From Marinobacter qingdaonensis (GTDB lineage: Bacteria > Pseudomonadota > Gammaproteobacteria > Pseudomonadales > Oleiphilaceae): a DNA stretch of 64,000 nucleotides. Within the stretch, counting starts at the first letter, position 1. Each line of letters begins with the position of its first letter. Made by a program: the position numbers and the translations under genes. The stretch covers positions 682,001 through 746,000 of the forward strand of contig NZ_JAYDCJ010000003.1 in NCBI RefSeq assembly GCF_034555935.1. Reading direction: 5' to 3'. Shown piece after piece: positions 1-64,000 of this stretch. Under the pieces are notes generated by a model that had not been told where the DNA came from, ran no database searches, and worked only from the letters and a program-made list of their open reading frames with translations.

Positions 1-1043
1 TGACCATCCAGCAACTGCTCGGCATCGAACTTCCCATCATCCAGGCGCCCATGGCCGGGGTGCAGAACCATGAGTTGGCCGCGGCGGTGTCCAACGCCGG
101 GGGCCTGGGTTCTTTGCCCTGCGCCATGCTCAGTGCCGATGGCCTGCGCACGGAGCTGCAGGCGCTGACCGAGAAGACCTCCCAGCCCTACAGCGTCAAT
201 TTCTTCTGCCACACCCCGCCGGAACCGGACGCCGCCGCCGAGCAGCACTGGCGCGAGACCCTGGCGCCGTACTACCGGGAACTGGGCATCGACCCGGACA
301 GCATCACCCCGCAGGCGGGCCGGGCGCCGTTCAGTGCCGAGGCGGCGGAGGTGCTGGCGGACTTCCAACCGGCGGTGGTGAGTTTTCATTTTGGCCTGCC
401 GGAGCCCGAGCTGATGGCCCGCATTCGTGCCTGGGGCGGCAAGATCCTGTCCACCGCCACCACGGTGGAGGAGGCGCTCTGGCTGGAAGCCCGGGGGGTG
501 GATGCCATCATTGCCCAGGGTCTGGAAGCCGGTGGCCATCGCGGGTTTTTCCTGACCCGCGACCTGAACACCCAGGTTGGTACCCTGGCCCTGGTGCCGC
601 AGCTGGTGGAAGCGGTTGAGGTGCCGGTGATCGCCGCCGGCGGCATCGCCGATGCCCGGGGCGTGCAGGCGGCCATGGCTTTGGGCGCGGCCGGCGCCCA
701 GGTCGGCACCGCGTATCTGCTGTGCCCGGAAGCCCATACCAAGCCGGTGCACCGGCAGGCCCTGACTTCCGACGCCAGCCGGGTCACCGCGCTGACCAAC
801 CTGTTCAGCGGCGGCGCGGCCCGGGGCATCGTCAATCGGGTGATGCGCGAGCTCGGGCCCATGAGCCGCGCGGCCCCGGCGTTCCCGCTCGCCACCACCG
901 CCATTGCGCCCCTGCGGGCCAAGGCCGAAAGCCAGGGCAGTGGCGATTTCTCACCCCTGTGGAGTGGCCAGAACGCCCGCGGCTGCCAGGAGATTCCGGC
1001 CGCCGACCTTACCCGCGAGTTGGCAGGCGTGCGCGAGGCCTAA
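1..1043 (+). CDS. Nitronate monooxygenase (NPD family), missing only the first base of its start codon
   Basis: FMN-dependent TIM-barrel enzyme of the 2-nitropropane dioxygenase/nitronate monooxygenase family, which oxidises alkyl nitronates to carbonyl compounds and nitrite. The frame is open from base 3 (TIQQLLGIELPIIQAPMAG), and bases 1-2 are TG, so the ATG very probably begins one base left of the window; the internal ATG at 51 would cut off the first strand. Family features seen are the N-terminal QAPMAG phosphate/flavin loop, GLEAGGHRG with the histidine expected at the active site, AAGGIADARG and GAQVGTAYL in the C-terminal half of the barrel. About 347 residues, normal for the family. 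It converges on a LysR gene 18 bp downstream. Substrate is not deducible. Confidence 0.85.
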   Translation, partial: TIQQLLGIELPIIQAPMAGVQNHELAAAVSNAGGLGSLPCAMLSADGLRTELQALTEKTSQPYSVNFFCHTPPEPDAAAEQHWRETLAPYYRELGIDPDSITPQAGRAPFSAEAAEVLADFQPAVVSFHFGLPEPELMARIRAWGGKILSTATTVEEALWLEARGVDAIIAQGLEAGGHRGFFLTRDLNTQVGTLALVPQLVEAVEVPVIAAGGIADARGVQAAMALGAAGAQVGTAYLLCPEAHTKPVHRQALTSDASRVTALTNLFSGGAARGIVNRVMRELGPMSRAAPAFPLATTAIAPLRAKAESQGSGDFSPLWSGQNARGCQEIPAADLTRELAGVREA

Positions 1044-1061
1044 ACAAAACAGACGCAGCCC

Positions 1062-1964
1062 TCAGGTTCTGACGCTGGCCAGCAGGTGCTCGCGGAACCA
1101 CTGCTGGGCCGGGTCCCTGTCCATCACCGGTGACCACAACAGGTACACCGGCAGGGCCGGGACTTCGGCCGGAAATGGCAGGGTCTGCAGGCCCAGGGCC
1201 TCGGCGTACTGGCGGGCCAGACGTTCGGGCACGGTGGCAATGAGGTCGGAGCCGCTGCAGGTGGTCAGCAGGCTGGTGAACTGGGTGACCTGGGCGCCGG
1301 TCCGCCGCTGCCAACCCGGTTCGTTCAGGATCTGGTCCAGGGGCAGTCGGCGATTGCGCGCCGGCAGCACCACGTGTTCCGCCTCCAGGAACTGTTGCTT
1401 GCTGCAGTGGCCCTTGAGGACCGGGTGTTGCTTGCGCGCCACCACCGCCAGTCGCTCTTCCAGCAGCACCTGCCGCCGTAACCGGTCGTTCTCCGGTGCA
1501 AAGGCATCCACCGCCACATCCGCCTCGGCGGTGACCAGTTTCTGGGGCGCATCGTCGGCGGCCAGCACCACTTCCACCACCACCTCCGGCGCTTCCTGCC
1601 GCAGTCGGGCCAGCAGCGCCGGCAACACCACCAGTTCGAAATAGTCGTTGCTCAGCACCCGGAAGCGGCGCTGGCTGGTGGCCGGTGTGAAGCGATTGGC
1701 CGGGTCCAGGGTGTCGCGCATGGCCGCCAACTGCTGGCTGAGCTGGCCGTGCAGTTCCCGGGCCCGGGGCGTGGGCAGCATGCCCTGGTGGGTACGCACG
1801 AACAGCGGGTCGCCCAGGGTGTGGCGCAGGCGCTGCAAAGCGGCGCTGATGGCCGGCTGACTCATGCCCAGGGTTTCCGCCGCCCGTGAGAGCTGGCCGG
1901 CCTCCATGATGGCATCGAACACCGGCAGCAGGTTGAGGTCGACGCTTCGTAAGTTCAGTTTCAT
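1062..1964 (-). CDS. LysR-family transcriptional regulator
   Basis: 300-residue LTTR. The N-terminal winged helix-turn-helix (about residues 8-65) contains LSRAAETLGMSQPAISAALQ followed by the GDPLFVRT wing. The rest is the periplasmic-binding-like effector domain. The N-terminus (DLNLLPVFDAIM) resembles the NodD/LeuO-like branch rather than the CysB/BenM branch. The start ATG at 1964 has no clear ribosome-binding site. It is divergent from the membrane hydroxylase gene at 2058 with 93 bp between them, the usual LTTR arrangement, so that gene is its most likely target. This is inference; no operator was proven. Confidence 0.85.
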   Translation of the reverse strand: MKLNLRSVDLNLLPVFDAIMEAGQLSRAAETLGMSQPAISAALQRLRHTLGDPLFVRTHQGMLPTPRARELHGQLSQQLAAMRDTLDPANRFTPATSQRRFRVLSNDYFELVVLPALLARLRQEAPEVVVEVVLAADDAPQKLVTAEADVAVDAFAPENDRLRRQVLLEERLAVVARKQHPVLKGHCSKQQFLEAEHVVLPARNRRLPLDQILNEPGWQRRTGAQVTQFTSLLTTCSGSDLIATVPERLARQYAEALGLQTLPFPAEVPALPVYLLWSPVMDRDPAQQWFREHLLASVRT

Positions 1965-2057
1965 GGATAAAGCTTATACCAAATATTGAATAGGAAAATA
2001 TAACCCGCCGCCGTAGCGTCAGAGGGGTCCCCTAACCCTCGTCTCGGAGAACAAGAA

Positions 2058-2930
2058 ATGGACGATCAAAAACTGACGATGCTGGTCACGGCGTTTATCC
2101 TGGTCACCGCCCTCTGGGAGGTCGTGAGTGGCCGCACCCGCGATGGCCGCAAGAGCAAGCAGGACTGGCGCATGGCGTTCCTGGCCACGTTCATGATGGT
2201 GGCGGTGCAACGGCCGCTGGTGCTATTGGTCCTGACCCTGGGCCTGTCGACCCTGATGCCCGGCAGTGCCGGGTCACTGGCGTGGCTGGAGCAGGCCTAC
2301 TTCTGGCCCACCCTGATCGTGTTCTTCTGTGTGGAGGAGTTTATCCACGGCAGTTTCCACCTATTTGCTCACCGCCGCCGGCCGGATAACCGGATCCTGC
2401 AGTGGGTTCAGGCCTTCTACAAGATGAACCACCGCCCGCACCACATGTCCGGTGGCCAGGACAACAAGGGCCAGTTGTCGGTGACCCAGACCTTCGTGAA
2501 CGGGTGGGCCTGGTGGCTGATCATGCCCAACTACACCTTCCAGCTGCTGTGCCTGTACCTGGGGCTGGTGGAGGTGTTCCTGATCGGCACGGCGTTCAAG
2601 GGGCTCTGGGCGGCGCACACCCACGTCAACTGGAACTACGATCTGTATTTCCACAACCACCGTTGGGCCTGGGTCCGCAAGGGCATGTGGGCGCTGGCCC
2701 ACATCCTGGTGTTCCCGACCCAACACCACCATCACCACGCCCGCGGCCCCAATTCCGCCAAGAACGTAACCTCCACCCTGGCGATCTACGACTGGCTGGT
2801 GTTCGGCACCCTGGCCATCGAGACCAGCAAACCCAAGGTCTACGGCTGGCGCCAGAAGGAAGAGGAGGCGAACAGCGCGCTGAAACGCTATTTTTGCTGG
2901 GATGTTCGACCCTACGTGCCTAAAGGCTAG
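2058..2930 (+). CDS. Fatty acid hydroxylase / sterol desaturase superfamily membrane protein
   Basis: 290-residue integral-membrane di-iron oxygenase of the sterol desaturase/fatty-acid hydroxylase superfamily. About four hydrophobic segments surround the expected histidine clusters: HGSFHLFAH, then HRPHH, then a later H-x-H-rich part including HTHVNW and the run HHHHHARGP. The GGAG-type site at 2044-2047 supports ATG 2058. The superfamily uses O2 and two electrons to hydroxylate or desaturate lipid substrates. The actual substrate (sterol, carotenoid, fatty acid or alkylglycerol) cannot be told from sequence. Divergent LysR upstream. Confidence 0.8.
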   Translation: MDDQKLTMLVTAFILVTALWEVVSGRTRDGRKSKQDWRMAFLATFMMVAVQRPLVLLVLTLGLSTLMPGSAGSLAWLEQAYFWPTLIVFFCVEEFIHGSFHLFAHRRRPDNRILQWVQAFYKMNHRPHHMSGGQDNKGQLSVTQTFVNGWAWWLIMPNYTFQLLCLYLGLVEVFLIGTAFKGLWAAHTHVNWNYDLYFHNHRWAWVRKGMWALAHILVFPTQHHHHHARGPNSAKNVTSTLAIYDWLVFGTLAIETSKPKVYGWRQKEEEANSALKRYFCWDVRPYVPKG

Positions 2931-3044
2931 GGCCGGTACACACATGGTGTGGCCTGGGCCTGGATAAGGACTGCGACAGGTGATCTAATAGCGCCAATCT
3001 GCCTCTTAATGGCAGCAGTAAGCTTCGGCCCGATAAGGATTTTC

Positions 3045-3842
3045 ATGGATCAACCGGAACTGCTCTACGGTTACAACAGCCTCGTCATCGTGACCGTCTT
3101 GTTCGTTGCGATCGTGGTCTTCAACGAAGTCGGGTTCCGGGTCGGGCGCTTTGTCCAGGCCCGCACCAACAGCGAGATCAAATCCCTCACCGGGTCCATC
3201 CAGGCCAGCATCCTGGGCTTGCTGGCGTTGTTGCTGGGCTTTACTTTCAGCATGTCCATGCAGCGCTTCGACAACCGGAGCATGGCGCTGATCGACGAGG
3301 CCAACGCCATCGGTACCGCTACCTTGCGCATCCAGTTGCTGCCCGAGCAGTATCAGGCCGACGCCGAGCGTCTGTTCCGGGATTACGTGGGCCTGCGCGT
3401 GGACATCGGCCAGATTGACCTGACCAAAACCGCAGACCGTGAGCGCTACAACGAGGAAATCGTTCGCCTGCAGAACGAACTCTGGGCCCTGGCGATTGCC
3501 GCCACCGAGGCCGACCCCCGGCCGGTGACCACCGGTGCCTTCGTCAATGCCCTCAATCAGGTCATCGACAGCCAGGGCAAGCGCAACGCCTTGTTGCAGA
3601 TGCAGGTGCCGGAAGTGGTGCTGATCCTGCTGTTCCTGGTGTTCATATCCTCTGGCGGCATCATGGGCTACTCCGCGGGCCTCACGGGTGAGCGCATGTT
3701 TGCGCCCATCGTGCTGGTGTCGCTGTTGATCACCATGATCGTGTTCCTGATCATCGATCTGGACCGACCCAAGCGGGGGCTGATTAAGGTGGATCAAAGC
3801 GTGATGGTGGAATTGCGGCAGTCATTAGACACACGCCCCTGA
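3045..3842 (+). CDS. Bestrophin-like (DUF4239) membrane protein
   Basis: 265-residue membrane protein of the DUF4239 type. Two hydrophobic segments lie near the N-terminus (about residues 8-30 and 47-68), followed by a soluble middle part and two more near the C-terminus (about 200-245). The family is described as bestrophin-like, but its transport activity is not established. I chose ATG 3045 because AAGGA lies 8 bases upstream at 3035-3039. An in-frame start at 2949 would add a poorly supported N-terminal extension. It ends 41 bp before the sigma factor gene, so read-through is possible. Confidence 0.7.
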   Translation: MDQPELLYGYNSLVIVTVLFVAIVVFNEVGFRVGRFVQARTNSEIKSLTGSIQASILGLLALLLGFTFSMSMQRFDNRSMALIDEANAIGTATLRIQLLPEQYQADAERLFRDYVGLRVDIGQIDLTKTADRERYNEEIVRLQNELWALAIAATEADPRPVTTGAFVNALNQVIDSQGKRNALLQMQVPEVVLILLFLVFISSGGIMGYSAGLTGERMFAPIVLVSLLITMIVFLIIDLDRPKRGLIKVDQSVMVELRQSLDTRP

Positions 3843-3882
3843 TCGCCTACACTGAAGCCTTCAATCCGTGCCGGTGCGCAGC

Positions 3883-4482
3883 ATGCTTCAAGATGTCCCG
3901 ACGAATACCGATTCTTCCTCCCAAACGACCCCGACCGCTGCCACGGCGACGGAGGTCAGTGCCCTGATTGGCCGGGTGGCTGCCGGGGACCGTGCTGGCT
4001 TTGCTCAGCTCTATCAGGCCATGGCACCGAAACTTCTGGGGGTGGTGTTGCGTATCCTCCGGGACAGGGCCTGGGCCGATGATGTGGTGCAGGAAACCTT
4101 CTTGAAGGTCTGGCACAAGGCCGGGCTGTTCGACAGCAAGCAGTCGACGCCGGTGGCCTGGCTGGTGTCCATCGCCCGCAACGGCGCCATCGACGAGCTG
4201 CGCAAGCATCCCGCCGGGCGGACCGTTACCGACGATGAGATGGACCAGGTGGCCGGCCGGGAGCCGACGTCCCAGCAAACGATGGAAGACCAGCAAGCGG
4301 TGAAACACCTGAACGAGTGCATCGATCAACTGGAGAAGGACCGGCAGGACATGGTGCGGCTGGCGTACCTGAACGGCTGGTCCCGTGATCAACTGGCCAG
4401 CCAGTATGGGCAGCCGCTGAACACAGTGAAAACCCAGTTGCGCCGGGCGCTGCAGGCCATCAAGGGGTGTCTGGAATCATGA
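3883..4482 (+). CDS. ECF-type RNA polymerase sigma factor
   Basis: Extracytoplasmic-function sigma-70 factor of about 199 residues. Region 2 is visible as YQAMAPKLLGVVLRILRDR and DDVVQETFLKVW, and region 4 as LAYLNGWSRDQLASQYGQP and TVKTQLRRAL, a typical helix-turn-helix for -35 recognition. Region 3 is absent, as usual for ECF factors. The stop overlaps the start of the anti-sigma gene (ATGA at 4479-4482), so the two are translationally coupled. The start could also be GTG 3868. The pairing with an RskA-type anti-sigma resembles the SigK/RskA module. The signal that releases the factor is unknown. Confidence 0.88.
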   Translation: MLQDVPTNTDSSSQTTPTAATATEVSALIGRVAAGDRAGFAQLYQAMAPKLLGVVLRILRDRAWADDVVQETFLKVWHKAGLFDSKQSTPVAWLVSIARNGAIDELRKHPAGRTVTDDEMDQVAGREPTSQQTMEDQQAVKHLNECIDQLEKDRQDMVRLAYLNGWSRDQLASQYGQPLNTVKTQLRRALQAIKGCLES

Positions 4483-5210
4483 CCGAGCGCGACGACCTGG
4501 ACCTACAGATTGCAGAGTTCGTGCTGGGGACGCTGCCGGCGGACGAGCGCGATGCCTTGCGCGCGCAACGGGAACAGGATGCCGCCCTGGACCGGCGCAT
4601 CGCCGCCTGGGAAGAGCGCCTGGCAGGCATGGCCGATGACGTGGCGCCGGTGGCACCAGACCCGGAACTGTTTGCCCGCATTGAGCGCCTGCTGGACCAG
4701 GGCGCGCCGGCGGCGCCGCAAGCCGATGCCGATTCGTCGGGTCAGGTGGTCCGCCTGAACCGTCAGCTCAGGCGCTGGCGCTGGAGCACGGCCGTCGCCT
4801 CGGCCGCGGCCTTGGTGCTGGTCGCGGTGCTGATGCTTCAGCCTGAGCCGGCGCCGTCCTCGTTTGTGGCGGTGTTCCAGCACAACGACCAGCAGCCGGC
4901 CTTCCTGCTGACGGTTGACCTGGAGCAGCGCCGGCTGAACATCCGCCCGGTCACGGCGCAGGCCCAGCCGGACAAGTCCTACCAGCTGTGGATAAAGGCC
5001 GACGAACTGGGCCCCAACCCGCGCTCGGTCGGGGTCCTGGGCCAGAACCTGGAGCTGGACCAAGGCGCCCTGAGTGGATACGACCCGGCCTTGCTGCGTG
5101 AGGCGACCTTTGGCATCAGCCTGGAGCCGCCGGGCGGCTCCCCCACCGGCCAGCCCACCGGTCCGGCCATCCACGGCTACCTGTATCCGGCCGGTGCGGA
5201 AAAAAACTGA
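4479..5210 (+). CDS. RskA-type anti-sigma factor
   Basis: 243-residue single-pass membrane anti-sigma factor that should hold the adjacent ECF sigma inactive. The N-terminal cytoplasmic part contains LQIAEFVLGTLPADERDALR, as in anti-sigma domains. One transmembrane segment lies at about 105-122 (STAVASAAALVLVAVLML). The extracytoplasmic part carries the RskA C-terminal signature, including YQLWIKADE and the SLEPPGGSPTGQPTGP motif near the end. ATG 4479 overlaps the sigma stop by four bases; an upstream GTG at 4467 is less likely. Family knowledge predicts regulated proteolysis of such proteins. Confidence 0.88.
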   Translation: MTERDDLDLQIAEFVLGTLPADERDALRAQREQDAALDRRIAAWEERLAGMADDVAPVAPDPELFARIERLLDQGAPAAPQADADSSGQVVRLNRQLRRWRWSTAVASAAALVLVAVLMLQPEPAPSSFVAVFQHNDQQPAFLLTVDLEQRRLNIRPVTAQAQPDKSYQLWIKADELGPNPRSVGVLGQNLELDQGALSGYDPALLREATFGISLEPPGGSPTGQPTGPAIHGYLYPAGAEKN

Positions 5211-5305
5211 CCAACGCTGAAACTTTCCCGATTGCCACGCCGTAGCTGCCAGTAGCCCATCCCGAATTTCACCCGGTGGGCCCATCTGACCGTAAGGAGA
5301 AGGCA

Positions 5306-5737
5306 ATGAACAAGCACGTAAAGACGACCGCTTTTGTGACCGCATTGATCTCTGGCGCCTTGATCGGTGGCGTGGCCCAGGCCGGACACCATGGCGAGGC
5401 CATGGTCTGGGGCGATGACCAGTCGGTGGCCGCGGGCACCGTCACCGCCAAGAAGGTGATGGCGGAAGAGAACGGCTGGCTGGTGGTGCACCGCACCGAC
5501 GAGGCCATGAAGCCGGGTCCGGTGGTCGCGCACGCGCCCCTGAAAAAGGGCAAGAACATGGATGTGAACGCGATTCTGACCGAGGAAGTGAAGCCTGGTG
5601 AGATGCTGATGCTGATGGTGCACAGCGAGAAGGGCGGCATGAAAACCGGCATCTTCGAGTACACCCTGGGCGCCAAGGAAGACGGCCCGATCAAGAAGGA
5701 CGGCAAGCTGGTGATGACCACCATCACCGCGCAATAA
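5306..5737 (+). CDS. Secreted DUF7282-like protein
   Basis: 143-residue exported protein. The Sec signal peptide ends near AQA (residues 1-24), followed by a single small beta-rich domain resembling DUF7282, with the pattern VTAKKVMAEENGWLVVHRTD and PGEMLMLMVHSEKG. Start ATG 5306 follows TAAGGAGA at 5293-5300. It lies 95 bp downstream of the sigma/anti-sigma pair and could belong to its regulon. No enzymatic motif is visible and the function is unknown. A strong hairpin follows the stop. Confidence 0.7.
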   Translation: MNKHVKTTAFVTALISGALIGGVAQAGHHGEAMVWGDDQSVAAGTVTAKKVMAEENGWLVVHRTDEAMKPGPVVAHAPLKKGKNMDVNAILTEEVKPGEMLMLMVHSEKGGMKTGIFEYTLGAKEDGPIKKDGKLVMTTITAQ

Positions 5738-5748
5738 GCCCCGTTCGG

Positions 5749-5780
5749 TCGCCGGGCGTCCCCAGCCCGGCGATGGTTTT
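5749..5780 (+). terminator. Probable intrinsic terminator
   Basis: A perfect 9-bp stem, TCGCCGGGC (5749-5757) with GCCCGGCGA (5765-5773), and a 7-base loop are followed by TGGTTTT. It begins 12 bp after the stop of the secreted DUF7282-like gene. The T-tract is short, so termination may be partial. Confidence 0.6.
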
Positions 5781-5876
5781 CCCCTCCGCCCCCTGTTTCC
5801 ATCGTTTGCCAACCTGATCCTGCCCACCAAAGATAAGCGTATGAACTAGACTGAATTTTCTGGTAGAGGTTTGTGC

Positions 5877-6125
5877 GTGTATACCGACAGTGAGAAGTCC
5901 CGAATCATCGAGATGGCGTGGGAAGACCGGACCCCGTTCGAGGCTATCGAGGCCCAGTTCGGGCTGAAGGAGCAGGACGTGATCCGGTTCATGCGCCGCA
6001 ACCTGAAACCCGGTAGTTTCAGACTCTGGCGCAAACGGGTGTCTGGCCGCAACACCAAACACCGGCGGCTGCGGTCGCCGGACGTCAGCCGCGGGTTCTG
6101 TCCCACCCAGTACAAACCCCGCTAA
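5877..6125 (+). CDS. TIGR03643/DUF2805 family small protein
   Basis: 82-residue basic protein matching the TIGR03643 (DUF2805) family by pattern: EKSRIIEMAWEDRTPFEAI, then FGLKEQDVIRFMRRNLKPGSFRLWRKRV. The first half looks like a helix-turn-helix of the kind in transposase-like or sigma region 4-like domains, and the C-terminus is arginine/lysine-rich, which suggests nucleic-acid binding. The GTG at 5877 sits 7 bases after AGAGG; the TTG at 5871 would be too close. No function is established for the family. Confidence 0.65.
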   Translation: MYTDSEKSRIIEMAWEDRTPFEAIEAQFGLKEQDVIRFMRRNLKPGSFRLWRKRVSGRNTKHRRLRSPDVSRGFCPTQYKPR

Positions 6126-6169
6126 CACCCTGCGCATCCCATGCGAGTTGAACCAACACGGAGGTAAGT

Positions 6170-7270
6170 ATGGCGTTGATGTTGTTTGTGGCCGGCCTGG
6201 TGTTCCTGGTGGTGGGGGCCGAGCTGCTGGTGCGGGGCGCGTCCCGGCTGGCGGCGGTGTTCGGTATTTCCCCGATCGTGGTCGGCCTCACGGTGGTGGC
6301 CTTTGGCACCAGTGCGCCGGAGCTGGCGGTGAGCGTGAAATCGGCGTTCGCCGATCAGGCCGGCATCGCCCTGGGCAACGTGGTGGGCAGTAACATCTTC
6401 AACGTGCTGTTCATTCTGGGCCTGACCGCGCTGATTACCCCGCTGACCGTGTCTCAGCGCCTGATCCGCCTGGATGTGCCGCTGATGATTGCGCTCTCGG
6501 TGACGGTGTTGCTGTTTGCCCTCAACGGTGTCATCGGCCGGGTGGAGGGCGCCGTGCTGGTGCTGGCGCTGGCGCTGTATGTGGGGTTTGCCATCGTGCA
6601 GAGCCGGCGGGAAAGCCCGGCGGTGGCCGGGGAATACGCGGACGAGGCGGACCGGCGTGGCACCGGCCGCTGGCCAACCAACGTCCTGCTGGTGGTCGGG
6701 GGCCTGGTGCTGCTGGTGCTGGGCGCCGGTTGGCTGGTGGATGGCGCCATCCGGTTTGCCCAGGCCCTGGGCATCAGCGAGCTGGTGATCGGGCTGACCG
6801 TGGTCGCCGCCGGCACCTCGCTGCCCGAGGTGGTGACCTCGGTGGTTGCTGCCATCCGGGGCGAACGGGACATTGCCGTCGGCAACGTGGTGGGCAGCAA
6901 CCTGTTCAACATCATGGGTGTGCTCGGGGTCACCGCGTTGATTGCGCCTGAGGGCATTGGCGTGTCCGCCGCCGCCCTGAACTTCGACATCCCGGTGATG
7001 ATCGCCGTGGCCTTCGCCTGCTTGCCCATCCTGTTCACCGGTGGCGTCATCAGCCGCCAGGAAGCGGTGGTGCTGCTGGGCTACTACGTCGCCTACACGC
7101 TTTATCTGGTGCTGGCGGCGACCCACCACGACGCCCTGACGCCGTTCAGCAGCGTCATGCTCTATTTCGTCATTCCGTTGACCGTCGTCACCCTGGGGGT
7201 GATCGCGGTGCAGGAGCTGCGCCGGAACGCGGGCGTCAGGCCGCCCGGACCGCCACCCGAAGACCGTTGA
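6170..7270 (+). CDS. Calcium/sodium antiporter (CaCA family, YrbG-like)
   Basis: 366-residue inner-membrane cation/Ca2+ exchanger with the two inverted alpha-repeats typical of the family: VVAFGTSAPELAVS with GNVVGSNIFNVLF in the first half, and VVAAGTSLPEVVTS with GNVVGSNLFNIMG in the second. Both acidic repeat residues (APE, LPE) are present, as expected for ion coordination. About ten to eleven hydrophobic segments. A strong site (CGGAGGTAAGT) precedes ATG 6170. It is some 40 residues longer than compact bacterial homologues because of an extra C-terminal hydrophobic hairpin. Its 3' end overlaps the convergent oxidoreductase gene by 35 bp. Confidence 0.88.
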   Translation: MALMLFVAGLVFLVVGAELLVRGASRLAAVFGISPIVVGLTVVAFGTSAPELAVSVKSAFADQAGIALGNVVGSNIFNVLFILGLTALITPLTVSQRLIRLDVPLMIALSVTVLLFALNGVIGRVEGAVLVLALALYVGFAIVQSRRESPAVAGEYADEADRRGTGRWPTNVLLVVGGLVLLVLGAGWLVDGAIRFAQALGISELVIGLTVVAAGTSLPEVVTSVVAAIRGERDIAVGNVVGSNLFNIMGVLGVTALIAPEGIGVSAAALNFDIPVMIAVAFACLPILFTGGVISRQEAVVLLGYYVAYTLYLVLAATHHDALTPFSSVMLYFVIPLTVVTLGVIAVQELRRNAGVRPPGPPPEDR

Positions 7271-9332
7271 ACGCGGCGTTGCCGGTGAGGGCATCGACCC
7301 GGCCGGCATCGGTCACATCGTTGATGCTCACCCCCGGCTGGGTGGCGGCGACGGTCATGCCGGTGTCGCTGCGGTTGTGGCCCCAGCCCTGGGGAATGCT
7401 GATCACGCCGTCGAACATGTCCCCGGTGATCTCCACCGGCAGCCGGATACTGCCGGTGGCCGACCGCACCTCGGCGGTCTGGCCATCACTCAGCCCCAGC
7501 CGTTCGGCGTCCCCCTGGCTCATCTGTACCGTGCAGGGGTTCCTGCCTTTCACCAGCCGGTGCGAGTTCTGGGTCCAGGTGTTGTGGCTGCGAGGCAGCC
7601 GGCGGCTGATCAGCGAGAACGGATAGTCCTGGTCTGACGCCTGTTGCAACAGGCCATCCAGCCGGTCCAGATCGTCCAGGAACAGCTGGGGTGCGATCTG
7701 GATCATCCCGTCTTCGGTCTGCAGCCGTTGTTCCAGGCAGGGCTGCAGGGGGCCCAGGTCAACGCCGTGCGGATGGGCCTTCAGGTGGTCCAGGCTCATG
7801 CCGTCCTTGCCGTAGGCACCGTGCCGGAGGCCGGCGTCCAGCATTCGCTCCGGGGTGGTGCCATCGTCGTCGCGTCCGGTCAGTTGCAGGGCCAGGTCGC
7901 GCAGGATTTCCCAGTCGTGCTTCTGCTCCGGCGCTTTCTCGAACAGGGGCTCGGAATACTTGGCGGTGTTGCGCACCGCGAAGGCGTTGAAGAACACGTC
8001 GAAGTGCGGCACCTCCAGTCCGGTGGTGGCCGGCAGGATGATGTCGGCATGGCGGGTGGTCTCGTTCAGGTAGATGTCCACCGCCACCATGAACTCGAGG
8101 CTGGCAAAGGCCTGATCCAGGCGCGCGCCGTCGGGGCTGGACAGCACCGGGTTGCCGGCGATGGTGATCATGGCGCGAATCTGGCCCTCACCCGGGGTTA
8201 GGATCTCGTCGGCCAGGGTGGCCACCGGGAATTCGTTGTTGAAGTAGGGCAGCTTGCGCACCCGGGACTGGTAGCGGCCGTAGGAGCTGGGCTTGCCTTT
8301 CTTGTTGCGCACCAGATCGAACGCCGGCTGGGGAAACATGGCCCCGCCCCGGCGGTCGAAGTTGCCGGTCAAAATGTTCAGCACGTTGTTCAGCCACTGG
8401 CACAGGCCGCCGAAGGACTGGGTCGAGGCGCCCATGCGGCTGTAGCAGACCGCGCTCCGGGCCGAAGCCATGTCCCGGGCCAGGGTGCGGATGGTGGCCG
8501 CGTCGATGCCGCAGGCCGGTGCCACCGCCTCCGGGGTGTAGAGTTTGACCGCCTCGGCCAGCTCCGCCAGGCCGGCAATGCGGGGCTCCAGATGGCCCAG
8601 CGTGACCCGCTGCTCGTCGAACAGGGTGTGGGCCAGGGCCAGCATCAGCAGGGCGTCGGTTTCTGGCCGGATGAACAGGTGCTGGTCGGCTTTTTTCGCG
8701 GTTTCGGTCCGGCGCGGGTCGACCACCACCACTTTGCCGCCGCGCTGCTGGATGGCCTTCAGGCGCTTGCCCACCCCCGGCGCGGTCATCAGGCTGCCGT
8801 TGGAGACAATCGGGTTGGCGCCGATGATGAGCATGAAATCGGTGTGGTCGATGTCCGGAATCGGGATCAGCATGCCCGCGCCCAGCATGTAATTGGCCGC
8901 CACGTGGTGGGGCAGCTGGTCGGCGGACGCCGAGCTGTAGCGGTTGTTGGTACCCAGGGCCTTGAAGAAGCCCGGCAGCATGATGGCGTTGCCGAAGTTG
9001 TGGGCGTTGGGGTTGCCGAGGTAGACCCCGACGGCATCCTGGCCATGGGCCGCCTGCAGGCCGCGGAACCGGGTGGCGATTTCCTCCAGCGCCTCCTGCC
9101 AGCTGATGTCCTGCCAGCCATCGGCGGTTTTGCGCAGTGGCGTTTTCAGCCGGTCCGGGTCCTGGTAGAAATCCTGCAGCGCCACGGCCTTCGGGCAGAT
9201 GTGGCCCTGGCTGAACGGATCCTCCCGGTCGCCCTTGATGGACAGGATGTCGCCGTCCCGATGCTGGATTTCCAGGCCGCACATGGCCTCGCAGATGTTG
9301 CAGGTGCGGTAGTGGGTCTTGGTGTCGGTCAT
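7236..9332 (-). CDS. Molybdopterin-dependent oxidoreductase (DMSO reductase superfamily)
   Basis: 698-residue bis-MGD enzyme. The N-terminal [4Fe-4S] site is C11-x2-C14-x3-C18 plus C46. Further family blocks are LIIGANPIVSNG, VVVDPRRTETAKKADQ, DIILPATTGLEVPHFD and a C-terminal MGD-binding domain (RLPRSHNTWTQNSHRLVKGRN). The position that holds Sec or Cys in formate dehydrogenases, in the TNNRYSSASADQ loop, appears to be aspartate 138; this is an eye alignment. There is no Tat or Sec signal, so it is probably cytoplasmic, and no electron-transfer subunit lies beside it. ATG 9332 is preferred over GTG 9386 because the upstream extension is a Thr-rich run. Substrate unknown. Confidence 0.85.
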   Translation of the reverse strand: MTDTKTHYRTCNICEAMCGLEIQHRDGDILSIKGDREDPFSQGHICPKAVALQDFYQDPDRLKTPLRKTADGWQDISWQEALEEIATRFRGLQAAHGQDAVGVYLGNPNAHNFGNAIMLPGFFKALGTNNRYSSASADQLPHHVAANYMLGAGMLIPIPDIDHTDFMLIIGANPIVSNGSLMTAPGVGKRLKAIQQRGGKVVVVDPRRTETAKKADQHLFIRPETDALLMLALAHTLFDEQRVTLGHLEPRIAGLAELAEAVKLYTPEAVAPACGIDAATIRTLARDMASARSAVCYSRMGASTQSFGGLCQWLNNVLNILTGNFDRRGGAMFPQPAFDLVRNKKGKPSSYGRYQSRVRKLPYFNNEFPVATLADEILTPGEGQIRAMITIAGNPVLSSPDGARLDQAFASLEFMVAVDIYLNETTRHADIILPATTGLEVPHFDVFFNAFAVRNTAKYSEPLFEKAPEQKHDWEILRDLALQLTGRDDDGTTPERMLDAGLRHGAYGKDGMSLDHLKAHPHGVDLGPLQPCLEQRLQTEDGMIQIAPQLFLDDLDRLDGLLQQASDQDYPFSLISRRLPRSHNTWTQNSHRLVKGRNPCTVQMSQGDAERLGLSDGQTAEVRSATGSIRLPVEITGDMFDGVISIPQGWGHNRSDTGMTVAATQPGVSINDVTDAGRVDALTGNAAFNGLRVAVRAA

Positions 9333-9447
9333 GGCAAAAGACTCGGTCGTGGTTGTTGTCGTTGTTGGATGACCCGAGTGTGGCACAGCTGTGGATAAAA
9401 TCAGACGGTCATAAATGACATAAATTTGGTGGATCTCGCCATCCCGG

Positions 9448-11262
9448 TCAGCCGGCGACGCCGGCTTCGACCACCCGATTCCGGCCTTCCAGCTTGGCCT
9501 GGTACATGGCTTCGTCCGCCTGGTTCAGCAGTTCCTCCACGCTCGCCTCACCCTCGGTGAACGCCAGGCCGATGCTGGCGGTGATGGTGACCACCCGGTT
9601 GTTCACCGGCACCTGGGTGGCGGCAATGTCCATGCGCAGCCGCTCGGCCAGGGCAATCACCGATTCCTTGGGTTCCTCCACCAGCAGGGCAAACTCCTCG
9701 CCTCCCAGCCGGCCAAACACGTCGGTTTCCCGGATGCGCTGGCGGATGGTGTCGGTGAAGGCGCACAGCACCTGGTCCCCGGTGCTGTGGCCCAGGGAGT
9801 CGTTGATGCGTTTGAAATGGTCCAGGTCGAACATGAACAGGCAGCAGGTCTTGCGCTGGCGCCGGGCCAGTTTCACCCGCACGGCGGCGTCGGTCAGGAA
9901 ACTGCGCCGGTTCAGGATACCGGTGAGGGGATCGGTCCGGGCCTCCAGTTCGGCCACCAGCTTGGCCTGCTCCAGCTCCCGGGTGCGCAGGCGCACCTCC
10001 TCCTCCAGCTGGGCCTTGGACAGCTCCAGGTGTTCCCGGTACTGCTGCTCGGCGGCCTTCTTGTCCAGGTAGACCCGGCGCATCTGAAAGCCCATGGCGA
10101 ACATGATGGTGAGCATCTCGGTAAACGAGGCCACCGGTGGCCAGTAGTAGTTGAATGGGGTGTGCGGCACCAGACCAAGGTCCCGGAGTGCCTGCATCAG
10201 TAGCCCCAGCACCAGGACCCCCCAGGCCAGGGAGAAGATGGCGGCCTCGGTCTGGCCCTGGCGCCAGCGCAGCAGGCCGGCACCGATCACCACCGGGTAC
10301 AGCAGCAGTGCCAGGGTGATGGTGACCAGGGCCAGGGGCTTGATCTGGAACAGGGCCGCGATCAGCAGCAGGCCGCCATTGCCGATCATGGCCAGCAGCA
10401 GGTAGTCCAGCCGCGGGGTGTGTGCGCGGGTCTGCAGGAACAGCCGCGCGAACAGCAGCCCGAGCACAATGGTGACGGCGCCGCTGATGGACATCAGGCT
10501 CCAGTGGAACTGGTCCCGCAGCACGAATTGATGGGTGTAGCCGAGGATGGTGCTCCAGCAGGTGAGCTTGGACAGCGCGTACAGGGCATAGACGTAGAAC
10601 AGCAGCTTGCCGCTGACCACCCCGGCGACCAGGGCAAAGATCGACATCAGGAAGAAGCCACCGAACAGAAAGCCGGTCAGGGTGGTTTCCCGCAGCTGGC
10701 GGGTTTCCAGGTGCTCTGGCGACCAGATGCGCAGGGCCGGGAAGGTGTAGCCGCTCTCCCGGGAACCGTAGCGCACCAGCAGCTCACGGGTTTCCCCGGC
10801 CGCCACCGTGAGCGGCACCACGAACCGGTTGTGGGCCACCGGCCGGTGCGAGAATGGCTGTTCCATGGACAGCCGGGCAACCGGTGCGTAGTCGCCGGTA
10901 CCCAGCGGCCGGCTGTAGGCGTCGAGTTCGATCAGCTGGTGGTCCACGTATTCCAAGTGCAGGTGCGCGGGGTCCGGGCCGGGGTTGCGCAGCTGGACGT
11001 AGCTCCAATGGGCGCCGGGCTGCAGTCCGGTGGAGCCTTTGCTGGTGAGGGCGGAGAAGTTGCCGGCGGCCTGGGCGGCGTCGGCCTGGGCCAGGCTCAG
11101 GTGGCCGTCCGGGTCGTGCAGGACCTGGCTGTGCCCGGTGGTCTGGGTGCCGCGTTCGTCTGCGCCGACGTCGACGGGGGATTGGGCCAACGCGGAGGCG
11201 CCACCCAGGCACAGGAGGCAGGCCAGAAGGTACCGGACAAGCGCGGGGGTCTTAGCAGTCAT
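9448..11262 (-). CDS. 7TM-DISM diguanylate cyclase
   Basis: 604-residue membrane c-di-GMP synthase. The signal peptide ends at ALAQ (about residue 26). A periplasmic 7TMR-DISMED2-type beta domain (about 40-170) has WSYVQLRNPG. Seven membrane helices of the 7TM-DISM class (about 190-390) are followed by a coiled coil (about 400-440, EQQYREHLELSKAQLEEEVRLRTRELEQ) and a GGDEF domain. The signature is intact (G520-G-E-E-F524), and an inhibitory RETD site lies five residues before it, so it is probably active and product-inhibited. The start is ATG 11262, which alone gives a sensible signal peptide. It lies 110 bp downstream of a gene with the same sensor architecture. Confidence 0.9.
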   Translation of the reverse strand: MTAKTPALVRYLLACLLCLGGASALAQSPVDVGADERGTQTTGHSQVLHDPDGHLSLAQADAAQAAGNFSALTSKGSTGLQPGAHWSYVQLRNPGPDPAHLHLEYVDHQLIELDAYSRPLGTGDYAPVARLSMEQPFSHRPVAHNRFVVPLTVAAGETRELLVRYGSRESGYTFPALRIWSPEHLETRQLRETTLTGFLFGGFFLMSIFALVAGVVSGKLLFYVYALYALSKLTCWSTILGYTHQFVLRDQFHWSLMSISGAVTIVLGLLFARLFLQTRAHTPRLDYLLLAMIGNGGLLLIAALFQIKPLALVTITLALLLYPVVIGAGLLRWRQGQTEAAIFSLAWGVLVLGLLMQALRDLGLVPHTPFNYYWPPVASFTEMLTIMFAMGFQMRRVYLDKKAAEQQYREHLELSKAQLEEEVRLRTRELEQAKLVAELEARTDPLTGILNRRSFLTDAAVRVKLARRQRKTCCLFMFDLDHFKRINDSLGHSTGDQVLCAFTDTIRQRIRETDVFGRLGGEEFALLVEEPKESVIALAERLRMDIAATQVPVNNRVVTITASIGLAFTEGEASVEELLNQADEAMYQAKLEGRNRVVEAGVAG

Positions 11263-11372
11263 GAGTGTCTGAACCAGGGGTCCGTCCCAACGGTTTATGC
11301 TGTTGTTATCCGCGCCGGCGATCGGTGTTGCGCGATCGCCCGCTCCTGTTTCCTCGGTTCCGTCGAGAGCAG

Positions 11373-13982
11373 CTATCGCATCAGCGATTGGGCTCTGGAT
11401 TCCCGGGACCGCGCCGGTGCCTGCTCTGACAGCCAGTCTAGCAGGTCTGCCAGCGGCAAGGGGTGGCAGAGCCAATAACCCTGAAGGTGGTCACAGCCCA
11501 GGTCCTTGAGCAGCCGGGCGGTGTCCTCGTCTTCCACCCCTTCGGCAATCACCCGGTAGCCGAGGCCGTGCACCATGTTGATGGCGGTTTCGACGATGAC
11601 CCGCGAACTCTCACTGCTGCAGACGTCGGTGATCAGCGCGCGATCGAGCTTGATTTCAGTAGCCGGCAGCTCTTTCAGGTAGGACAGCGACGAGTAGCCG
11701 CTGCCAAAATCGTCAACGGATACCCCAACACCGATGTTGGCCAGGGCATTCAGGGCCTTCAGGCCTTTCTCCGGGTCTTCCATGGCGGCGGTTTCAGTAA
11801 GCTCCAGGGTCAGTCGGCTGGCTTCGATTTTATGTTCGCCAAGAACGGTCTCGATCCGTTCTTTCAGACCGGCAGCGCTCAAATCCCGGGCAGAAATATT
11901 AATTGAGAGCCCCAGGTTGGTCAGGTGGCCCAGTGGGCCGGCCAAGTCTCTCAGGCCCCGGGTCACCGCCCAGCGGGTCAGCTCGGTAATGACCCCGGTT
12001 TCCTCCGCCAGCGGAATGAAATCGGAGGGATAAACCCAGCCCCGGTGCGGGTGGTGCCAGCGGATCAGCGCCTCCAGACCGATGATCTGGCCGGTGCTGA
12101 GGCAGAGCTTGGGCTGGTAGTGGAGATCGGTCTGATCGGTCCGCAGCGCCTCGCGTAGATCGGTCATAAGGGTCAGCCGGCCCTCACTGTAGATGTCCAG
12201 GTCCCGGGAATAGAAGCCGGTGGCGTAGGGGCCGCGGGGGGCAATCTCCATGCCCACGTGGGCGTTGCGGATCAGCAGGGCGGCATTGGTGCCGTGATTG
12301 GGGTAAAGCGACGCCCCAAATTTCGGGTGCAGCTCGATGGCCAGGTTATCCAGCGGCACCGGCTCGGAAAGCAGCGCCAGGGCCTGGTTCAAGCGGCTGA
12401 AGTCATCCTGGGTCCGGTCTGCCCGAACCAGAATGCCAAAGCTGTCGCCGGACAGCTGATACACGCATTCAACACGACCCAGGTCATCCCGACTGTGATG
12501 AACGTTGGGCAACTGCGAGGCCAGTTCCGTCATCTGCTGTGCCAGCCGCTTCAGCAGGCGCTCGCTGCGAGTGAGACCCAGAGTACGATTGATCTCATCG
12601 AGCCGGGTAATGCGAGCCACACCCACCATGAACTGGCCATTGGGGTGGTTGGCAAGCTGTTCGTTCACCATGCGCTCGAACCGGTTGCGATTCGGCAGGC
12701 CGGTCACCGCATCGTGGGTCATGGCCTCGGTCAACCGGTACTGGGCTTCGCTGCGGGCCTTTTCCTCACGCAGGCTGTGGGCCTGGGCCTGAATCTTGTC
12801 TTCCCGTTCCTGGTACAGCCGGTCGGCCAGGGCCAGCGTCAGGATGAACGCCTCCAGGCCGGAGCCAATCTGCATGGCGTATTCGGTCATGAAGTTGACC
12901 GGGAAGAAGCCCAGGGCCCGGCCGGCGGTGGCCAGCACCCCAATGGTCAGCGGCGTCCAGGCCAGGGTGAAGAAGGCGCCGGCGCGGACACCCGCGGCCC
13001 AGGTGATCGGGCCGGCGACGAACAGCAGTGAGAAGAACACCAGCGCCGAGAACGCGGAGATCTTCATGGCCAAGTTGTAGTCCAGGGTCAGGGCGGCCGC
13101 AAAGTTGACCACCTCGAAGCAGATCATCACCCGCATGGCCAGGTCGAGCCGTGGGCTGTGGCTGGCCACCTTCAGGAAACTCCGGCAGAACAGCACCGAG
13201 AACAGCGCCAGGATCGGCATCGAGGCCAGCAGAGCCCGGGCGTGCAACCAGGGCGCGTCCGGGTACAGCAACTGGAAGCTGTAGCCCTCACTGGAGGCAA
13301 AGAACAGCAGGTACCCGGAAATCGCCAGGGCGTAATACAGGTACAGCCGTTCCCGCAGGGTGAGGAACACCGCCAGGTTGATCAGCACGATCACCACCAG
13401 GCAGCCGTAGTAGAAGAAATGCAGTTTCTGTTCGTTGGAGGCGGCGCCGAAGAACTGGTTCTCGCGCCAGATCTTCAGTGGCAGGATCATTGGCCCGGCG
13501 GTTTCCACCCGCACGTACAGGGTCTTGGTCTGCTGGGGCGCCAGGGCGAAACGCAGCAGCATGTGTGGGTGCTCCACCTCGCGTGGATAGAACGGTCGGG
13601 TATCGCCGGTGGCGAACCGGTGCACCCGGGACTGGCCGTCGAAAACGTGGAACACCACGTCGTCCAGCTGGGAGTAGGCCAGTTCGGCAATCAGGTTGAG
13701 TTGTTGCGGGGTGCCATTGCGCACGGCGACGCGTAACCAGTAGGCCGAGGGCGTCATTCCGAAGGAGGCACTGCCGGAATCTCGCGGGCGCCAGTCACTG
13801 TCGGGCAGGGCAAGCACATCGGCCAGTCCGGCCTGGGCGCTGGGATCCTCCCAGAATTCGAAACGAGACTCGATGGGGGACTCGTCGGCCACGGTGATTG
13901 GCTGCGTCTCGGCCTGTGCAATACTGCAGGCAAACACACACAAGAGGATAACGGTGACACGCAAAGCTTTGGTTAGGATCAC
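11373..13982 (-). CDS. 7TM-DISM protein with degenerate GGDEF and intact EAL domain
   Basis: 869-residue membrane protein. Signal peptide (ends SIAQA), periplasmic DISMED2-type domain (about 30-170), seven DISM membrane helices (about 185-390), short coiled coil, GGDEF-like domain (about 425-575) and EAL domain (about 600-855). The GGDEF signature is changed to SGDSF, so cyclase activity is unlikely. The EAL domain keeps the expected residues in EALIRW, INISARD, ELTETA, DDFGSGYSSL, IKLDRAL, AEGVE and LQGY, so c-di-GMP phosphodiesterase activity is likely. The start is GTG 13982 with a weak ribosome site. The downstream same-strand gene is a cyclase with a matching sensor, suggesting an opposed pair. 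Confidence 0.9.
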   Translation of the reverse strand: MILTKALRVTVILLCVFACSIAQAETQPITVADESPIESRFEFWEDPSAQAGLADVLALPDSDWRPRDSGSASFGMTPSAYWLRVAVRNGTPQQLNLIAELAYSQLDDVVFHVFDGQSRVHRFATGDTRPFYPREVEHPHMLLRFALAPQQTKTLYVRVETAGPMILPLKIWRENQFFGAASNEQKLHFFYYGCLVVIVLINLAVFLTLRERLYLYYALAISGYLLFFASSEGYSFQLLYPDAPWLHARALLASMPILALFSVLFCRSFLKVASHSPRLDLAMRVMICFEVVNFAAALTLDYNLAMKISAFSALVFFSLLFVAGPITWAAGVRAGAFFTLAWTPLTIGVLATAGRALGFFPVNFMTEYAMQIGSGLEAFILTLALADRLYQEREDKIQAQAHSLREEKARSEAQYRLTEAMTHDAVTGLPNRNRFERMVNEQLANHPNGQFMVGVARITRLDEINRTLGLTRSERLLKRLAQQMTELASQLPNVHHSRDDLGRVECVYQLSGDSFGILVRADRTQDDFSRLNQALALLSEPVPLDNLAIELHPKFGASLYPNHGTNAALLIRNAHVGMEIAPRGPYATGFYSRDLDIYSEGRLTLMTDLREALRTDQTDLHYQPKLCLSTGQIIGLEALIRWHHPHRGWVYPSDFIPLAEETGVITELTRWAVTRGLRDLAGPLGHLTNLGLSINISARDLSAAGLKERIETVLGEHKIEASRLTLELTETAAMEDPEKGLKALNALANIGVGVSVDDFGSGYSSLSYLKELPATEIKLDRALITDVCSSESSRVIVETAINMVHGLGYRVIAEGVEDEDTARLLKDLGCDHLQGYWLCHPLPLADLLDWLSEQAPARSRESRAQSLMR

Positions 13983-14160
13983 AGGTGGCTTACCAACGAA
14001 TGTCCGGCCTCAGGCTCTAGTTGTTATTTTTCAATGCAACAGCTTCCAATCGTATCGCCCGTTGGCGGCAGATCTGAATCAGTTTTCTGTAGAAAAATGT
14101 GTACAGGCTGCTAACAGGTTGTTGTGCAAGCCAAACCCGCCTCTGTGCTCGTCGGCGACA

Positions 14161-14337
14161 TCATTTCCAGTCGTCGTCCTCGTTGTCCTGGGCCTCAAGT
14201 TCCTTTTGGCGCTCCCGGATCTTTTTCATCTTCTCGTCGGAAATCTTCATGCTGTGGGCCGAATCCCGCAGGATCATCAGGCCACCGACGATCAGGGCCA
14301 GGGCGAGGATCAGGAAGATCCATCCAATGGTGGGCAT
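14161..14337 (-). CDS. DUF2897-type small membrane protein
   Basis: 58-residue protein with one N-terminal transmembrane helix (IGWIFLILALALIVGGLMIL), followed by a charged helical tail (MKKIRERQKELEAQDNEDDDW). This layout matches DUF2897. ATG 14337 gives the compact form; a longer frame to 14430 crosses the neighbouring terminator and is rejected. Function is unknown. It lies between a terminator on its upstream side and the GGDEF-EAL gene about 180 bp downstream. Confidence 0.65.
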   Translation of the reverse strand: MPTIGWIFLILALALIVGGLMILRDSAHSMKISDEKMKKIRERQKELEAQDNEDDDWK

Positions 14338-14423
14338 TGCTGTACTCCCATGCAGGCTGTCTTTTGATAGTGGCCCAGGCAGGTCGGTGCAGGCAACCGG
14401 CCGATCCCGGTGATGGTGATCCG

Positions 14424-14463
14424 GGCACAAAAAAACCGCGACCCTGGGCCGCGGTTTTTGTGC
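14424..14463 (-). terminator. Intrinsic terminator of the serine hydrolase gene
   Basis: The inverted repeat has arms ACCGCG and CGCGGT extended by A/T pairs, around a loop ACCCTGGGC. Read on the minus strand, the hairpin is followed by a run of seven T. It sits 20 bp past the stop of the gene at 14484 and also insulates the DUF2897-type gene. Confidence 0.85.
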
Positions 14464-14483
14464 CTGGGTAGGATCGGGTGTAC

Positions 14484-15635
14484 TCAGTAGTTCTTGCGTT
14501 CGAACTGGTCGTCCTGCGGGTCGGCGGTGTAGCGGCCCTCCACCTGATCCCAGTGGTAGGTGTCGCCCATCATGGCGCCGATGCGACTGTCCGCGGTGGC
14601 GGCGCTGGCGGCATCCAGGCCGGTGGGGATGCGCTGGTTGCGCCAGTTGATGGTGACTTCCTCCGGGGCGGCGGAGGCCATGGAGCGGAAGTACCAGGGC
14701 ACCACGTGGTTGTGCTTGTTGACGTAGTCACCGGAGGCCAGATACCAGAACCGGTTGTGGATAAAGCTGACGATGCCCTCGAGGGCGGTGTTCCGGTCGC
14801 CGATCCAGACGTCCTGGATGCCGGAGGATTTGTACCAGGTCACCGGGGTGTTGTGGCGCTGGATCAGCTCCTCGATGGTCCAGCGGGTGCGCTCGCCGAC
14901 CCAGTCGTTGGCGCCGTCGCCATTGGCATCGCCCAGGTAGCCCTTGCCGTCCTGGGACCAGAACGGGTCCAGCAGCTCCAGGCGGTCCACCAGCACGTTG
15001 GTGCCGACGTCGCCGGCGTAGACGGCGTCGCTGATCTTGCTGGCCACGATGGTGGCGAGCTGGTTGCCCAGGGAATGACCGGACAGCCGCAGGTAGGAGG
15101 AGGTGTTGCCGGCCAGGGCCGCGGTCACCTGCTCAAAGGCAATCTGGCCCACGGATTTGCTGGGTGAGTGCTGGGTGCTGTAGCTGCCGTCGCTCAGGCG
15201 GTAGCGCATGCCGCGCGGGCCGGTGGCGCTCCACATCTTGGCTTCCGCGTCCTTCACTTCGGATTCGTCGGCAAACTGGTCCCAGTAGAAGTAGGCGATG
15301 TTCCAGCCCTGGTTCTTCCAGGCGGTGGAAGTGATCACATCTTCACTGCCCCAAACGAACCGAAAATCTTCCCGGTCGTATCCATTGCCTCGGGTGGCCG
15401 AACCCGGCTGCCAGCCGTGGAAGTGCACGATGGTGGGCTTGGACGGGTCGTAGTAGGACAGGGGCACGGTGTTGACGGTGCCGTCCGCCTCCACGGCTTT
15501 CACCGAGGTGTTGTTGCCGTCAAACCAGTAGAGGCCGTAGTCGAGGGTGTCGGCGGCGTGGGTGGATAAAGAAAAAAGGGTAAAAAGCGCGATCAGCGCC
15601 CATTGTGCCGGTTTCATCATTGTTTTTGTGTCCAT
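14484..15635 (-). CDS. Secreted alpha/beta hydrolase (lipase-like)
   Basis: About 383 residues with a Sec signal peptide (hydrophobic core ALIALFTLFSLSTHA). The nucleophile elbow is LSGHSLGNQLA (G-x-S-x-G), and an oxyanion-type HFHGWQPG stretch lies about 100 residues before it, typical of extracellular lipases and esterases. A candidate catalytic Asp is in LELLDPFW and a His in the later HNHVVPWY part. A short D-x-N-x-D-G segment (GDANGDGANDW) looks like a calcium loop. The start is uncertain between ATG 15635 and ATG 15620; none has a clear ribosome site. The gene stands alone between a terminator and a divergent cyclase gene. Substrate is unknown. Confidence 0.75.
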   Translation of the reverse strand: MDTKTMMKPAQWALIALFTLFSLSTHAADTLDYGLYWFDGNNTSVKAVEADGTVNTVPLSYYDPSKPTIVHFHGWQPGSATRGNGYDREDFRFVWGSEDVITSTAWKNQGWNIAYFYWDQFADESEVKDAEAKMWSATGPRGMRYRLSDGSYSTQHSPSKSVGQIAFEQVTAALAGNTSSYLRLSGHSLGNQLATIVASKISDAVYAGDVGTNVLVDRLELLDPFWSQDGKGYLGDANGDGANDWVGERTRWTIEELIQRHNTPVTWYKSSGIQDVWIGDRNTALEGIVSFIHNRFWYLASGDYVNKHNHVVPWYFRSMASAAPEEVTINWRNQRIPTGLDAASAATADSRIGAMMGDTYHWDQVEGRYTADPQDDQFERKNY

Positions 15636-15782
15636 TGTTATTGTTTGCGTTTGGTTGGGCACCTGGAAGCTAGCAAAAGTTTGTCTAAAAAACTGTGAAT
15701 TATTGTCAATTTTTCGCCTTTGATCCGAGGGGGTCTATGGTTGGTGATATGATTAGGAAATACACATAGTGCGCTGTCCTTC

Positions 15783-16898
15783 ATGAAAGCATCCCTGAGC
15801 GAAACTGCCCGCGTGCGTCTGTTTATTACGATTGGCGGCGTGCTGATAGCCCTGTTCATGATCGGTGATCTGGAGCTGTTGCCGGTCGAACTGGAGGCGG
15901 CGTACCTGACCAATCGCCTGTTTGTTCAGCTGCCCCTGGTGGTTGCCCTGCTCGCGTTCACTTTTCACCCCCGATTCCCTGAATTTCGCCAGCCCGCGTT
16001 TCTGCTGACCGTCATGGCGCTGACTTACGCGAATTACTACCTGATTTACCTGTGCTGGGCGCGTGCCGGCTTCAGCTTTCCCTACGAGGGCACTCTGCTC
16101 TACGCCTTCTTTGGCTTTTTCGTGCTCGGCATGGCGTTTCGCTACGCCGTTGCGCTGATGCTGTTTAGCTCAGTGGGCTTTTCGGCGTTGATGGTGGCGC
16201 ATCCGGTGTACGGGAATTTCACCCTGATCAGTGCCGGCTTTGTGCTGGCCTCCCTGTTCATTGGCGTGATCGGCCGGCATCGACTGGATTACCTGCTGGG
16301 GCAATTACAGGCCGCCAACGAGGAATTGGTCCGCTTGAGCACCACCGACGCGCTGACCGGTCTCTCGAATCGACGCGCCCTGATGAGTGAATCGGAAACA
16401 CTGTTCGCTGTGTTGCAGCGCTCTGAGCAGCCGGTGGCGGTGTTTATGCTGGACCTGGATTTTTTCAAGCAGTTCAACGACCGCTACGGGCATCAGCAGG
16501 GCGATCGGGCGATCCGCATTCAGGCGGATCTGTTGCGATCGGTGTTCCGGCGCCAGACCGATGTACTTGGCCGCTACGGGGGCGAGGAGTTCTTGGTGGT
16601 GGCGCCCGGCATGAGCGAGCCCGAGTGCCGCGCACGTGCGGAGGAAATTCTCAGGGGCTGGCAAGCGCAGGCGCTGGCAAACGAGGGCAGTCCCGGTGGC
16701 TGCACTCTCAGTTGTTCCATTGGGATCTGCCAGGGATCGGCATCCGACTTCAGTTCCCTGAACCACGTCATTCACTGCGCCGATGAGGCGCTGTATCAGG
16801 CCAAGCATGGCGGTCGCGCTACCTACGTTTTCGCCGCCTCGGCCGACCATGACCGGGCGCCGCTGGCAGTCGCCCGCGATGCGGGAGTGGCGTCGTGA
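15783..16898 (+). CDS. Membrane diguanylate cyclase
   Basis: 371-residue c-di-GMP synthase. The N-terminal half has about five to six membrane helices without a recognisable named sensor domain. A short linker helix (GQLQAANEELVRLS) leads into the GGDEF domain from about residue 185. The signature is GGEEF at 266-270 with an RQTD inhibitory site exactly five residues before it, and the metal/GTP residues in FMLDLDFFKQFNDRYGHQQGD are intact, so activity is expected. The stop codon overlaps the GTG start of the next gene (GTGA at 16895-16898), so the two are coupled. Confidence 0.88.
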   Translation: MKASLSETARVRLFITIGGVLIALFMIGDLELLPVELEAAYLTNRLFVQLPLVVALLAFTFHPRFPEFRQPAFLLTVMALTYANYYLIYLCWARAGFSFPYEGTLLYAFFGFFVLGMAFRYAVALMLFSSVGFSALMVAHPVYGNFTLISAGFVLASLFIGVIGRHRLDYLLGQLQAANEELVRLSTTDALTGLSNRRALMSESETLFAVLQRSEQPVAVFMLDLDFFKQFNDRYGHQQGDRAIRIQADLLRSVFRRQTDVLGRYGGEEFLVVAPGMSEPECRARAEEILRGWQAQALANEGSPGGCTLSCSIGICQGSASDFSSLNHVIHCADEALYQAKHGGRATYVFAASADHDRAPLAVARDAGVAS

Positions 16899-17152
16899 CC
16901 CCCGAGCAGTGGCAGGCCGTCCTTGACCACACCCCTGACGTCCGGGACGGTCTGACCCGCACCGAGCGGGTGATCCTCTATGTCCTCCACCAGACCCAGC
17001 AGGAACTGCAGGGCCGCAATGTGCCCACGGCCATGCTCTACGGCCGGGTGCTGGAGTACGTCGACCTCAGTGAGGCTGAACTGCACGTCTATCTGGACCG
17101 GTTGGGCGTCAAGGGCGACGGCTACGCCAACCCGGTTCATCCCCGCCGCTAG
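16895..17152 (+). CDS. Small conserved-looking protein coupled to a diguanylate cyclase
   Basis: 85 residues, start GTG overlapping the cyclase stop by four bases. I do not recognise the family. It is all soluble, with likely helices at TRTERVILYVLHQTQQELQ and LSEAELHVYLDRLGV, an arrangement that could be a small winged-helix or helical adaptor domain. No signal peptide, cysteine cluster or catalytic motif. The coupling suggests stoichiometric expression with the cyclase, perhaps as a partner or regulator; this is inference only. Confidence 0.6.
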   Translation: MTPEQWQAVLDHTPDVRDGLTRTERVILYVLHQTQQELQGRNVPTAMLYGRVLEYVDLSEAELHVYLDRLGVKGDGYANPVHPRR

Positions 17153-17216
17153 CGGGCGCCGGCGGTCTGGCCGGTCTATGCTCAAGGTAGACAGAACCGG
17201 CCAGGGGAGGCGGGTT

Positions 17217-18317
17217 ATGCGCATCGAGAGCATGGCGGTGTACACCGCGACACTGCCGTACGCCGGCAAGGCGTACGCGTTCGCCGGTGGTCGTTCACAC
17301 CAGGCGTTCACCAGCACCGTGGTGGTACTGACCACCGACACCGGGCTCATGGGCTACGGCGAGGTCTGCCCCTGCGGCCCCAACTACATGCCGGCGTTCG
17401 CCGAGGGCCTGCCATCCTGTCTGGCCATGCTGGCTGCCGTGGTGCTCGGTGAGGACCCCTGTCACATCACCCGCCTGCACGAACGCATGGACCAGGCCCT
17501 GGCGGGCCAGCCGGTGGCCAAGGCGGCCATCGATATTGCCTGCTGGGATCTGCTGGGCAAGGCCGCCGGCCTGCCGGTCTACACCCTCCTGGGTGGCCTG
17601 CTGACGCCCTCGCTGCCGCTGCACCGGATTGTCCCCCTGGACGAGCCGGCGGACATGGAAGCGTCGCTGGCCCGGTTCCGGGCCGAGGGGTTCCGCCACA
17701 TCCAGTTCAAACTGGGTCACCGGGTGGTCGAGGACATCGAGCTGGTGCAGGCCCTGAGTCGCAAGAAATCGCCCTACGAAATCTGGGTGGGCGACATCAA
17801 CGGGGGCTGGCGGGTCGATCAGGCCCTGCAGTTCTCCCGGGCGGTCGAGGGGGTGGACCTGTATCTGGAGCAGCCCTGCCGCAGCTACCAGGAATGCCGA
17901 TCGGTCCGACGCCGGACCCGGCATCCGATCAAGCTGGATGAAAGCCTGACCTGCCTGGCCGAGGTTCGGCGCGCCATCGAGGACGACGCCATGGATGCCA
18001 TGGCGCTCAAGGTCAGCAAGTTTGGCGGCCTGACGCCGTCCCGGGTCATTCGCGACCTGTGTGTCGACGCCGGCATTGCCCTGACCATCGAAGACGCCTG
18101 GGGCAGCGGCATTGCCACCGCCGCCTTCGCCCATCTGGCGGCCAGTACCCCGTCCCGGGTCCTGCTCAACACCACCGACCTGCACAACTACAACACCGTG
18201 CAGCTGGCGGACGGGGCGCCGGAGGTCTCCGCCGGCCGGATGACCCTGAGCGACCGGCCCGGACTGGGCGTCACTCCGGACTTCAAAGCGCTGACCCTGC
18301 ACGACGTCTACGAGTAG
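17217..18317 (+). CDS. Enolase-superfamily enzyme (mandelate racemase/muconate lactonizing type)
   Basis: 366-residue MR/MLE-type enzyme. A capping domain (about 1-125) includes the 20s-loop region AYAFAGGRSHQ. The barrel carries the metal ligands in VGDINGGW, LEQPC and LDESL, and the two acid/base lysine regions FKLG (second strand) and KVSKFGG (sixth strand). These point to the subgroup with opposed lysines, and the C-terminal EDAWGSGIATAAFAHLAASTP segment resembles hydroxyproline betaine epimerase and cis-3-hydroxyproline dehydratase. The exact substrate is not proven. AGGGGAGG lies 7 bases before ATG 17217, which starts the natural domain (MRIESMAVYT). Confidence 0.8.
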   Translation: MRIESMAVYTATLPYAGKAYAFAGGRSHQAFTSTVVVLTTDTGLMGYGEVCPCGPNYMPAFAEGLPSCLAMLAAVVLGEDPCHITRLHERMDQALAGQPVAKAAIDIACWDLLGKAAGLPVYTLLGGLLTPSLPLHRIVPLDEPADMEASLARFRAEGFRHIQFKLGHRVVEDIELVQALSRKKSPYEIWVGDINGGWRVDQALQFSRAVEGVDLYLEQPCRSYQECRSVRRRTRHPIKLDESLTCLAEVRRAIEDDAMDAMALKVSKFGGLTPSRVIRDLCVDAGIALTIEDAWGSGIATAAFAHLAASTPSRVLLNTTDLHNYNTVQLADGAPEVSAGRMTLSDRPGLGVTPDFKALTLHDVYE

Positions 18318-18393
18318 GCTTCGGTCGGGCTGACGACGACTATACTGCTGGTAAGGCGCTGCGGGGACAGCGCCTCCAGGGAGGGCCTTTCCG

Positions 18394-19887
18394 GTGCACA
18401 AGATCTTGGTAGGCAAGGGCGACCAGCCCGTTCACCTGTTGGGGCCATTCGGCAATCGCCATGGCCTGATTGCCGGCGCGACCGGCACTGGCAAGACCGT
18501 CACCATGATGGTGTTGGCCGAGGGCTTCTCCCGCATGGGCGTTCCGGTCTTTATCGCCGATGTGAAAGGCGATGTCGCCGGGCTGTCGCAGCCCGGCGAG
18601 GCCAGTGATCGCCTGTTCCAGCGCGCCGCGGAGCTGGGCGTGCAGGGCTATGGCAACGAAGCCAGTCCGGTGGTGTTCTGGGACCTGTACGGCAGCCTGG
18701 GTCATCCGGTGCGCACCACCATCAGCGAGATGGGGCCCAACCTGCTGGCCCGGGTGCTGGAACTGAACGAGACCCAGACCGGGGTGCTGGAGGTGGTGTT
18801 CCGGTTGGCGGATGACCAGGGCCTGCTGTTGCTGGACCTGGAGGATCTGCGGGCGTTGCTGGGGCTGGTCACCGAGACGCGCAAGGCGATCTCCAAGGCG
18901 TACGGCCTGGTCAGTCCCCAGTCGGTGGCGGCGATCCAGCGGGCGCTGCTGGCCCTGGAGCGGGAGGGCGGTGACCGGATGTTTGGCGAGCCGGCGCTGG
19001 ATCTGAACGACTTCATGACCACCGACCTCAGTGGCCGGGGCATCATCAACGTGTTCGCCGCCAATCAGCTGATCCTGAAGCCGCGTCTGTACTCCAGTTT
19101 TCTGCTGTGGTTGCTGTCCGAGCTGTTCGAAAACCTGCCGGAAGTGGGTGACCCGGAGAAACCCGGGCTGGTGTTTTTCTTCGATGAGGCGCACCTGCTG
19201 TTTGACGACGCCCCGCCGATCCTGGTGAAACGGGTCGAGCAGGTGGTGCGCCTGATCCGGTCCAAGGGCGTGGGGGTCTATTTCTGTTCCCAGTTTCCGG
19301 ACGATCTGCCCGGTGAGGTGCTGGGCCAGCTGGGTAACCGCTTCCAGCACGCGCTTCGGGCCTTTACCCCCAGGGATCAGAAAGCGGTCCGGACCGCAGC
19401 CGAAACCTTTGCGGCCAATCCCGGGCTGCATGTCGCCCAGGTCATCTCCGAGTTGGGCGTGGGCGAGGCCCTGGTGTCGACGTTGCAGGACAAGGGCGTG
19501 CCCTTGCCGGTGGAGCGCACCCGGATTGCACCGCCCCGGTGTCGCATGGGCGCGATTACCGACGAGGAGCGGGCTGAGGTGCGCAGTCGCAGCCCGGTGG
19601 GCGCCCGCTACGATACCCCCGTCAACCGCGAGTCGGCCCATGAAATCCTGGCCCGCCGTGCCGAGCAGGCCGTGGAGGCTGCCGAGTCGCAGGCCCCATC
19701 GGCCCTGGCCACCGCCGAGGCGCCGGAAAGCAGCGCGCTGTCCGAGCTGCTCTGGGGCAAGGGCCGGCGCCAGGGACTGGTGGAGGCCATGGCAAAATCC
19801 GCGGCCCGGTCGGTGGGCAGCCAGCTGGGGCGGCAGATTCTCCGGGGGCTACTCGGCGGCATCCTCGGCGGGTCGCGCCGACGCTGA
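18394..19887 (+). CDS. HerA-like ATPase, DUF853 (YjgR type)
   Basis: 497-residue FtsK/HerA-clade P-loop ATPase. Walker A is GATGTGKT near residue 30, Walker B is LVFFFDEAHLL near 260, and a C-terminal basic/Ala-rich part contains AAESQAPSALATAEAPES. The family is a predicted DNA-pumping helicase, and its cellular role (possibly a NurA-like partner) is not settled. No NurA gene is adjacent. Start GTG 18394 follows GGAGGG at 18380-18385. A TATACT -10-like hexamer lies at 18341-18346. The 3' end overlaps the GST gene by 39 bp. Confidence 0.85.
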   Translation: MHKILVGKGDQPVHLLGPFGNRHGLIAGATGTGKTVTMMVLAEGFSRMGVPVFIADVKGDVAGLSQPGEASDRLFQRAAELGVQGYGNEASPVVFWDLYGSLGHPVRTTISEMGPNLLARVLELNETQTGVLEVVFRLADDQGLLLLDLEDLRALLGLVTETRKAISKAYGLVSPQSVAAIQRALLALEREGGDRMFGEPALDLNDFMTTDLSGRGIINVFAANQLILKPRLYSSFLLWLLSELFENLPEVGDPEKPGLVFFFDEAHLLFDDAPPILVKRVEQVVRLIRSKGVGVYFCSQFPDDLPGEVLGQLGNRFQHALRAFTPRDQKAVRTAAETFAANPGLHVAQVISELGVGEALVSTLQDKGVPLPVERTRIAPPRCRMGAITDEERAEVRSRSPVGARYDTPVNRESAHEILARRAEQAVEAAESQAPSALATAEAPESSALSELLWGKGRRQGLVEAMAKSAARSVGSQLGRQILRGLLGGILGGSRRR

Positions 19888-20562
19888 CCGGCGGTCTTCC
19901 ACCAGCTCCCCGATGTGCAGGCACTCAGCCTCGTGGCTGGGGTCTTGCCAGGGTTCCCGCAGCGCCGCCTCGGCCCAGGCCTGCATGCCGGGCTGGGCCA
20001 GCATGCGGTTGATGTAGTCGGCCATGACCGGACTGCGGCTCAGACCGTAGGTGTTGAACCGGAACACCACCGGCGCGAAGAAGGCGTCCACCGCGGTGAA
20101 GCGGTCACCGGCCAGGTAGGGGCCGCCAAACCGTTCCAGGCCCTGGTGCCAGAGGCTGGTGATGCGCTGGATGTCCTTCTCCAGAGCCTGGGGCAGGCTG
20201 GTCAGGCGCACGGTGATGGCGATGTTCATGGAACACAGGTCGCGCAGCGCCTGGAAGCCGGAATGCATCTCGGCGCAGGCGCTGCGGGCCCAGGCCCGGG
20301 CGACCGGGTCCTGGGGCCAGACCGCCGGGTACTGCTCGGCCAGGTGCTCAATGATGGCCAGGGAATCCCAGACCGTCACCGCCCCGTCTGCCAGTGCCGG
20401 CACCTTGCCGCTGCCGTCCTCGGCTCGGAATGCCGTCCAGGTGGCCTCGTCGCCGAAGGGCAGCAACCGCTCCCGGAAGCGAATCCCCAGTTCGGTCATC
20501 AGCAGCCAGGGCCGCAGGGACCAGGACGAGTAGTTCTTGTTGGCAATGGTCAGCGTGGTCAT
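19849..20562 (-). CDS. Glutathione S-transferase family protein
   Basis: 237-residue GST. The N-terminal thioredoxin-like domain has the catalytic-loop segment NYSSWSLRPWL, GSGKVPALADG (cis-Pro region) and WDSLAIIEHLAE (glutathione gamma-Glu contact). The C-terminal helical domain includes LAGDRFTAVDAFFAPVVFRF, the N-capping box. It resembles the YfcF/zeta-like bacterial branch. AGGAG precedes ATG 20562. It lies 15 bp downstream of a DUF1127 gene on the same strand, probably in one transcript, and divergent from a LysR gene. The last residues are an acidic/Ala-rich tail overlapping the neighbour's 3' end. Confidence 0.87.
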   Translation of the reverse strand: MTTLTIANKNYSSWSLRPWLLMTELGIRFRERLLPFGDEATWTAFRAEDGSGKVPALADGAVTVWDSLAIIEHLAEQYPAVWPQDPVARAWARSACAEMHSGFQALRDLCSMNIAITVRLTSLPQALEKDIQRITSLWHQGLERFGGPYLAGDRFTAVDAFFAPVVFRFNTYGLSRSPVMADYINRMLAQPGMQAWAEAALREPWQDPSHEAECLHIGELVEDRRSASARPAEDAAE

Positions 20563-20577
20563 CCATGGTCTCCTTGG

Positions 20578-20844
20578 TCAGTCGCGCCAGAAGGGTTTGC
20601 TGGCTTCTTCCTGCAGGCTGCCGGACGGCACGCCGATGTCCCGCTCGATCAGCGCCACGTCCATTTCCATCAGTTGGCGGCGCAGCGAGGCCCGCTGGCG
20701 GGCCCGCAGCCACCACTGGCGCAGCAGGGCGATCAGTTTCCGCCGCCGGGCCAGGTGCCGAGTCTGGCAGTCGTTGAGAGTCTGGCACACGGTGTCAAAA
20801 GAGTCTTGGGCCAGGGTGGTGTTGAAGCTGCTGGGGCTAGTCAT
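20578..20844 (-). CDS. DUF1127 domain small protein
   Basis: 88 residues with the arginine-rich DUF1127 (YjiS-like) core ALLRQWWLRARQRASLRRQLMEMD followed by LIERDIGVP. DUF1127 proteins elsewhere are linked to RNA metabolism and phosphate or stress responses. The start ATG 20844 follows GAGAGGAAG. First gene of a probable two-gene operon with the GST, transcribed away from the LysR gene at 20965. Confidence 0.8.
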   Translation of the reverse strand: MTSPSSFNTTLAQDSFDTVCQTLNDCQTRHLARRRKLIALLRQWWLRARQRASLRRQLMEMDVALIERDIGVPSGSLQEEASKPFWRD

Positions 20845-20964
20845 TGTCGTCTTCCTCTCATCAATCGCGTTGCGGTATGCTGAACGCGAAGCCTATGGAA
20901 AACACTCTAGGGCTCCTGGCTGGCGGTATCTATCAGTATTCTTTGGATGGAGCGTTCGGAAAAC

Positions 20965-21903
20965 ATGAATGCCATGAACCTCAAGCTCGACCGCCTGAAA
21001 TCCTTTGTCCTGGTGGCCGAGGAAAGCAATCTGACCCGCGCCGCCCAGCGCCGTCACAGCACGCCCTCGGCGGTCAGCGAACACCTGAAACAGCTGGAGT
21101 CCGCCCTGAGTGTCCGGCTGTTCGAGCGCAACAGTCAGGGCATGGTGCTGACCCGGGAAGGGGAGCTGTTGCTGGTGCCGGCCCGCAAGGCCCTGGGTGG
21201 GGTTGAGGAAATGGCCGACCTGGCGCGCCAGCTGGGCCAGCACCAGTCGGTGTCGGTCACCGTCGGCATCAATGCGCCGCCGGAACACCTGCGGGTGGAC
21301 CGGCTGATCCAGCTCTGTGCCCGGACCCTGCCGTCGGTGTCGCTGGAGCTGCGCACCATTTCCTCCAACGTCATTGTCGACAAGGTCGCCAGCGGCGAAC
21401 TGGACGCCGGCTTTGTCTACGGCCAATGGCCCAATGAGAACCTGGAATTCCGTTACCTGACCGATGTGGCGGTGTCGGTGATCGGTCCGGCCAACACCCC
21501 TTTGGCGGCCCTGCCCACCGAGCCGGGCGAGGTCATGGCGCTGCCCTGGGTCTGGCCGACCCAGTGTTGTCCCTTCTACGGCATGTTGCAGCAGCTGATG
21601 GGCCCGGACTGGCAGCGTTCACGCCGGGTAGCCACCTCCGAGGACGAATACACCGCGCTGGCCATGGTCTCGGCCGGTCTTGGCTATGGTCTGGTTGAGC
21701 ATTCCCTGGCCGCGGATTGGGCCAGTCGCAACAAGGTGGTGGAGTTTGCGGAGCCGGAGCTGAGCACCACGTTGAGCTTCTGCAGCCATCGTCACCCCCG
21801 GCGCCACGGCGCCATCGTGCGGGAGCTGGTCGCCCTGGTGGCCGACCAGCTGTTTGCCGAGGTAAGGCTCGATCAGAAGGTGATGGCGGCGCCGACCGAG
21901 TAG
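20965..21903 (+). CDS. LysR-family transcriptional regulator
   Basis: About 312-residue LTTR. The helix-turn-helix covers SNLTRAAQRRHSTPSAVSEHLKQLE (about residues 17-45) with SVRLFERNSQGM as the wing. The effector domain follows, with AGLGYGLVEHSLA near the C-terminus. ATG 20965 is preferred for its GGAAAA spacing; ATG 20947 would add six residues. It is divergent from the DUF1127-GST pair (121 bp gap), its most likely target. Its 3' end overlaps the outer-membrane protein gene by 31 bp. Confidence 0.85.
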   Translation: MNAMNLKLDRLKSFVLVAEESNLTRAAQRRHSTPSAVSEHLKQLESALSVRLFERNSQGMVLTREGELLLVPARKALGGVEEMADLARQLGQHQSVSVTVGINAPPEHLRVDRLIQLCARTLPSVSLELRTISSNVIVDKVASGELDAGFVYGQWPNENLEFRYLTDVAVSVIGPANTPLAALPTEPGEVMALPWVWPTQCCPFYGMLQQLMGPDWQRSRRVATSEDEYTALAMVSAGLGYGLVEHSLAADWASRNKVVEFAEPELSTTLSFCSHRHPRRHGAIVRELVALVADQLFAEVRLDQKVMAAPTE

Positions 21904-22442
21904 TAGTCGATGTCGAAATCGTCCAGGTCGTAACGCTCGTATTCGGCCCGGATCTGCAGCGAGAACAGGCTGAACTTGGCGCCCACGCCGTACAGCGGGT
22001 CGGTGCCGTCGTCGTCGCCGATGTTCTCCAGCTCGCCGTCCCAGCTGATGAAGCCGGCTTTGGCGAACACGCCCACCGGACCCAGGTTGACCCCGGCCAG
22101 GGCGGCACCGGTCCAGCCGTCCACTTCAAAGTCCGAATTGTCGTTGGTGTCGACCCGGCCGTTGAAGTTGCCAAAATCGACGTAGGCGCCCTCCACCGCC
22201 AGGTCCACCAGCGGGATCAGGCCGAGGTTGTAGCCCACGAAAATCTTGTAGGCGGTATCGTCGTCGTCAAAGTCGATTTCCACGTCCCGGACTTCGTCCA
22301 GGTCGGCGCGTTCGCCGTCAAAGTCCAGGTTGGCCTGGCCTGCCGAGGCGCCCAGGTACAGGCCGCTGTCGCTGCCTGCGAAGGTGGGTCCGGATACTGC
22401 AATTAGGGAGACTGCAAGAACGAGGGGTTTGATGGGGTTCAT
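21873..22442 (-). CDS. Small outer-membrane beta-barrel protein
   Basis: 189 residues with a signal peptide (VLAVSLIAVSGPTFAG), then alternating amphipathic strands consistent with an eight-stranded barrel of the OmpA/OprF-like or porin_OmpL class, ending with a C-terminal aromatic residue (AAITF), the BAM recognition feature. One loop is strongly acidic (EIDFDDDDTAY) and another carries GDDDGTD, which may bind cations. AGGAGG 9 bases before ATG 22442 decides the start. It follows the TRAP genes on the same strand after 113 bp, where a short CGACA/TGTCG dyad lies near 22496; it may be a separate unit. Confidence 0.75.
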   Translation of the reverse strand: MNPIKPLVLAVSLIAVSGPTFAGSDSGLYLGASAGQANLDFDGERADLDEVRDVEIDFDDDDTAYKIFVGYNLGLIPLVDLAVEGAYVDFGNFNGRVDTNDNSDFEVDGWTGAALAGVNLGPVGVFAKAGFISWDGELENIGDDDGTDPLYGVGAKFSLFSLQIRAEYERYDLDDFDIDYYSVGAAITF

Positions 22443-22555
22443 GGTCTTAGCCTCCTGTGCTAAGAGAGCATCGAAGAATATGTAGGTGATGGTCCGACAT
22501 TTGTCGAATAAATCTTTCATCCCCACGAAACCCCTGCTACCCCTCGTCCTGCGGT

Positions 22556-24568
22556 TTACACCGTGCGCTGATAGCGCCGGTCTGGCGCGATCGCCCGGTT
22601 CCTGCGGCTGGCGATCGAGGCCGCCACGATCGCCGGCACAATCAACGCGGCGCTGATCATCGACAACTCCAGATTGCTCAGGGGTACCGGCCCGCCGCCT
22701 GGAATCGCCAGCAACAGGCCGCCGGCGACCAGCGCCAGGCGGATGGGCCACTGCAGGTGCCGGCTGTGGGTCAGGTTGCCGACGCCCAGCAGGTAGCCCT
22801 GCATGGACCCGGCGATCAACAGCACCCCGGCGATCGCCTGGGTGATCACCACCAGGATGTCGGACCAGCTGCCCTGGAAAATCAGCGCCGGGTTAAGCAC
22901 GAACAGGAACGGAATGAAGTAGATCACGCTACCTAGGCGCATCGCCTGTACCCCGGTTTCCATGGGCCGGGAGCCGGCCACGGTGGCGGCGGCGAAGGCG
23001 CCGAGGGCGACCGGCGGGGTGATGAAGCTGAGCATGCCCCAGTACAGGATGAACAGGTGCACCGCCAGCGGGTCCATGCCGCCGCCGTTGATCAGCGCCG
23101 GCGCCAGGGCCACGGCCAGGAAGATGTAGGCGGCGGTGACGGTCATGCCGATGCCGAGGATGAAGCTGGTCAGGGCACCCATCAGCAGCAATACCAGGGT
23201 GTTGCCGCCGGCCAGGAAGATCAGGTCGTTGGCGATGGTGCCGGACAGGCCGGTCACCGACAGGGCACCCACCAGCAGGCCGACCCCGGCCAGAATGGCG
23301 ATCAGTTCGGCGAACAGCTTGCCGGAACTGGAGAAGAAGTCCTTCACCTGCTGCCAGCCCCAGCGCTGGTAGGGCAGGATCTGGTTGATCACCAGCAGCA
23401 GCGCGGTGGCGTAGAAGGGCGCGGTGGCCTCCTGGCGCAGGAAGAACAGCAGCCAGATCAGCAGCGCAAACACGAAGATGAAGTACCAGCCTTCCTTGAG
23501 GGTCTGGCGGATCGACGGCAGCTCCTCCGCCGGCAGACCCTTGAGGTCATGGCGGGCAGCGTAGGCATCGATCTGGATGAACAGGCCCAGGAAATAGAGC
23601 ACCGACGGGACCGCCGCGGCCAGGGCAATGGTGCCGTAGGGCACGTTCAGGAACGCCGCCATGATGAAGGCGGTGGCGCCCATCACCGGCGGCATCAGGA
23701 CACCCCCGGTGGAGGCACAGGCCTCGACGCCGGCGGCGTAAGAGCGACCGAAGCCGACCCGGCGCATGGCGGGAATCGACAGCACCCCGGTGGTCAGTAC
23801 GTTGGTGATCACACTGCCGCTCATGGACCCCATCAGGCCGCTGGAGAACACCGCGACCTTGGCCGGGCCGCCGCGCACGTGGCCGAGCAGGGCGAACGCC
23901 AGGTTGATGAAAAACTTGCCGCCGCCGGTTTGCTGCAGCGCCACGCCGAACAGCAGGAACCCGATCACCAGGTTGGCAAAGGCCTGCAGCGGAATGCCCA
24001 TCACGCTTTCACGGCTCATGGCGTGGTAGATGGCGGTCTGTTCCGGCGAGGACGGGAAACCCTGGATCGGGCCCGGTACCAGGTCCGCGAAGATGGGGTA
24101 GAGGCTGGCGATGCCGACGATGGTGGCGATGGGCAGGCCGCCAGCCCGGCGCACCGCTTCGATGATCACGCCCCAGAGCAGGAAGCTCATCACCATGGCG
24201 TAATCCGGGGCGGCGTATTCCCAGCCTCGGTCCAGGATCGGTTCGGCATTGATCACGAAGAAGCCGCAGATGCCCGCGGTGGCGACGAACAGGGCGGCGT
24301 CGTACCAGGGCACCCGGTCCTTCGGGGCGAACCGGTTCATGGGCCAGAGCAAATACACCAGCGGCAGCATCAGGGTGACGACGCAGTAGAAGAACTGGCT
24401 TTCGACCTGGGTCACCACGTTGATCAACTGCAGGTTGAACAGGTAATCCAGGGTCAGCAGCGTCAGGACGACGGTGGCCAGTCGTGGTACCCAGAGCCAG
24501 AAACCGGTGAGCTGGCGGATACCGGAGATGTTCTCCGGCGAGGACGATTGTTCCGTTTCAGAAGACAT
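22556..24568 (-). CDS. TRAP transporter fused permease (DctQM type, 4TM/12TM)
   Basis: 670-residue inner-membrane protein. The N-terminal four-helix part corresponds to the small TRAP subunit, and the rest to the large DctM-like subunit (LLFGVALQQTGGGKFFINLAFALLGHVRGGPAKVAV, then GSMSGSVITNVLTTGVLSIPAM), as in TAXI-type TRAP systems. The C-terminus adds two or three more hydrophobic helices. It uses an ion gradient with the binding protein encoded just upstream. ATG 24568 is preceded by GGAGTTACCC; the longer frame to 24631 is not supported. The gap to the binding-protein gene is 90 bp. Substrate unknown. Confidence 0.9.
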   Translation of the reverse strand: MSSETEQSSSPENISGIRQLTGFWLWVPRLATVVLTLLTLDYLFNLQLINVVTQVESQFFYCVVTLMLPLVYLLWPMNRFAPKDRVPWYDAALFVATAGICGFFVINAEPILDRGWEYAAPDYAMVMSFLLWGVIIEAVRRAGGLPIATIVGIASLYPIFADLVPGPIQGFPSSPEQTAIYHAMSRESVMGIPLQAFANLVIGFLLFGVALQQTGGGKFFINLAFALLGHVRGGPAKVAVFSSGLMGSMSGSVITNVLTTGVLSIPAMRRVGFGRSYAAGVEACASTGGVLMPPVMGATAFIMAAFLNVPYGTIALAAAVPSVLYFLGLFIQIDAYAARHDLKGLPAEELPSIRQTLKEGWYFIFVFALLIWLLFFLRQEATAPFYATALLLVINQILPYQRWGWQQVKDFFSSSGKLFAELIAILAGVGLLVGALSVTGLSGTIANDLIFLAGGNTLVLLLMGALTSFILGIGMTVTAAYIFLAVALAPALINGGGMDPLAVHLFILYWGMLSFITPPVALGAFAAATVAGSRPMETGVQAMRLGSVIYFIPFLFVLNPALIFQGSWSDILVVITQAIAGVLLIAGSMQGYLLGVGNLTHSRHLQWPIRLALVAGGLLLAIPGGGPVPLSNLELSMISAALIVPAIVAASIASRRNRAIAPDRRYQRTV

Positions 24569-24658
24569 GGCGGGTAACTCCGAACGCATGATGGACAGCG
24601 GGGCAGGAAAACAGCGGGCGGGCCGGGGCACACGTGCGGCATGCCCCGGCCGTTGGCA

Positions 24659-25816
24659 TCAGCGGAACACCGGGTTCATGCCGGCGGCTTCCAGCGCCTT
24701 GGCGCGGGCGCTCATCCAGCCTTTGGCAAAGGCGTCCTGGTCCGAGGGCGGATCGTTCGCCACATAGCCGTCCCAGGTGTCTTTCAGGATGCGCTGGCGC
24801 TCCACCAGCATGTCCTGGTGCGCCTGCATGTCTTCGGTCCAGTGGCCGATTTCCTTGTAGTAGTCCACCACCGCGTCGTGGAACGGAATGACCCACTTCA
24901 TGTTCTGGTTGTCGAGGTGGTAGCCGGCGTTACCGGGGGCTGCGTCCTTGTACTTGTCGTAGTCCTCGTTGAACACGCGGATCAGGCTCTGGGCCAGTTC
25001 GTCGTCGGCCGACGCGTTCGCAACCAGGATCGGGTACGGGTAGCTGGCGCCCACCCAGGGCTTGTCCTTGCCGTAATCGCCGGCGGCCGAGGTCACCGTG
25101 TGCGGCTGGAAGTAGGGCGCCACTTCCTGCAGGCGGGCCCAGCCTTCTTTGTCGGCCGGGTCCAGTTTCGGCCAGACGATGCCTCGGGGGCTGGCGGCCA
25201 GCTGTTGCGGAGGCGGTGCCACACTCACGGTGAAGCCGGTGTCGGTCTGGTCGGCGATGATGCCTTCAAAAGCGCGGCCGTAGCCCGGGAACTCGACCTT
25301 CTCGACGTCGTCCCAGGTCAGGCCGCCAAAGGCCAGGTAGGCTTCGGTGCCGAGGTTCAGGGCGTCGTCCCCGCGAATCCAGGACACCCGTTTGCCCCGC
25401 AGATCCTCCGGGGACTCGACGTCAATGTCACCGGCCACGGCAATGCCCAGGCCGAAGCTGGCAATCGAGGTGGTGATGACTCGGATCGGCTGGGGTCCCC
25501 AGTTTTCGTCCGCGAACATCAGGACCCCTTCGGAGCCGTAGTAGCTGGCGATGCCGCAGGCACACAGCGGCACGCGGCCCATTTTCAGCGGGGTCATGCG
25601 CGAGACGTCGTTCTCGCCGGGCAGGATGCGCACCGAGGTGCCGTATTCGTTCTGCAGCAGGTTGCCGATCGACACCATCTGGCTGTAGCCGGCGGAACCG
25701 GTGCCGTAGGCGGTCATCGCCAGGGTGTTGGGCAGCGTGACGTTGTCGGCGCTGATGGCCAGCGCGGGCAGGGTGCTGAGGGTGAGGCCGAGCAAGCCCC
25801 GGGTCAGGCGTGACAT
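24659..25816 (-). CDS. TAXI-family TRAP solute-binding protein
   Basis: 385-residue periplasmic binding protein with a Sec signal peptide (GLLGLTLSTLPALAISA). TAXI-family features include MTAYGTGSAGYSQMVSIGNLLQ at the mature N-terminus and GDIDVESPEDLRGKRVSWIRGDD in the middle. It delivers ligand to the fused permease encoded next. TAXI proteins often bind glutamate/glutamine-like or other dicarboxylate ligands, but the ligand here cannot be read. ATG 25816 follows AGAGGA by 8 bases; a TTG at 25822 is less likely. Confidence 0.88.
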   Translation of the reverse strand: MSRLTRGLLGLTLSTLPALAISADNVTLPNTLAMTAYGTGSAGYSQMVSIGNLLQNEYGTSVRILPGENDVSRMTPLKMGRVPLCACGIASYYGSEGVLMFADENWGPQPIRVITTSIASFGLGIAVAGDIDVESPEDLRGKRVSWIRGDDALNLGTEAYLAFGGLTWDDVEKVEFPGYGRAFEGIIADQTDTGFTVSVAPPPQQLAASPRGIVWPKLDPADKEGWARLQEVAPYFQPHTVTSAAGDYGKDKPWVGASYPYPILVANASADDELAQSLIRVFNEDYDKYKDAAPGNAGYHLDNQNMKWVIPFHDAVVDYYKEIGHWTEDMQAHQDMLVERQRILKDTWDGYVANDPPSDQDAFAKGWMSARAKALEAAGMNPVFR

Positions 25817-25896
25817 AAACAATCCTCTTATGGTCGTTGTTGTGGTGTTGCTAGAGGTTTTGCTGTGCGAAATATGATTTTGTTATCAGGGTTTTC

Positions 25897-25926
25897 AAAC
25901 TAGACCTTGCCGGAATGGTTTGTCAA
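25897..25926 (-). promoter_or_regulatory. Candidate sigma-70 promoter of the TAXI-TRAP unit
   Basis: Minus-strand TTGACA (25921-25926), 18-base spacer, TAGTTT (25897-25902). The -35 is perfect and the -10 is moderate. It is about 80 bp upstream of the binding-protein start. Confidence 0.5.
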
Positions 25927-26057
25927 TACACCTATTTCTTCAAAACAACCGAAAGAGGGGAGCTCTGCGGCTGGGAATGGTTGATTTTCGAGCCAATCCG
26001 GGACAAATGGCGTGTGTTACTTGGTGAAATTAAATTCTGAGAAAAGTTCTAAAAAGA

Positions 26058-26087
26058 TTGACGGCGGTAATCGGCTGGGCCTAGTTT
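26058..26087 (+). promoter_or_regulatory. Candidate sigma-70 promoter of the divergent transporter gene
   Basis: TTGACG (26058-26063), 18-base spacer, TAGTTT (26082-26087), giving a predicted transcript start about 40 bases before ATG 26132. Its -10 region (CTAGTTTG) is the same as that of the opposite-strand candidate. Confidence 0.45.
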
Positions 26088-26131
26088 GCAATTCCGGTCG
26101 TCGCTGTTTTACACAATCCAAGGATGTTCCC

Positions 26132-27460
26132 ATGCACCTCCTGCTCAGCACACGCTCGGGGCTGGCTTACGCCGCGCTCGGGGCAGGTATTCTGTCGTTC
26201 CTGCCCGGGGTGGGTGAACTGGGCGCGGTCCTGGTGTTTGCCGCCATCCTGCTGGGCTGGCGCGACTTGCGGTGGGTGTCGCGCATGCTGCTGGTGCTGG
26301 TGGTGCTGACCCTGGCGCTGGCAGCGGTGTTCACCCCGTCGGCGTTGCCGGCCGCGGCGGCGAGCATGACCCGGCTGACCGCGCTGATCCTGACGGTGAT
26401 GCTGCTGTCCGCCATGCTGGGCCGGTCCGCGGACCTGGGGGCCATCTCCCGGCAGGTGTTCGCCGGTTCACCCATCGTGCGATACTACGGCGTGGCGTTT
26501 GGCACCGGCTTCCTGTCCATGCCCCTGAACTTCGGCTCGGTCGGTGTCATGGCCACGATGATTCGTGGCGAGATGGATGACCGCGGCGACACCGCCACCA
26601 CCCGCAACGCCTCCCGGGGCGTGCTGCGCGGGTTCGGCGCGTCGCCGATTTTCTCGCCCCTGTCCATTTCCATCGTACTGACCATCACCTTCGTACCCGC
26701 CCTGAAAAGCTGGGAACTGATTGCCGTCAGCCTGCCCCTGGCGGTGCTGTACCTGCTGGTGGGCGGGGTGTTCCGGGAGCCGGAACAGCCGGACCTGCCA
26801 GTGCCCGGGCCCGCCGAACCGGTGTCGCGGCTCCAGCGCCTGGCGCCCTGGCTGCGCTTTGCCGGCATCATCGGCGCCATCTGTGTCGCCACCTTCAGCC
26901 TCAGCGGTGCGTTCGACCTCAGTTATTCCCGCGCCGTCACCCTGAGCTGCTTTGGCGCCGTGCTGGTGGGCCTGGCCGTGCGCAAGGCCCGGGGCGCGCC
27001 GGCGCAACTGCCGTCCATGGCCCCGATGAGCAACGAACTGGTGATCGTCGGCGGTTCCGCGTTCCTGGGTACCCTGATCAGCGTCTTTGCCGCCCAGTGG
27101 CTTGGCGCCGGGTTCAGTCTGCCCGGCTGGGCCTACCCGGTGGCGGCATTCAGCGTGCCCTGGGTGTTTTTCCTGGGCGGCATGCTCGGGTTCAATCCCA
27201 TCGTCACCGGCACCCTGACCGGCGGCGTGCTGGGTCCGATCTGGCCGGTGGGTGCCGTGCTCGGCCTGGGCATGGCCATGGTCGCCGGCTGGGGCCTGAC
27301 CACCGCGGGCACGCCCTATTCCGCCAATTCCCTGTTGCTGGAGCGCCTGACCGGGTACAGCGCCCGGGACGCCGCCCTGCGCTGGAACCTGTGGATGTCG
27401 GTTTGCTGCCTGCTGGTGTCCGGGCTGCTGGCCGGTAGCCTCACCCTCGTTCTGTCGTGA
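26132..27460 (+). CDS. Multi-pass membrane transporter-like protein, family not identified
   Basis: 442-residue integral membrane protein with about 11-12 hydrophobic segments and no soluble domain. Notable stretches are GFLSMPLNFGSVGVMATM in the first half and a Gly/Thr-rich NPIVTGTLTGGVLGPIWPVG in the second, which look like the two re-entrant or unwound regions of ion-transporter-superfamily carriers (anion permease, GntP or lactate permease type). I cannot assign a family with confidence. AAGGATG precedes ATG 26132. It is divergent from a TAXI-TRAP system and 49 bp upstream of a Kef-type antiporter. Confidence 0.6.
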   Translation: MHLLLSTRSGLAYAALGAGILSFLPGVGELGAVLVFAAILLGWRDLRWVSRMLLVLVVLTLALAAVFTPSALPAAAASMTRLTALILTVMLLSAMLGRSADLGAISRQVFAGSPIVRYYGVAFGTGFLSMPLNFGSVGVMATMIRGEMDDRGDTATTRNASRGVLRGFGASPIFSPLSISIVLTITFVPALKSWELIAVSLPLAVLYLLVGGVFREPEQPDLPVPGPAEPVSRLQRLAPWLRFAGIIGAICVATFSLSGAFDLSYSRAVTLSCFGAVLVGLAVRKARGAPAQLPSMAPMSNELVIVGGSAFLGTLISVFAAQWLGAGFSLPGWAYPVAAFSVPWVFFLGGMLGFNPIVTGTLTGGVLGPIWPVGAVLGLGMAMVAGWGLTTAGTPYSANSLLLERLTGYSARDAALRWNLWMSVCCLLVSGLLAGSLTLVLS

Positions 27461-27478
27461 TGACCCCTGGGCTATACT
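27450..27478 (+). promoter_or_regulatory. Candidate promoter of the Kef-type antiporter gene
   Basis: TTCTGT (27450-27455), 17-base spacer, TATACT (27473-27478). The -10 is close to consensus and the -35 is weak. It overlaps the end of the preceding gene and lies 31 bp before ATG 27510. Confidence 0.5.
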
Positions 27479-27509
27479 CCCACTGCATTCGCACAGGGAG
27501 AGCCCGGTA

Positions 27510-29423
27510 ATGACGGTGTATTTTGTCCAGGCATTCATCTATCTGGTGGCGGCGGTGATCGCCGTGCCGCTGGCCAAGCGGTTCGGGCTCGGCTCGGTGC
27601 TGGGCTACCTGGTGGCCGGCGTGGTCATCGGGCCGGTGACCGGGTTGGTCGGGCAGGAGGCCACCACCATCCAACACTTTGCCGAATTCGGCGTGGTGAT
27701 GATGCTGTTTCTGGTGGGCATGGAGCTGGATCCCAAGGCGTTTTGGGCCATGCGGGTGCGCCTGGTTGGCCTCGGCGGGCTGCAGGTGGTGCTGACCGCG
27801 GCCGCCGGCACGGCGGTGGCCTGGTGGTTTGAACTGCCCTGGCAGACCGCACTGACCGTGGGCCTGATCTTCGCCCTGTCGTCCACCGCCATTGTGCTGC
27901 AAACCCTGAATGAGAAAGGCCTGGTGAAGACCGAAGGTGGCCGCAGCGCCTTCTCGGTGCTGCTGTTCCAGGACATCGCGGTCATTCCCATGCTGGCGCT
28001 GATTCCGCTGCTCAGCCTGCCCGAGCTGGCGGCCGAGGCCGGTGCCGACGCCGGCCACGGCAGCAGCCTGAGCCTGGTGGCGCACCTGCCGGCCTGGGCC
28101 CACGCGCTGGTGGTGGTCGGCGCCATGGCGGCGGTGACCGTTGGCGGCTACTACCTGAGCCGGCCGCTGTTCCGGTACGTGGTGCAATCGCGCCTGCGGG
28201 AAATCTTCACCGCCACCGCACTGATGCTGGTGATCGGCATCGCGGCGCTGATGAGCCTGGTCAATCTCTCGCCCGCCCTGGGCGCGTTCATGGCCGGCGT
28301 GGTGCTGGCCAACAGTGAGTTCCGGCACGAACTGGAAGCCACCATCGAGCCGTTCAAGGGCCTGCTGCTCGGCCTGTTCTTCATCACCGTGGGCGCTGGC
28401 ATTGATTTCCAGGTGCTGGCGGCGGAGTGGGGCACGGTGCTGGCGCTGGGGCTGGCGGTGATGGTGGTCAAGGGCCTGATCCTGCTGATGCTGGCCCTGC
28501 TGTTCCGGATTCGCGGCAGCAACGGCTGGCTGTTCACCCTGAGCCTGGCCCAGGCCGGGGAATTCGGCTTCGTGCTGCTGACCTACAGCGTGCAGAACTC
28601 GGTGATCCCGGTCGAGACCTCGAAGATCCTGTCCCTGGCGGTGGCCCTGTCCATGTTCCTCACCCCGCTGCTGTTCATCGTCTACGACCGGGTGGTGCTG
28701 CCCCGGTACCGCCGGTCCAAGAACGACGAGCGCCCGGCCGATGACATCCACGACCGGGCGCCGGTCATAGTCGCCGGCATCGGCCGCTTCGGGCAAATCG
28801 TGTGCCGGCTGCTGCGCGCCAACAACATCCCCATCGTGGTGCTGGACCATGAGATCGAGCAGATCGAAACGGTCCGGCGCATCCACATCAAGAGCTACTT
28901 TGGCGACGCCAGCCGCCTCGACCTGCTGGAGACCGCCGGCATCGCCGAGGCCCGGCTGCTGGTGGTGGCCATCGATGACCGGGACCGGACCGTGCGCATG
29001 GTGGAGCAGGTGAAGAAGTTCTACCCCGGGGTCTGGGTCCTGGCCCGGGCCTTTGACCGCGGCCACAGCTACCAGCTGCGCAAGGCCGGTGCCGACGACG
29101 TGGTGAGCGAGACCTACCACTCGGCGCTGGAACTGGGCGGCCACGCCCTGACCGCCATGGGCGTGCACCCGCTGCGGGCCAAGCAGATGACCTGGACCTT
29201 CCTGGACAACGAGCAGGCCCACGAGGACGAGCTGTTCGAGGCCTGGCAGGAAATCGAGGAGGGCATCAGCTTCAGCCCGCGCTACGGCGAGCTGTTCATG
29301 AAGCTGGAGGAGGCCCTGAGCAGCGCCATGCAGCAGGACTGGGAGCCGCCGACCCAGGACGACGTGCCGATCTGGACACCCCCGACCGACGACGCCGGCG
29401 AGGCCCAGCGACCGGGGTCCTGA
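27510..29423 (+). CDS. CPA2 monovalent cation:proton antiporter with RCK domain (KefB/KefC-like)
   Basis: 637-residue inner-membrane antiporter. About 12 membrane helices (1-390) include the family motif FALSSTAIVLQTL and the ion-site region LLFQDIAVIPML, which contains the conserved QD pair. The cytosolic RCK/TrkA-N domain (about 415-540) begins with PVIVAGIGRFGQIVCRLL, an NAD(H)-binding Rossmann loop. The acidic C-terminal tail resembles that of Kef systems. No KefF/KefG ancillary subunit is adjacent. Likely role is K+ (or Na+) efflux coupled to H+ for pH or electrophile protection. GGGAG precedes ATG 27510. Confidence 0.9.
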   Translation: MTVYFVQAFIYLVAAVIAVPLAKRFGLGSVLGYLVAGVVIGPVTGLVGQEATTIQHFAEFGVVMMLFLVGMELDPKAFWAMRVRLVGLGGLQVVLTAAAGTAVAWWFELPWQTALTVGLIFALSSTAIVLQTLNEKGLVKTEGGRSAFSVLLFQDIAVIPMLALIPLLSLPELAAEAGADAGHGSSLSLVAHLPAWAHALVVVGAMAAVTVGGYYLSRPLFRYVVQSRLREIFTATALMLVIGIAALMSLVNLSPALGAFMAGVVLANSEFRHELEATIEPFKGLLLGLFFITVGAGIDFQVLAAEWGTVLALGLAVMVVKGLILLMLALLFRIRGSNGWLFTLSLAQAGEFGFVLLTYSVQNSVIPVETSKILSLAVALSMFLTPLLFIVYDRVVLPRYRRSKNDERPADDIHDRAPVIVAGIGRFGQIVCRLLRANNIPIVVLDHEIEQIETVRRIHIKSYFGDASRLDLLETAGIAEARLLVVAIDDRDRTVRMVEQVKKFYPGVWVLARAFDRGHSYQLRKAGADDVVSETYHSALELGGHALTAMGVHPLRAKQMTWTFLDNEQAHEDELFEAWQEIEEGISFSPRYGELFMKLEEALSSAMQQDWEPPTQDDVPIWTPPTDDAGEAQRPGS

Positions 29424-29485
29424 GGGTCGCGGCGGTCATTCCTGCCCTCCCCGGGTTCTTTGACTATGCTTTCGGTATCGGTCCG

Positions 29486-29506
29486 GCGGACGTGGTACAC
29501 GTCCGC
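29486..29506 (+). other. Perfect hairpin in the leader of the HDAC-family gene
   Basis: 8-bp perfect inverted repeat GCGGACGT (29486-29493) and ACGTCCGC (29499-29506) around loop GGTAC, starting 47 bp before the GTG start of the next gene. It has no T-tract in sense orientation, so it may be an operator or an RNA hairpin rather than a terminator. Confidence 0.4.
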
Positions 29507-29532
29507 GGCAATTCCAGACTCCGGAGCGCACC

Positions 29533-30642
29533 GTGTCAGAGCCAAGTAAGGTCACCGTTTTCTACGATGACAGAGTTCTCAACCATTCCCCCGACGTCAA
29601 CGCGGCCTTCCTGCCGGGGCGTCTCGATAAACGGGTCCGCAGCATTCTCTCGGGCCTGAATGTGCAGTGGAAGTATCCGGAACACCCGGGGCGGATCCAG
29701 GCGATTCTGGATCTGCTCGAGCGCGACCCCATTGCCGGCCTGGAGTTTGCCGGCGGTCAGGTGGCCACCCGGGAGCAGCTGGGCCGGGTCCACACCACCT
29801 CCTATCTGGACGACGTGTTTTCCCTGCGCGACAAGCATGCCTGGCTTGATGTCGACACCACCGCGGTGTCGCCGGGCAGTGTCGAAGCCGCCGAGGTGGC
29901 GGCCGGTACCGCGGTGGCCGCGGTCGAGGCGGTGGTGTCTGGGCGCACCCGCAGCGCTTTTGCCCTGGTGCGACCGCCGGGCCACCACGCCGAACCGGTG
30001 CGGGCCCGGGGCTTCTGCCTGTTCAACAACGTGGCGGTGGCGGCCGCCCACGCCCACAGTGAACTGGGCTGCGAGCGCATTCTGATTCTCGACTGGGACG
30101 CCCACCACGGCAACGGCACCCAGGACATTTTCTGGGCCGACCCGGACGTGATGTTTTTCGATATCCACCGCGCCGCGCCCTTCTACCCGGGCAGCGGCGG
30201 CCTGTACGAGGTCGGGGCGGGCCTGGGTGAAGGCACCACGGTGAATGTGCCCATGCCCGGCGGCGCCGGGGACGTGGCCTACCTCAAGGCCCTGAACGAC
30301 ATCCTGGTGCCGGCGGCCGAGTACTTCAAACCGGACCTGATCCTGGTCTCGGCAGGGTTTGATGCCCACTGGTACGACCTGGCGCTGAACGTCTCCTACG
30401 AGGGCTTCGCGGCCATGACCGGCATTGTCCGGGCGCTGGCCGACCGGCTCTGTGACGGCCGGCTGGCGTTCGTGCTGGAGGGCGGTTACAACACCGAATC
30501 GCTGTCGTACGGGGTGCGCTCGGTGCTCGATGTGTTGGCTGGCGGTCCGGTGCCGGAGCCCCGGGTGTGCGGCATGGAGGAGGTGGAACAGGCGGCCGCC
30601 TATCACCTCAGTGCCTTCACCGAGGAGCCGCCGGGCCACTGA
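29533..30642 (+). CDS. Histone-deacetylase superfamily amidohydrolase
   Basis: 369-residue arginase/deacetylase-fold zinc hydrolase. Catalytic features visible are the RPPGHHAEP His-His pair, DWDAHHGNGTQ with zinc-ligand Asp and His, SAGFDAHW with the second zinc Asp, and LEGGYN with the Gly-rich loop before the C-terminal helix. The N-terminal YPEHPGRIQAIL motif is also typical. It resembles class II-like bacterial deacetylases more than the acetylpolyamine type at 53.6 kb. The natural substrate is unknown (acetyl-lysine or small acyl amides). GTG 29533 is preceded by CGGAG. A 70-residue protein follows 35 bp later. Confidence 0.88.
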   Translation: MSEPSKVTVFYDDRVLNHSPDVNAAFLPGRLDKRVRSILSGLNVQWKYPEHPGRIQAILDLLERDPIAGLEFAGGQVATREQLGRVHTTSYLDDVFSLRDKHAWLDVDTTAVSPGSVEAAEVAAGTAVAAVEAVVSGRTRSAFALVRPPGHHAEPVRARGFCLFNNVAVAAAHAHSELGCERILILDWDAHHGNGTQDIFWADPDVMFFDIHRAAPFYPGSGGLYEVGAGLGEGTTVNVPMPGGAGDVAYLKALNDILVPAAEYFKPDLILVSAGFDAHWYDLALNVSYEGFAAMTGIVRALADRLCDGRLAFVLEGGYNTESLSYGVRSVLDVLAGGPVPEPRVCGMEEVEQAAAYHLSAFTEEPPGH

Positions 30643-30677
30643 CCCTTTTCGTCCCAGGGGATGCCCAGGAGGACTCT

Positions 30678-30890
30678 ATGTTTATGGCAGAACGCGCAAC
30701 CGGTCATCTGATCGAGATTGCCGATACCCACGCCCTGTTCGACCCCCACATCACCCGGGTCAAAGGCTGCATGCACTACGGCGAGGAGGCCCAGGACCCG
30801 GAATTCTTTGAGAAATCGGCCCTGGGGTTCCCGTCCGGCGAAGCCCTGCCCAAGTGCTGGACGGACCCCTTCTACCGCCGGAAAGGCTGA
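30678..30890 (+). CDS. Small hypothetical protein downstream of the HDAC-family gene
   Basis: 70 residues; I do not recognise the family. It is soluble, with two cysteines (KGCMHYGEE and LPKCWTDPF), a histidine-bearing DPHITR and a basic C-terminus (FYRRKG). AGGAGG directly before ATG 30678 is a strong site and argues that it is real. Probably co-transcribed with the amidohydrolase. Its last 19 bp overlap the convergent CHASE2 gene. Confidence 0.65.
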   Translation: MFMAERATGHLIEIADTHALFDPHITRVKGCMHYGEEAQDPEFFEKSALGFPSGEALPKCWTDPFYRRKG

Positions 30891-33688
30891 AGGTCGGAAG
30901 GCCAGCGGTGGTTGGTCTCGGTGGTCTGCTGCTGGCGGCCGGCCAGCCATTGCGCCAGTTGCTCCACGGTCAGGGGCTTGGCGTAGTAGTAACCCTGCCC
31001 GTAATCGCAGCCCAGTGACTGCAGGTAGCGCTCGTCCCGTTCCGTTTCTATGCCCTCGGCCACCACCTGCATGCCCAGCTCGTGGGCCATCTTGATGGTG
31101 GAGCGCACGATGGCCTGGTTGTCCCGGTGGGTGTCGATGTTGGTCACGAACGACTTGTCGATCTTCAGGATCGAGGCGTCCAGATCCTTCAGGTAGGCCA
31201 GCGAGGAGTAGCCGGTGCCGAAGTCGTCGATGGCCAGGCTGCTGCCGCTCTGGGCCAGGCTGCTGGCCAGTTCCACCGCCAGCTCCCGGGAGCTCATCAG
31301 CGCGGTCTCGGTGATCTCGAACTCGAAATGGAAATAGCCGGTGGAGGAGGCCAGCAGCGCCTGCAGCTCGGTGATGAAGTGCCGGTCCTGCATCAGCCGG
31401 GCCGACACGTTGATGGCCATGTGGCGCGGCAGGCCACGGGCCTGCCAGTCCCGTTCCTGGGCGAGAATGGTCTGGACCACCCAGCGGGTCAGGGGGGCAA
31501 TCTGCCGGGAGTTTTCCGCCACCTCAATCAGGGTCATCACCGGCACCACCGGACCCCGGTCCGAGGGCCAGCGCAGCAGTGCCTCACAGCCAAAGGCCCC
31601 CATGGTGGCCAGGTCAATCTTGGGCTGGTACAGCAGGTTGAAGGCGTCGCTCTCGATGTTGGCGCGTATGGCCGGCACCAGTTGCAGGCGCTGACCGGCC
31701 GCGAGCTGGTCGGCGGTGCTGTAGCAGTGCATGGCGATCTGACGGGCCTTGGCCCGACGCAGGGCATCTTCGGCGCAGCGCCACAGGGCCTTGGCCGAGC
31801 GGAACTCCGGGCTGGCGGTGCCGATTGGCTCCGGTACGGCGGTGGCCGCATTGCCGATACCGATGGTGCAGAACACCTGCAGGGTGATGTCGCCGTCGGT
31901 GCCGTGCGGACCCTGGGGCAGGGGCTGCTCGACCGCCGCCATGATGGCCTCGGCCAGGTCCTGGCCGCCGTCGGCAAACCCCAGCCCCTGCAGCCAGACC
32001 GCAAAACTGTCGCCGCCAACCCGGGCCACCCAGCCGGCTGGATGCCGGTCGCTGACTGTGTGGGCGATGCGGGCGGCGATGGTTTTCAGCACATGGTCGC
32101 CGGTCGCCTGGCCATAGGTGTCGTTCACCTCGTGGAAGTAGTCCAGGTTCACCGCCAACAGGCTGCCGGTTTGCCCCTGGCGCAAGTCCTGGTTGATGCG
32201 GGAGAAAAGCGCGGGCCAGTTCAGCAGCCCGGTCAGTAGATCGTGGGTGGCCTGGTACTCCAGCTCCCGCTCGCGCTCGACCCGGTCGGTCAGATCCCGC
32301 AGCACAATGGTGTACAGCGGCTCGGCCGACAGGTCCACGGTGCTGATGATGGCCTCCACCGGCACCTCTCGGTGGTCGCTGGCCAGCAACACGGTGTCGA
32401 ACGGCTTGCCCGACAGGTTGGCCAGTTCCGAGTCGATGTCCGGCAGCCAGTCCCGCACGTGGCTGCCGATGAGCTGCGCGGAGGAGGAGTGGCTCAAGTG
32501 GAGCATGGCTGGATTGGCCTGAGTGATCTGGCCCTGTTGGTTCAGGCACAGGATGCAGTCGTTGGCGGTGGCGATGATCCGGTCGTGGATGGCCTGGTGG
32601 TCCCGCAGGGTGATCTGCAGCCACAAGTGTTCGAGAGTGACGGCGTCGAGCCGGGCAATGTTGGCGGCGACGTATACCAAAACCAGGGCCAGAGTTGGGG
32701 AAACAATGTTCAGGATCAGGTGCAGGTTCTGAAATGCGAACACCGCCGCCAGCGGAGCGGCAATCAAAGCCAGCGCAAGGACGGCCAGCCCCTGAGTCCA
32801 GGTCAGCCGGGGAAACACCAGGGCCGCCAGTAGCCAGGCCAGCAGTAGTAACGTGCCCTCGGCTGCGGCCGTCAGTCGGTACAGGCCGCCCCGGTTCAGG
32901 GTTTCGGTGCCCAGTGCCTGCAGCACCACCCCGGGCAGCGCCCGATGCACCGGCACCGCCAGGGTGTCGCCCAGCTCGATGGCGGTGGCACCGAGGAAGA
33001 TTTTCTTGTCCCGTAGCCGTTCGGGGTCGATCCGCCCCGCGATCAAATCGGAGAAGCTGACGTAATCGAAGGAGCTAGGGGAAATGCTGAAGTCGATCCA
33101 GGTGGCGGTGTGGGCGCCAGAGGTCATGGCAATCCAGGCGCCCGGGAAGAGCTGGCCTTGCCAGTTGAAGCCGGTTCCCAGTCGGCGCACCAGGCCATCG
33201 GTGTCCGGGTGCAGGTTCACCGACACCAGCTGGGCGTGTTCGGCGAATTCCGGCAGTGGTTGTCGCAGCATCAGGGTGTTATCCACCGACGAGGTCTGCT
33301 GGACAAACGCCGGCAGGTAGACCGGCAGGGATACCGCCGCCAGCGCCTGGGCCAGGGCTTGGTCCTGATCTGGCCGGGAGCGGGCGCTGAAGTCGACATC
33401 GACCATGATTGAGCGCACGTCGGCCGCTTCCAGGTGCTGCAATGCTTGGGCAAACAGCTCTCGCGGCCAGGGCCACAGACCAACATCGGCGATGCTGGCG
33501 GAGTCAATCTCGACAATGACCATGTCCGTTGCCACCGGGGCCGCCAGCAGCGCGAACCACTGATCCTGGATCTGGCGGTCTAGGTCCCGAAGCGCATCCG
33601 TGAACCACAGCACCACCAGCACCATCCCGGCCAGCGCGGCCGCCAGTATGGCATTGCGTTTGCGGCTAAAGTTAGTGGCACTGGTCAT
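30872..33688 (-). CDS. CHASE2-PAS-GGDEF-EAL protein
   Basis: 938-residue membrane signalling protein. An N-terminal helix (about 12-30) is followed by a periplasmic CHASE2 domain (about 40-280; VIVEIDSASIADVGLWPWPRE is diagnostic), three membrane helices (about 285-345), a PAS domain (about 365-480), and then GGDEF-like and EAL domains. The GGDEF signature reads GGDSF, so cyclase activity is doubtful. The EAL domain keeps EALLRW, INVSARL, EITETA, IDDFGTGYSSLAYL, LKIDKSF, AEGIE and GQGYYY, so phosphodiesterase activity is likely. It begins 28 bp after the FecR-repeat gene and is probably in the same transcript. CHASE2 ligands are unknown. Confidence 0.9.
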   Translation of the reverse strand: MTSATNFSRKRNAILAAALAGMVLVVLWFTDALRDLDRQIQDQWFALLAAPVATDMVIVEIDSASIADVGLWPWPRELFAQALQHLEAADVRSIMVDVDFSARSRPDQDQALAQALAAVSLPVYLPAFVQQTSSVDNTLMLRQPLPEFAEHAQLVSVNLHPDTDGLVRRLGTGFNWQGQLFPGAWIAMTSGAHTATWIDFSISPSSFDYVSFSDLIAGRIDPERLRDKKIFLGATAIELGDTLAVPVHRALPGVVLQALGTETLNRGGLYRLTAAAEGTLLLLAWLLAALVFPRLTWTQGLAVLALALIAAPLAAVFAFQNLHLILNIVSPTLALVLVYVAANIARLDAVTLEHLWLQITLRDHQAIHDRIIATANDCILCLNQQGQITQANPAMLHLSHSSSAQLIGSHVRDWLPDIDSELANLSGKPFDTVLLASDHREVPVEAIISTVDLSAEPLYTIVLRDLTDRVERERELEYQATHDLLTGLLNWPALFSRINQDLRQGQTGSLLAVNLDYFHEVNDTYGQATGDHVLKTIAARIAHTVSDRHPAGWVARVGGDSFAVWLQGLGFADGGQDLAEAIMAAVEQPLPQGPHGTDGDITLQVFCTIGIGNAATAVPEPIGTASPEFRSAKALWRCAEDALRRAKARQIAMHCYSTADQLAAGQRLQLVPAIRANIESDAFNLLYQPKIDLATMGAFGCEALLRWPSDRGPVVPVMTLIEVAENSRQIAPLTRWVVQTILAQERDWQARGLPRHMAINVSARLMQDRHFITELQALLASSTGYFHFEFEITETALMSSRELAVELASSLAQSGSSLAIDDFGTGYSSLAYLKDLDASILKIDKSFVTNIDTHRDNQAIVRSTIKMAHELGMQVVAEGIETERDERYLQSLGCDYGQGYYYAKPLTVEQLAQWLAGRQQQTTETNHRWPSDLQPFRR

Positions 33689-33716
33689 GAGACAGGCATT
33701 ACCGCGGCATCCTAGA

Positions 33717-34796
33717 TCAATTCAGCAGGTTGTTGACGGAACCGCCAATGCCGCCGACGGCCTCGCCCAGGTCATCACCCAGATCGCCGCCCAAGTCGTC
33801 ATCCAGGTCGAGATCCAAGTCGTCATCCAGGTCGAGATCCAAGTCCAGGCCCAGGTCGCCTCCGATCTCCGCGCCTATCTCGGCCCCGATGTCGGAGCCG
33901 ATATCGGCAACCAGATCCAGGCCGAGATCGAGGCCCAGGTCACCGCCCAGCATGGAGCCCACATCAGTGCCCAGTTCGTTACCCAGGTCGGCCACCAGAT
34001 CCGCCCCCAGGTCGGAGGCCAGATCCGCGCTGGCGTCGATGCCCAACCCGCCGAGGCCCGCGGTCAGGCCCAGATCCGCCTGCAGACCGAGGCTGCTGGC
34101 AACCTGAGCCACCAACTGCGTGTCGCCCTGTTCGGTCTGGCCAAACCGATAATCAACGCGGGCGATGGCCAGGGCCTGTTGCTGCTCGGCGGCAGGCAGG
34201 GCATCCGGGGTCTGCAGCAGGGAACTGATTTCGGCCTGCAGTGCGGACACACTGGCGATGTCGCCGGGATTCAGGGTCCGGGTGTTGCCGGTTTCGCGGT
34301 CCACCACCTCGAGCCGGCCCTCCTTCAGGGTCACGAACGAGGCCGAGTCGGTAGTCACGATGGTGAACTGGGTGCCCTTGACGGTGGACACCAGGAACGG
34401 GGTTTCTACCTGGAAGGTGTCGGGCTGGCGTTCGACGTCGTAAAACACCGTGCCAATCCATTGCTTGACCCGGGACACCAGGCCGTCGGCCTGTTCGTCC
34501 TCGTTGCTGAGCCGGATGTGGGTGTCGGCGCTGACCTCGAAGAAGGTGCCGGCCTGGCGGACCTGGGCGCTGGTGTCTGGACCGGTGCGGATTTCCACCG
34601 GAATCGGCAGGCTGTCGCCGGCGGTCACGGCTTGCCAAGGGCCTTCACTGTCGTGGCGGTATTCGACCGTACCCTGGGCAATGTCTACGGTGACGGGCTC
34701 GGCGGACGCTCCGGCTGAGGCCAGGGCCAGTACCAGCGTGAGCAAAAGGCAGACAAGGAACGGGACCGGCGCGGTCTGGGGGGTGGATTGGTTCAT
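33717..34796 (-). CDS. Exported FecR-domain protein with 23 tandem x-D-L-G tetrapeptides
   Basis: 359-residue protein. Signal peptide (LVCLLLTLVLALASAGASA, residues 1-32), then a FecR-type beta domain (about 35-185) with the characteristic FLVSTVKGTQFTIV and LNPGDIASV segments, and a Gln/Ala-rich linker (about 188-235). Residues 257-348 are 23 uninterrupted tetrapeptides of form x-[DE]-[LIV]-[G/D], almost without charge-neutral breaks, giving a very acidic tail. There is no anti-sigma or FecA-type receptor nearby, so the domain is probably not a FecR signal transducer. GGGAG precedes ATG 34796. CHASE2 protein downstream, TpsB divergent upstream. Function unknown; surface or periplasmic structural role possible. 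Confidence 0.75.
   Translation of the reverse strand: MNQSTPQTAPVPFLVCLLLTLVLALASAGASAEPVTVDIAQGTVEYRHDSEGPWQAVTAGDSLPIPVEIRTGPDTSAQVRQAGTFFEVSADTHIRLSNEDEQADGLVSRVKQWIGTVFYDVERQPDTFQVETPFLVSTVKGTQFTIVTTDSASFVTLKEGRLEVVDRETGNTRTLNPGDIASVSALQAEISSLLQTPDALPAAEQQQALAIARVDYRFGQTEQGDTQLVAQVASSLGLQADLGLTAGLGGLGIDASADLASDLGADLVADLGNELGTDVGSMLGGDLGLDLGLDLVADIGSDIGAEIGAEIGGDLGLDLDLDLDDDLDLDLDDDLGGDLGDDLGEAVGGIGGSVNNLLN
33753..34028 (-). repeat. 12-bp period coding tandem repeat (23 units)
   Basis: 276 bp encoding residues 257-348 of the FecR-domain protein as 23 back-to-back 12-bp units. The protein pattern is x-acid-aliphatic-G/D with only one acidic-position loss before the last unit (SMLG). Codon choices drift in the older units and are nearly identical near the 3' end. 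Confidence 0.9.
33791..33838 (-). repeat. Exact 24-bp tandem duplication within the repeat tract
   Basis: Two identical 24-bp copies (33791-33814 and 33815-33838), with a further partial copy starting at 33839. It lies in the part coding for LDLD/DDLD units and looks like a recent expansion by slippage or unequal recombination. Confidence 0.9.
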
Positions 34797-34932
34797 GCGC
34801 GTTCTCCCTGAACGACGACTGATCACTGCGTAATTCGGCCAGCCAACTGTCCCTGCGTCTATTCGACCAACAGATTGCTCTCGCACCGACAAAACTGGTC
34901 TACCTTTCCAGAGTAGCTCAGTCGCGGAGAAT

Positions 34933-36465
34933 GTGGTGCGAACTTCTGTAGTGGTTTGTATATTATTTGTACATATCTTTAGCTGTTCCGTCTCGGTTGT
35001 CGCGGCCACATCGCCCGAACCCATCGTCGGCGCCGTGGTTTTTCAGGGCGTGACCGTGTTCAACCCGGATCAGCTCGGGCCCGTCTACCAGTCCAGCATC
35101 GGCAAGAAACTGAACGGCCAGGTGCGTTCGACCCTGGCCTCCAAGGTTCGTCAGCTTTACACCGATCGGGGCTTCTATGCGCCGTCGGTCACGGTGTCAC
35201 CCCATGACACGGTGGACGGGGTGACGCTGGTGCAGGTGACGGAACCTCGGGTGGCGGCCATTGAGGTGCGCGGGGCCGACCAGGCCGAGACGCGCCGGAT
35301 CCGTCAGGCCTTTTCGCCGCTACAGGCGGTGCAACCGGTGTCGAAGCGTCATGTGGAGTACGTGGTCAACAGTTACCAGGCCACCCATCAGGTGGCCCTG
35401 GCGCCCGAACCGCAGGCGACCGGCAACCGGGAACAGGGCGGCGGGTTCACCTTGGTATTGCGCAAGCAAACCCACTGGTATGGCTTTCTCAGTTACAGCT
35501 CCGAGGGCGACAAACGCCTGGGACGGGATCTGGTGATCGGGCAGGTGGCGGTGGCCAACCCGGTGCCGGTCGTTCACCAGGCCTCGGTGTTTGGCCTGCA
35601 CACTCTGGCGTCCGACGCCTACCGGGTCGCCGGTGGCGAGGTGGTGACCGCCCCCGGCGATCGTTCCAAGCTGACCCTGGGCACCCGGATCGGCCGGGCC
35701 TTGCTCGACAACCCGTCGGCGCCGGGTCGCACCGTGTACCGGTTTCAGGAGCATGGGGCGGAATGGAGCTACGGCCTGGACAACACCGACCAGATGGAGA
35801 GCGACGTGTTTGCCGCGCTCACGGCCCGGGGTTACACCCGCACCGACCGCGGCACCCGGGAACTCGACGAGGACCTGAGGCTGGCGGACATCGGTTACCG
35901 GGCCCTGCACCAAACCACCGACCGGGCCCAGCGCCTGGTGCTGACCGGCCGCGCCGGCATCGACGGGCTCGGGGCCAGTCGCCGGGGCAGCCAGTCCGAC
36001 GACGGCGTGGACCTGTCGTTCCAGATCGCCCGGGCGGAATACACCCTCTGGCACCGGCTGCCGGCCGGCCTGTCCGTGCGCACGCTGGTGGAAGGGCAGT
36101 ACGCCACCGACCATCTGCCCAGCTCCCAGAAATTCGTCATCGGTGGCAGTCAGTTTGCCCGCGCCTATGAGCCGGGGGCCTTTGCCGGCGACCGGGGCGC
36201 CGGAGCCGAAGTCGAACTGCGGCGTCGGTTTGCCAACCCCTGGGATTGGCCGGCGGCGATCACCCCCTTCGTCTACTACGGGCTGGCCACCGCAGAACAG
36301 CATGGCACCGGCAGTCGGGATTCAGCCGCCGCGGCTGGCCTCGGGTTCCGCCTGGTGGCCGGCGACCTGTCCGGGTTCCTGGAATACGGCCGCCCGCTCA
36401 CCAACGAGTCGGCGATTTCCGACGAGGACGGTCGCCTGACCGGACGCGTGACCCTGACGTTCTGA
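34933..36465 (+). CDS. Two-partner-secretion outer-membrane transporter (TpsB, ShlB/FhaC-like)
   Basis: 510-residue Omp85-superfamily protein. Signal peptide (VCILFVHIFSCSVSVVA), a POTRA domain (about 30-110; FNPDQLGPVYQSSIGKKL and LYTDRGFYAPSVTV), a second POTRA-like part, then a beta barrel from about 165. It carries FVIGGSQFARAYEPGAFAG, the equivalent of the RGY/F barrel motif, and ends in a phenylalanine (VTLTF). TpsB proteins export TpsA exoproteins. No TpsA with a haemagglutination-type secretion domain is in the window, and the nearest exported protein is the divergent FecR-repeat protein 136 bp away. GTG 34933 follows GGAG. Confidence 0.82.
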   Translation: MVRTSVVVCILFVHIFSCSVSVVAATSPEPIVGAVVFQGVTVFNPDQLGPVYQSSIGKKLNGQVRSTLASKVRQLYTDRGFYAPSVTVSPHDTVDGVTLVQVTEPRVAAIEVRGADQAETRRIRQAFSPLQAVQPVSKRHVEYVVNSYQATHQVALAPEPQATGNREQGGGFTLVLRKQTHWYGFLSYSSEGDKRLGRDLVIGQVAVANPVPVVHQASVFGLHTLASDAYRVAGGEVVTAPGDRSKLTLGTRIGRALLDNPSAPGRTVYRFQEHGAEWSYGLDNTDQMESDVFAALTARGYTRTDRGTRELDEDLRLADIGYRALHQTTDRAQRLVLTGRAGIDGLGASRRGSQSDDGVDLSFQIARAEYTLWHRLPAGLSVRTLVEGQYATDHLPSSQKFVIGGSQFARAYEPGAFAGDRGAGAEVELRRRFANPWDWPAAITPFVYYGLATAEQHGTGSRDSAAAAGLGFRLVAGDLSGFLEYGRPLTNESAISDEDGRLTGRVTLTF

Positions 36466-36512
36466 GTCGGTCCCAAGGTTGAAGCCCGCCGGTCTTTTCT
36501 GTAGCCTTTATT

Positions 36513-36532
36513 TTAATTGAACGTTCAATTAA
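36513..36532. promoter_or_regulatory. BetI operator palindrome
   Basis: A perfect 20-bp palindrome with core ATTGAACGTTCAAT lies 33 bp upstream of the betI start. It matches the BetI-type operator known upstream of bet operons. Its left arm includes TTGAAC, a possible -35 element, so bound BetI would block transcription until choline is present. Confidence 0.85.
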
Positions 36533-36565
36533 TAAAAATTGGACCGATAACGCAGTGAAGTCGCT

Positions 36566-37195
36566 ATGCCAAAAGTTGGAATGAAAGACACCCGCAAGCA
36601 GCAGTTGATCGACGCCACCATGCGCTCAATTGCCGAGCTGGGCATGCAGAACACCACCATCGTCAGCATCAGCAAGCGGGCGGGTATGTCGTCCGGCATC
36701 ATCAGCCACTATTTCGGCGGCAAGCAGGGCCTGATCGAGGCGGCTTTGCGCTACTTGCTGGATCAGCTGGGCAAGGAGTTGCGCGAGCGCATGTCGAAGA
36801 CCGACGGCTCGCCGATACAGCGGCTGAACTGCATCATCGAATCGAATTTTTCCGGGTTCCAGCGTTCCGAGCTGGCCGCCCACACCTGGCTCAGTTTCTG
36901 GGCCCGTTCGGTGCACGAACCGGGGCTCAAGCGACTGCAGCAAATCAACAATGCGCGCCTGTACAGCAATCTTCGCTATTCCTTTGCCCAGGCTCTGTCG
37001 CCCCAGGCGGCGACGGAAGCGGCCCGGCAAACGGCGGCCATGATTGACGGGTTCTGGCTGCGCAGCGCGTTGAGTCTCGACCCCCAGGAGGGCTTCGAGG
37101 CCGGGGAAATCCTGTGCAAACGGTTTGTCCGGGAAACCCTGGCGGGCGCCAACGCGGATCATTCATCACCGAGAGGTTTCAACGCATATGGCTAA
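36566..37195 (+). CDS. betI: Choline-responsive repressor BetI (TetR family)
   Basis: 209-residue TetR-type repressor. The helix-turn-helix is [24 protein letters not shown] (about residues 28-52), nearly the canonical BetI sequence, followed by a ligand domain with [10 protein letters not shown] and [11 protein letters not shown]. BetI represses the glycine betaine synthesis genes and is released by choline. It is the first gene of the betIBA unit, and its last 8 bp overlap the betB start. The operator palindrome upstream supports the identification. Confidence 0.93.
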
Positions 37196-38657
37196 CTCAA
37201 TCCCCCGTTTCCAGAACTACGTGCACGGCCGTTTCCTCGCCAACAGTTCCGGTGAGGCGTTCCCGGTGGTGAATCCGGGCACCGGTGAGGTGATCTACGA
37301 GGTGGAAGTGGCCGACGAGTCGGTGCAGCAAGCCGCCATCGAGAGTGCCCGCGCCGGCTTTGCCGAGTGGTCGGCGATGCCAGCCATGGAGCGCAGCCGG
37401 ATCCTACGCAAGGCCGTGGCCCTGCTGCACGAGCGCAACGACGAACTGGCCGCCTGTGAAGTGCGCGACACCGGCAAGCCCTGGCAGGAAGCCGAGGCGG
37501 TGGACGTGGTCACCGGCGCCGACGCCATCGAATTCTTCGCCGGCCTGGTGCCGTCGCTGGAAGGCAACCAGCAGGACCTGGGCGGTGACTTCTACTACAC
37601 CCGGCGCGAACCGCTGGGCATCTGCGCCGGCATCGGCGCCTGGAACTACCCGATCCAGATCGCCTGCTGGAAATCGGCACCGGCGCTGGCCTGCGGTAAC
37701 GCCATGATCTTCAAGCCGTCGGAAGAGACGCCTATGGGCGCCATCAAACTGGCGGAAATCTTCACCGAGGCCGGGGTGCCGGCCGGGGTGTTCAACGTGG
37801 TGCAGGGTGCGGCCGAAGTGGGCGCCTGGCTGACCCACGAGCCGGCCATCGCCAAGGTGTCCTTCACCGGCGAAGTCGGCACCGGCAAGAAGGTGATGGA
37901 AGCGGCGTCGTCCACCTTGAAGGACGTCACCATGGAGCTGGGTGGCAAGTCGCCGCTGATCATCTTCGACGACGCCGACCTGGAGAACGCCATCTCCGCC
38001 GCCATGGTGGGCAACTTCTACACCCAGGGTGAGATCTGCACCAACGGCACCCGGGTGTTCGTGCACGAGAACATCTACGGCCGGTTCATGGAACGGCTGC
38101 TGGAGCGCACCCGCAAGAACATCAAGCCGGGTGACCCGATGAACCCGGACACCAACTTTGGCGCGCTGATCTCCAGCAAGCACCGGGACCTGGTGCTCGG
38201 CTACATCGCCAAGGGCATTGCCGAGGGCGCCACCCTGAGCCACGGCGGCCGGGCCTTTGCCCCGGAAGACGCCCAGGGCGGCTACTTCGTGGAGCCGACC
38301 ATCTTCACCGACTGCACCGACGACATGACCATCGTGCGCGAGGAGATCTTCGGGCCGGTGATGTCCGTGCTCACCTTCTCCGACGAGGACGAGGTGATTG
38401 CCCGGGCCAACAACACCGACACCGGCCTGGCTGCCGGCGTGTTCACCAGCGACATTCGCCGGGCGCACCGGGTCATCCACCAGATCCAGGCCGGCATCTG
38501 CTGGATCAACAGCTACGGCGAGTCGCCGGCGGAAATGCCGGTGGGCGGCTACAAGCTGTCCGGCATCGGCCGGGAAAACGGCAAGGTCACCATGGAGCAC
38601 TACACCCAGATCAAGTCGGTGTACGTGGGCATGAAAGACCTGGACGCGCCGTTTTAA
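37188..38657 (+). CDS. betB: Betaine aldehyde dehydrogenase
   Basis: 489-residue NAD(P)+-dependent aldehyde dehydrogenase that oxidises betaine aldehyde to the osmoprotectant glycine betaine. The cofactor segment includes [16 protein letters not shown], the general base is E250 in MELGGKSP, and the catalytic nucleophile is C284 in [12 protein letters not shown] 37188 begins [14 protein letters not shown], preceded by GAGAGG; an upstream extension to 37125 would run inside betI. It overlaps betI by 8 bp and is 26 bp from betA. Confidence 0.95.
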
Positions 38658-38683
38658 GCCTGTGAACCGACCGGAGTGAGTGT

Positions 38684-40369
38684 ATGAGTGAACAACGTTA
38701 CGACTACATCATCGTCGGGGCCGGTTCCGCGGGCTGCGTGCTGGCCAACCGGCTGACCGAAGACGCCCGGCACCGGGTGCTGCTGCTGGAAACCGGTGGC
38801 AGCGACAAGAGCATCTTCATCCAGATGCCGACCGCGCTGTCGATCCCGATGAACACCAAGAAATTCGCCTGGCAGTTCGAGACCGAGCCGGAGCCGTTCC
38901 TGGACAACCGCCGCATGCACTGCCCCCGAGGCAAGGTGCTGGGTGGCTCGTCCTCGATCAACGGCATGGTGTACGTCCGCGGCCACGCCCGGGACTTTGA
39001 CGAGTGGGAATCCGAGGGCGCCGAGGGCTGGAACTACCGCCAGGTGCTGCCCTATTTCAAGAAGGCCGAAACCTGGGCCTTCGGCGGCGACGACTACCGG
39101 GGCGATAATGGCCCGCTCGGGGTCAACAACGGCAACAACATGCAGAACCCGTTGTACCAGGCGTTCGTGGACGCCGGCATCGACGCTGGTTACTTCCCGA
39201 CCAAGGACTACAACGGCGCCCAGCAGGAAGGCTTCGGGGCCATGCACATGACCGTGAAGAATGGCCGGCGCTGGTCTACTGCCAACGCCTACCTGCGCCC
39301 GGCCATGGAGCGCCCGAACCTGACCGTGGTCACCCACGCCCTGGTGCATCAGGTGCTGCTGGACGGCAAGACCGCAACCGGCGTGCGCTACGAGCAGGGC
39401 GGCAAGGTGCACGAGGCCAAGGCCGCGGAAGAGGTAATTCTGTCCGCCGGCTCCATCGGTTCCCCGCACCTGCTGCAGCTGTCCGGCATTGGCCGGCGCG
39501 AGGTGCTGGAGCAGGCCGGCATCGAGGTCAAACACGAGCTGCCGGGCGTCGGTGAAAACCTGCAGGACCACCTGGAGTTCTACTTCCAGTTCCGCTGCAA
39601 CAAGCCGGTGTCCCTGAACGGCAAGCTGGACTGGTGGAACAAGCTCAAGATCGGCCTGCGCTGGATTCTGAAGAAGGACGGTCTGGGCGCCACCAACCAC
39701 TTCGAGTCCTGCGGCTTCATCCGGTCCAAGGCCGGGGTGGAATGGCCGGACCTGCAGTACCACTTCCTGCCGGCGGCCATGCGCTACGACGGCAAGGAAG
39801 CCTTCGCCGGTGACGGCTTCCAGCTGCACATCGGCCACAACAAGCCCAAGAGCCGGGGCTTTGTTCACGTGCAGTCGGCCGATCCCAAGCAGGCCCCGCG
39901 CATCCGCTTCAACTACCTGGAGCACGAGGCCGATCGGGAAGGCTTCCGGGACTGCGTGCGTCTGACTCGGGAGATCATCAACCAGCCGGCGATGGACGCC
40001 TACCGCGGTCCGGAGATCCAGCCCGGCGCCGAGGTGCAGTCCGACGAGGAGATCGACGCCTTCGTCCGCCAAGCGGTGGAAAGCGCCTATCACCCCTCGT
40101 GCACCAACAAGATGGGCACCGACGAGCTGGCGGTGGTGGACCCCAAGACCCGGGTCCGTGGCATCAAGAACCTGCGGGTGGTGGACTCGTCCATCTTCCC
40201 GACCATACCCAACGGCAACCTGAACGCGCCCACCATCATGGTGGCCGAGCGGGCGGCCGATCTGATCCGGGGCAAGGAGCCCCTGCAACCTTCTGACGCG
40301 CCCGTCGTCATGGACGACCAGTGGCAGGCGCGTCAGCGTCCGGGAGCCGCCAAGCGGGCGTTGAGCTAG
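38684..40369 (+). CDS. betA: Choline dehydrogenase
   Basis: 561-residue GMC-family flavoenzyme catalysing choline to betaine aldehyde, and possibly on to betaine. The FAD dinucleotide fold is [16 protein letters not shown] at residues 7-22. GMC signature 1 appears around [20 protein letters not shown] and signature 2 as [17 protein letters not shown]. The catalytic His region is [12 protein letters not shown] and the C-terminal Asn is in [11 protein letters not shown]. Typically membrane-associated and linked to the respiratory chain. CGGAGTGAGT precedes ATG 38684. Third gene of betIBA. Confidence 0.95.
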
Positions 40370-40389
40370 CGCGGCCCGCGCGCTCCCAC

Positions 40390-40416
40390 CCGGAGGTGCA
40401 ACGCCTCCGGGGTTTT
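40390..40416 (+). terminator. Weak terminator or attenuator after betA
   Basis: 7-bp perfect stem CCGGAGG (40390-40396) and CCTCCGG (40404-40410), loop TGCAACG, followed by GGTTTT. The short T-run makes partial termination or attenuation more likely than full stop. Confidence 0.5.
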
Positions 40417-40434
40417 GCAAACCATCAGGATTTC

Positions 40435-40482
40435 CCTATCAGCGCGACGACTGTGCCAGTCGATCCCTGGGCGCCAGATAGG
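40435..40482 (+). other. Nested inverted-repeat leader element
   Basis: Three pairings can form together: CCTATC (40435-40440) with GATAGG (40477-40482), GCGC (40442-40445) with GCGC (40471-40474), and CGACTG (40448-40453) with CAGTCG (40457-40462) around loop TGC. It lies between betA and the BCCT-like gene and could be a structured 5' leader RNA or a protein-binding site. It matches no riboswitch class I can recall. Confidence 0.4.
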
Positions 40483-40566
40483 CAAGTCCTGGCCCGTCAT
40501 CAGAAAACGCGGGGGTTTGTGTCCGATTCGAACGAGCAACAGCTTCAAAGTAGAGGAGGAACACCC

Positions 40567-40611
40567 ATGCTGTTCACAATCAATAACAACCGTGACTGGA
40601 GGTCCGCATGA
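40567..40611 (+). CDS. 14-residue leader peptide coupled to the BCCT-like transporter
   Basis: A tiny frame (MLFTINNNRDWRSA) preceded by an excellent ribosome site (AGAGGAGGA at 40552-40560). Its TGA stop (40609-40611) overlaps the transporter ATG (40608-40610) as ATGA. The transporter's own site, TGGAGG, lies inside this frame. The layout suggests translational coupling: ribosomes translating the peptide reach and restart at the transporter start. No run of a single amino acid typical of attenuation peptides is present apart from three Asn. Confidence 0.6.
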   Translation: MLFTINNNRDWRSA

Positions 40612-41825
40612 CACTCTGGTTATCCACAGGACTGATTTTCACCTTCGCAGCCATCGCGCTGATTCTGTACAAGTGGTGGGATCTGCAGTGCATTGGCGTG
40701 ACGCCGGTGCGCACGCTCACCTTCATTGCCATCCTGTTCACCTCGGGACTGGACGTCGGCCTCATCATGTTCCCGCTGACCGAATTCGGCGGCTACGGCA
40801 ACGTCTCCGAAAACCCGGAGTACGGCTTCGCCAACCCACTGGCCATTGAGTTCGGGTTCTGGGCCTTCCTGATCTGGGGCTTCTACTTCCTGACCTGCTT
40901 CTACTTCGCGATCATCGAGCCGCGGGTGAAGTTCTTCGAGATTCCGTTGGTGAAAGTCGTTAACAACGTGGTGATCATCGGCACCTGCGCCTTCACCGCT
41001 TACTTGTTGCTGGTCAACCTGCCCTGGTACCTGCCGCAAATTGGCGACGGCGAATCGGTGGTGCCCACCTTCTACGCCATCGTCTTTGCCTCCATCGGCC
41101 TGGCGGTCTACTCCAGCTCGAAGATCAAGTACGTGCGCATTCTCAGCCTGAGTTCGAGCGCCCTGTTTATCGCGCTTATTGCCGGTATGTGGATCCGGGC
41201 GTTCGCGTCGGGCGAAGGCAGCCCGGGTGATTTCCTGGGCACGGTGGGCCTGCTGGGTGAGTACTTCACCAACATCCACCAGTTCTTCCTGCCGATCAAC
41301 GACTACCACGAGTTCTACCTGTTCTGGTGGTTCTCCTGGAGTATCATGATCGGTCAGTTCACCGCGCGCTTCGTCAGCGGCATCCGTACCTGGCAGCTGC
41401 TGATCGCCATGCTGGTGGTGCCGTCCATCGCCATCGGCGTGTGGTTCTCGGTGCTTTACTACTACCACGACGCTGGCCTGGAAGTGGCGGCTTTCACCAA
41501 CCTGGCCATGATCACCGTGGGCGTGCTGATGGTGGTGAACTCGCTGGATTCGCTGATCCGGCTGTACACCGACAACCTGAACCTGACCGCCCAGCGGCTG
41601 GGTCGCATGAACTACGTGATCTTCAATGTCGTGGCCATGATTGGCCTGACCATGCTGTTCCAGCTCGACTTCCTGCGCATCCAGTGGGTTGGCGCCCTGG
41701 TGATCGCCCTCTACTTCGGCTGCTTCGCTTACATCCTGGCGACCAAGCGCCGCGAAGTGGCGAGCATTGAGAGCTCACCCAAGGAAAACGTCCTGGATTA
41801 TCGCAAGATCGAACTGGCGGGCTGA
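40608..41825 (+). CDS. BCCT-like choline/betaine transporter, short form
   Basis: 405-residue multi-pass membrane protein with about 10-11 helices. The segment FWWFSWSIMIGQFTARFVSGIRTWQ (from about residue 239) matches the BCCT signature W-W-x2-W-x2-x-G-x-F-x-A-R-x-x-x-G-R-T, but in a divergent form and with the aromatic-box region shifted. FTSGLDVGLIMFPLTEFGG could correspond to the substrate/Na+ loop of BCCT carriers. Usual BCCT proteins have 500-680 residues and 12 helices, so this one is unusually short. Its location directly after betIBA supports choline or betaine import. Confidence 0.65.
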   Translation: MTLWLSTGLIFTFAAIALILYKWWDLQCIGVTPVRTLTFIAILFTSGLDVGLIMFPLTEFGGYGNVSENPEYGFANPLAIEFGFWAFLIWGFYFLTCFYFAIIEPRVKFFEIPLVKVVNNVVIIGTCAFTAYLLLVNLPWYLPQIGDGESVVPTFYAIVFASIGLAVYSSSKIKYVRILSLSSSALFIALIAGMWIRAFASGEGSPGDFLGTVGLLGEYFTNIHQFFLPINDYHEFYLFWWFSWSIMIGQFTARFVSGIRTWQLLIAMLVVPSIAIGVWFSVLYYYHDAGLEVAAFTNLAMITVGVLMVVNSLDSLIRLYTDNLNLTAQRLGRMNYVIFNVVAMIGLTMLFQLDFLRIQWVGALVIALYFGCFAYILATKRREVASIESSPKENVLDYRKIELAG

Positions 41826-41843
41826 AGCGCCAGAGCCGTGCCG

Positions 41844-41880
41844 AAAAGCAGGTGGTCCTACGGGCCACCTGCTTTTTTTT
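41844..41880. terminator. Strong bidirectional intrinsic terminator
   Basis: 12-bp perfect stem AAAAGCAGGTGG (41844-41855) and CCACCTGCTTTT (41865-41876) with a 9-base loop, followed by a T-run on the plus strand. It terminates the BCCT-like gene and, from the other side, the convergent dehydrogenase gene. Confidence 0.9.
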
Positions 41881-41898
41881 GGCCGATCGAAACCGTCG

Positions 41899-44007
41899 TC
41901 AATTGCAGCCGGCCAGGCTGTCGATCCAGTCCGCCACCAGTTGCGCGCCGCGCTGGTCGACCCGCAGGGTGCTGATCGGCGGCATCCGGTCGCTGTCCCC
42001 GGCCAGCATGCGTAGGTGCAGCAGGGAATTGGCGGCATCCCCGGGTGCGAGCAGTTGCGCTCCGGGCCGGTCCGGGTCCTCGGTGCTGGGGGCGATGCCA
42101 CAGGTGCCGGTGGTGCCCAGGGTCGTGGTAAACCGCAAGTCCATGCTGCTCTGGGTGGTGCCGCCGGGCCTGTGGCAGTGGCTGCAGTTGCTGTGCAGGT
42201 AGCTGCGGGCCCGGGCCTCCAGGCTGGCGTCCGGGTCGGTGCTGGCGCTCAGGCGGCGGCTGCGCTGGGCCGGGGTGGGCGCGCGTTCGAGCACGCCGAT
42301 GCCGGCCAGGGTGTCGAGCTGGTTGGCGCTGATCCCGGTCTGTGGATAAGTGAAGGGGGCGTCCAGTTGCAGGGTTTCCAGGCCCAGGGTGAAGCCGGCC
42401 GCCCGGGTGTGGCACTGGGTGCACTCACCGGCCGACGGGTAGTGCCAGACCTGGCCGCCCAGGTCCACGTCCTGGCTGCCGGCCACCAGCTCGGCGTCGG
42501 AGCCGGCCTCGTCCCAGCGGTAGCTGTAGCCGGACCAGCTGCCGTCGGCGTTGTGCAGGTACAGCCGGGTCTCGACCGGACGCTGGTCCAGGCTGAAGTT
42601 CTTGACCAGCACCGAGCCCCGGGGAAACTCGAAATCGCCGGTGTCGGTCAGGCCTACCGTGGTGTTGTCCGGCAAAGCCAGGTAGCGGGTCTTGTCGGCG
42701 CCGTCGGACCAGAACCCCTCAATCGGCTGATAGGGAATCAGCGCGTCCGCCGGCTGCCAGGGCGCATTGGCCTGCACGCAGCCGGTGTCCGACAGCCGCT
42801 GGGGCAGCTCGATCTCCTCCACCACCGGGTCAATGCGGAACAGCCCGGTGGTGGTGACCAGATACAGCTCGCCCTGATTGTCCTGGCCGAAGGACGCCAC
42901 GTTGCGACCGGTCTCCAGCAGGGTGCGGCGCTGGTAGCTGCCGTCCGGCCGGCGGGTCAGGGCCCAGAGGGTGCCGGAGCCAAAATCGGAGAACAGATAG
43001 GCCCCGCGCAGTGGGGGAATGGCGCCGCCCCGGTAGACGTAGCCCCCGGTCACGGAAATGCCATCACCGCGGCCGTAGGCATGCACCGGCGGTTCAAACC
43101 CACTGGAGACGCTGCAACTGTTGGCGGTGCGCTGGAAGCCCTCGTAACAGCGCCAGCCGTAGTTGCCGCCCCGGGTGATGATGTTGATTTCCTCGAAATC
43201 GTCCTGACCGACATCCCCGGCCCAGAGTGCCCCGGTGCTGCGGTCGAAGCTCCAGCGCCAGGGGTTGCGCAGGCCGTAGGCGTAGATCTCCGGCACCGAG
43301 CCGGACACGCCGTTGCTGGCCGGGCTGCCATCGGCGGTGTAGCGGAGCATCTTGCCCAGCCGGGTCGACAGGTCCTGGGCCCGATTCTGGGGGTCGTTGG
43401 CATCGCCGCCGTCGCCCAGGCCAATATAGAGCAGATTGTCCGGTCCGAACGCGATGTGGCCGCCGTTGTGGTTCCGGTACGGCTGGGCCTGGGTCATCAG
43501 GTCGAACCGCTCCAGGGCCCCGGCGCCGTTGCCGCGCAGGCTTTGGCCGTTGTCGGTGGACTGGAAACGGGCGACGTAGGAGGTCAGGCTCGGCGGCCCC
43601 TGGGTGAATGACAGGTACAGGTAACCGTTGTCGGCGAAGGCCGGGTCGAAGGCCATGCCCAGCAGGCCGCATTCCAGGCAGCTGGCGGGGTCGCTGATCG
43701 GGTAAAAATCGGCCAGATTGACCAGCACGCTGCGGGTTTCCGTGGCCAGGTCCACCCGGTACACGGTGCCGGCCTGTTCCAGCACGTAGACCACCGTGTT
43801 TTGGCTGGGGTGGGGCACCATCAGCAGCGGCGCGTCGAAGGCAAGATTGGGCACCAGGGCGGTCAACTGAACCTCGCCGGAGGCGGCAAAGGCCAGGCAC
43901 TGGGTGTTGCCGGGGCGCCCGGCCAGGCCGAAGCTGGCGCCGCCCCCGCCCGATCCACCACAGGCCGACAGTGACACGAAGAGCACAAGCAGAAGGCAGC
44001 GAACCAT
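41899..44007 (-). CDS. Lipoprotein: sugar dehydrogenase-like domain fused to a diheme cytochrome c region
   Basis: 702-residue envelope lipoprotein. The signal ends at lipobox LSAC (C16), followed by Gly/Ser-rich GGSGGGGA. Residues about 40-375 form a glucose/sorbosone dehydrogenase-type six-blade propeller (HNGGHIAFGPDNLLYIGLGDGGD, EIYAYGLRNPWRWSFDRSTG, DVGQDDFEEIN), normally PQQ-dependent. The remainder resembles the SO2930/HNE_0200 type of diheme cytochrome, with CTQCH at 529-533 and CSHCH at 608-612. A single chain would thus oxidise a substrate and hold the electron acceptor. ATG 44007 follows GGGAGGGA. Substrate unknown. Confidence 0.82.
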   Translation of the reverse strand: MVRCLLLVLFVSLSACGGSGGGGASFGLAGRPGNTQCLAFAASGEVQLTALVPNLAFDAPLLMVPHPSQNTVVYVLEQAGTVYRVDLATETRSVLVNLADFYPISDPASCLECGLLGMAFDPAFADNGYLYLSFTQGPPSLTSYVARFQSTDNGQSLRGNGAGALERFDLMTQAQPYRNHNGGHIAFGPDNLLYIGLGDGGDANDPQNRAQDLSTRLGKMLRYTADGSPASNGVSGSVPEIYAYGLRNPWRWSFDRSTGALWAGDVGQDDFEEINIITRGGNYGWRCYEGFQRTANSCSVSSGFEPPVHAYGRGDGISVTGGYVYRGGAIPPLRGAYLFSDFGSGTLWALTRRPDGSYQRRTLLETGRNVASFGQDNQGELYLVTTTGLFRIDPVVEEIELPQRLSDTGCVQANAPWQPADALIPYQPIEGFWSDGADKTRYLALPDNTTVGLTDTGDFEFPRGSVLVKNFSLDQRPVETRLYLHNADGSWSGYSYRWDEAGSDAELVAGSQDVDLGGQVWHYPSAGECTQCHTRAAGFTLGLETLQLDAPFTYPQTGISANQLDTLAGIGVLERAPTPAQRSRRLSASTDPDASLEARARSYLHSNCSHCHRPGGTTQSSMDLRFTTTLGTTGTCGIAPSTEDPDRPGAQLLAPGDAANSLLHLRMLAGDSDRMPPISTLRVDQRGAQLVADWIDSLAGCN

Positions 44008-44125
44008 GGCCGATTCCCTCCCGGCTAGAGCGTTAAGTTTAGTTCATCGCGGCCCCGGCAAGAGTTGAAGTCTGCAAATTTGTCGCCATTTAGGTTCGGG
44101 TAGGTTTTCAGGGTGCTGGCTTGAA

Positions 44126-44162
44126 ATAGGCAGTGCCTATCTTAAGATTGGGAATTATCAAT
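44126..44162 (+). promoter_or_regulatory. Candidate OxyR operator of ahpC
   Basis: Four tetramers in the OxyR spacing: ATAG-N7-CTAT-N7-TTGG-N7-CAAT over 37 bp. The first two tetramers are consensus. A -10-like TAGTCT (44186-44191) follows 24 bases later, so the site abuts the predicted -35, as at OxyR-activated promoters. Confidence 0.65.
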
Positions 44163-44243
44163 TTTATCCGGGCGTCACGAATCGTTAGTCTGGGCGCCGT
44201 AAATTAATCGTTCCGTTAATTCATCCATGAGGAGTGTTCTTGT

Positions 44244-44807
44244 ATGGGCATCATCAACAGCGAGATTAAGCCGTTCAACGCAACTGCCTTCAAACAGGGC
44301 GAGTTCGTTGAGATCAGCGAAGCCGACGTGAAAGGCAAGTGGGCGGTATTCTTCTTCTACCCGGCCGACTTCACGTTCGTATGCCCGACCGAGCTGGGCG
44401 ACGTGGCCGACAAGTACGAAGAGCTGCAGAAGCTGGGCGTCGAAGTGTTCTCCGTGTCCACCGACACTCACTTCACCCACAAGGCGTGGCACGATGCGTC
44501 CGAGACCATTGGTAAGATCAACTACTACATGGTTGGCGACCAGACCGGCACCATCACCAACAACTTCGGTGTGATGCGTGAAGGCCAGGGCCTGGCAGAT
44601 CGCGCGACCTTCCTGATCGATCCGGATGGCGTGATCCAGGCGATGGAAATCACCGCGGAAGGCATCGGCCGTGACGCCGACGACCTGATGCGCAAGGTCA
44701 AGGCTGCCCAGTACGTGCGTAAGCACCCGGGTGAAGTCTGCCCGGCCAAGTGGAAAGAAGGCGAAGAGACTCTGGCTCCGTCTCTGGACCTGGTCGGCAA
44801 GATCTAA
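44244..44807 (+). CDS. ahpC: Alkyl hydroperoxide reductase subunit C
   Basis: 187-residue typical 2-Cys peroxiredoxin that reduces H2O2, organic hydroperoxides and peroxynitrite. The peroxidatic cysteine is C47 in DFTFVCPTE, and the resolving cysteine is C166 in GEVCPAKW. Length and cysteine positions match the enterobacterial enzyme. The catalytic Arg/Thr context is in [10 protein letters not shown] and the VCPTE loop. It has its own promoter with an OxyR-like site. Its partner ahpF lies about 4.4 kb downstream instead of next to it. Confidence 0.95.
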
Positions 44808-44867
44808 GCGTTACCCCTCAGGTAAACGCCGCGTAGAGGGTCTGCCAAGCGGGCCCGATACCACCAG

Positions 44868-44900
44868 CGAACCCCGGTTTTCCGGGGTTCGTTGCGTTTG
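44868..44900. terminator. Terminator between ahpC and the convergent peroxiredoxin
   Basis: 10-bp perfect stem CGAACCCCGG (44868-44877) and CCGGGGTTCG (44882-44891) with a TTTT loop, followed by TTGCGTTT on the plus strand. It lies 60 bp past the ahpC stop and 37 bp past the convergent gene's stop. Confidence 0.7.
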
Positions 44901-44936
44901 GGCTCAGAAAAAACGGCGGAATCAAACCACCGCGCC

Positions 44937-45413
44937 TCAGAGCGCCGCCAGGATGGCTTCCGAGCTGGTCGATTCCAGCCCCTTCTCATCGATATTGAGC
45001 AGCTTGACCACGCCGTCGTCGACGATCATGGCGTAACGCTGGCTGCGAATGCCCATCTGGTTGGCCGTGCGATCCTGGGTCAGTCCCAGGGCCTTGGCGA
45101 AGTCGCCCATGCCATCGGCCAGCATGACGATTTCCTCGGCGTTGTGGGCCTTGCCCCAGGCGTCCATCACAAAGGTGTCGTTGACCGAGGTGCAGATGAT
45201 GCGATCCACGCCCTTGGCCTTGATCTTGTCGGCGTCGACCACGAAGCCGGGCAGGTGCGCGGCCGAGCAGGTCGGCGTGAAGGCGCCGGGCACCGCGAAA
45301 ATCACCACTTTCTGACCGGCACACAGTTGGCCGGTGCTGACCTTCTCCGGGCCGTTCTCGCCCATCACCTGCAGTTCTACATCGGGCAGTCGATCGCCTA
45401 CCTGAATCGCCAT
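44937..45413 (-). CDS. Prx5-type peroxiredoxin
   Basis: 158-residue thioredoxin-fold peroxidase. The peroxidatic loop is VPGAFTPTCS with C49, typical of the Prx5 group, followed by DKIKAKGVDRIICTSVNDTFVMDAWGKA. A second cysteine in GQLCAG (C31) could be resolving. The start ATG 45413 follows GGAGAC; a longer frame to 45452 runs through a repeat-like threonine/arginine leader. It converges on ahpC and follows the DUF3581-type gene on the same strand after 48 bp. Confidence 0.9.
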   Translation of the reverse strand: MAIQVGDRLPDVELQVMGENGPEKVSTGQLCAGQKVVIFAVPGAFTPTCSAAHLPGFVVDADKIKAKGVDRIICTSVNDTFVMDAWGKAHNAEEIVMLADGMGDFAKALGLTQDRTANQMGIRSQRYAMIVDDGVVKLLNIDEKGLESTSSEAILAAL

Positions 45414-45461
45414 TGTTCGGGTCTCCGTTGTTGTTCGGGTTGGGTTGGTCAAATCCGCCGG

Positions 45462-46184
45462 TTACGGGGTGCTGCCGTAGTCCACGCCCCGGGCCTTGAG
45501 TCGGTAGAACTCCTCCAGGACGCCGGCCATGGCGTCCGGGCAGTAGGGCCGGAGCCCGCCCAGCACCAGCCGCTTGGCGACCTCGCCCACCGGCTGGCCG
45601 TCGGACAGCAGGCGGTATTCCAGGGTGACATTGCCTCGTTTGCCATTGGCCTCCAGATCGGCGTCGTGCAGCTCAAGATCCAGGGACACGGCGTCCAGGC
45701 GCTCCAGCGCCAGACTCATGCTCTCGTACATCACCATGGGCCGGTCGGGGTTGAACATCACCCCCTTGGATTCCATCAGCGGCTGCAGGGTGTGCGGGAA
45801 ATTCTTGCCCGAGGCGGCGACGTAGCAGCGGGTGAAATCCTCGATCAGGGTCTCGTCGCGGGTTACCGGGCCGCTGCGGGTCACTTCCAGATATACCTTG
45901 CCGTTCTGGTCGCAGACCTCAATGGTGTCCGGCGCCGGTTCGCGGAATTCCAGCGCCACCCCATCGCCGAGCAGGTTCTTGAACTGGAAGGTCATGGCGG
46001 TGGACAGGCCAAACCGGGACAGGACCACCGCGAACAGCAGATCACCCGGGACACAGAACCGGCGTGCGTCCGGGTCGTGGATCGGGTTGAAATCGCCGGC
46101 AATTTCCTTGGCGAATCGGCTGGCCTGGAGCGCGTTGATGTGAACACGCCCGTCCTCAATGGTGTGAAAGCGGTCTAGGAACAT
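45462..46184 (-). CDS. DUF3581-type protein
   Basis: 240-residue soluble protein. The start MFLDRFHTIEDGRVHINALQASRFAKEIAGDFNPIHD suggests a MaoC/hotdog-like N-terminal region (GDFNPIHD resembles the hydratase motif) and fits my memory of DUF3581. No signal peptide or membrane helix. ATG 46184 gives the natural N-terminus; the longer frame to 46334 overlaps the divergent ATPase start. It is followed by the Prx5 peroxiredoxin after 48 bp and may share its transcript. Function unproven. Confidence 0.6.
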   Translation of the reverse strand: MFLDRFHTIEDGRVHINALQASRFAKEIAGDFNPIHDPDARRFCVPGDLLFAVVLSRFGLSTAMTFQFKNLLGDGVALEFREPAPDTIEVCDQNGKVYLEVTRSGPVTRDETLIEDFTRCYVAASGKNFPHTLQPLMESKGVMFNPDRPMVMYESMSLALERLDAVSLDLELHDADLEANGKRGNVTLEYRLLSDGQPVGEVAKRLVLGGLRPYCPDAMAGVLEEFYRLKARGVDYGSTP

Positions 46185-46327
46185 GTGCTGCCTTATCTGA
46201 TCGCGGAGTTGAAAATGCGAGTTGGCCTGAGATGCTCCCTCCATGATAGTTGAGTCCAATCCATCCCAACATGCGCTATTCGTCCTAAAGTGAAAGCTGG
46301 AGAGCGGCCACAGAGTTGGAGGTTGCG

Positions 46328-49042
<2,715 letters not shown>

Positions 49043-49064
49043 ACTATCAACGTATGCCCGCCGT

Positions 49065-49101
49065 ATAGCAAACATCTATCAAACAGGTTGGGCCAATCAA
49101 T
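49065..49101 (+). promoter_or_regulatory. Candidate OxyR operator of ahpF
   Basis: ATAG-N7-CTAT-N7-GTTG-N7-CAAT over 37 bp, the same spacing and tetramer order as upstream of ahpC. TTATCT (49124-49129) lies 23 bases downstream and fits as the -10. Confidence 0.65.
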
Positions 49102-49205
49102 TTGAGGCCTCGCCGGCCAACCCTTATCTTTGGCAGCAGTTGAGTTCTGAACCAAGTTACAAATCAATCCGTTGGTTTCACAGTAACCAGAGAGGAAAGC
49201 GTTTT

Positions 49206-50792
49206 ATGTTGGATGCCGGTATCAAGGAGCAATTGAAAGCGTACATGGACAAGCTGCAGCAGCCGATCGAGCTGGTGGCGGCTTACGATGACAGCGACAA
49301 GTCCCAGGAGCTCAGGCAGCTGCTGGAAGAGCTGGAGCCCATGTCCGACAAGATCAGTCTGCGGACCGAAGAGTCGAACGACGTGCGCCGGCCGTCCTTC
49401 GCCATCAACCGCATCGGCAGCGACATCGGGGTCCGCTTTGCCGGTATTCCCATGGGCCACGAATTCACCTCCCTGGTGCTGGCCCTGCTGCAGGTTGGTG
49501 GTCACCCATCCAAGGCGGCCCAAGAAGTGATCGAGCAGGTGCAGGAGCTCGAGGGCTCGTTCGAGTTCGAGACCTACTTCTCCCTGTCCTGTCAGAACTG
49601 CCCGGACGTGGTCCAGGCCCTGAACCTGATGAGTGTGCTCAACCCCAACATCAAGCACACCTCCATCGACGGCGCCCTGTTCCAGGACGAGGTCGAGCGG
49701 CGTGAGGTTATGGCGGTGCCGAGCGTGTACCTGAACGGCGAAGCCTGGGGCCAGGGCCGCATGACCCTGGAAGAGATTGTCGCGCGCCTGGACACCAAGT
49801 CCGATGAAAAAGAGGCCGAGAAGATCAACCAGAAGGACACCTTCGAGGTGCTGGTGATCGGTGGCGGCCCGGCGGGCGCCTCGGCCGCGATCTACGCTTC
49901 GCGCAAGGGCATCTCCACCGGTATCGCCGCCGAGCGTTTCGGTGGCCAGGTGGCCGACACCATGGGTATCGAGAACCTGATCTCCGTGCCATACACCGAG
50001 GGCCCGAAACTGGTCGGTGCCATGGAGCAGCACGTCAAGGAATACGACGTCGATATCATGAACATGCAGCGCGCCGAGAAACTGATTCCGGCGGCCAAGC
50101 CGGGGCTGGCCCACGAGGTGCGCCTGGCCAACGGCGGCTCACTCAAGGCCCGGACCCTGGTGCTGTCCACCGGCGCACGTTGGCGCCAGCTGGGCGTGCC
50201 CGGCGAGGACGAGTACCGCAACAAGGGCGTGGCCTACTGCCCGCACTGTGACGGCCCGCTGTTCAAGGGCAAGCGCGTGGCCGTGATCGGCGGCGGTAAC
50301 TCCGGCGTTGAGGCCGCCATCGACCTGGCCGGTATCGTCGGTCACGTGACCCTGATCGAGTTCGGGGCCGAGATGCGCGCCGATGAGGTGCTGCAGAAGA
50401 AGCTGCGCAGCCTGAAGAACGTGGAAATCATCACCTCCGGCCAGACCACCGAAATCACCGGTGACAATGGCAAGGTCAACGGCCTGAACTACAAGGACCG
50501 GACTTCGGGTGAGGAGCACCACATCTCCCTGGAAGGGGTGTTTGTACAAATCGGCCTGGTGCCGAATACCGAGTGGCTGAAAGGCGACATCGAGCTGAGC
50601 CAGCACGGTGAAATCATCGTCAACGACCGCAACGAGACCTCCATTCCGGGTGTCTTTGCCGCCGGCGATGCCACCACCGTGCCGTACAAGCAGATCGTCA
50701 TTTCCATGGGCGAGGGGTCCAAGGCCGCCCTGAGCGCCTTCGACTTCCTCATCCGCAACTCGGCGGAAGACGACGAAGAGCAGGCCGCCTGA
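49206..50792 (+). CDS. ahpF: Alkyl hydroperoxide reductase subunit F
   Basis: 528-residue flavoprotein disulfide reductase that recharges AhpC with electrons from NAD(P)H. The N-terminal double thioredoxin fold carries C129-x2-C132 ([10 protein letters not shown]). The FAD fold is [20 protein letters not shown], the redox pair is C345-x2-C348 ([10 protein letters not shown]), and a nucleotide-binding fold with [14 protein letters not shown] follows. All four cysteines fall at the enterobacterial numbering. ATG 49206 ([17 protein letters not shown]) follows AGAGGAAAG. It has its own OxyR-like promoter and a terminator after it. Confidence 0.96.
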
Positions 50793-50821
50793 TACCGGGG
50801 ACCACTCCGGGTGAGAGAGCA

Positions 50822-50854
50822 GGGGCGTCGGAGCGATCCGACGCCCCTTTTTTT
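50822..50854 (+). terminator. Strong intrinsic terminator of ahpF
   Basis: 11-bp perfect stem GGGGCGTCGGA (50822-50832) and TCCGACGCCCC (50837-50847), tetraloop GCGA, followed by seven T. Confidence 0.95.
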
Positions 50855-50949
50855 GTCTCCGATTGCCGACCGCGCCCGCTGGCCCAGCTTGACCTCCGCC
50901 CGGGTTCCCGTGGATATTGGACCGGCTATGGGTGTGGAGACTGGGTGCC

Positions 50950-52098
50950 GTGAACGGACGTTGGACAATCTGGATGTTTTGCCTGCTGGCCTGGCTGACC
51001 GCGGCGCCAGCCCTGGCCGCGGCCGAACCGGCCCGGGTGGTGTTCCTGTCGCCGGATACCTCCCGGTTCTGGGGCCTGGTCTCGGGCTTTATGCAGGCCG
51101 TGGCCGACGATCTGGACGTGGAGCTGGAGGTGGTGACCGACCAGAAACGGCACCGGTTGAGCTATCTGCAGCTGGCGGAAGAGGTGCTGGCGCGGCCGGA
51201 CAAACCTGAGTATCTGGTGTTCATGTGTAAGGAGAACGTGACCGCGCGCATGGTGGCCCTGGCCAGTGAGGCCGGGGTCAAGGTGTTCACCTTCAACACC
51301 GACGTGCCCGAGGAAACCCGGGAGCTGCTGGGTCTGCCCCGGGAGCAGGTCGCCAACTGGATTGGCCATCTGGCGCCGGACAATGTCGGCGGCGGCAAGG
51401 CCCTGGCCCAGCTCCTCGGGCAGCAGGCCCGACAATTGACCGGGCGCGCGCCCGCCACGGCGCCGGCGATGATCGCGCTGACCGGCACCCTGGACTCCTC
51501 GGCCGCGACCGATCGCAATCTGGGTCTGCTGACCGTGGTGGAGAGCCAGGAGGCGGCGCTGTCCCAACTGGTGCACGCGGACTGGAGCGAAGCCGAGGCG
51601 CACAAGAAGACCCGGGTGCTGCTCAAACGTTACCCCACGGCCACCGCGATCTGGAACGCCAGCGACGGCATGGCCCTGGGCGCCATTGCCGCGGCCCGCT
51701 CGGCCGGTCTGCAGCCGGGCGTGGATCTGGTGGTCGGCGGTATCGACTGGGAACCCCGGGCCCTGGCGGCCATCCGGGATGGCGACCTGGCGGTCAGCCT
51801 GGGGCGGCACTTCATGGGCGGCGGGCTGCTGATGCTGTTGCTGCACGACTACCACCGGGGCGCTGATTTCGCCGGGTCCTCGGCGATGCTGAGTTACCAG
51901 CTGGAGCCGGCCACCCGGAGCAACCTGGCGTGGGTGGAACGGATTCTCGCCCCGGGCAACTGGCAGCGGGTCCGGTTCGACCAGTTCAGCCGGGCACTGA
52001 ACCCGGACCGTAGCCGGGAGGGACAGAGCGCGGATGCCTTGCTGGATGCCTTTGCGGCGGCGTTGAACGATCAGGGCGCGGTGGCCAGCGGTTACTGA
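50950..52098 (+). CDS. Orphan periplasmic sugar-type binding protein
   Basis: About 382 residues. Signal peptide (MFCLLAWLTAAPALAAA), then a type I periplasmic binding fold (RbsB/LacI-like): ARVVFLSPDTSRFWGLVSGFMQA at the N-terminal lobe and DGMALGAIAAARSAG with VVGGIDWEPRALAAIRDG at the second lobe. No ABC permease or ATPase gene is adjacent. It may feed a transporter encoded elsewhere or act as a sensor. GTG 50950 gives a clean signal peptide; in-frame TTG 50917 and GTG 50932 are alternatives. Seven bp of 3' overlap with the convergent methyltransferase. Confidence 0.72.
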   Translation: MNGRWTIWMFCLLAWLTAAPALAAAEPARVVFLSPDTSRFWGLVSGFMQAVADDLDVELEVVTDQKRHRLSYLQLAEEVLARPDKPEYLVFMCKENVTARMVALASEAGVKVFTFNTDVPEETRELLGLPREQVANWIGHLAPDNVGGGKALAQLLGQQARQLTGRAPATAPAMIALTGTLDSSAATDRNLGLLTVVESQEAALSQLVHADWSEAEAHKKTRVLLKRYPTATAIWNASDGMALGAIAAARSAGLQPGVDLVVGGIDWEPRALAAIRDGDLAVSLGRHFMGGGLLMLLLHDYHRGADFAGSSAMLSYQLEPATRSNLAWVERILAPGNWQRVRFDQFSRALNPDRSREGQSADALLDAFAAALNDQGAVASGY

Positions 52099-52865
52099 GC
52101 GCGCACCAGTTCGTAGGCGCAGATGTTGACCGAGGTGGCCAGATTGAGGGATTCAATGGCGCCGGCCCCGGCGATGGTGAAGGGGGTGGCGGCCAGATCC
52201 GCCAGGGCCTCCTGCGGCACGCCCCGGGCCTCGTTGCCGAACAGGTAACAGTCGTGCTGCCGGAACGCCGGTGCGGTCAGGGCCTCGCCCTGGAGGTCCA
52301 GACAGGCGATGCGGCGGTAACGCTTGGCCAGCTGGGACAGGGGAACCTCGATTTCCAGCGGGACATGGAACAGCGCGCCCATGCTGGCGCGCACCACCTT
52401 GGGGTTGTAAGGATCGACACTGCCCGGGCTGAGCAGGCAGCGAAAGCCGCCAAACCAGGCCAGGGTCCGCAGGATGGTGCCAAGGTTGCCGGGGTCCTGA
52501 ACCTGGTGCAAATAGATGGCCTTCTCGCCCGCCTGGGTGACCGGGCGATGGCCCGGTTCGGGCATGGGCACCACCGCCAGGATGCCCTGGGGAGTGCGGG
52601 TGTCGGCCAGCTGCGCCATCTGGCGGTCGCTGACCCGGTGGGTCGGGAACGGGCTGCGCCAGTCGCCGTAGGCGTCGGTAACGTAAAGTTCGGCCTGGTT
52701 CAGACCGGGCTGCCGGGCCGCGGCTTTCTCCAGTTCCAGCACCAGGTGCTCGCCCTCCACCAGGTAGTGGCCCAGGGACTGGCGGTATTTTTTCTGGTGC
52801 AGTTTCCGGATGTCGGTCAGTTTCACGGCAATCGCCCGTTGATGCGCTGGCGCCGCCCGGGCCAT
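52092..52865 (-). CDS. SpoU/TrmH-family RNA 2'-O-methyltransferase
   Basis: 257-residue SAM-dependent RNA methyltransferase. An N-terminal substrate-binding part (KYRQSLGHYLVEGEHLVLEL) precedes the SPOUT knot with the three motifs HQVQDPGNLGTILRTLAWFG, LFGNEARGVPQE and ESLNLATSVNICAYEL. The Arg in ILRT and the Asn in LNLATS fit catalysis and SAM binding in the trefoil knot. The closest family members methylate tRNA or 23S rRNA; the site here is not known. GTG 52826 would give an equally sensible, 13-residue shorter start. Confidence 0.85.
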   Translation of the reverse strand: MARAAPAHQRAIAVKLTDIRKLHQKKYRQSLGHYLVEGEHLVLELEKAAARQPGLNQAELYVTDAYGDWRSPFPTHRVSDRQMAQLADTRTPQGILAVVPMPEPGHRPVTQAGEKAIYLHQVQDPGNLGTILRTLAWFGGFRCLLSPGSVDPYNPKVVRASMGALFHVPLEIEVPLSQLAKRYRRIACLDLQGEALTAPAFRQHDCYLFGNEARGVPQEALADLAATPFTIAGAGAIESLNLATSVNICAYELVRAQ

Positions 52866-52931
52866 CCGGTCGGGACAGAGGGCGGCAGGGAGACGCCGAT
52901 TGTACGTGCGTGCGGGCCGGATGTCAGGATT

Positions 52932-52960
52932 TTGCCGGCGCCGGGCGCGGCACGTACAAT
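52932..52960 (+). promoter_or_regulatory. Sigma-70 promoter of rlmE
   Basis: TTGCCG (52932-52937), 17-base spacer, TACAAT (52955-52960), about 33 bp before the rlmE start. Both hexamers are good matches. Confidence 0.75.
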
Positions 52961-52993
52961 AGCGGCTTAGTTTCCCGACACGACTGAATCCCC

Positions 52994-53614
52994 ATGGCCC
53001 GATCCAAAAGCAGCAACCGTTGGCTGGAAGAACACGTCAACGACCCCTTCGTGAAACAGGCGCAGGTGGACGGCTACCGTTCGCGCGCCAGCTACAAGCT
53101 GCTGGAAATCAACAAGAAGGACCGGTTGATTCACCCCAACATGGTGGTCATGGACCTGGGTTCGGCGCCCGGCGGCTGGTCCCAGGTGGCGGCCAAGCTG
53201 GTGGGCCACAAGGGCCGGGTGATCGCCTCCGACATCCTGGCAATGGATCCGATCGCCGGGGTCGAGTTCATCCAGGGCGATTTCACCGAAAACGCGGTGT
53301 TCGACGACATCATGGCCACCCTGGGCGACAGCCCGGTGGATGTGGTCATCTCCGACATGGCGCCCAACATCAGCGGCGTGGCCGTGGCCGATCAGGCCGC
53401 GTCCATGTACCTGGTGGAACTGGCCCTGGACATGGCCAACCAGGTGCTCAAACCCAAGGGCAGCTTCCTGGCCAAGGTGTTCCAGGGCGAGGGCTACGAC
53501 GACTACCTGAAAGCCGTGCGGGCCAGCTTCGACAAGGTGGTGGTGCGCAAGCCCGACTCCTCGCGTTCCCGGTCCCGGGAAGTCTACATCCTCGGCAAGG
53601 GCTTCAAGGGCTGA
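52994..53614 (+). CDS. rlmE: 23S rRNA (uridine-2'-O)-methyltransferase RlmE (FtsJ/RrmJ)
   Basis: 206-residue Rossmann-fold methyltransferase that methylates U2552 of 23S rRNA during 50S assembly. The SAM motif is [16 protein letters not shown]. The catalytic K-D-K-E tetrad is visible at K35, D121, K161 and E196, a constant three residues lower than in E. coli (K38, D124, K164, E199). Heat-shock regulated in E. coli. It has its own sigma-70 promoter here and is divergent from the SpoU-type gene. In many gammaproteobacteria ftsH follows; here a deacetylase-type gene converges instead. Confidence 0.95.
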
Positions 53615-53637
53615 GCCCGACGCCCCCGGCGCGGGGC

Positions 53638-54666
53638 TCAGCCCCGATCAAAGCCCTGCATCACGTTCACCGCGTTGACGCCGATGGCGTCGACATCGTA
53701 CCCGCCTTCCATGGTGAACACCGTGGGTAGTCCCAGGCGCTGCAGGCGCTGGCCCAGGGTCAGGTAATCGTCCGATTTCAGCTTGAAGAAGGAAATCGGA
53801 TCCTCCTCGAAGGTATCCACACCCAGCGCCACCACCAGGGCATCCGGCTGGAACCCGGCGATGCGCTGGCAGGCGGTTTCCAGGCCCTGGCTCCAGACCG
53901 CGTACGGCGTGCCGGGTGGGTAGACGAGGTTGAGGTTGTAGCCCTCACCCTCGCCCTCGCCGGTTTCGTCCTCAAACCCCAGGAAATGCGGGAACACCAA
54001 GTCCGGGTCGCCGTGCAGGCTCAGGGTCAGGACATCCCGGCGCTGGTAGAAGATGGCCTGGGTGCCGTTGCCGTGGTGGAAATCGACGTCGAGGATGGCC
54101 ACCCGTTGCGCGCCCTGGTCCCGGAACGCCTGGGCCACGATGGCGGCGTTGTTGAAGAAACAGTAGCCGCCAAACAGGTCGGCGTGGGCATGATGGCCCG
54201 GGGGCCGGCACAGGGCAAAGGCGGCCCGTTCGCCGCCGGCCACCAGTTTCTGCGCGGTCAGGGCGACATTGGCCGAGGCCCGCGCCGCCTCCCAGGTGCC
54301 GTCGGAAATCGAGGTTTCGGCGGCAAAGCTGTAATAGCCCAGCCGGCCGTCGATGTCCTTGGGCACCCGGGCGCGCATGCCGCGCCCGCACCAGACCGCC
54401 GGAATGGCTTCGCCCGGTTTGCCGGCGGCGAGCCAGTCGGTCCAGCAGTGCTCCAGGAACTCGACGTAATCGGCGCTGTGGACCCGGCGGATGGGATCCA
54501 GGCCGAATTCCTCCGGTTCCAGGATCTCCCCCAGGGCCTGGCCCTTGACCCGGGCCAGGATGGTTTCGGCCCGGGACGGCTTTTCGTGGGGCTCGATCAG
54601 GACGCCACCGTCCAGTTCGGTCTTGACGGCACGCCGGCTGTGCAGGAGGGAGAACACGGTTTTCAT
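53638..54666 (-). CDS. Acetylpolyamine amidohydrolase-like protein (HDAC superfamily)
   Basis: 342-residue zinc hydrolase. It has the start typical of bacterial acetylpolyamine amidohydrolases (MKTVFS...H...GVLIEPHEKPSRAETIL), CRPPGHHAHAD, DVDFHHGNGTQAI with the metal ligands, GVDTFEEDP with the second metal Asp, and MEGGYDVD. Such enzymes hydrolyse acetylputrescine, acetylcadaverine or related amides. It differs clearly from the deacetylase-family gene at 29.5 kb, giving the window two paralogues of the fold. ATG 54666. Confidence 0.85.
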   Translation of the reverse strand: MKTVFSLLHSRRAVKTELDGGVLIEPHEKPSRAETILARVKGQALGEILEPEEFGLDPIRRVHSADYVEFLEHCWTDWLAAGKPGEAIPAVWCGRGMRARVPKDIDGRLGYYSFAAETSISDGTWEAARASANVALTAQKLVAGGERAAFALCRPPGHHAHADLFGGYCFFNNAAIVAQAFRDQGAQRVAILDVDFHHGNGTQAIFYQRRDVLTLSLHGDPDLVFPHFLGFEDETGEGEGEGYNLNLVYPPGTPYAVWSQGLETACQRIAGFQPDALVVALGVDTFEEDPISFFKLKSDDYLTLGQRLQRLGLPTVFTMEGGYDVDAIGVNAVNVMQGFDRG

Positions 54667-54823
54667 GGGGTCGGGACTTCCGCTGTGGATGAGCCCGGAA
54701 CTGTGGCATAGCGTCGGGTCAGGCTCAAACCCCTACCGGCATTTGTTGCCGGTGGCGGGCGGGCTGGGCTATGGTTTGTCCATTCCCCCGGCCCGTCCTT
54801 GCAACCACGACGGGCCAGCCACC

Positions 54824-55555
54824 ATGGGACCCTTTACCATGCTCTATCCGCTCTCGACCCTCGCGCTTGGCCCGCTGTTGCTGGGGCAGGGCCGGTACGT
54901 GCGCCGGGTGACGCCGCGTCTGCCCGAGGCCGAGGGCGAACGCGCCGGTGAGCTGGGGGCCGGCCCGGCGCTGCGCCTGCTGATCCTGGGTGATTCGGCG
55001 GCCGCCGGGGTGGGCGTGGAGCGCCAGGATGAGGCCCTGGCCGGGCGCCTGGTGGCCAGCCTGGGCCGGGAGTTCCGGCTCCACTGGCAGCTCTGGGCGG
55101 AAACCGGCCGAACCTCCGGGGATTTGCTGCGGGTCCTGCAACAGGCACCGAGCCAGCGCTTCGATGTGGTGCTGGTGTCGATGGGGGTCAACGACGTCAC
55201 CGGCCGCACCGCCGACCGGCCCTGGCTGGCGCACCTGCACGAGGTGTCCGGCCTGCTGGCGGGCCGGTTTGGCGCCCGCCAGATCCTGTTCACCGCAATC
55301 CCGCCCATGCATCTGTTTCCGGCCCTGCCGCAGCCCTTGCGGTGGTACCTGGGGCTGCGGGCCCGGCAGTTGAACGCCCTGATGGCGGCGTTCTGCGCCG
55401 ATCAGGCCCAGACCCGCTACCTGTCGGTGGGCTTCCCGCTGGAGCCGGGCTACCTGGCCGCCGACGGCTTTCACCCCGGCCGGGAGGCCTATCAGCTCTG
55501 GGCCGACCATGCCGCCACCGCCATCTGTGACGCCGCGCATACAATGGCCCGCTAA
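54824..55555 (+). CDS. SGNH/GDSL-type esterase
   Basis: 243-residue hydrolase. Block I nucleophile region LILGDSAAAGVGV (Ser in GDS), Gly region WAETGRTSGDL (block II), GVND (block III) and ADGFHPGREAY with the Asp-His of block V. All SGNH blocks are present, so it is probably an active esterase or lipase. Its N-terminus has a hydrophobic start (STLALGPLLLG), perhaps a membrane anchor. The start is uncertain between ATG 54824 and 54839; neither has a strong site. It is divergent from the acetylpolyamine amidohydrolase gene. Confidence 0.82.
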   Translation: MGPFTMLYPLSTLALGPLLLGQGRYVRRVTPRLPEAEGERAGELGAGPALRLLILGDSAAAGVGVERQDEALAGRLVASLGREFRLHWQLWAETGRTSGDLLRVLQQAPSQRFDVVLVSMGVNDVTGRTADRPWLAHLHEVSGLLAGRFGARQILFTAIPPMHLFPALPQPLRWYLGLRARQLNALMAAFCADQAQTRYLSVGFPLEPGYLAADGFHPGREAYQLWADHAATAICDAAHTMAR

Positions 55556-55647
55556 GACCAGTCGGCCGATTCCCTGCCGGTCCCGGCTGGGATATCTTGG
55601 GGCCAACGCCTGATCAAAATAACAACGACGACCGCACGAGGCCGGAC

Positions 55648-57174
55648 ATGAGCGAGCAACATTTCGATGTGTCGATCATTGGCGCCGGGGTATCCGGCAT
55701 TGGCATGGCCTGCCACCTGCGCCGGGAATGCCCCGGCAAATCCTTCGCCATCCTCGAACGCCGCCAGGCCCTCGGTGGCACCTGGGACCTGTTCCGCTAC
55801 CCGGGCATCCGCTCCGATTCCGACATGTTCACCTTCGGTTACAACTTCCGGCCCTGGGTGGGCGACAAGGTGCTGGCCGATGGCGCCTCGATCAAGGGCT
55901 ATGTCCAGGCGACGGCCCGGGAGCACGACGTCGAGCGCCACATCCGCTTCGGCCAGGCCGTGACCGACGCCGACTGGTCCAGCGTCAACAAGGTCTGGAC
56001 CCTGACCGCCCGCAACGAGGCGACGGGCGAGCCGGTCACCTACACCGCCAACTTCCTCATCGGCTGCACCGGTTACTACAACTATGATCAGGGCTACCAG
56101 CCGGATTTCCCGGGGGCCGAGACCTTCCAGGGTCGGATGGTCCACCCCCAGCACTGGCCCGAGGACCTGGATTACGCCGGCAAGAACGTCGTGGTCATCG
56201 GCAGCGGCGCCACCGCCATCACCCTGGTGCCGACCCTGGCCCAGCAGGCCGGGCACGTCACCATGCTGCAGCGTTCCCCGACCTACCTGATGCCGCTGCC
56301 GTCCTCCGACAAGCTGGCCCTGGGCCTGCAGAAGGTCCTGCCGGACCGGCTGGCCTACCGGCTGACCCGGGCCCGTAACGTCGCCATCGCCCGTTTCCTG
56401 TACCAGCGCTCGCGCAAGAATCCGAAACTCATGCGCAAGGTGTTTCTGGGCATCATCCGGCGCCAGGTGGCCGGCGTGGCCGACATGCGCCATTTCACCC
56501 CGGACTACGATCCCTGGGACCAGCGCCTGTGTGTGGTCAAGGACGGCGACCTGTTCCACGCCCTGCGGGCCGGCACCGCGTCCATCGCCACCGATCATAT
56601 CGAGCGCGTTACCGAGACTGGCATCCGACTGAAATCCGGGGCCTTTCTCGAGGCCGACATCATCGTCCCGGCCACCGGCCTGGACATCCAGATGCTCGGC
56701 GGCATCCGGCCGCGGGTGGATGGCCAGGAACTGCAACTCCGGGATCGGGTGGTGTACAAGAACGTGATGGTGGAGGGCCTGCCCAACGCCGCCATGATCT
56801 ACGGCTACACCAACGCCTCCTGGACCCTGAAGGTGGACATCGCCGCCGAGTACCTGTGCCGGCTGATGAACCTGATGGACCGGCGCGGGCATCAGACCGT
56901 GGTGGCCCGGGACACCGAGAACAGTGCCAGCGACGAGACCGTGCTGGGCTCGCTCAATGCCGGCTACATCCGGCGCGCCGCCGACCGGCTGCCGCGCCAG
57001 GGCACCCACGGGCCCTGGCGGGCAGGCCAGAACTACCTCGAGGACGTGAAAATCCTGCGCTTCGATCCGATCGAGGACGGCTACCTGGAATTCGACGGCA
57101 AGCGCACCCACGCCCGGGCGCCGGCCTCGGGCGGGTTCCTGCGGCCGCTGCGCTCGGCGTTGTTCGGCTCCTGA
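55648..57174 (+). CDS. Flavin-containing monooxygenase of Baeyer-Villiger type
   Basis: 508-residue FAD/NADPH monooxygenase. The FAD site is VSIIGAGVSGIGMACHLR, followed by GGTWDLFRYPGIRSDSD. The Baeyer-Villiger fingerprint F-x-G-x3-H-x3-W-P is complete (FQGRMVHPQHWP), and the NADP site is VVVIGSGATAI. Substrates of the family are ketones or aldehydes; long-chain or cyclic ketones are possible but not shown. ATG 55648 has GAGG 6 bases upstream. It ends 1 bp before the convergent channel-like gene. Confidence 0.9.
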   Translation: MSEQHFDVSIIGAGVSGIGMACHLRRECPGKSFAILERRQALGGTWDLFRYPGIRSDSDMFTFGYNFRPWVGDKVLADGASIKGYVQATAREHDVERHIRFGQAVTDADWSSVNKVWTLTARNEATGEPVTYTANFLIGCTGYYNYDQGYQPDFPGAETFQGRMVHPQHWPEDLDYAGKNVVVIGSGATAITLVPTLAQQAGHVTMLQRSPTYLMPLPSSDKLALGLQKVLPDRLAYRLTRARNVAIARFLYQRSRKNPKLMRKVFLGIIRRQVAGVADMRHFTPDYDPWDQRLCVVKDGDLFHALRAGTASIATDHIERVTETGIRLKSGAFLEADIIVPATGLDIQMLGGIRPRVDGQELQLRDRVVYKNVMVEGLPNAAMIYGYTNASWTLKVDIAAEYLCRLMNLMDRRGHQTVVARDTENSASDETVLGSLNAGYIRRAADRLPRQGTHGPWRAGQNYLEDVKILRFDPIEDGYLEFDGKRTHARAPASGGFLRPLRSALFGS

Positions 57175-57175
57175 C

Positions 57176-58243
57176 CTACTCGTTGCCCAGGTAGCTGGCC
57201 TGGACCCCGGCCCAGCCGTCGGACTCGGTCATGCGCAGGATTTGCTGCGACACCCGGGCCCGCAGCGGGTGGCCTTCGGGCATGGCCAGGGCGTAGAGCT
57301 GTTCGGCAAAAATGCCGGGCAGAATGGTGAGTTTCCGGACCCCCAGCTGCTGGTTGCGGTAGCGCAGCAGCGCCCGGTCGTAGACGATGGCATCGGTCTC
57401 GCCCTCGGCCACCGACACCATGGCGGCGGTCAGATTCGGGTAGGACCGGTAGCGAATGCGCTGCTCCTCCAGAAAGCGCTGGCTGGCGGTGTTGTCAATG
57501 GTCGCCAAGACGTTGCCGGGCAGGTCGTCGACGCCCTCAATGCCGGATCGCAGGTTGTTGACCGTCAACGACGAGGTGATGGCCGCGGTGAAGCTGGCCA
57601 CCATGATCAAACCGGCAAACATCCAGACCAGGGCAATCAGCCGGCCGGTGAAAGACACCGGGGCCTTGTCGCCATAGCCCACGGTGGTCATGGTCACCGC
57701 CGCCCACCAGAAACTGGCGCCAATGCCCTCGGCGGCCGAACCGCCGAATTGGTCCGGATTCTTCCGGCGCTCCACCAGCCACAGCAGAAAACCCACCGCC
57801 AGCAGCAAGCCGCCCAGGGCCAGCACCACGCTGAGGAACTGCCAGCTGATCATCGCCTTGAGGCTGCCCAGCAGACTCTGCTCCGGCTGCGGCGGCACCG
57901 CGATCGAGAGTCCGGTGGTGTAGAACGGGTGGCTGAAATCGAACCGGCTCTCCCGGTCCGCGGTCATGGTCAGCGCGCCCACCGCCACATCGATGGTGCC
58001 CTGCTCGGTGGCGGTCAGCAGATCCGGAAATGCCAGCGGCACCCATTCGAACTCCCGCTCCATGCCGTCGGCAACGGCGCGCCAGAGGTCGATGCTGATG
58101 CCTTCCCAGCGTCCGTCCCCGGTTTTCATTACGAACGGTGGTACCTCGGTGATGCCCACCCGCAGGGGCGCCTCGTCCTGGGCCGCCTGGGCGGTGAGGG
58201 TCAGAGCGAGTAGGGCAAGGCAGAACAGGATCCGTTTTGGCAT
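57176..58243 (-). CDS. Prokaryotic glutamate-receptor-like ligand-gated ion channel
   Basis: 355-residue protein with a signal peptide (ALLALTLTAQA) and the two halves of an SBP_bac_3 ligand domain, interrupted by three membrane helices and a P-loop. The pore loop has the potassium-filter sequence TMTTVGYGD. After the third helix, AITSSLTVNNLRSGIEGVDDLPG resumes the ligand domain. This is the GluR0 architecture, in which an amino acid opens a K+-selective tetrameric pore. The ligand is unknown. It lies 59 bp after mltF on the same strand, so it may be co-transcribed. Confidence 0.82.
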   Translation of the reverse strand: MPKRILFCLALLALTLTAQAAQDEAPLRVGITEVPPFVMKTGDGRWEGISIDLWRAVADGMEREFEWVPLAFPDLLTATEQGTIDVAVGALTMTADRESRFDFSHPFYTTGLSIAVPPQPEQSLLGSLKAMISWQFLSVVLALGGLLLAVGFLLWLVERRKNPDQFGGSAAEGIGASFWWAAVTMTTVGYGDKAPVSFTGRLIALVWMFAGLIMVASFTAAITSSLTVNNLRSGIEGVDDLPGNVLATIDNTASQRFLEEQRIRYRSYPNLTAAMVSVAEGETDAIVYDRALLRYRNQQLGVRKLTILPGIFAEQLYALAMPEGHPLRARVSQQILRMTESDGWAGVQASYLGNE

Positions 58244-58302
58244 GGTGTCGGGCGGTCGCTGGCGACCGCGCTCTCCTTTGGTCGTGGTTAGTCTGGCAGT
58301 GG

Positions 58303-59670
58303 TTAGTCGACGAAGGCGGCTTGAATCACATCCCGGTAGTTGCGGATCCGTTGCACGTAGTGCACCGGCTCGTAGCCGCGGGCATACCCGTAGCGGGTGC
58401 TGGGATAGTACCGCTTGTCGGCTTTCAGGGGTAACACCTCAACCATGTCCTGCCAGGAGTCCGGGTTTTTGTTCAGCGAGCGGGCCAGCTCCCGGGCATC
58501 CAGCAGGTGGCCGCGGCCGATGTTGTAGCTGGCCAGGGCCAGGAAGGTGCGGTCCGGCTCGGGGATGGTGTCCGGCAGACGCTGGTGCCGGTCCGCCAGG
58601 TAGCGGGCGCCGCCATCAATGGCCGCGTCCGGATCGAGCCGGTTATCCACACCCAGGGATTCTGCGGTTCTCTGGGTCAGCATCATGATGCCGCGCACTC
58701 CGGTGGGCGACTTGGCCTCCGGGTCCCAGTGCGATTCCTGGTACGACAGCGCCGCCAGCAGGTCCGCCGGCATGCCGGTTTTGGCCTCGGCTTCCCGGAA
58801 CTCATCGATGAACTCAGGCAGGCGCTCCTCGATCCGGCGATTCAGGGCCCGGAGATCCACGAAGTCGAAATCCCCGATGTAGGCGTAGTAGCGATTTTCC
58901 ATGCGACCCAGGGCTTCGTCGCCGTCGACGCTGTTCATCCATTCCCGGGCGTCCGCGGCCAGATCGTCGGCGCCGGCTGGCAGGTACCAGCCCAGGTTCT
59001 GGCCGCCGGTGAGATTCATCGCCACCTCCAGGTGGGGGAAATGACGGCGCATGACCTGGACAATGTTGGAGTCGGCCACGGTGCAGGCGATGTCCTGTTC
59101 GGCCACCGCCGACAGGATGACTTCGGTGGTCCGTTTCGGGTCCTCGGTAAATTCGATGCCCGGATGCTGGTCGGCGAGCCCGTTCAGGGTTTCGACGTAA
59201 CTGGAGTCGGCGGTGACCACAATCTCGGTGCCGGGCATCTGTTCGGCCAGCCGTGGCAGCGGGCGGGCGTCCCGGTGGCACACCAGCTGCTCGGTGATCT
59301 CGGTGTGCGCTGGGCCGCGGGTAAAGCGTTCGGTCCGGGACGGGCGATGGGTCAGGCCGGCCGCCGCCAGGTGGGTGGTGCCGGCGTCCAGGGACTGCAG
59401 CACCGCGCGGGTGGAGTCGTGCATGGTCCACTCGACCTCCCAGCCACGGGCGCTGGCGTAGTCGCTGATCAGGGTGTATTCCGGGCCCACCGGGTTCTCG
59501 TGACGGTCCAGGTAATAGGTGGTGGATCCGTTGCGGGTGGCAACCTTGAGGACGCCGGTCTCACCGGGCGGTTGCAGGTCGGTCGCGGTGTGCGGGCCGG
59601 AGCCGTCGGTGCAACCGGCGATCAGGAGGGGCAGGGCGAGCAGACTGCTTGAGAACTTCCATCGAAACAT
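58303..59670 (-). CDS. mltF: Membrane-bound lytic murein transglycosylase F
   Basis: 455-residue outer-membrane lipoprotein (lipobox LIAGC, C20) that cleaves peptidoglycan to 1,6-anhydro-muropeptides. An N-terminal SBP_bac_3-like regulatory domain (about 40-265) precedes the SLT catalytic domain, with the catalytic glutamate E312 in ALSYQESHWDP and the RGIMMLTQRTAESLGV motif. ATG 59670 gives the compact signal peptide; the GTG at 59679 would add three residues. It is probably the first gene of a pair with the channel-like gene, which shares the same ligand-domain class. Confidence 0.92.
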   Translation of the reverse strand: MFRWKFSSSLLALPLLIAGCTDGSGPHTATDLQPPGETGVLKVATRNGSTTYYLDRHENPVGPEYTLISDYASARGWEVEWTMHDSTRAVLQSLDAGTTHLAAAGLTHRPSRTERFTRGPAHTEITEQLVCHRDARPLPRLAEQMPGTEIVVTADSSYVETLNGLADQHPGIEFTEDPKRTTEVILSAVAEQDIACTVADSNIVQVMRRHFPHLEVAMNLTGGQNLGWYLPAGADDLAADAREWMNSVDGDEALGRMENRYYAYIGDFDFVDLRALNRRIEERLPEFIDEFREAEAKTGMPADLLAALSYQESHWDPEAKSPTGVRGIMMLTQRTAESLGVDNRLDPDAAIDGGARYLADRHQRLPDTIPEPDRTFLALASYNIGRGHLLDARELARSLNKNPDSWQDMVEVLPLKADKRYYPSTRYGYARGYEPVHYVQRIRNYRDVIQAAFVD

Positions 59671-59840
59671 GATGACCACGCTCTTGCTGGGTGATGGCTG
59701 GTACGTATAAACACGTAGGCGTACTCCATGGTACTCGCTGTCGCGCCAATCGGATGCCCTGACGGCCTATCCGATCGGGCCCCGGACTTGCGGGCATCGT
59801 CTAGTATTGATGCTGCATGGCTTTCAGGAGGACACAGACT

Positions 59841-60296
59841 ATGAACACCATTCGGATCCTGGTCATCACCCTGATGACGCTGCTCGCTGCCGGCCTGGCG
59901 CAGGCGGCGGACGGGCTGATCGTGGTCAAAAGCAGCCACAGCGTGGCGGCGACCGCCGACCGGCTGGAGGCGGTGCTGGCGGAGAAGGGCATGACCGTAA
60001 TGGCGCGCATTGACCATGCCGCCAATGCCGAGTCGGTGGGCGCCAGCCTGCGGCCCACGGAGCTGGTGATCTTCGGCAACCCGAAAGTGGGTACGCCGCT
60101 GATGCAGTGCAGCCAGAGCGTGGCGGCGGATCTGCCCCAGAAGGCGCTGGTCTGGCAGGACGCCGACGGCCAGGTCTGGCTGGGCTACAACGACCCGGCC
60201 TACCTCAAGGCCCGGCACGGCATCGAAGGCTGTGACCCGGTGCTGGATAAGGTCACCAAGGCCCTGGCGGCCTTTGCCAGCGCCGCGACCCGCTGA
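59841..60296 (+). CDS. DUF302 domain exported protein
   Basis: 151 residues. A signal peptide (ITLMTLLAAGLAQA) precedes one DUF302 domain: VVKSSHSVAATADRLEAVLAEKGMTVMARIDHAANA, then LVIFGNPKVGTPLMQ. The TT1751-like fold may bind small molecules; function unknown. ATG 59841 has AGGAGG 9 bases upstream, which decides the start over ATG 59817. Not obviously in an operon. Confidence 0.82.
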   Translation: MNTIRILVITLMTLLAAGLAQAADGLIVVKSSHSVAATADRLEAVLAEKGMTVMARIDHAANAESVGASLRPTELVIFGNPKVGTPLMQCSQSVAADLPQKALVWQDADGQVWLGYNDPAYLKARHGIEGCDPVLDKVTKALAAFASAATR

Positions 60297-60305
60297 CTTA
60301 TCCAC

Positions 60306-60348
60306 AGGCCCCGGGCTGGCAAACACCTATGGCTTATTCCCGGGGCCT
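60306..60348. repeat. 10-bp perfect inverted repeat
   Basis: AGGCCCCGGG (60306-60315) and CCCGGGGCCT (60339-60348), with a 23-base loop and no T-tract. It lies 10 bp past the DUF302 stop and upstream of the long helicase leader. Terminator, operator or mRNA fold is undecided. Confidence 0.5.
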
Positions 60349-60559
60349 CTGTTAGTGTGCCCGCATCCTGCCTCTAGGGATTCCGCAGTTTCCGGCAAAA
60401 CGCCGTCTTGCGAACCATCCATACGACCTGTCAGAGGACATCACCCCGCTTGCGGCGCGTGATCGTAGTCGTCTTTTTCTCCATGCCCACGCATGGACTC
60501 TGCCCGCATTCACCGGTTACGGCGTGAGTGGAGGCAGATCAATCAAGAGTTGAACCTAT

Positions 60560-61879
60560 ATGAGCTTTTCTTCCCTCGGTCTGTCCGAGCAGCTGGTCCG
60601 TGCCACCGCCGATCAGGGCTACGATACCCCGTCACCGATCCAGGCCAAGGCCATTCCCGCGGTACTGTCCGGCAAGGACGTGATGGCCGCGGCCCAGACC
60701 GGCACCGGCAAGACCGCCGGTTTCACCCTGCCGCTGCTGCAGCGCCTGGCCGATCGGCCGCGCTCCGGCAAGGGCCCGCGTGCCCTGATCCTGGCCCCGA
60801 CCCGGGAGCTGGCGGCCCAGGTCCACGACAGCGTGACCCTGTACAGCAAGTACATTCCGACCAAATCCGCCGTGGTCTTCGGCGGGGTCAAGATCAACCC
60901 GCAGATGATGAAGCTGCGCAAGGGTCTGGACGTGCTGGTGGCCACCCCCGGTCGCCTGCTGGACCTGTACCAGCAGAACGCCGTGCGCTTCGACGAGATC
61001 GAGATCCTGGTGCTGGACGAAGCCGACCGCATGCTCGACATGGGCTTCATTCGCGACATCCGCAAGATCCTCGCGCTGCTGCCGGCCAAGCGCCAGAACC
61101 TGCTGTTCTCCGCCACCTTCTCGAACGAGATCCGGACCCTGGCCCAGGGCCTGCTGGACAACCCGGTGCAGGTGGAAGTGGCCGCGCGCAACACCACCGC
61201 CGAGAAGGTCAAGCAGTCGGTGTACCCGGTGGACCAGAAGCAGAAAACCGCGCTGCTGAGCAAGCTGGTGCGCGACAACAACTGGGAGCAGGTGCTGGTA
61301 TTCACCCGCACCAAGCACGGCGCCAACCGCCTGACCCAGAAGCTGGAGCGCGACGGCATCACCGCCGCGGCCATCCACGGCAACAAGTCCCAGGGCGCCC
61401 GGACCCGGGCCCTGAGCGAGTTCAAGCAGGGTGGCATCCGCGTGCTGGTGGCCACCGACATCGCCGCCCGCGGTCTGGACATCAAGCAGTTGCCCCAGGT
61501 GGTGAACTTCGAGCTGCCGAACGTGCCGGAGGACTATGTCCACCGCATCGGCCGCACCGGCCGTGCCGGCGAGAGTGGCCACGCCCTGTCCCTGGTCAGT
61601 GCCGACGAGGGCAAGCTGCTGGCGGGCATTGAAAAGCTGATCAAGAAGCAGCTGCCGCGCAAGGAAGTGGAGGGCTTCGAGCCGACCAACATCCTGCCGC
61701 TCAAGCCCAAGGCCAAGGCCGACCCGAGCAAGGCCCGCAACCGCAATGGCAACGGCGGGCGCCAGGGCAAGCCGGCGGGCAAACCCCGCAGCGGCAATGC
61801 CCGCCCGGGTGGCCGCAGTGGTGGTCGGGGCCGTTCCGGCGGCCAGGCCGGCCGGTCGGCCAACCGCCAGACCTCGTAA
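60560..61879 (+). CDS. DEAD-box RNA helicase, RhlE type
   Basis: 439-residue ATP-dependent RNA helicase. Q-motif [11 protein letters not shown], Walker [26 protein letters not shown] (VLDEADRM), SAT, then the C-terminal RecA domain with [14 protein letters not shown] and [10 protein letters not shown]. The C-terminal tail (about 370-439) is Arg/Gly/Asn-rich, as in RhlE-like proteins, and should bind RNA. The leader upstream of the start is long (over 200 bp without a gene), as seen for cold-regulated helicases, but no cold-shock motif was identified. Confidence 0.9.
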
Positions 61880-61881
61880 CG

Positions 61882-61912
61882 AAAAAGGCCGCCCAATCGG
61901 GCGGCCTTTTTT
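61882..61912. terminator. Strong bidirectional intrinsic terminator
   Basis: 13-bp stem AAAAAGGCCGCCC (61882-61894) with GGGCGGCCTTTTT (61899-61911), loop AATC, T-run on the plus strand and A/T pairing on both sides. It serves both the helicase and the TonB-receptor gene, which converge here. Confidence 0.92.
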
Positions 61913-61921
61913 GTGTCCGGG

Positions 61922-64000
61922 TCAGAAGTCGACGGCATAACCCACCGTGAGCGTGCGTCCGCGACCCTTGAAGTAGCGGGTGTCATTCACCTGGGCACTT
62001 TGGGAGTAGTAAGTGATGTAGTCTTCGTTGAACAGGTTGGCGATGGCCAGGCTGAGTTCGCCGGTGGACAGTCGGTAGCCGACCGAGGCGTCCACCAGGG
62101 TGTAGCCGTCGAACTCCTTCTCCGGGTCGTCGAAGTCCCGGTCGAAGGCGTGGCTGGCCTGGATCAGGGACGAGAAGCGGTCGGTCCAGCGGGCCTGCCA
62201 GTTGGCGGTCAGCCGGTTGGGCGGAATGTTCAGGCCGTCTAGCTTGGTGTCGACCCGGTCGTCGCCGTCACTGTCGAACTCGCCATCGATGTGGGAATAC
62301 GCCAGCTCGCCCCGGTGGCGGTTCGAGAAGTCGGCGCCCAGGGTGGCCTCGAAACCGTCGATCTCCGTTTTCTGCCGCTGCACGAAGTAGGTGCCGTCGA
62401 TCATGGTCAGGCGTGAGCCCAGATCGGAATCGGACTGGTAGTAGCTGAACTCGAAATCGACCGGCGCGTAATCGACACGAAAGCCCACTTCCCGGTTTTC
62501 GGTGACCACCGGCTGCAGGTCGAGAAAGTCGTCAACGTCCTGGTCGGGCTGGTTGATGCCCCGCAGGACCCGGCCCACATCCGCCATGCCGAAGCCTTCC
62601 GAGTAGTTGGCAAACAGGCTCAGCCAGGTCAGCGGCTTGTACACCAGGCCGCCGTTGAACAGGGTTTCCTCGAAATCCGGGTTGCCGCCGTCAACGGTCA
62701 CGCCGTTGGCCGAGGCCACGGTCTGGAAGGTGTCGACCTCCAGTTCTGCCCGCTCATGACGCACGCCGGCATTCAGGATCAGGTTGTCCAGGGCCTTGAG
62801 TTCGGCCTGCAGGAACGGGGCGTAGTTGATGAAATCGGTCTCCGGCACCCAGTAGCGATCGGTCAGGACCAGGGTCTGGGCGGTGGTGTCTTTCAGCACG
62901 TCGAAACCGGTGGTCAGTTTCAAGCGGTCATCCAGCAGTCCGGCCTTGGTGACGGTCAGTTTGGCGCCGACCTTGTCGGACTCGGCCTGGGACTGATCGT
63001 ACAGGGTGCCTTCCGGGGCAATGTCCGGATCCTGGAAGGTCGGGGTCAGGACCGCGCCAAACCGGCCCTCGAACTGCTGGTTGTAGACCTGGGCGTTGAA
63101 GGTGGTGCCGTACAGGTCGTCGTGCTGGTATTTCAGGCTGGTGGTCAGGACCTGGTTGCGCGGCGCCTTGCCGACCGGATCGCCCTTCACCGAGGTCGTC
63201 GGCACGCCGTTGGCGCGGTCGCCATCGACACTGACGTAGTCCTGATTGCCTTTGACGTTGTAGCGATTGACCTCGAACTCCAGGTTCTGGTCGTTATCGA
63301 GCCAGTACCCCAGCTTGGCAAACACGTCGTAGGCCTGGGAATTCATCAGGTCACCCTGGGTGTTGTCGACCCCCACCAGTTTCCCGTTGGCGTCCTTGTA
63401 CACGCCCTGTTCCTCCCAGGTCGCACCCACCAGGTACTCGAAATCCTCGCGCGTGCCCTCCACCCGATAGTTGAGCTTGTAGCCCAGGGAGTCGGAATCC
63501 GGGTAATCGGTCGGCGCGGTAGCCTGGACGCTGGCGTGCTGGCGCACGGTGTCGCCAGTCGGGCGCCGGGTGATGAAGTTGATGATGCCGCCGGTGGCGC
63601 CCAGGCCATGGATGGCGTTGGCGCCGTGGATGACTTCGATGCGCTCGACCATGGACAGGTCGATGGTGTGGGTGGCGCGGCCGGTGCTGCGCAGCGGGTT
63701 GGACTGTGGCACCCCGTCAATCAGGAACAGCGCCTTGCGGCCACGGAAGGTCTCACCGGAGCCGGTCATCTTCTCCCGGTTCGGGGTGTAGGCCGGCAGC
63801 AGGTTGGCCAGGGCCCGGGAGGAGTCGGACGACAGGGTCAGCTGCTGTTCGATCTGTTCCCGGGTAATCACCGTCACCACCTGGGACGAGTTGGACAGCT
63901 CGGTGCCGGAACGGCTGGAGGTGACCACCAGTTCGTCCAGGGTGGTCGGGGCATCCGCCTGGGCCGACGCGCCGGCCACGGCGAGGGAAAGCAAGGCGAG
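61922..64000 (-). CDS. TonB-dependent outer-membrane receptor, N-terminus beyond the window
   Basis: At least 690 residues. The frame is still open at base 64000, where it reads a signal peptide core (LLSLAVAGASAQA), so only the first few residues are missing. The TonB box is LDELVVTSSR, followed by a plug domain with VVTVITREQIEQQL, ALFLIDGVPQS and IEVIHGANAIHGLGATGGIINFITRRP. The remainder is a 22-strand barrel, ending in an aromatic residue (TVGYAVDF). It resembles catecholate/siderophore-type receptors. No ExbBD or ABC genes are nearby, so the ligand is not inferable. Confidence 0.9.
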   Translation of the reverse strand, partial: LALLSLAVAGASAQADAPTTLDELVVTSSRSGTELSNSSQVVTVITREQIEQQLTLSSDSSRALANLLPAYTPNREKMTGSGETFRGRKALFLIDGVPQSNPLRSTGRATHTIDLSMVERIEVIHGANAIHGLGATGGIINFITRRPTGDTVRQHASVQATAPTDYPDSDSLGYKLNYRVEGTREDFEYLVGATWEEQGVYKDANGKLVGVDNTQGDLMNSQAYDVFAKLGYWLDNDQNLEFEVNRYNVKGNQDYVSVDGDRANGVPTTSVKGDPVGKAPRNQVLTTSLKYQHDDLYGTTFNAQVYNQQFEGRFGAVLTPTFQDPDIAPEGTLYDQSQAESDKVGAKLTVTKAGLLDDRLKLTTGFDVLKDTTAQTLVLTDRYWVPETDFINYAPFLQAELKALDNLILNAGVRHERAELEVDTFQTVASANGVTVDGGNPDFEETLFNGGLVYKPLTWLSLFANYSEGFGMADVGRVLRGINQPDQDVDDFLDLQPVVTENREVGFRVDYAPVDFEFSYYQSDSDLGSRLTMIDGTYFVQRQKTEIDGFEATLGADFSNRHRGELAYSHIDGEFDSDGDDRVDTKLDGLNIPPNRLTANWQARWTDRFSSLIQASHAFDRDFDDPEKEFDGYTLVDASVGYRLSTGELSLAIANLFNEDYITYYSQSAQVNDTRYFKGRGRTLTVGYAVDF

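What the first reader, a model, noticed from the sequence alone, without database searches (positions are those of the whole stretch)
33753..34028. FecR-domain exported protein ending in 23 perfect tetrapeptide repeats (x-D-L-G)
Residues 257-348 split without a gap into 23 four-residue units with an acidic residue at position 2, an aliphatic one at 3 and mostly G or D at 4. Periodic acidic/Gly repeats recall Ca-binding beta-rolls or a new solenoid, but the 4-residue period fits neither RTX (9) nor pentapeptide repeats (5).
Basis: seen in the sequence. Interest (0 to 1): 0.75.

Follow-up and report, generated by a model that had tools for sequence, protein, structure and literature searches.

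The report
Hypervariable tail on envelope signalling protein
A bacterial exported protein ends in a four-residue repeat that is real and kept by selection, but it is only one version of a fast-changing low-complexity tail carried by a protein that sits in a conserved three-gene cell-envelope system.

Summary
The array is real (window 33753-34028, minus strand; residues 257-348 of a 359-aa exported FecR-domain protein): 23 tetrads, aliphatic at position 3 in 23 of 23, acidic at position 2 in 21 of 23. Exact x-D-L-G occurs in only 8 of 23, so "perfect" overstates it. It is not slippage noise: codons have drifted, and a comparable tetrad tail has dN/dS 0.20. AlphaFold2 gives no confident fold for it or for the most regular homologue tried. 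Orthologues keep a long low-complexity tail but often swap the tetrads for NGHG, GGTPPGH, poly-Asp, NGNG or EPEP runs. What is conserved is a three-gene module: a divergent ShlB/TpsB-like barrel gene, the FecR-tail gene, and a CHASE2-GGDEF-EAL gene with degenerate GGDEF. It is in all 16 Marinobacter genomes with the gene that were examined, and FecR lies beside ShlB in 13 of 15 loci fetched from 12 other genera. Ten Marinobacter genomes carrying it show no TPS-domain cargo. I read it as an envelope signalling or display unit: the FecR domain acts between barrel and CHASE2, and the tail is a sequence-tolerant spacer or passenger. A calcium-dependent tetrad fold is unproven but not excluded.

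The parts
33717..34796 (-). FecR-domain exported protein, 359 aa
   Evidence: open frame; PF04773 above gathering score
34701..34796 (-). signal-peptide-like N-terminus, residues 1-32
   Evidence: read from the sequence; AlphaFold2 helix 13-27; no signal-peptide predictor run
34311..34595 (-). FecR domain, residues 68-162
33720..34181 (-). low-complexity tail, residues 206-359 as measured
   Evidence: net charge -32, 32% LIVMF, 19% Gly; pLDDT below 50 for residues 186-359
33753..34028 (-). 23 tetrads x-[D/E]-[L/I/V]-G, residues 257-348
30872..33688 (-). CHASE2-PAS-GGDEF-EAL protein, 938 aa, 28 bases downstream of the FecR gene
   Evidence: Pfam; GGDSF in place of GGDEF, EALLRW and DDFGTG present
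34933..36465 (+). ShlB/FhaC-type barrel protein with POTRA domain, 510 aa, divergent to the FecR gene
   Evidence: PF03865, PF08479, PF07244; conserved in 10 aligned module members
34797..34932 (.). 136-base region between the divergent FecR and ShlB-like genes
   Evidence: coordinates; divergent arrangement kept in related loci; promoters not analysed

Best explanation
The protein is the middle part of a conserved three-gene envelope unit: a ShlB/TpsB-like barrel in the outer membrane, an exported FecR-domain protein, and an inner-membrane CHASE2 protein whose output in this genus is probably c-di-GMP breakdown. Shown: the three genes stay together, with the barrel gene divergent, across many genera; the FecR fold is conserved; the orthologues examined carry a long low-complexity tail whose sequence is exchanged between clades, while the tetrad version is held by purifying selection. 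Inferred: the FecR domain stays in the periplasm and talks to the CHASE2 sensor domain, much as FecR-type domains relay the state of an outer-membrane barrel in iron signalling; the tail is a sequence-tolerant spacer or passenger that reaches into or through the barrel, so that its state sets CHASE2 activity. The x-D-L-G tetrad would be this lineage's version of a long, soluble, extended chain.
Against: No physical contact, localisation or signalling was tested. By hydropathy and charge the window tail and 19 other Marinobacter tails of 32 do not fall on the disordered side. The strong period-4 pattern under selection suggests more than a mere spacer in the lineages that have it. Two of the 15 outside loci have no ShlB-like gene beside FecR (L127, L129). 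Acidity is not conserved: 9 of 15 outside tails are net positive. 7 of 13 outside module genomes have a TPS-domain match elsewhere (6 over the cut-off), so the barrel could serve other cargo there.
Confidence: 0.45

Rival explanations
1. The tetrads form a true repetitive fold, for example a narrow beta-solenoid or beta-roll with four-residue rungs (x and L inward, D and G outward), perhaps ordering only on calcium outside the cell.
For: Strict register; dN/dS 0.20 in a tetrad tail; recurrence in distant FecR proteins as 3 tetrads + 3 residues; a 12-residue super-period in several relatives; hydropathy not on the disordered side.
Against: No confident fold for the window protein or P0017, although AlphaFold2 is reported to over-predict beta-solenoids for perfect repeats (PMC11795689, abstract); orthologues swap the tail for unrelated sequence. 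The P0017 job had only two alignment rows and the distant 15-residue version was not folded.
Confidence: 0.2
2. The FecR-tail protein is simply the cargo of the ShlB-like pore: it is secreted whole and its sticky or acidic tail works outside as matrix or adhesin; the CHASE2 enzyme is only co-regulated.
For: ShlB-like barrel kept beside it while no PF05860 cargo was found in 10 Marinobacter module genomes; low-complexity tail.
Against: The protein has no TPS domain (one search shows only FecR), and its FecR domain has the fold of a periplasmic signalling domain.
Confidence: 0.17
3. The protein is wholly periplasmic and the tail is a spacer or ion-binding segment with no link to the barrel's pore.
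For: FecR-type domains act in the periplasm (fold match); FecR-CHASE2 pairs without a ShlB-like neighbour exist (L127, L129).
Against: Does not explain the kept divergent ShlB-like gene or their shared presence and absence in 37 genomes.
Confidence: 0.15
4. The tail is replication-slippage noise.
For: Short 24-base near-perfect duplications at the Asp-rich end (codon identity 32 of 45 at a lag of 8 residues); tail length varies among homologues.
Against: 22 of 23 twelve-base units differ and lag-4 codon identity is no higher than permuted (23 of 51, mean 24.7); dN/dS below 1 in three tail comparisons, 0.20, 0.31 and 0.50.
Confidence: 0.03

Closest known systems
BiofilmReg operon of Burkholderia contaminans (PMC5192318; passages)
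   Same: FecR-domain exported protein gene directly before a CHASE2-PAS sensor gene; reported effect on biofilm.
   Different: There: LysM-FecR protein, histidine kinase, response regulator. Here: no LysM domain, low-complexity tail, EAL enzyme, divergent ShlB-like barrel.
CHASE2 adenylate cyclase clusters of Campylobacterota (PMC9239204; passages)
   Same: CHASE2 enzyme of a nucleotide second messenger clustered with a FecR-domain envelope protein.
   Different: cAMP instead of c-di-GMP; a TPR-domain gene and a phosphodiesterase gene in the cluster; no ShlB-type barrel mentioned in the passages seen.
Fec/Pup cell-surface signalling
   Different: No anti-sigma architecture found in the protein (only PF04773); ShlB-type barrel instead of a TonB-dependent receptor.
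Two-partner secretion (ShlB/FhaC-type)
   Same: Barrel protein matches PF03865 and POTRA_2.
   Different: No TPS-domain cargo beside it or anywhere in 10 Marinobacter module genomes.
LapA/LapD-type adhesin retention
   Different: ShlB-type barrel, CHASE2 sensor, short tail; no LapG-type protease or cleavage site looked for.
RTX and pentapeptide repeats
   Same: Asp/Gly-rich or A-D-L-rich tandem units (recalled motifs).
   Different: Period 4; no Pfam family on the tail alone.

Membership tests
FecR domain family (PF04773) | Profile match over the curated cut-off and signalling-domain fold | tested here: met
FecR/PupR anti-sigma regulators | N-terminal cytoplasmic anti-sigma part with sigma factor gene next to it | tested here: not met
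   Only PF04773 found in the protein and it starts with an export-like signal; the adjacent genes are CHASE2-GGDEF-EAL and ShlB-like
FecR-CHASE2 gene pairs (BiofilmReg-like) | FecR-domain exported protein gene adjacent to a CHASE2 sensor gene | tested here: met
   outside the genus 13 of 15 loci, the other two end in the FecR gene
Two-partner secretion | ShlB-type barrel with POTRA domain | tested here: met
   PF03865, PF08479
Two-partner secretion | Cargo with TPS domain (PF05860) | tested here: not met
   0 of 10 Marinobacter module genomes (8 of the 10 are over 90% complete and under 5% contaminated); positive control 17 of 56 class genomes
RTX beta-roll | Nonapeptide Ca-binding repeats | tested here: not met
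   Period 4; no Pfam family on the tail
Pentapeptide repeats | Period 5 | tested here: not met
   lag-5 autocorrelation -0.38 against 0.57 at lag 4; no Pfam family
Regular beta-solenoid | Confident repetitive fold | tested here: inconclusive
   tail pLDDT about 30, 29-44 in P0017; calcium could not be modelled
LapA-type retention module | N-terminal anchoring-domain fold | tested here: inconclusive

The most novel reading that the evidence does not exclude
A c-di-GMP-linked surface-display system built from unexpected parts: the FecR domain is a periplasmic plug, related in fold to adhesin anchoring domains, that holds a low-complexity tail threaded through a ShlB-type pore; CHASE2 reads whether the tail is displayed and switches an EAL phosphodiesterase. 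The tail sequence is nearly free to change because only a long, soluble, threadable chain is needed, and FecR-domain proteins would be the long-missing partners of CHASE2 domains.
Probability: 0.15. Interest if true: 0.8.

Novelty: new variant of a known kind. Interest (0 to 1): 0.5.

Why it matters
PMC5192318 says that what CHASE2 domains recognise is not known (passage). A unit in which a FecR protein, a ShlB-type barrel and a CHASE2 enzyme stay together across genera makes that directly testable, with the FecR protein as candidate partner. It also offers a job for ShlB-type barrels in genomes where no TPS cargo is found. The tail is a natural case of a protein segment that keeps its place and low complexity while its sequence is exchanged, and that in one branch holds a selected four-residue rhythm.

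Tried and rejected

In one search, 32 of 120 proteins were dropped before counting (motif not found or tail under 50 residues); of the other 88, 86 had z above 3, but the set was chosen with a profile that includes such tails. One search reported 619 proteins and listed 120. Three matching genomes (G556, G639, G820) were not fetched. The three tail dN/dS comparisons rest on three gene pairs; the window/L031 pair is nearly saturated. No organism names are given for G handles.

Literature, open-access library only: FecR+CHASE2+two-partner secretion 0 papers; FecR+CHASE2 3 papers, passages read in all three; CHASE2+ShlB 0; FecR+TpsB 3, listing only; FecR+FhaC 3, listing only; CHASE2 domain+EAL domain+biofilm 2, listing only for PMC13075795; FecR+POTRA+cyclic di-GMP 0; tetrapeptide repeat/solenoid 91 papers, 20 listed, listing only; 5IX9 0.

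Full report
WHAT IS THERE. The window's minus strand encodes a 359-aa protein (33717-34796) with a signal-peptide-like N-terminus, one FecR domain (residues 68-162) and a low-complexity tail. Residues 257-348 split into 23 tetrads without a gap. Position 3 is L, I or V in 23 of 23, position 2 is D or E in 21 of 23, position 4 is G or D in 20 of 23; none of 100,000 shuffles reached the first figure or the joint acidic-aliphatic figure of 21. Exact x-D-L-G is found in 8 of 23 units (counted).

NOT SLIPPAGE. 22 of the 23 twelve-base units differ, and codons of identical residues four apart agree no more often than when permuted (23 of 51; permuted mean 24.7). Short 24-base duplication is seen at the Asp-rich end. 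dN/dS is 0.20 in the tail and 0.13 in the rest for L032/L033 (a tetrad tail), 0.31 and 0.12 for L035/L037 (a mixed tail), and 0.50 and 0.23 for window/L031, where dS is above 1 and the tail alignment is uncertain. The tail is a selected part, more loosely held than the domain.

FAMILY. The protein search gave 32 relatives; of the seven with an organism name six are Marinobacter and one is an unplaced Pseudomonadota. The window's genome shares its genus with G044, whose contig length equals that of a Marinobacter sediminum record, so I take the window as Marinobacter. In the window protein and 22 of the relatives P0001-P0023 (P0019 is too short) the aliphatic residues of the tail have a lag-4 autocorrelation of 0.31-0.61, and in several lag 12 is higher still, up to 0.79.

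TAIL TURNOVER. A tree of the FecR region (32 rows) has two groups parted by a fully supported branch. Of 21 rows in the window's group, 20 have tails with 30-37% LIVMF rich in Gly and Asp; the exception is L032b, a second copy in one genome with a GGDDDL-like tail. Of 11 rows in the other group, one has a DLG-type tail (L045), three a mixed acidic tail (L035, L037, P0022; the last two identical over the tree region), and seven hydrophilic tails with 8-10% LIVMF and no lag-4 signal: NGHG runs, GGTPPGH runs, poly-Asp, GNGG. All 32 are net negative, -17 to -71. In 15 homologous loci of other genera the tails are NG-rich, EPEP, Pro-Ala-rich or mixed, and 9 of 15 are net positive (two of the 15 run off their contigs). 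Yet a broad set of distant FecR proteins, some named Woeseiaceae or Steroidobacteraceae, again uses D-x-G tetrads, often three tetrads plus three residues: successive [DE]xG are 4 apart in 781 and 7 apart in 373 of 2,362 cases, over 88 scored of 120 proteins (chosen with a profile that includes such tails). The tetrad is either old and repeatedly lost, or repeatedly found.

THE MODULE. 28 bases downstream lies a CHASE2-PAS-GGDEF-EAL gene, and divergently upstream a ShlB/FhaC-type barrel gene. All three are adjacent in the window and in 21 of 21 Marinobacter locus records, which are 15 further genomes since six loci were fetched twice; L047 has its CHASE2 gene in two frames, and L032/L042 have an extra FecR copy with a broken ShlB copy. 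Flanking genes resemble the window's in three of nine loci (L031-L033) and differ in six. In 37 same-genus genomes searched for both, the ShlB-like gene occurs in 6, exactly those with a FecR-tail hit below 1e-40. In the phylum sample 18 of 397 other genomes matched the FecR profile at 1e-12; 15 were fetched, from 12 genera. ShlB lies divergent beside FecR in 13 of 15 and was not found in L127 and L129; CHASE2 is adjacent in 13 of 15, and in the other two (L122, L125) the contig ends in the FecR gene. Of the 13 CHASE2 proteins 12 show an EAL domain (six by Pfam; six by BLAST) and one (L126) is a histidine kinase. In 16 distinct Marinobacter CHASE2 proteins EALLRW is present in 16, and the GGDEF motif reads GGDSF or GGDGF in 15 (none found in L031); my pattern missed DDFGTG in 5 of 16, one of them the truncated L047. 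Output by c-di-GMP breakdown is likely but inferred.

NO CANONICAL CARGO. PF05860, the TPS domain of classical cargo, was found in 0 of 10 Marinobacter module genomes, while the same search finds it in 17 of 56 genomes of the class. In 13 module genomes of other genera 7 have a match at E 0.001 (6 over the cut-off), none beside the module. The FecR-tail protein is the natural candidate partner of the barrel.

WHAT IS KNOWN. FecR-CHASE2 neighbourhoods are in print: the BiofilmReg operon (PMC5192318, passages) and Campylobacterota cyclase clusters (PMC9239204, passages). The window's genome has a second pair, LysM-FecR followed by a CHASE2 protein with PAS and HATPase domains. For the combination with a ShlB-type barrel I found no paper in the open-access library.

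HOW IT MOST LIKELY WORKS. Shown: conserved gene unit, conserved FecR fold, exchangeable low-complexity tail under selection. Inferred: the FecR domain relays the state of barrel and tail to CHASE2, and the tail is a spacer or passenger with little demand on exact sequence. I give 0.45 to the whole picture; that the three genes act together I hold much likelier than the tail part. A specific fold for the tetrads keeps 0.2.

VERDICT. The repeat is real and selected, its proposed solenoid is not supported by the models, and the larger find is the FecR-CHASE2-ShlB module with its hypervariable tail: a new variant of a known kind of signalling cluster.

Noticed in passing
L132:6216-10450 (G000:C1, about 59.2-63.4 kb; same genome as the window): A second FecR-CHASE2 pair: LysM-FecR protein (545 aa) overlapping the start of a CHASE2-PAS-HATPase protein (876 aa), as in the published BiofilmReg operon.
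   Followed up: partly
L032:10860-13406 (same place as L042): A second FecR copy with a short GGDDDL-like acidic tail beside a ShlB-like gene broken into two frames.
   Followed up: no
L047:8852-11652: CHASE2-GGDEF-EAL gene lies in two frames; could be a sequencing error or real decay.
   Followed up: no
L126:3615-9318: Same module with a CHASE2 histidine kinase in place of the EAL enzyme.
   Followed up: partly
P0043, P0083, P0086, P0118 and relatives: Distant FecR tails with 15-residue repeats (three D-x-G tetrads plus three residues) that often end in a GLLGGLLGR-like C-terminus; not folded for lack of jobs.
   Followed up: no
L048, L049, L050 tails: NGHG or GGTPPGH runs followed by nine or ten Asp at the very C-terminus, a possible metal-binding end.
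   Followed up: no
window 33600-34718, plus strand: A 372-aa antisense open frame mirrors the repeat, probably a by-product of codon use.
   Followed up: no
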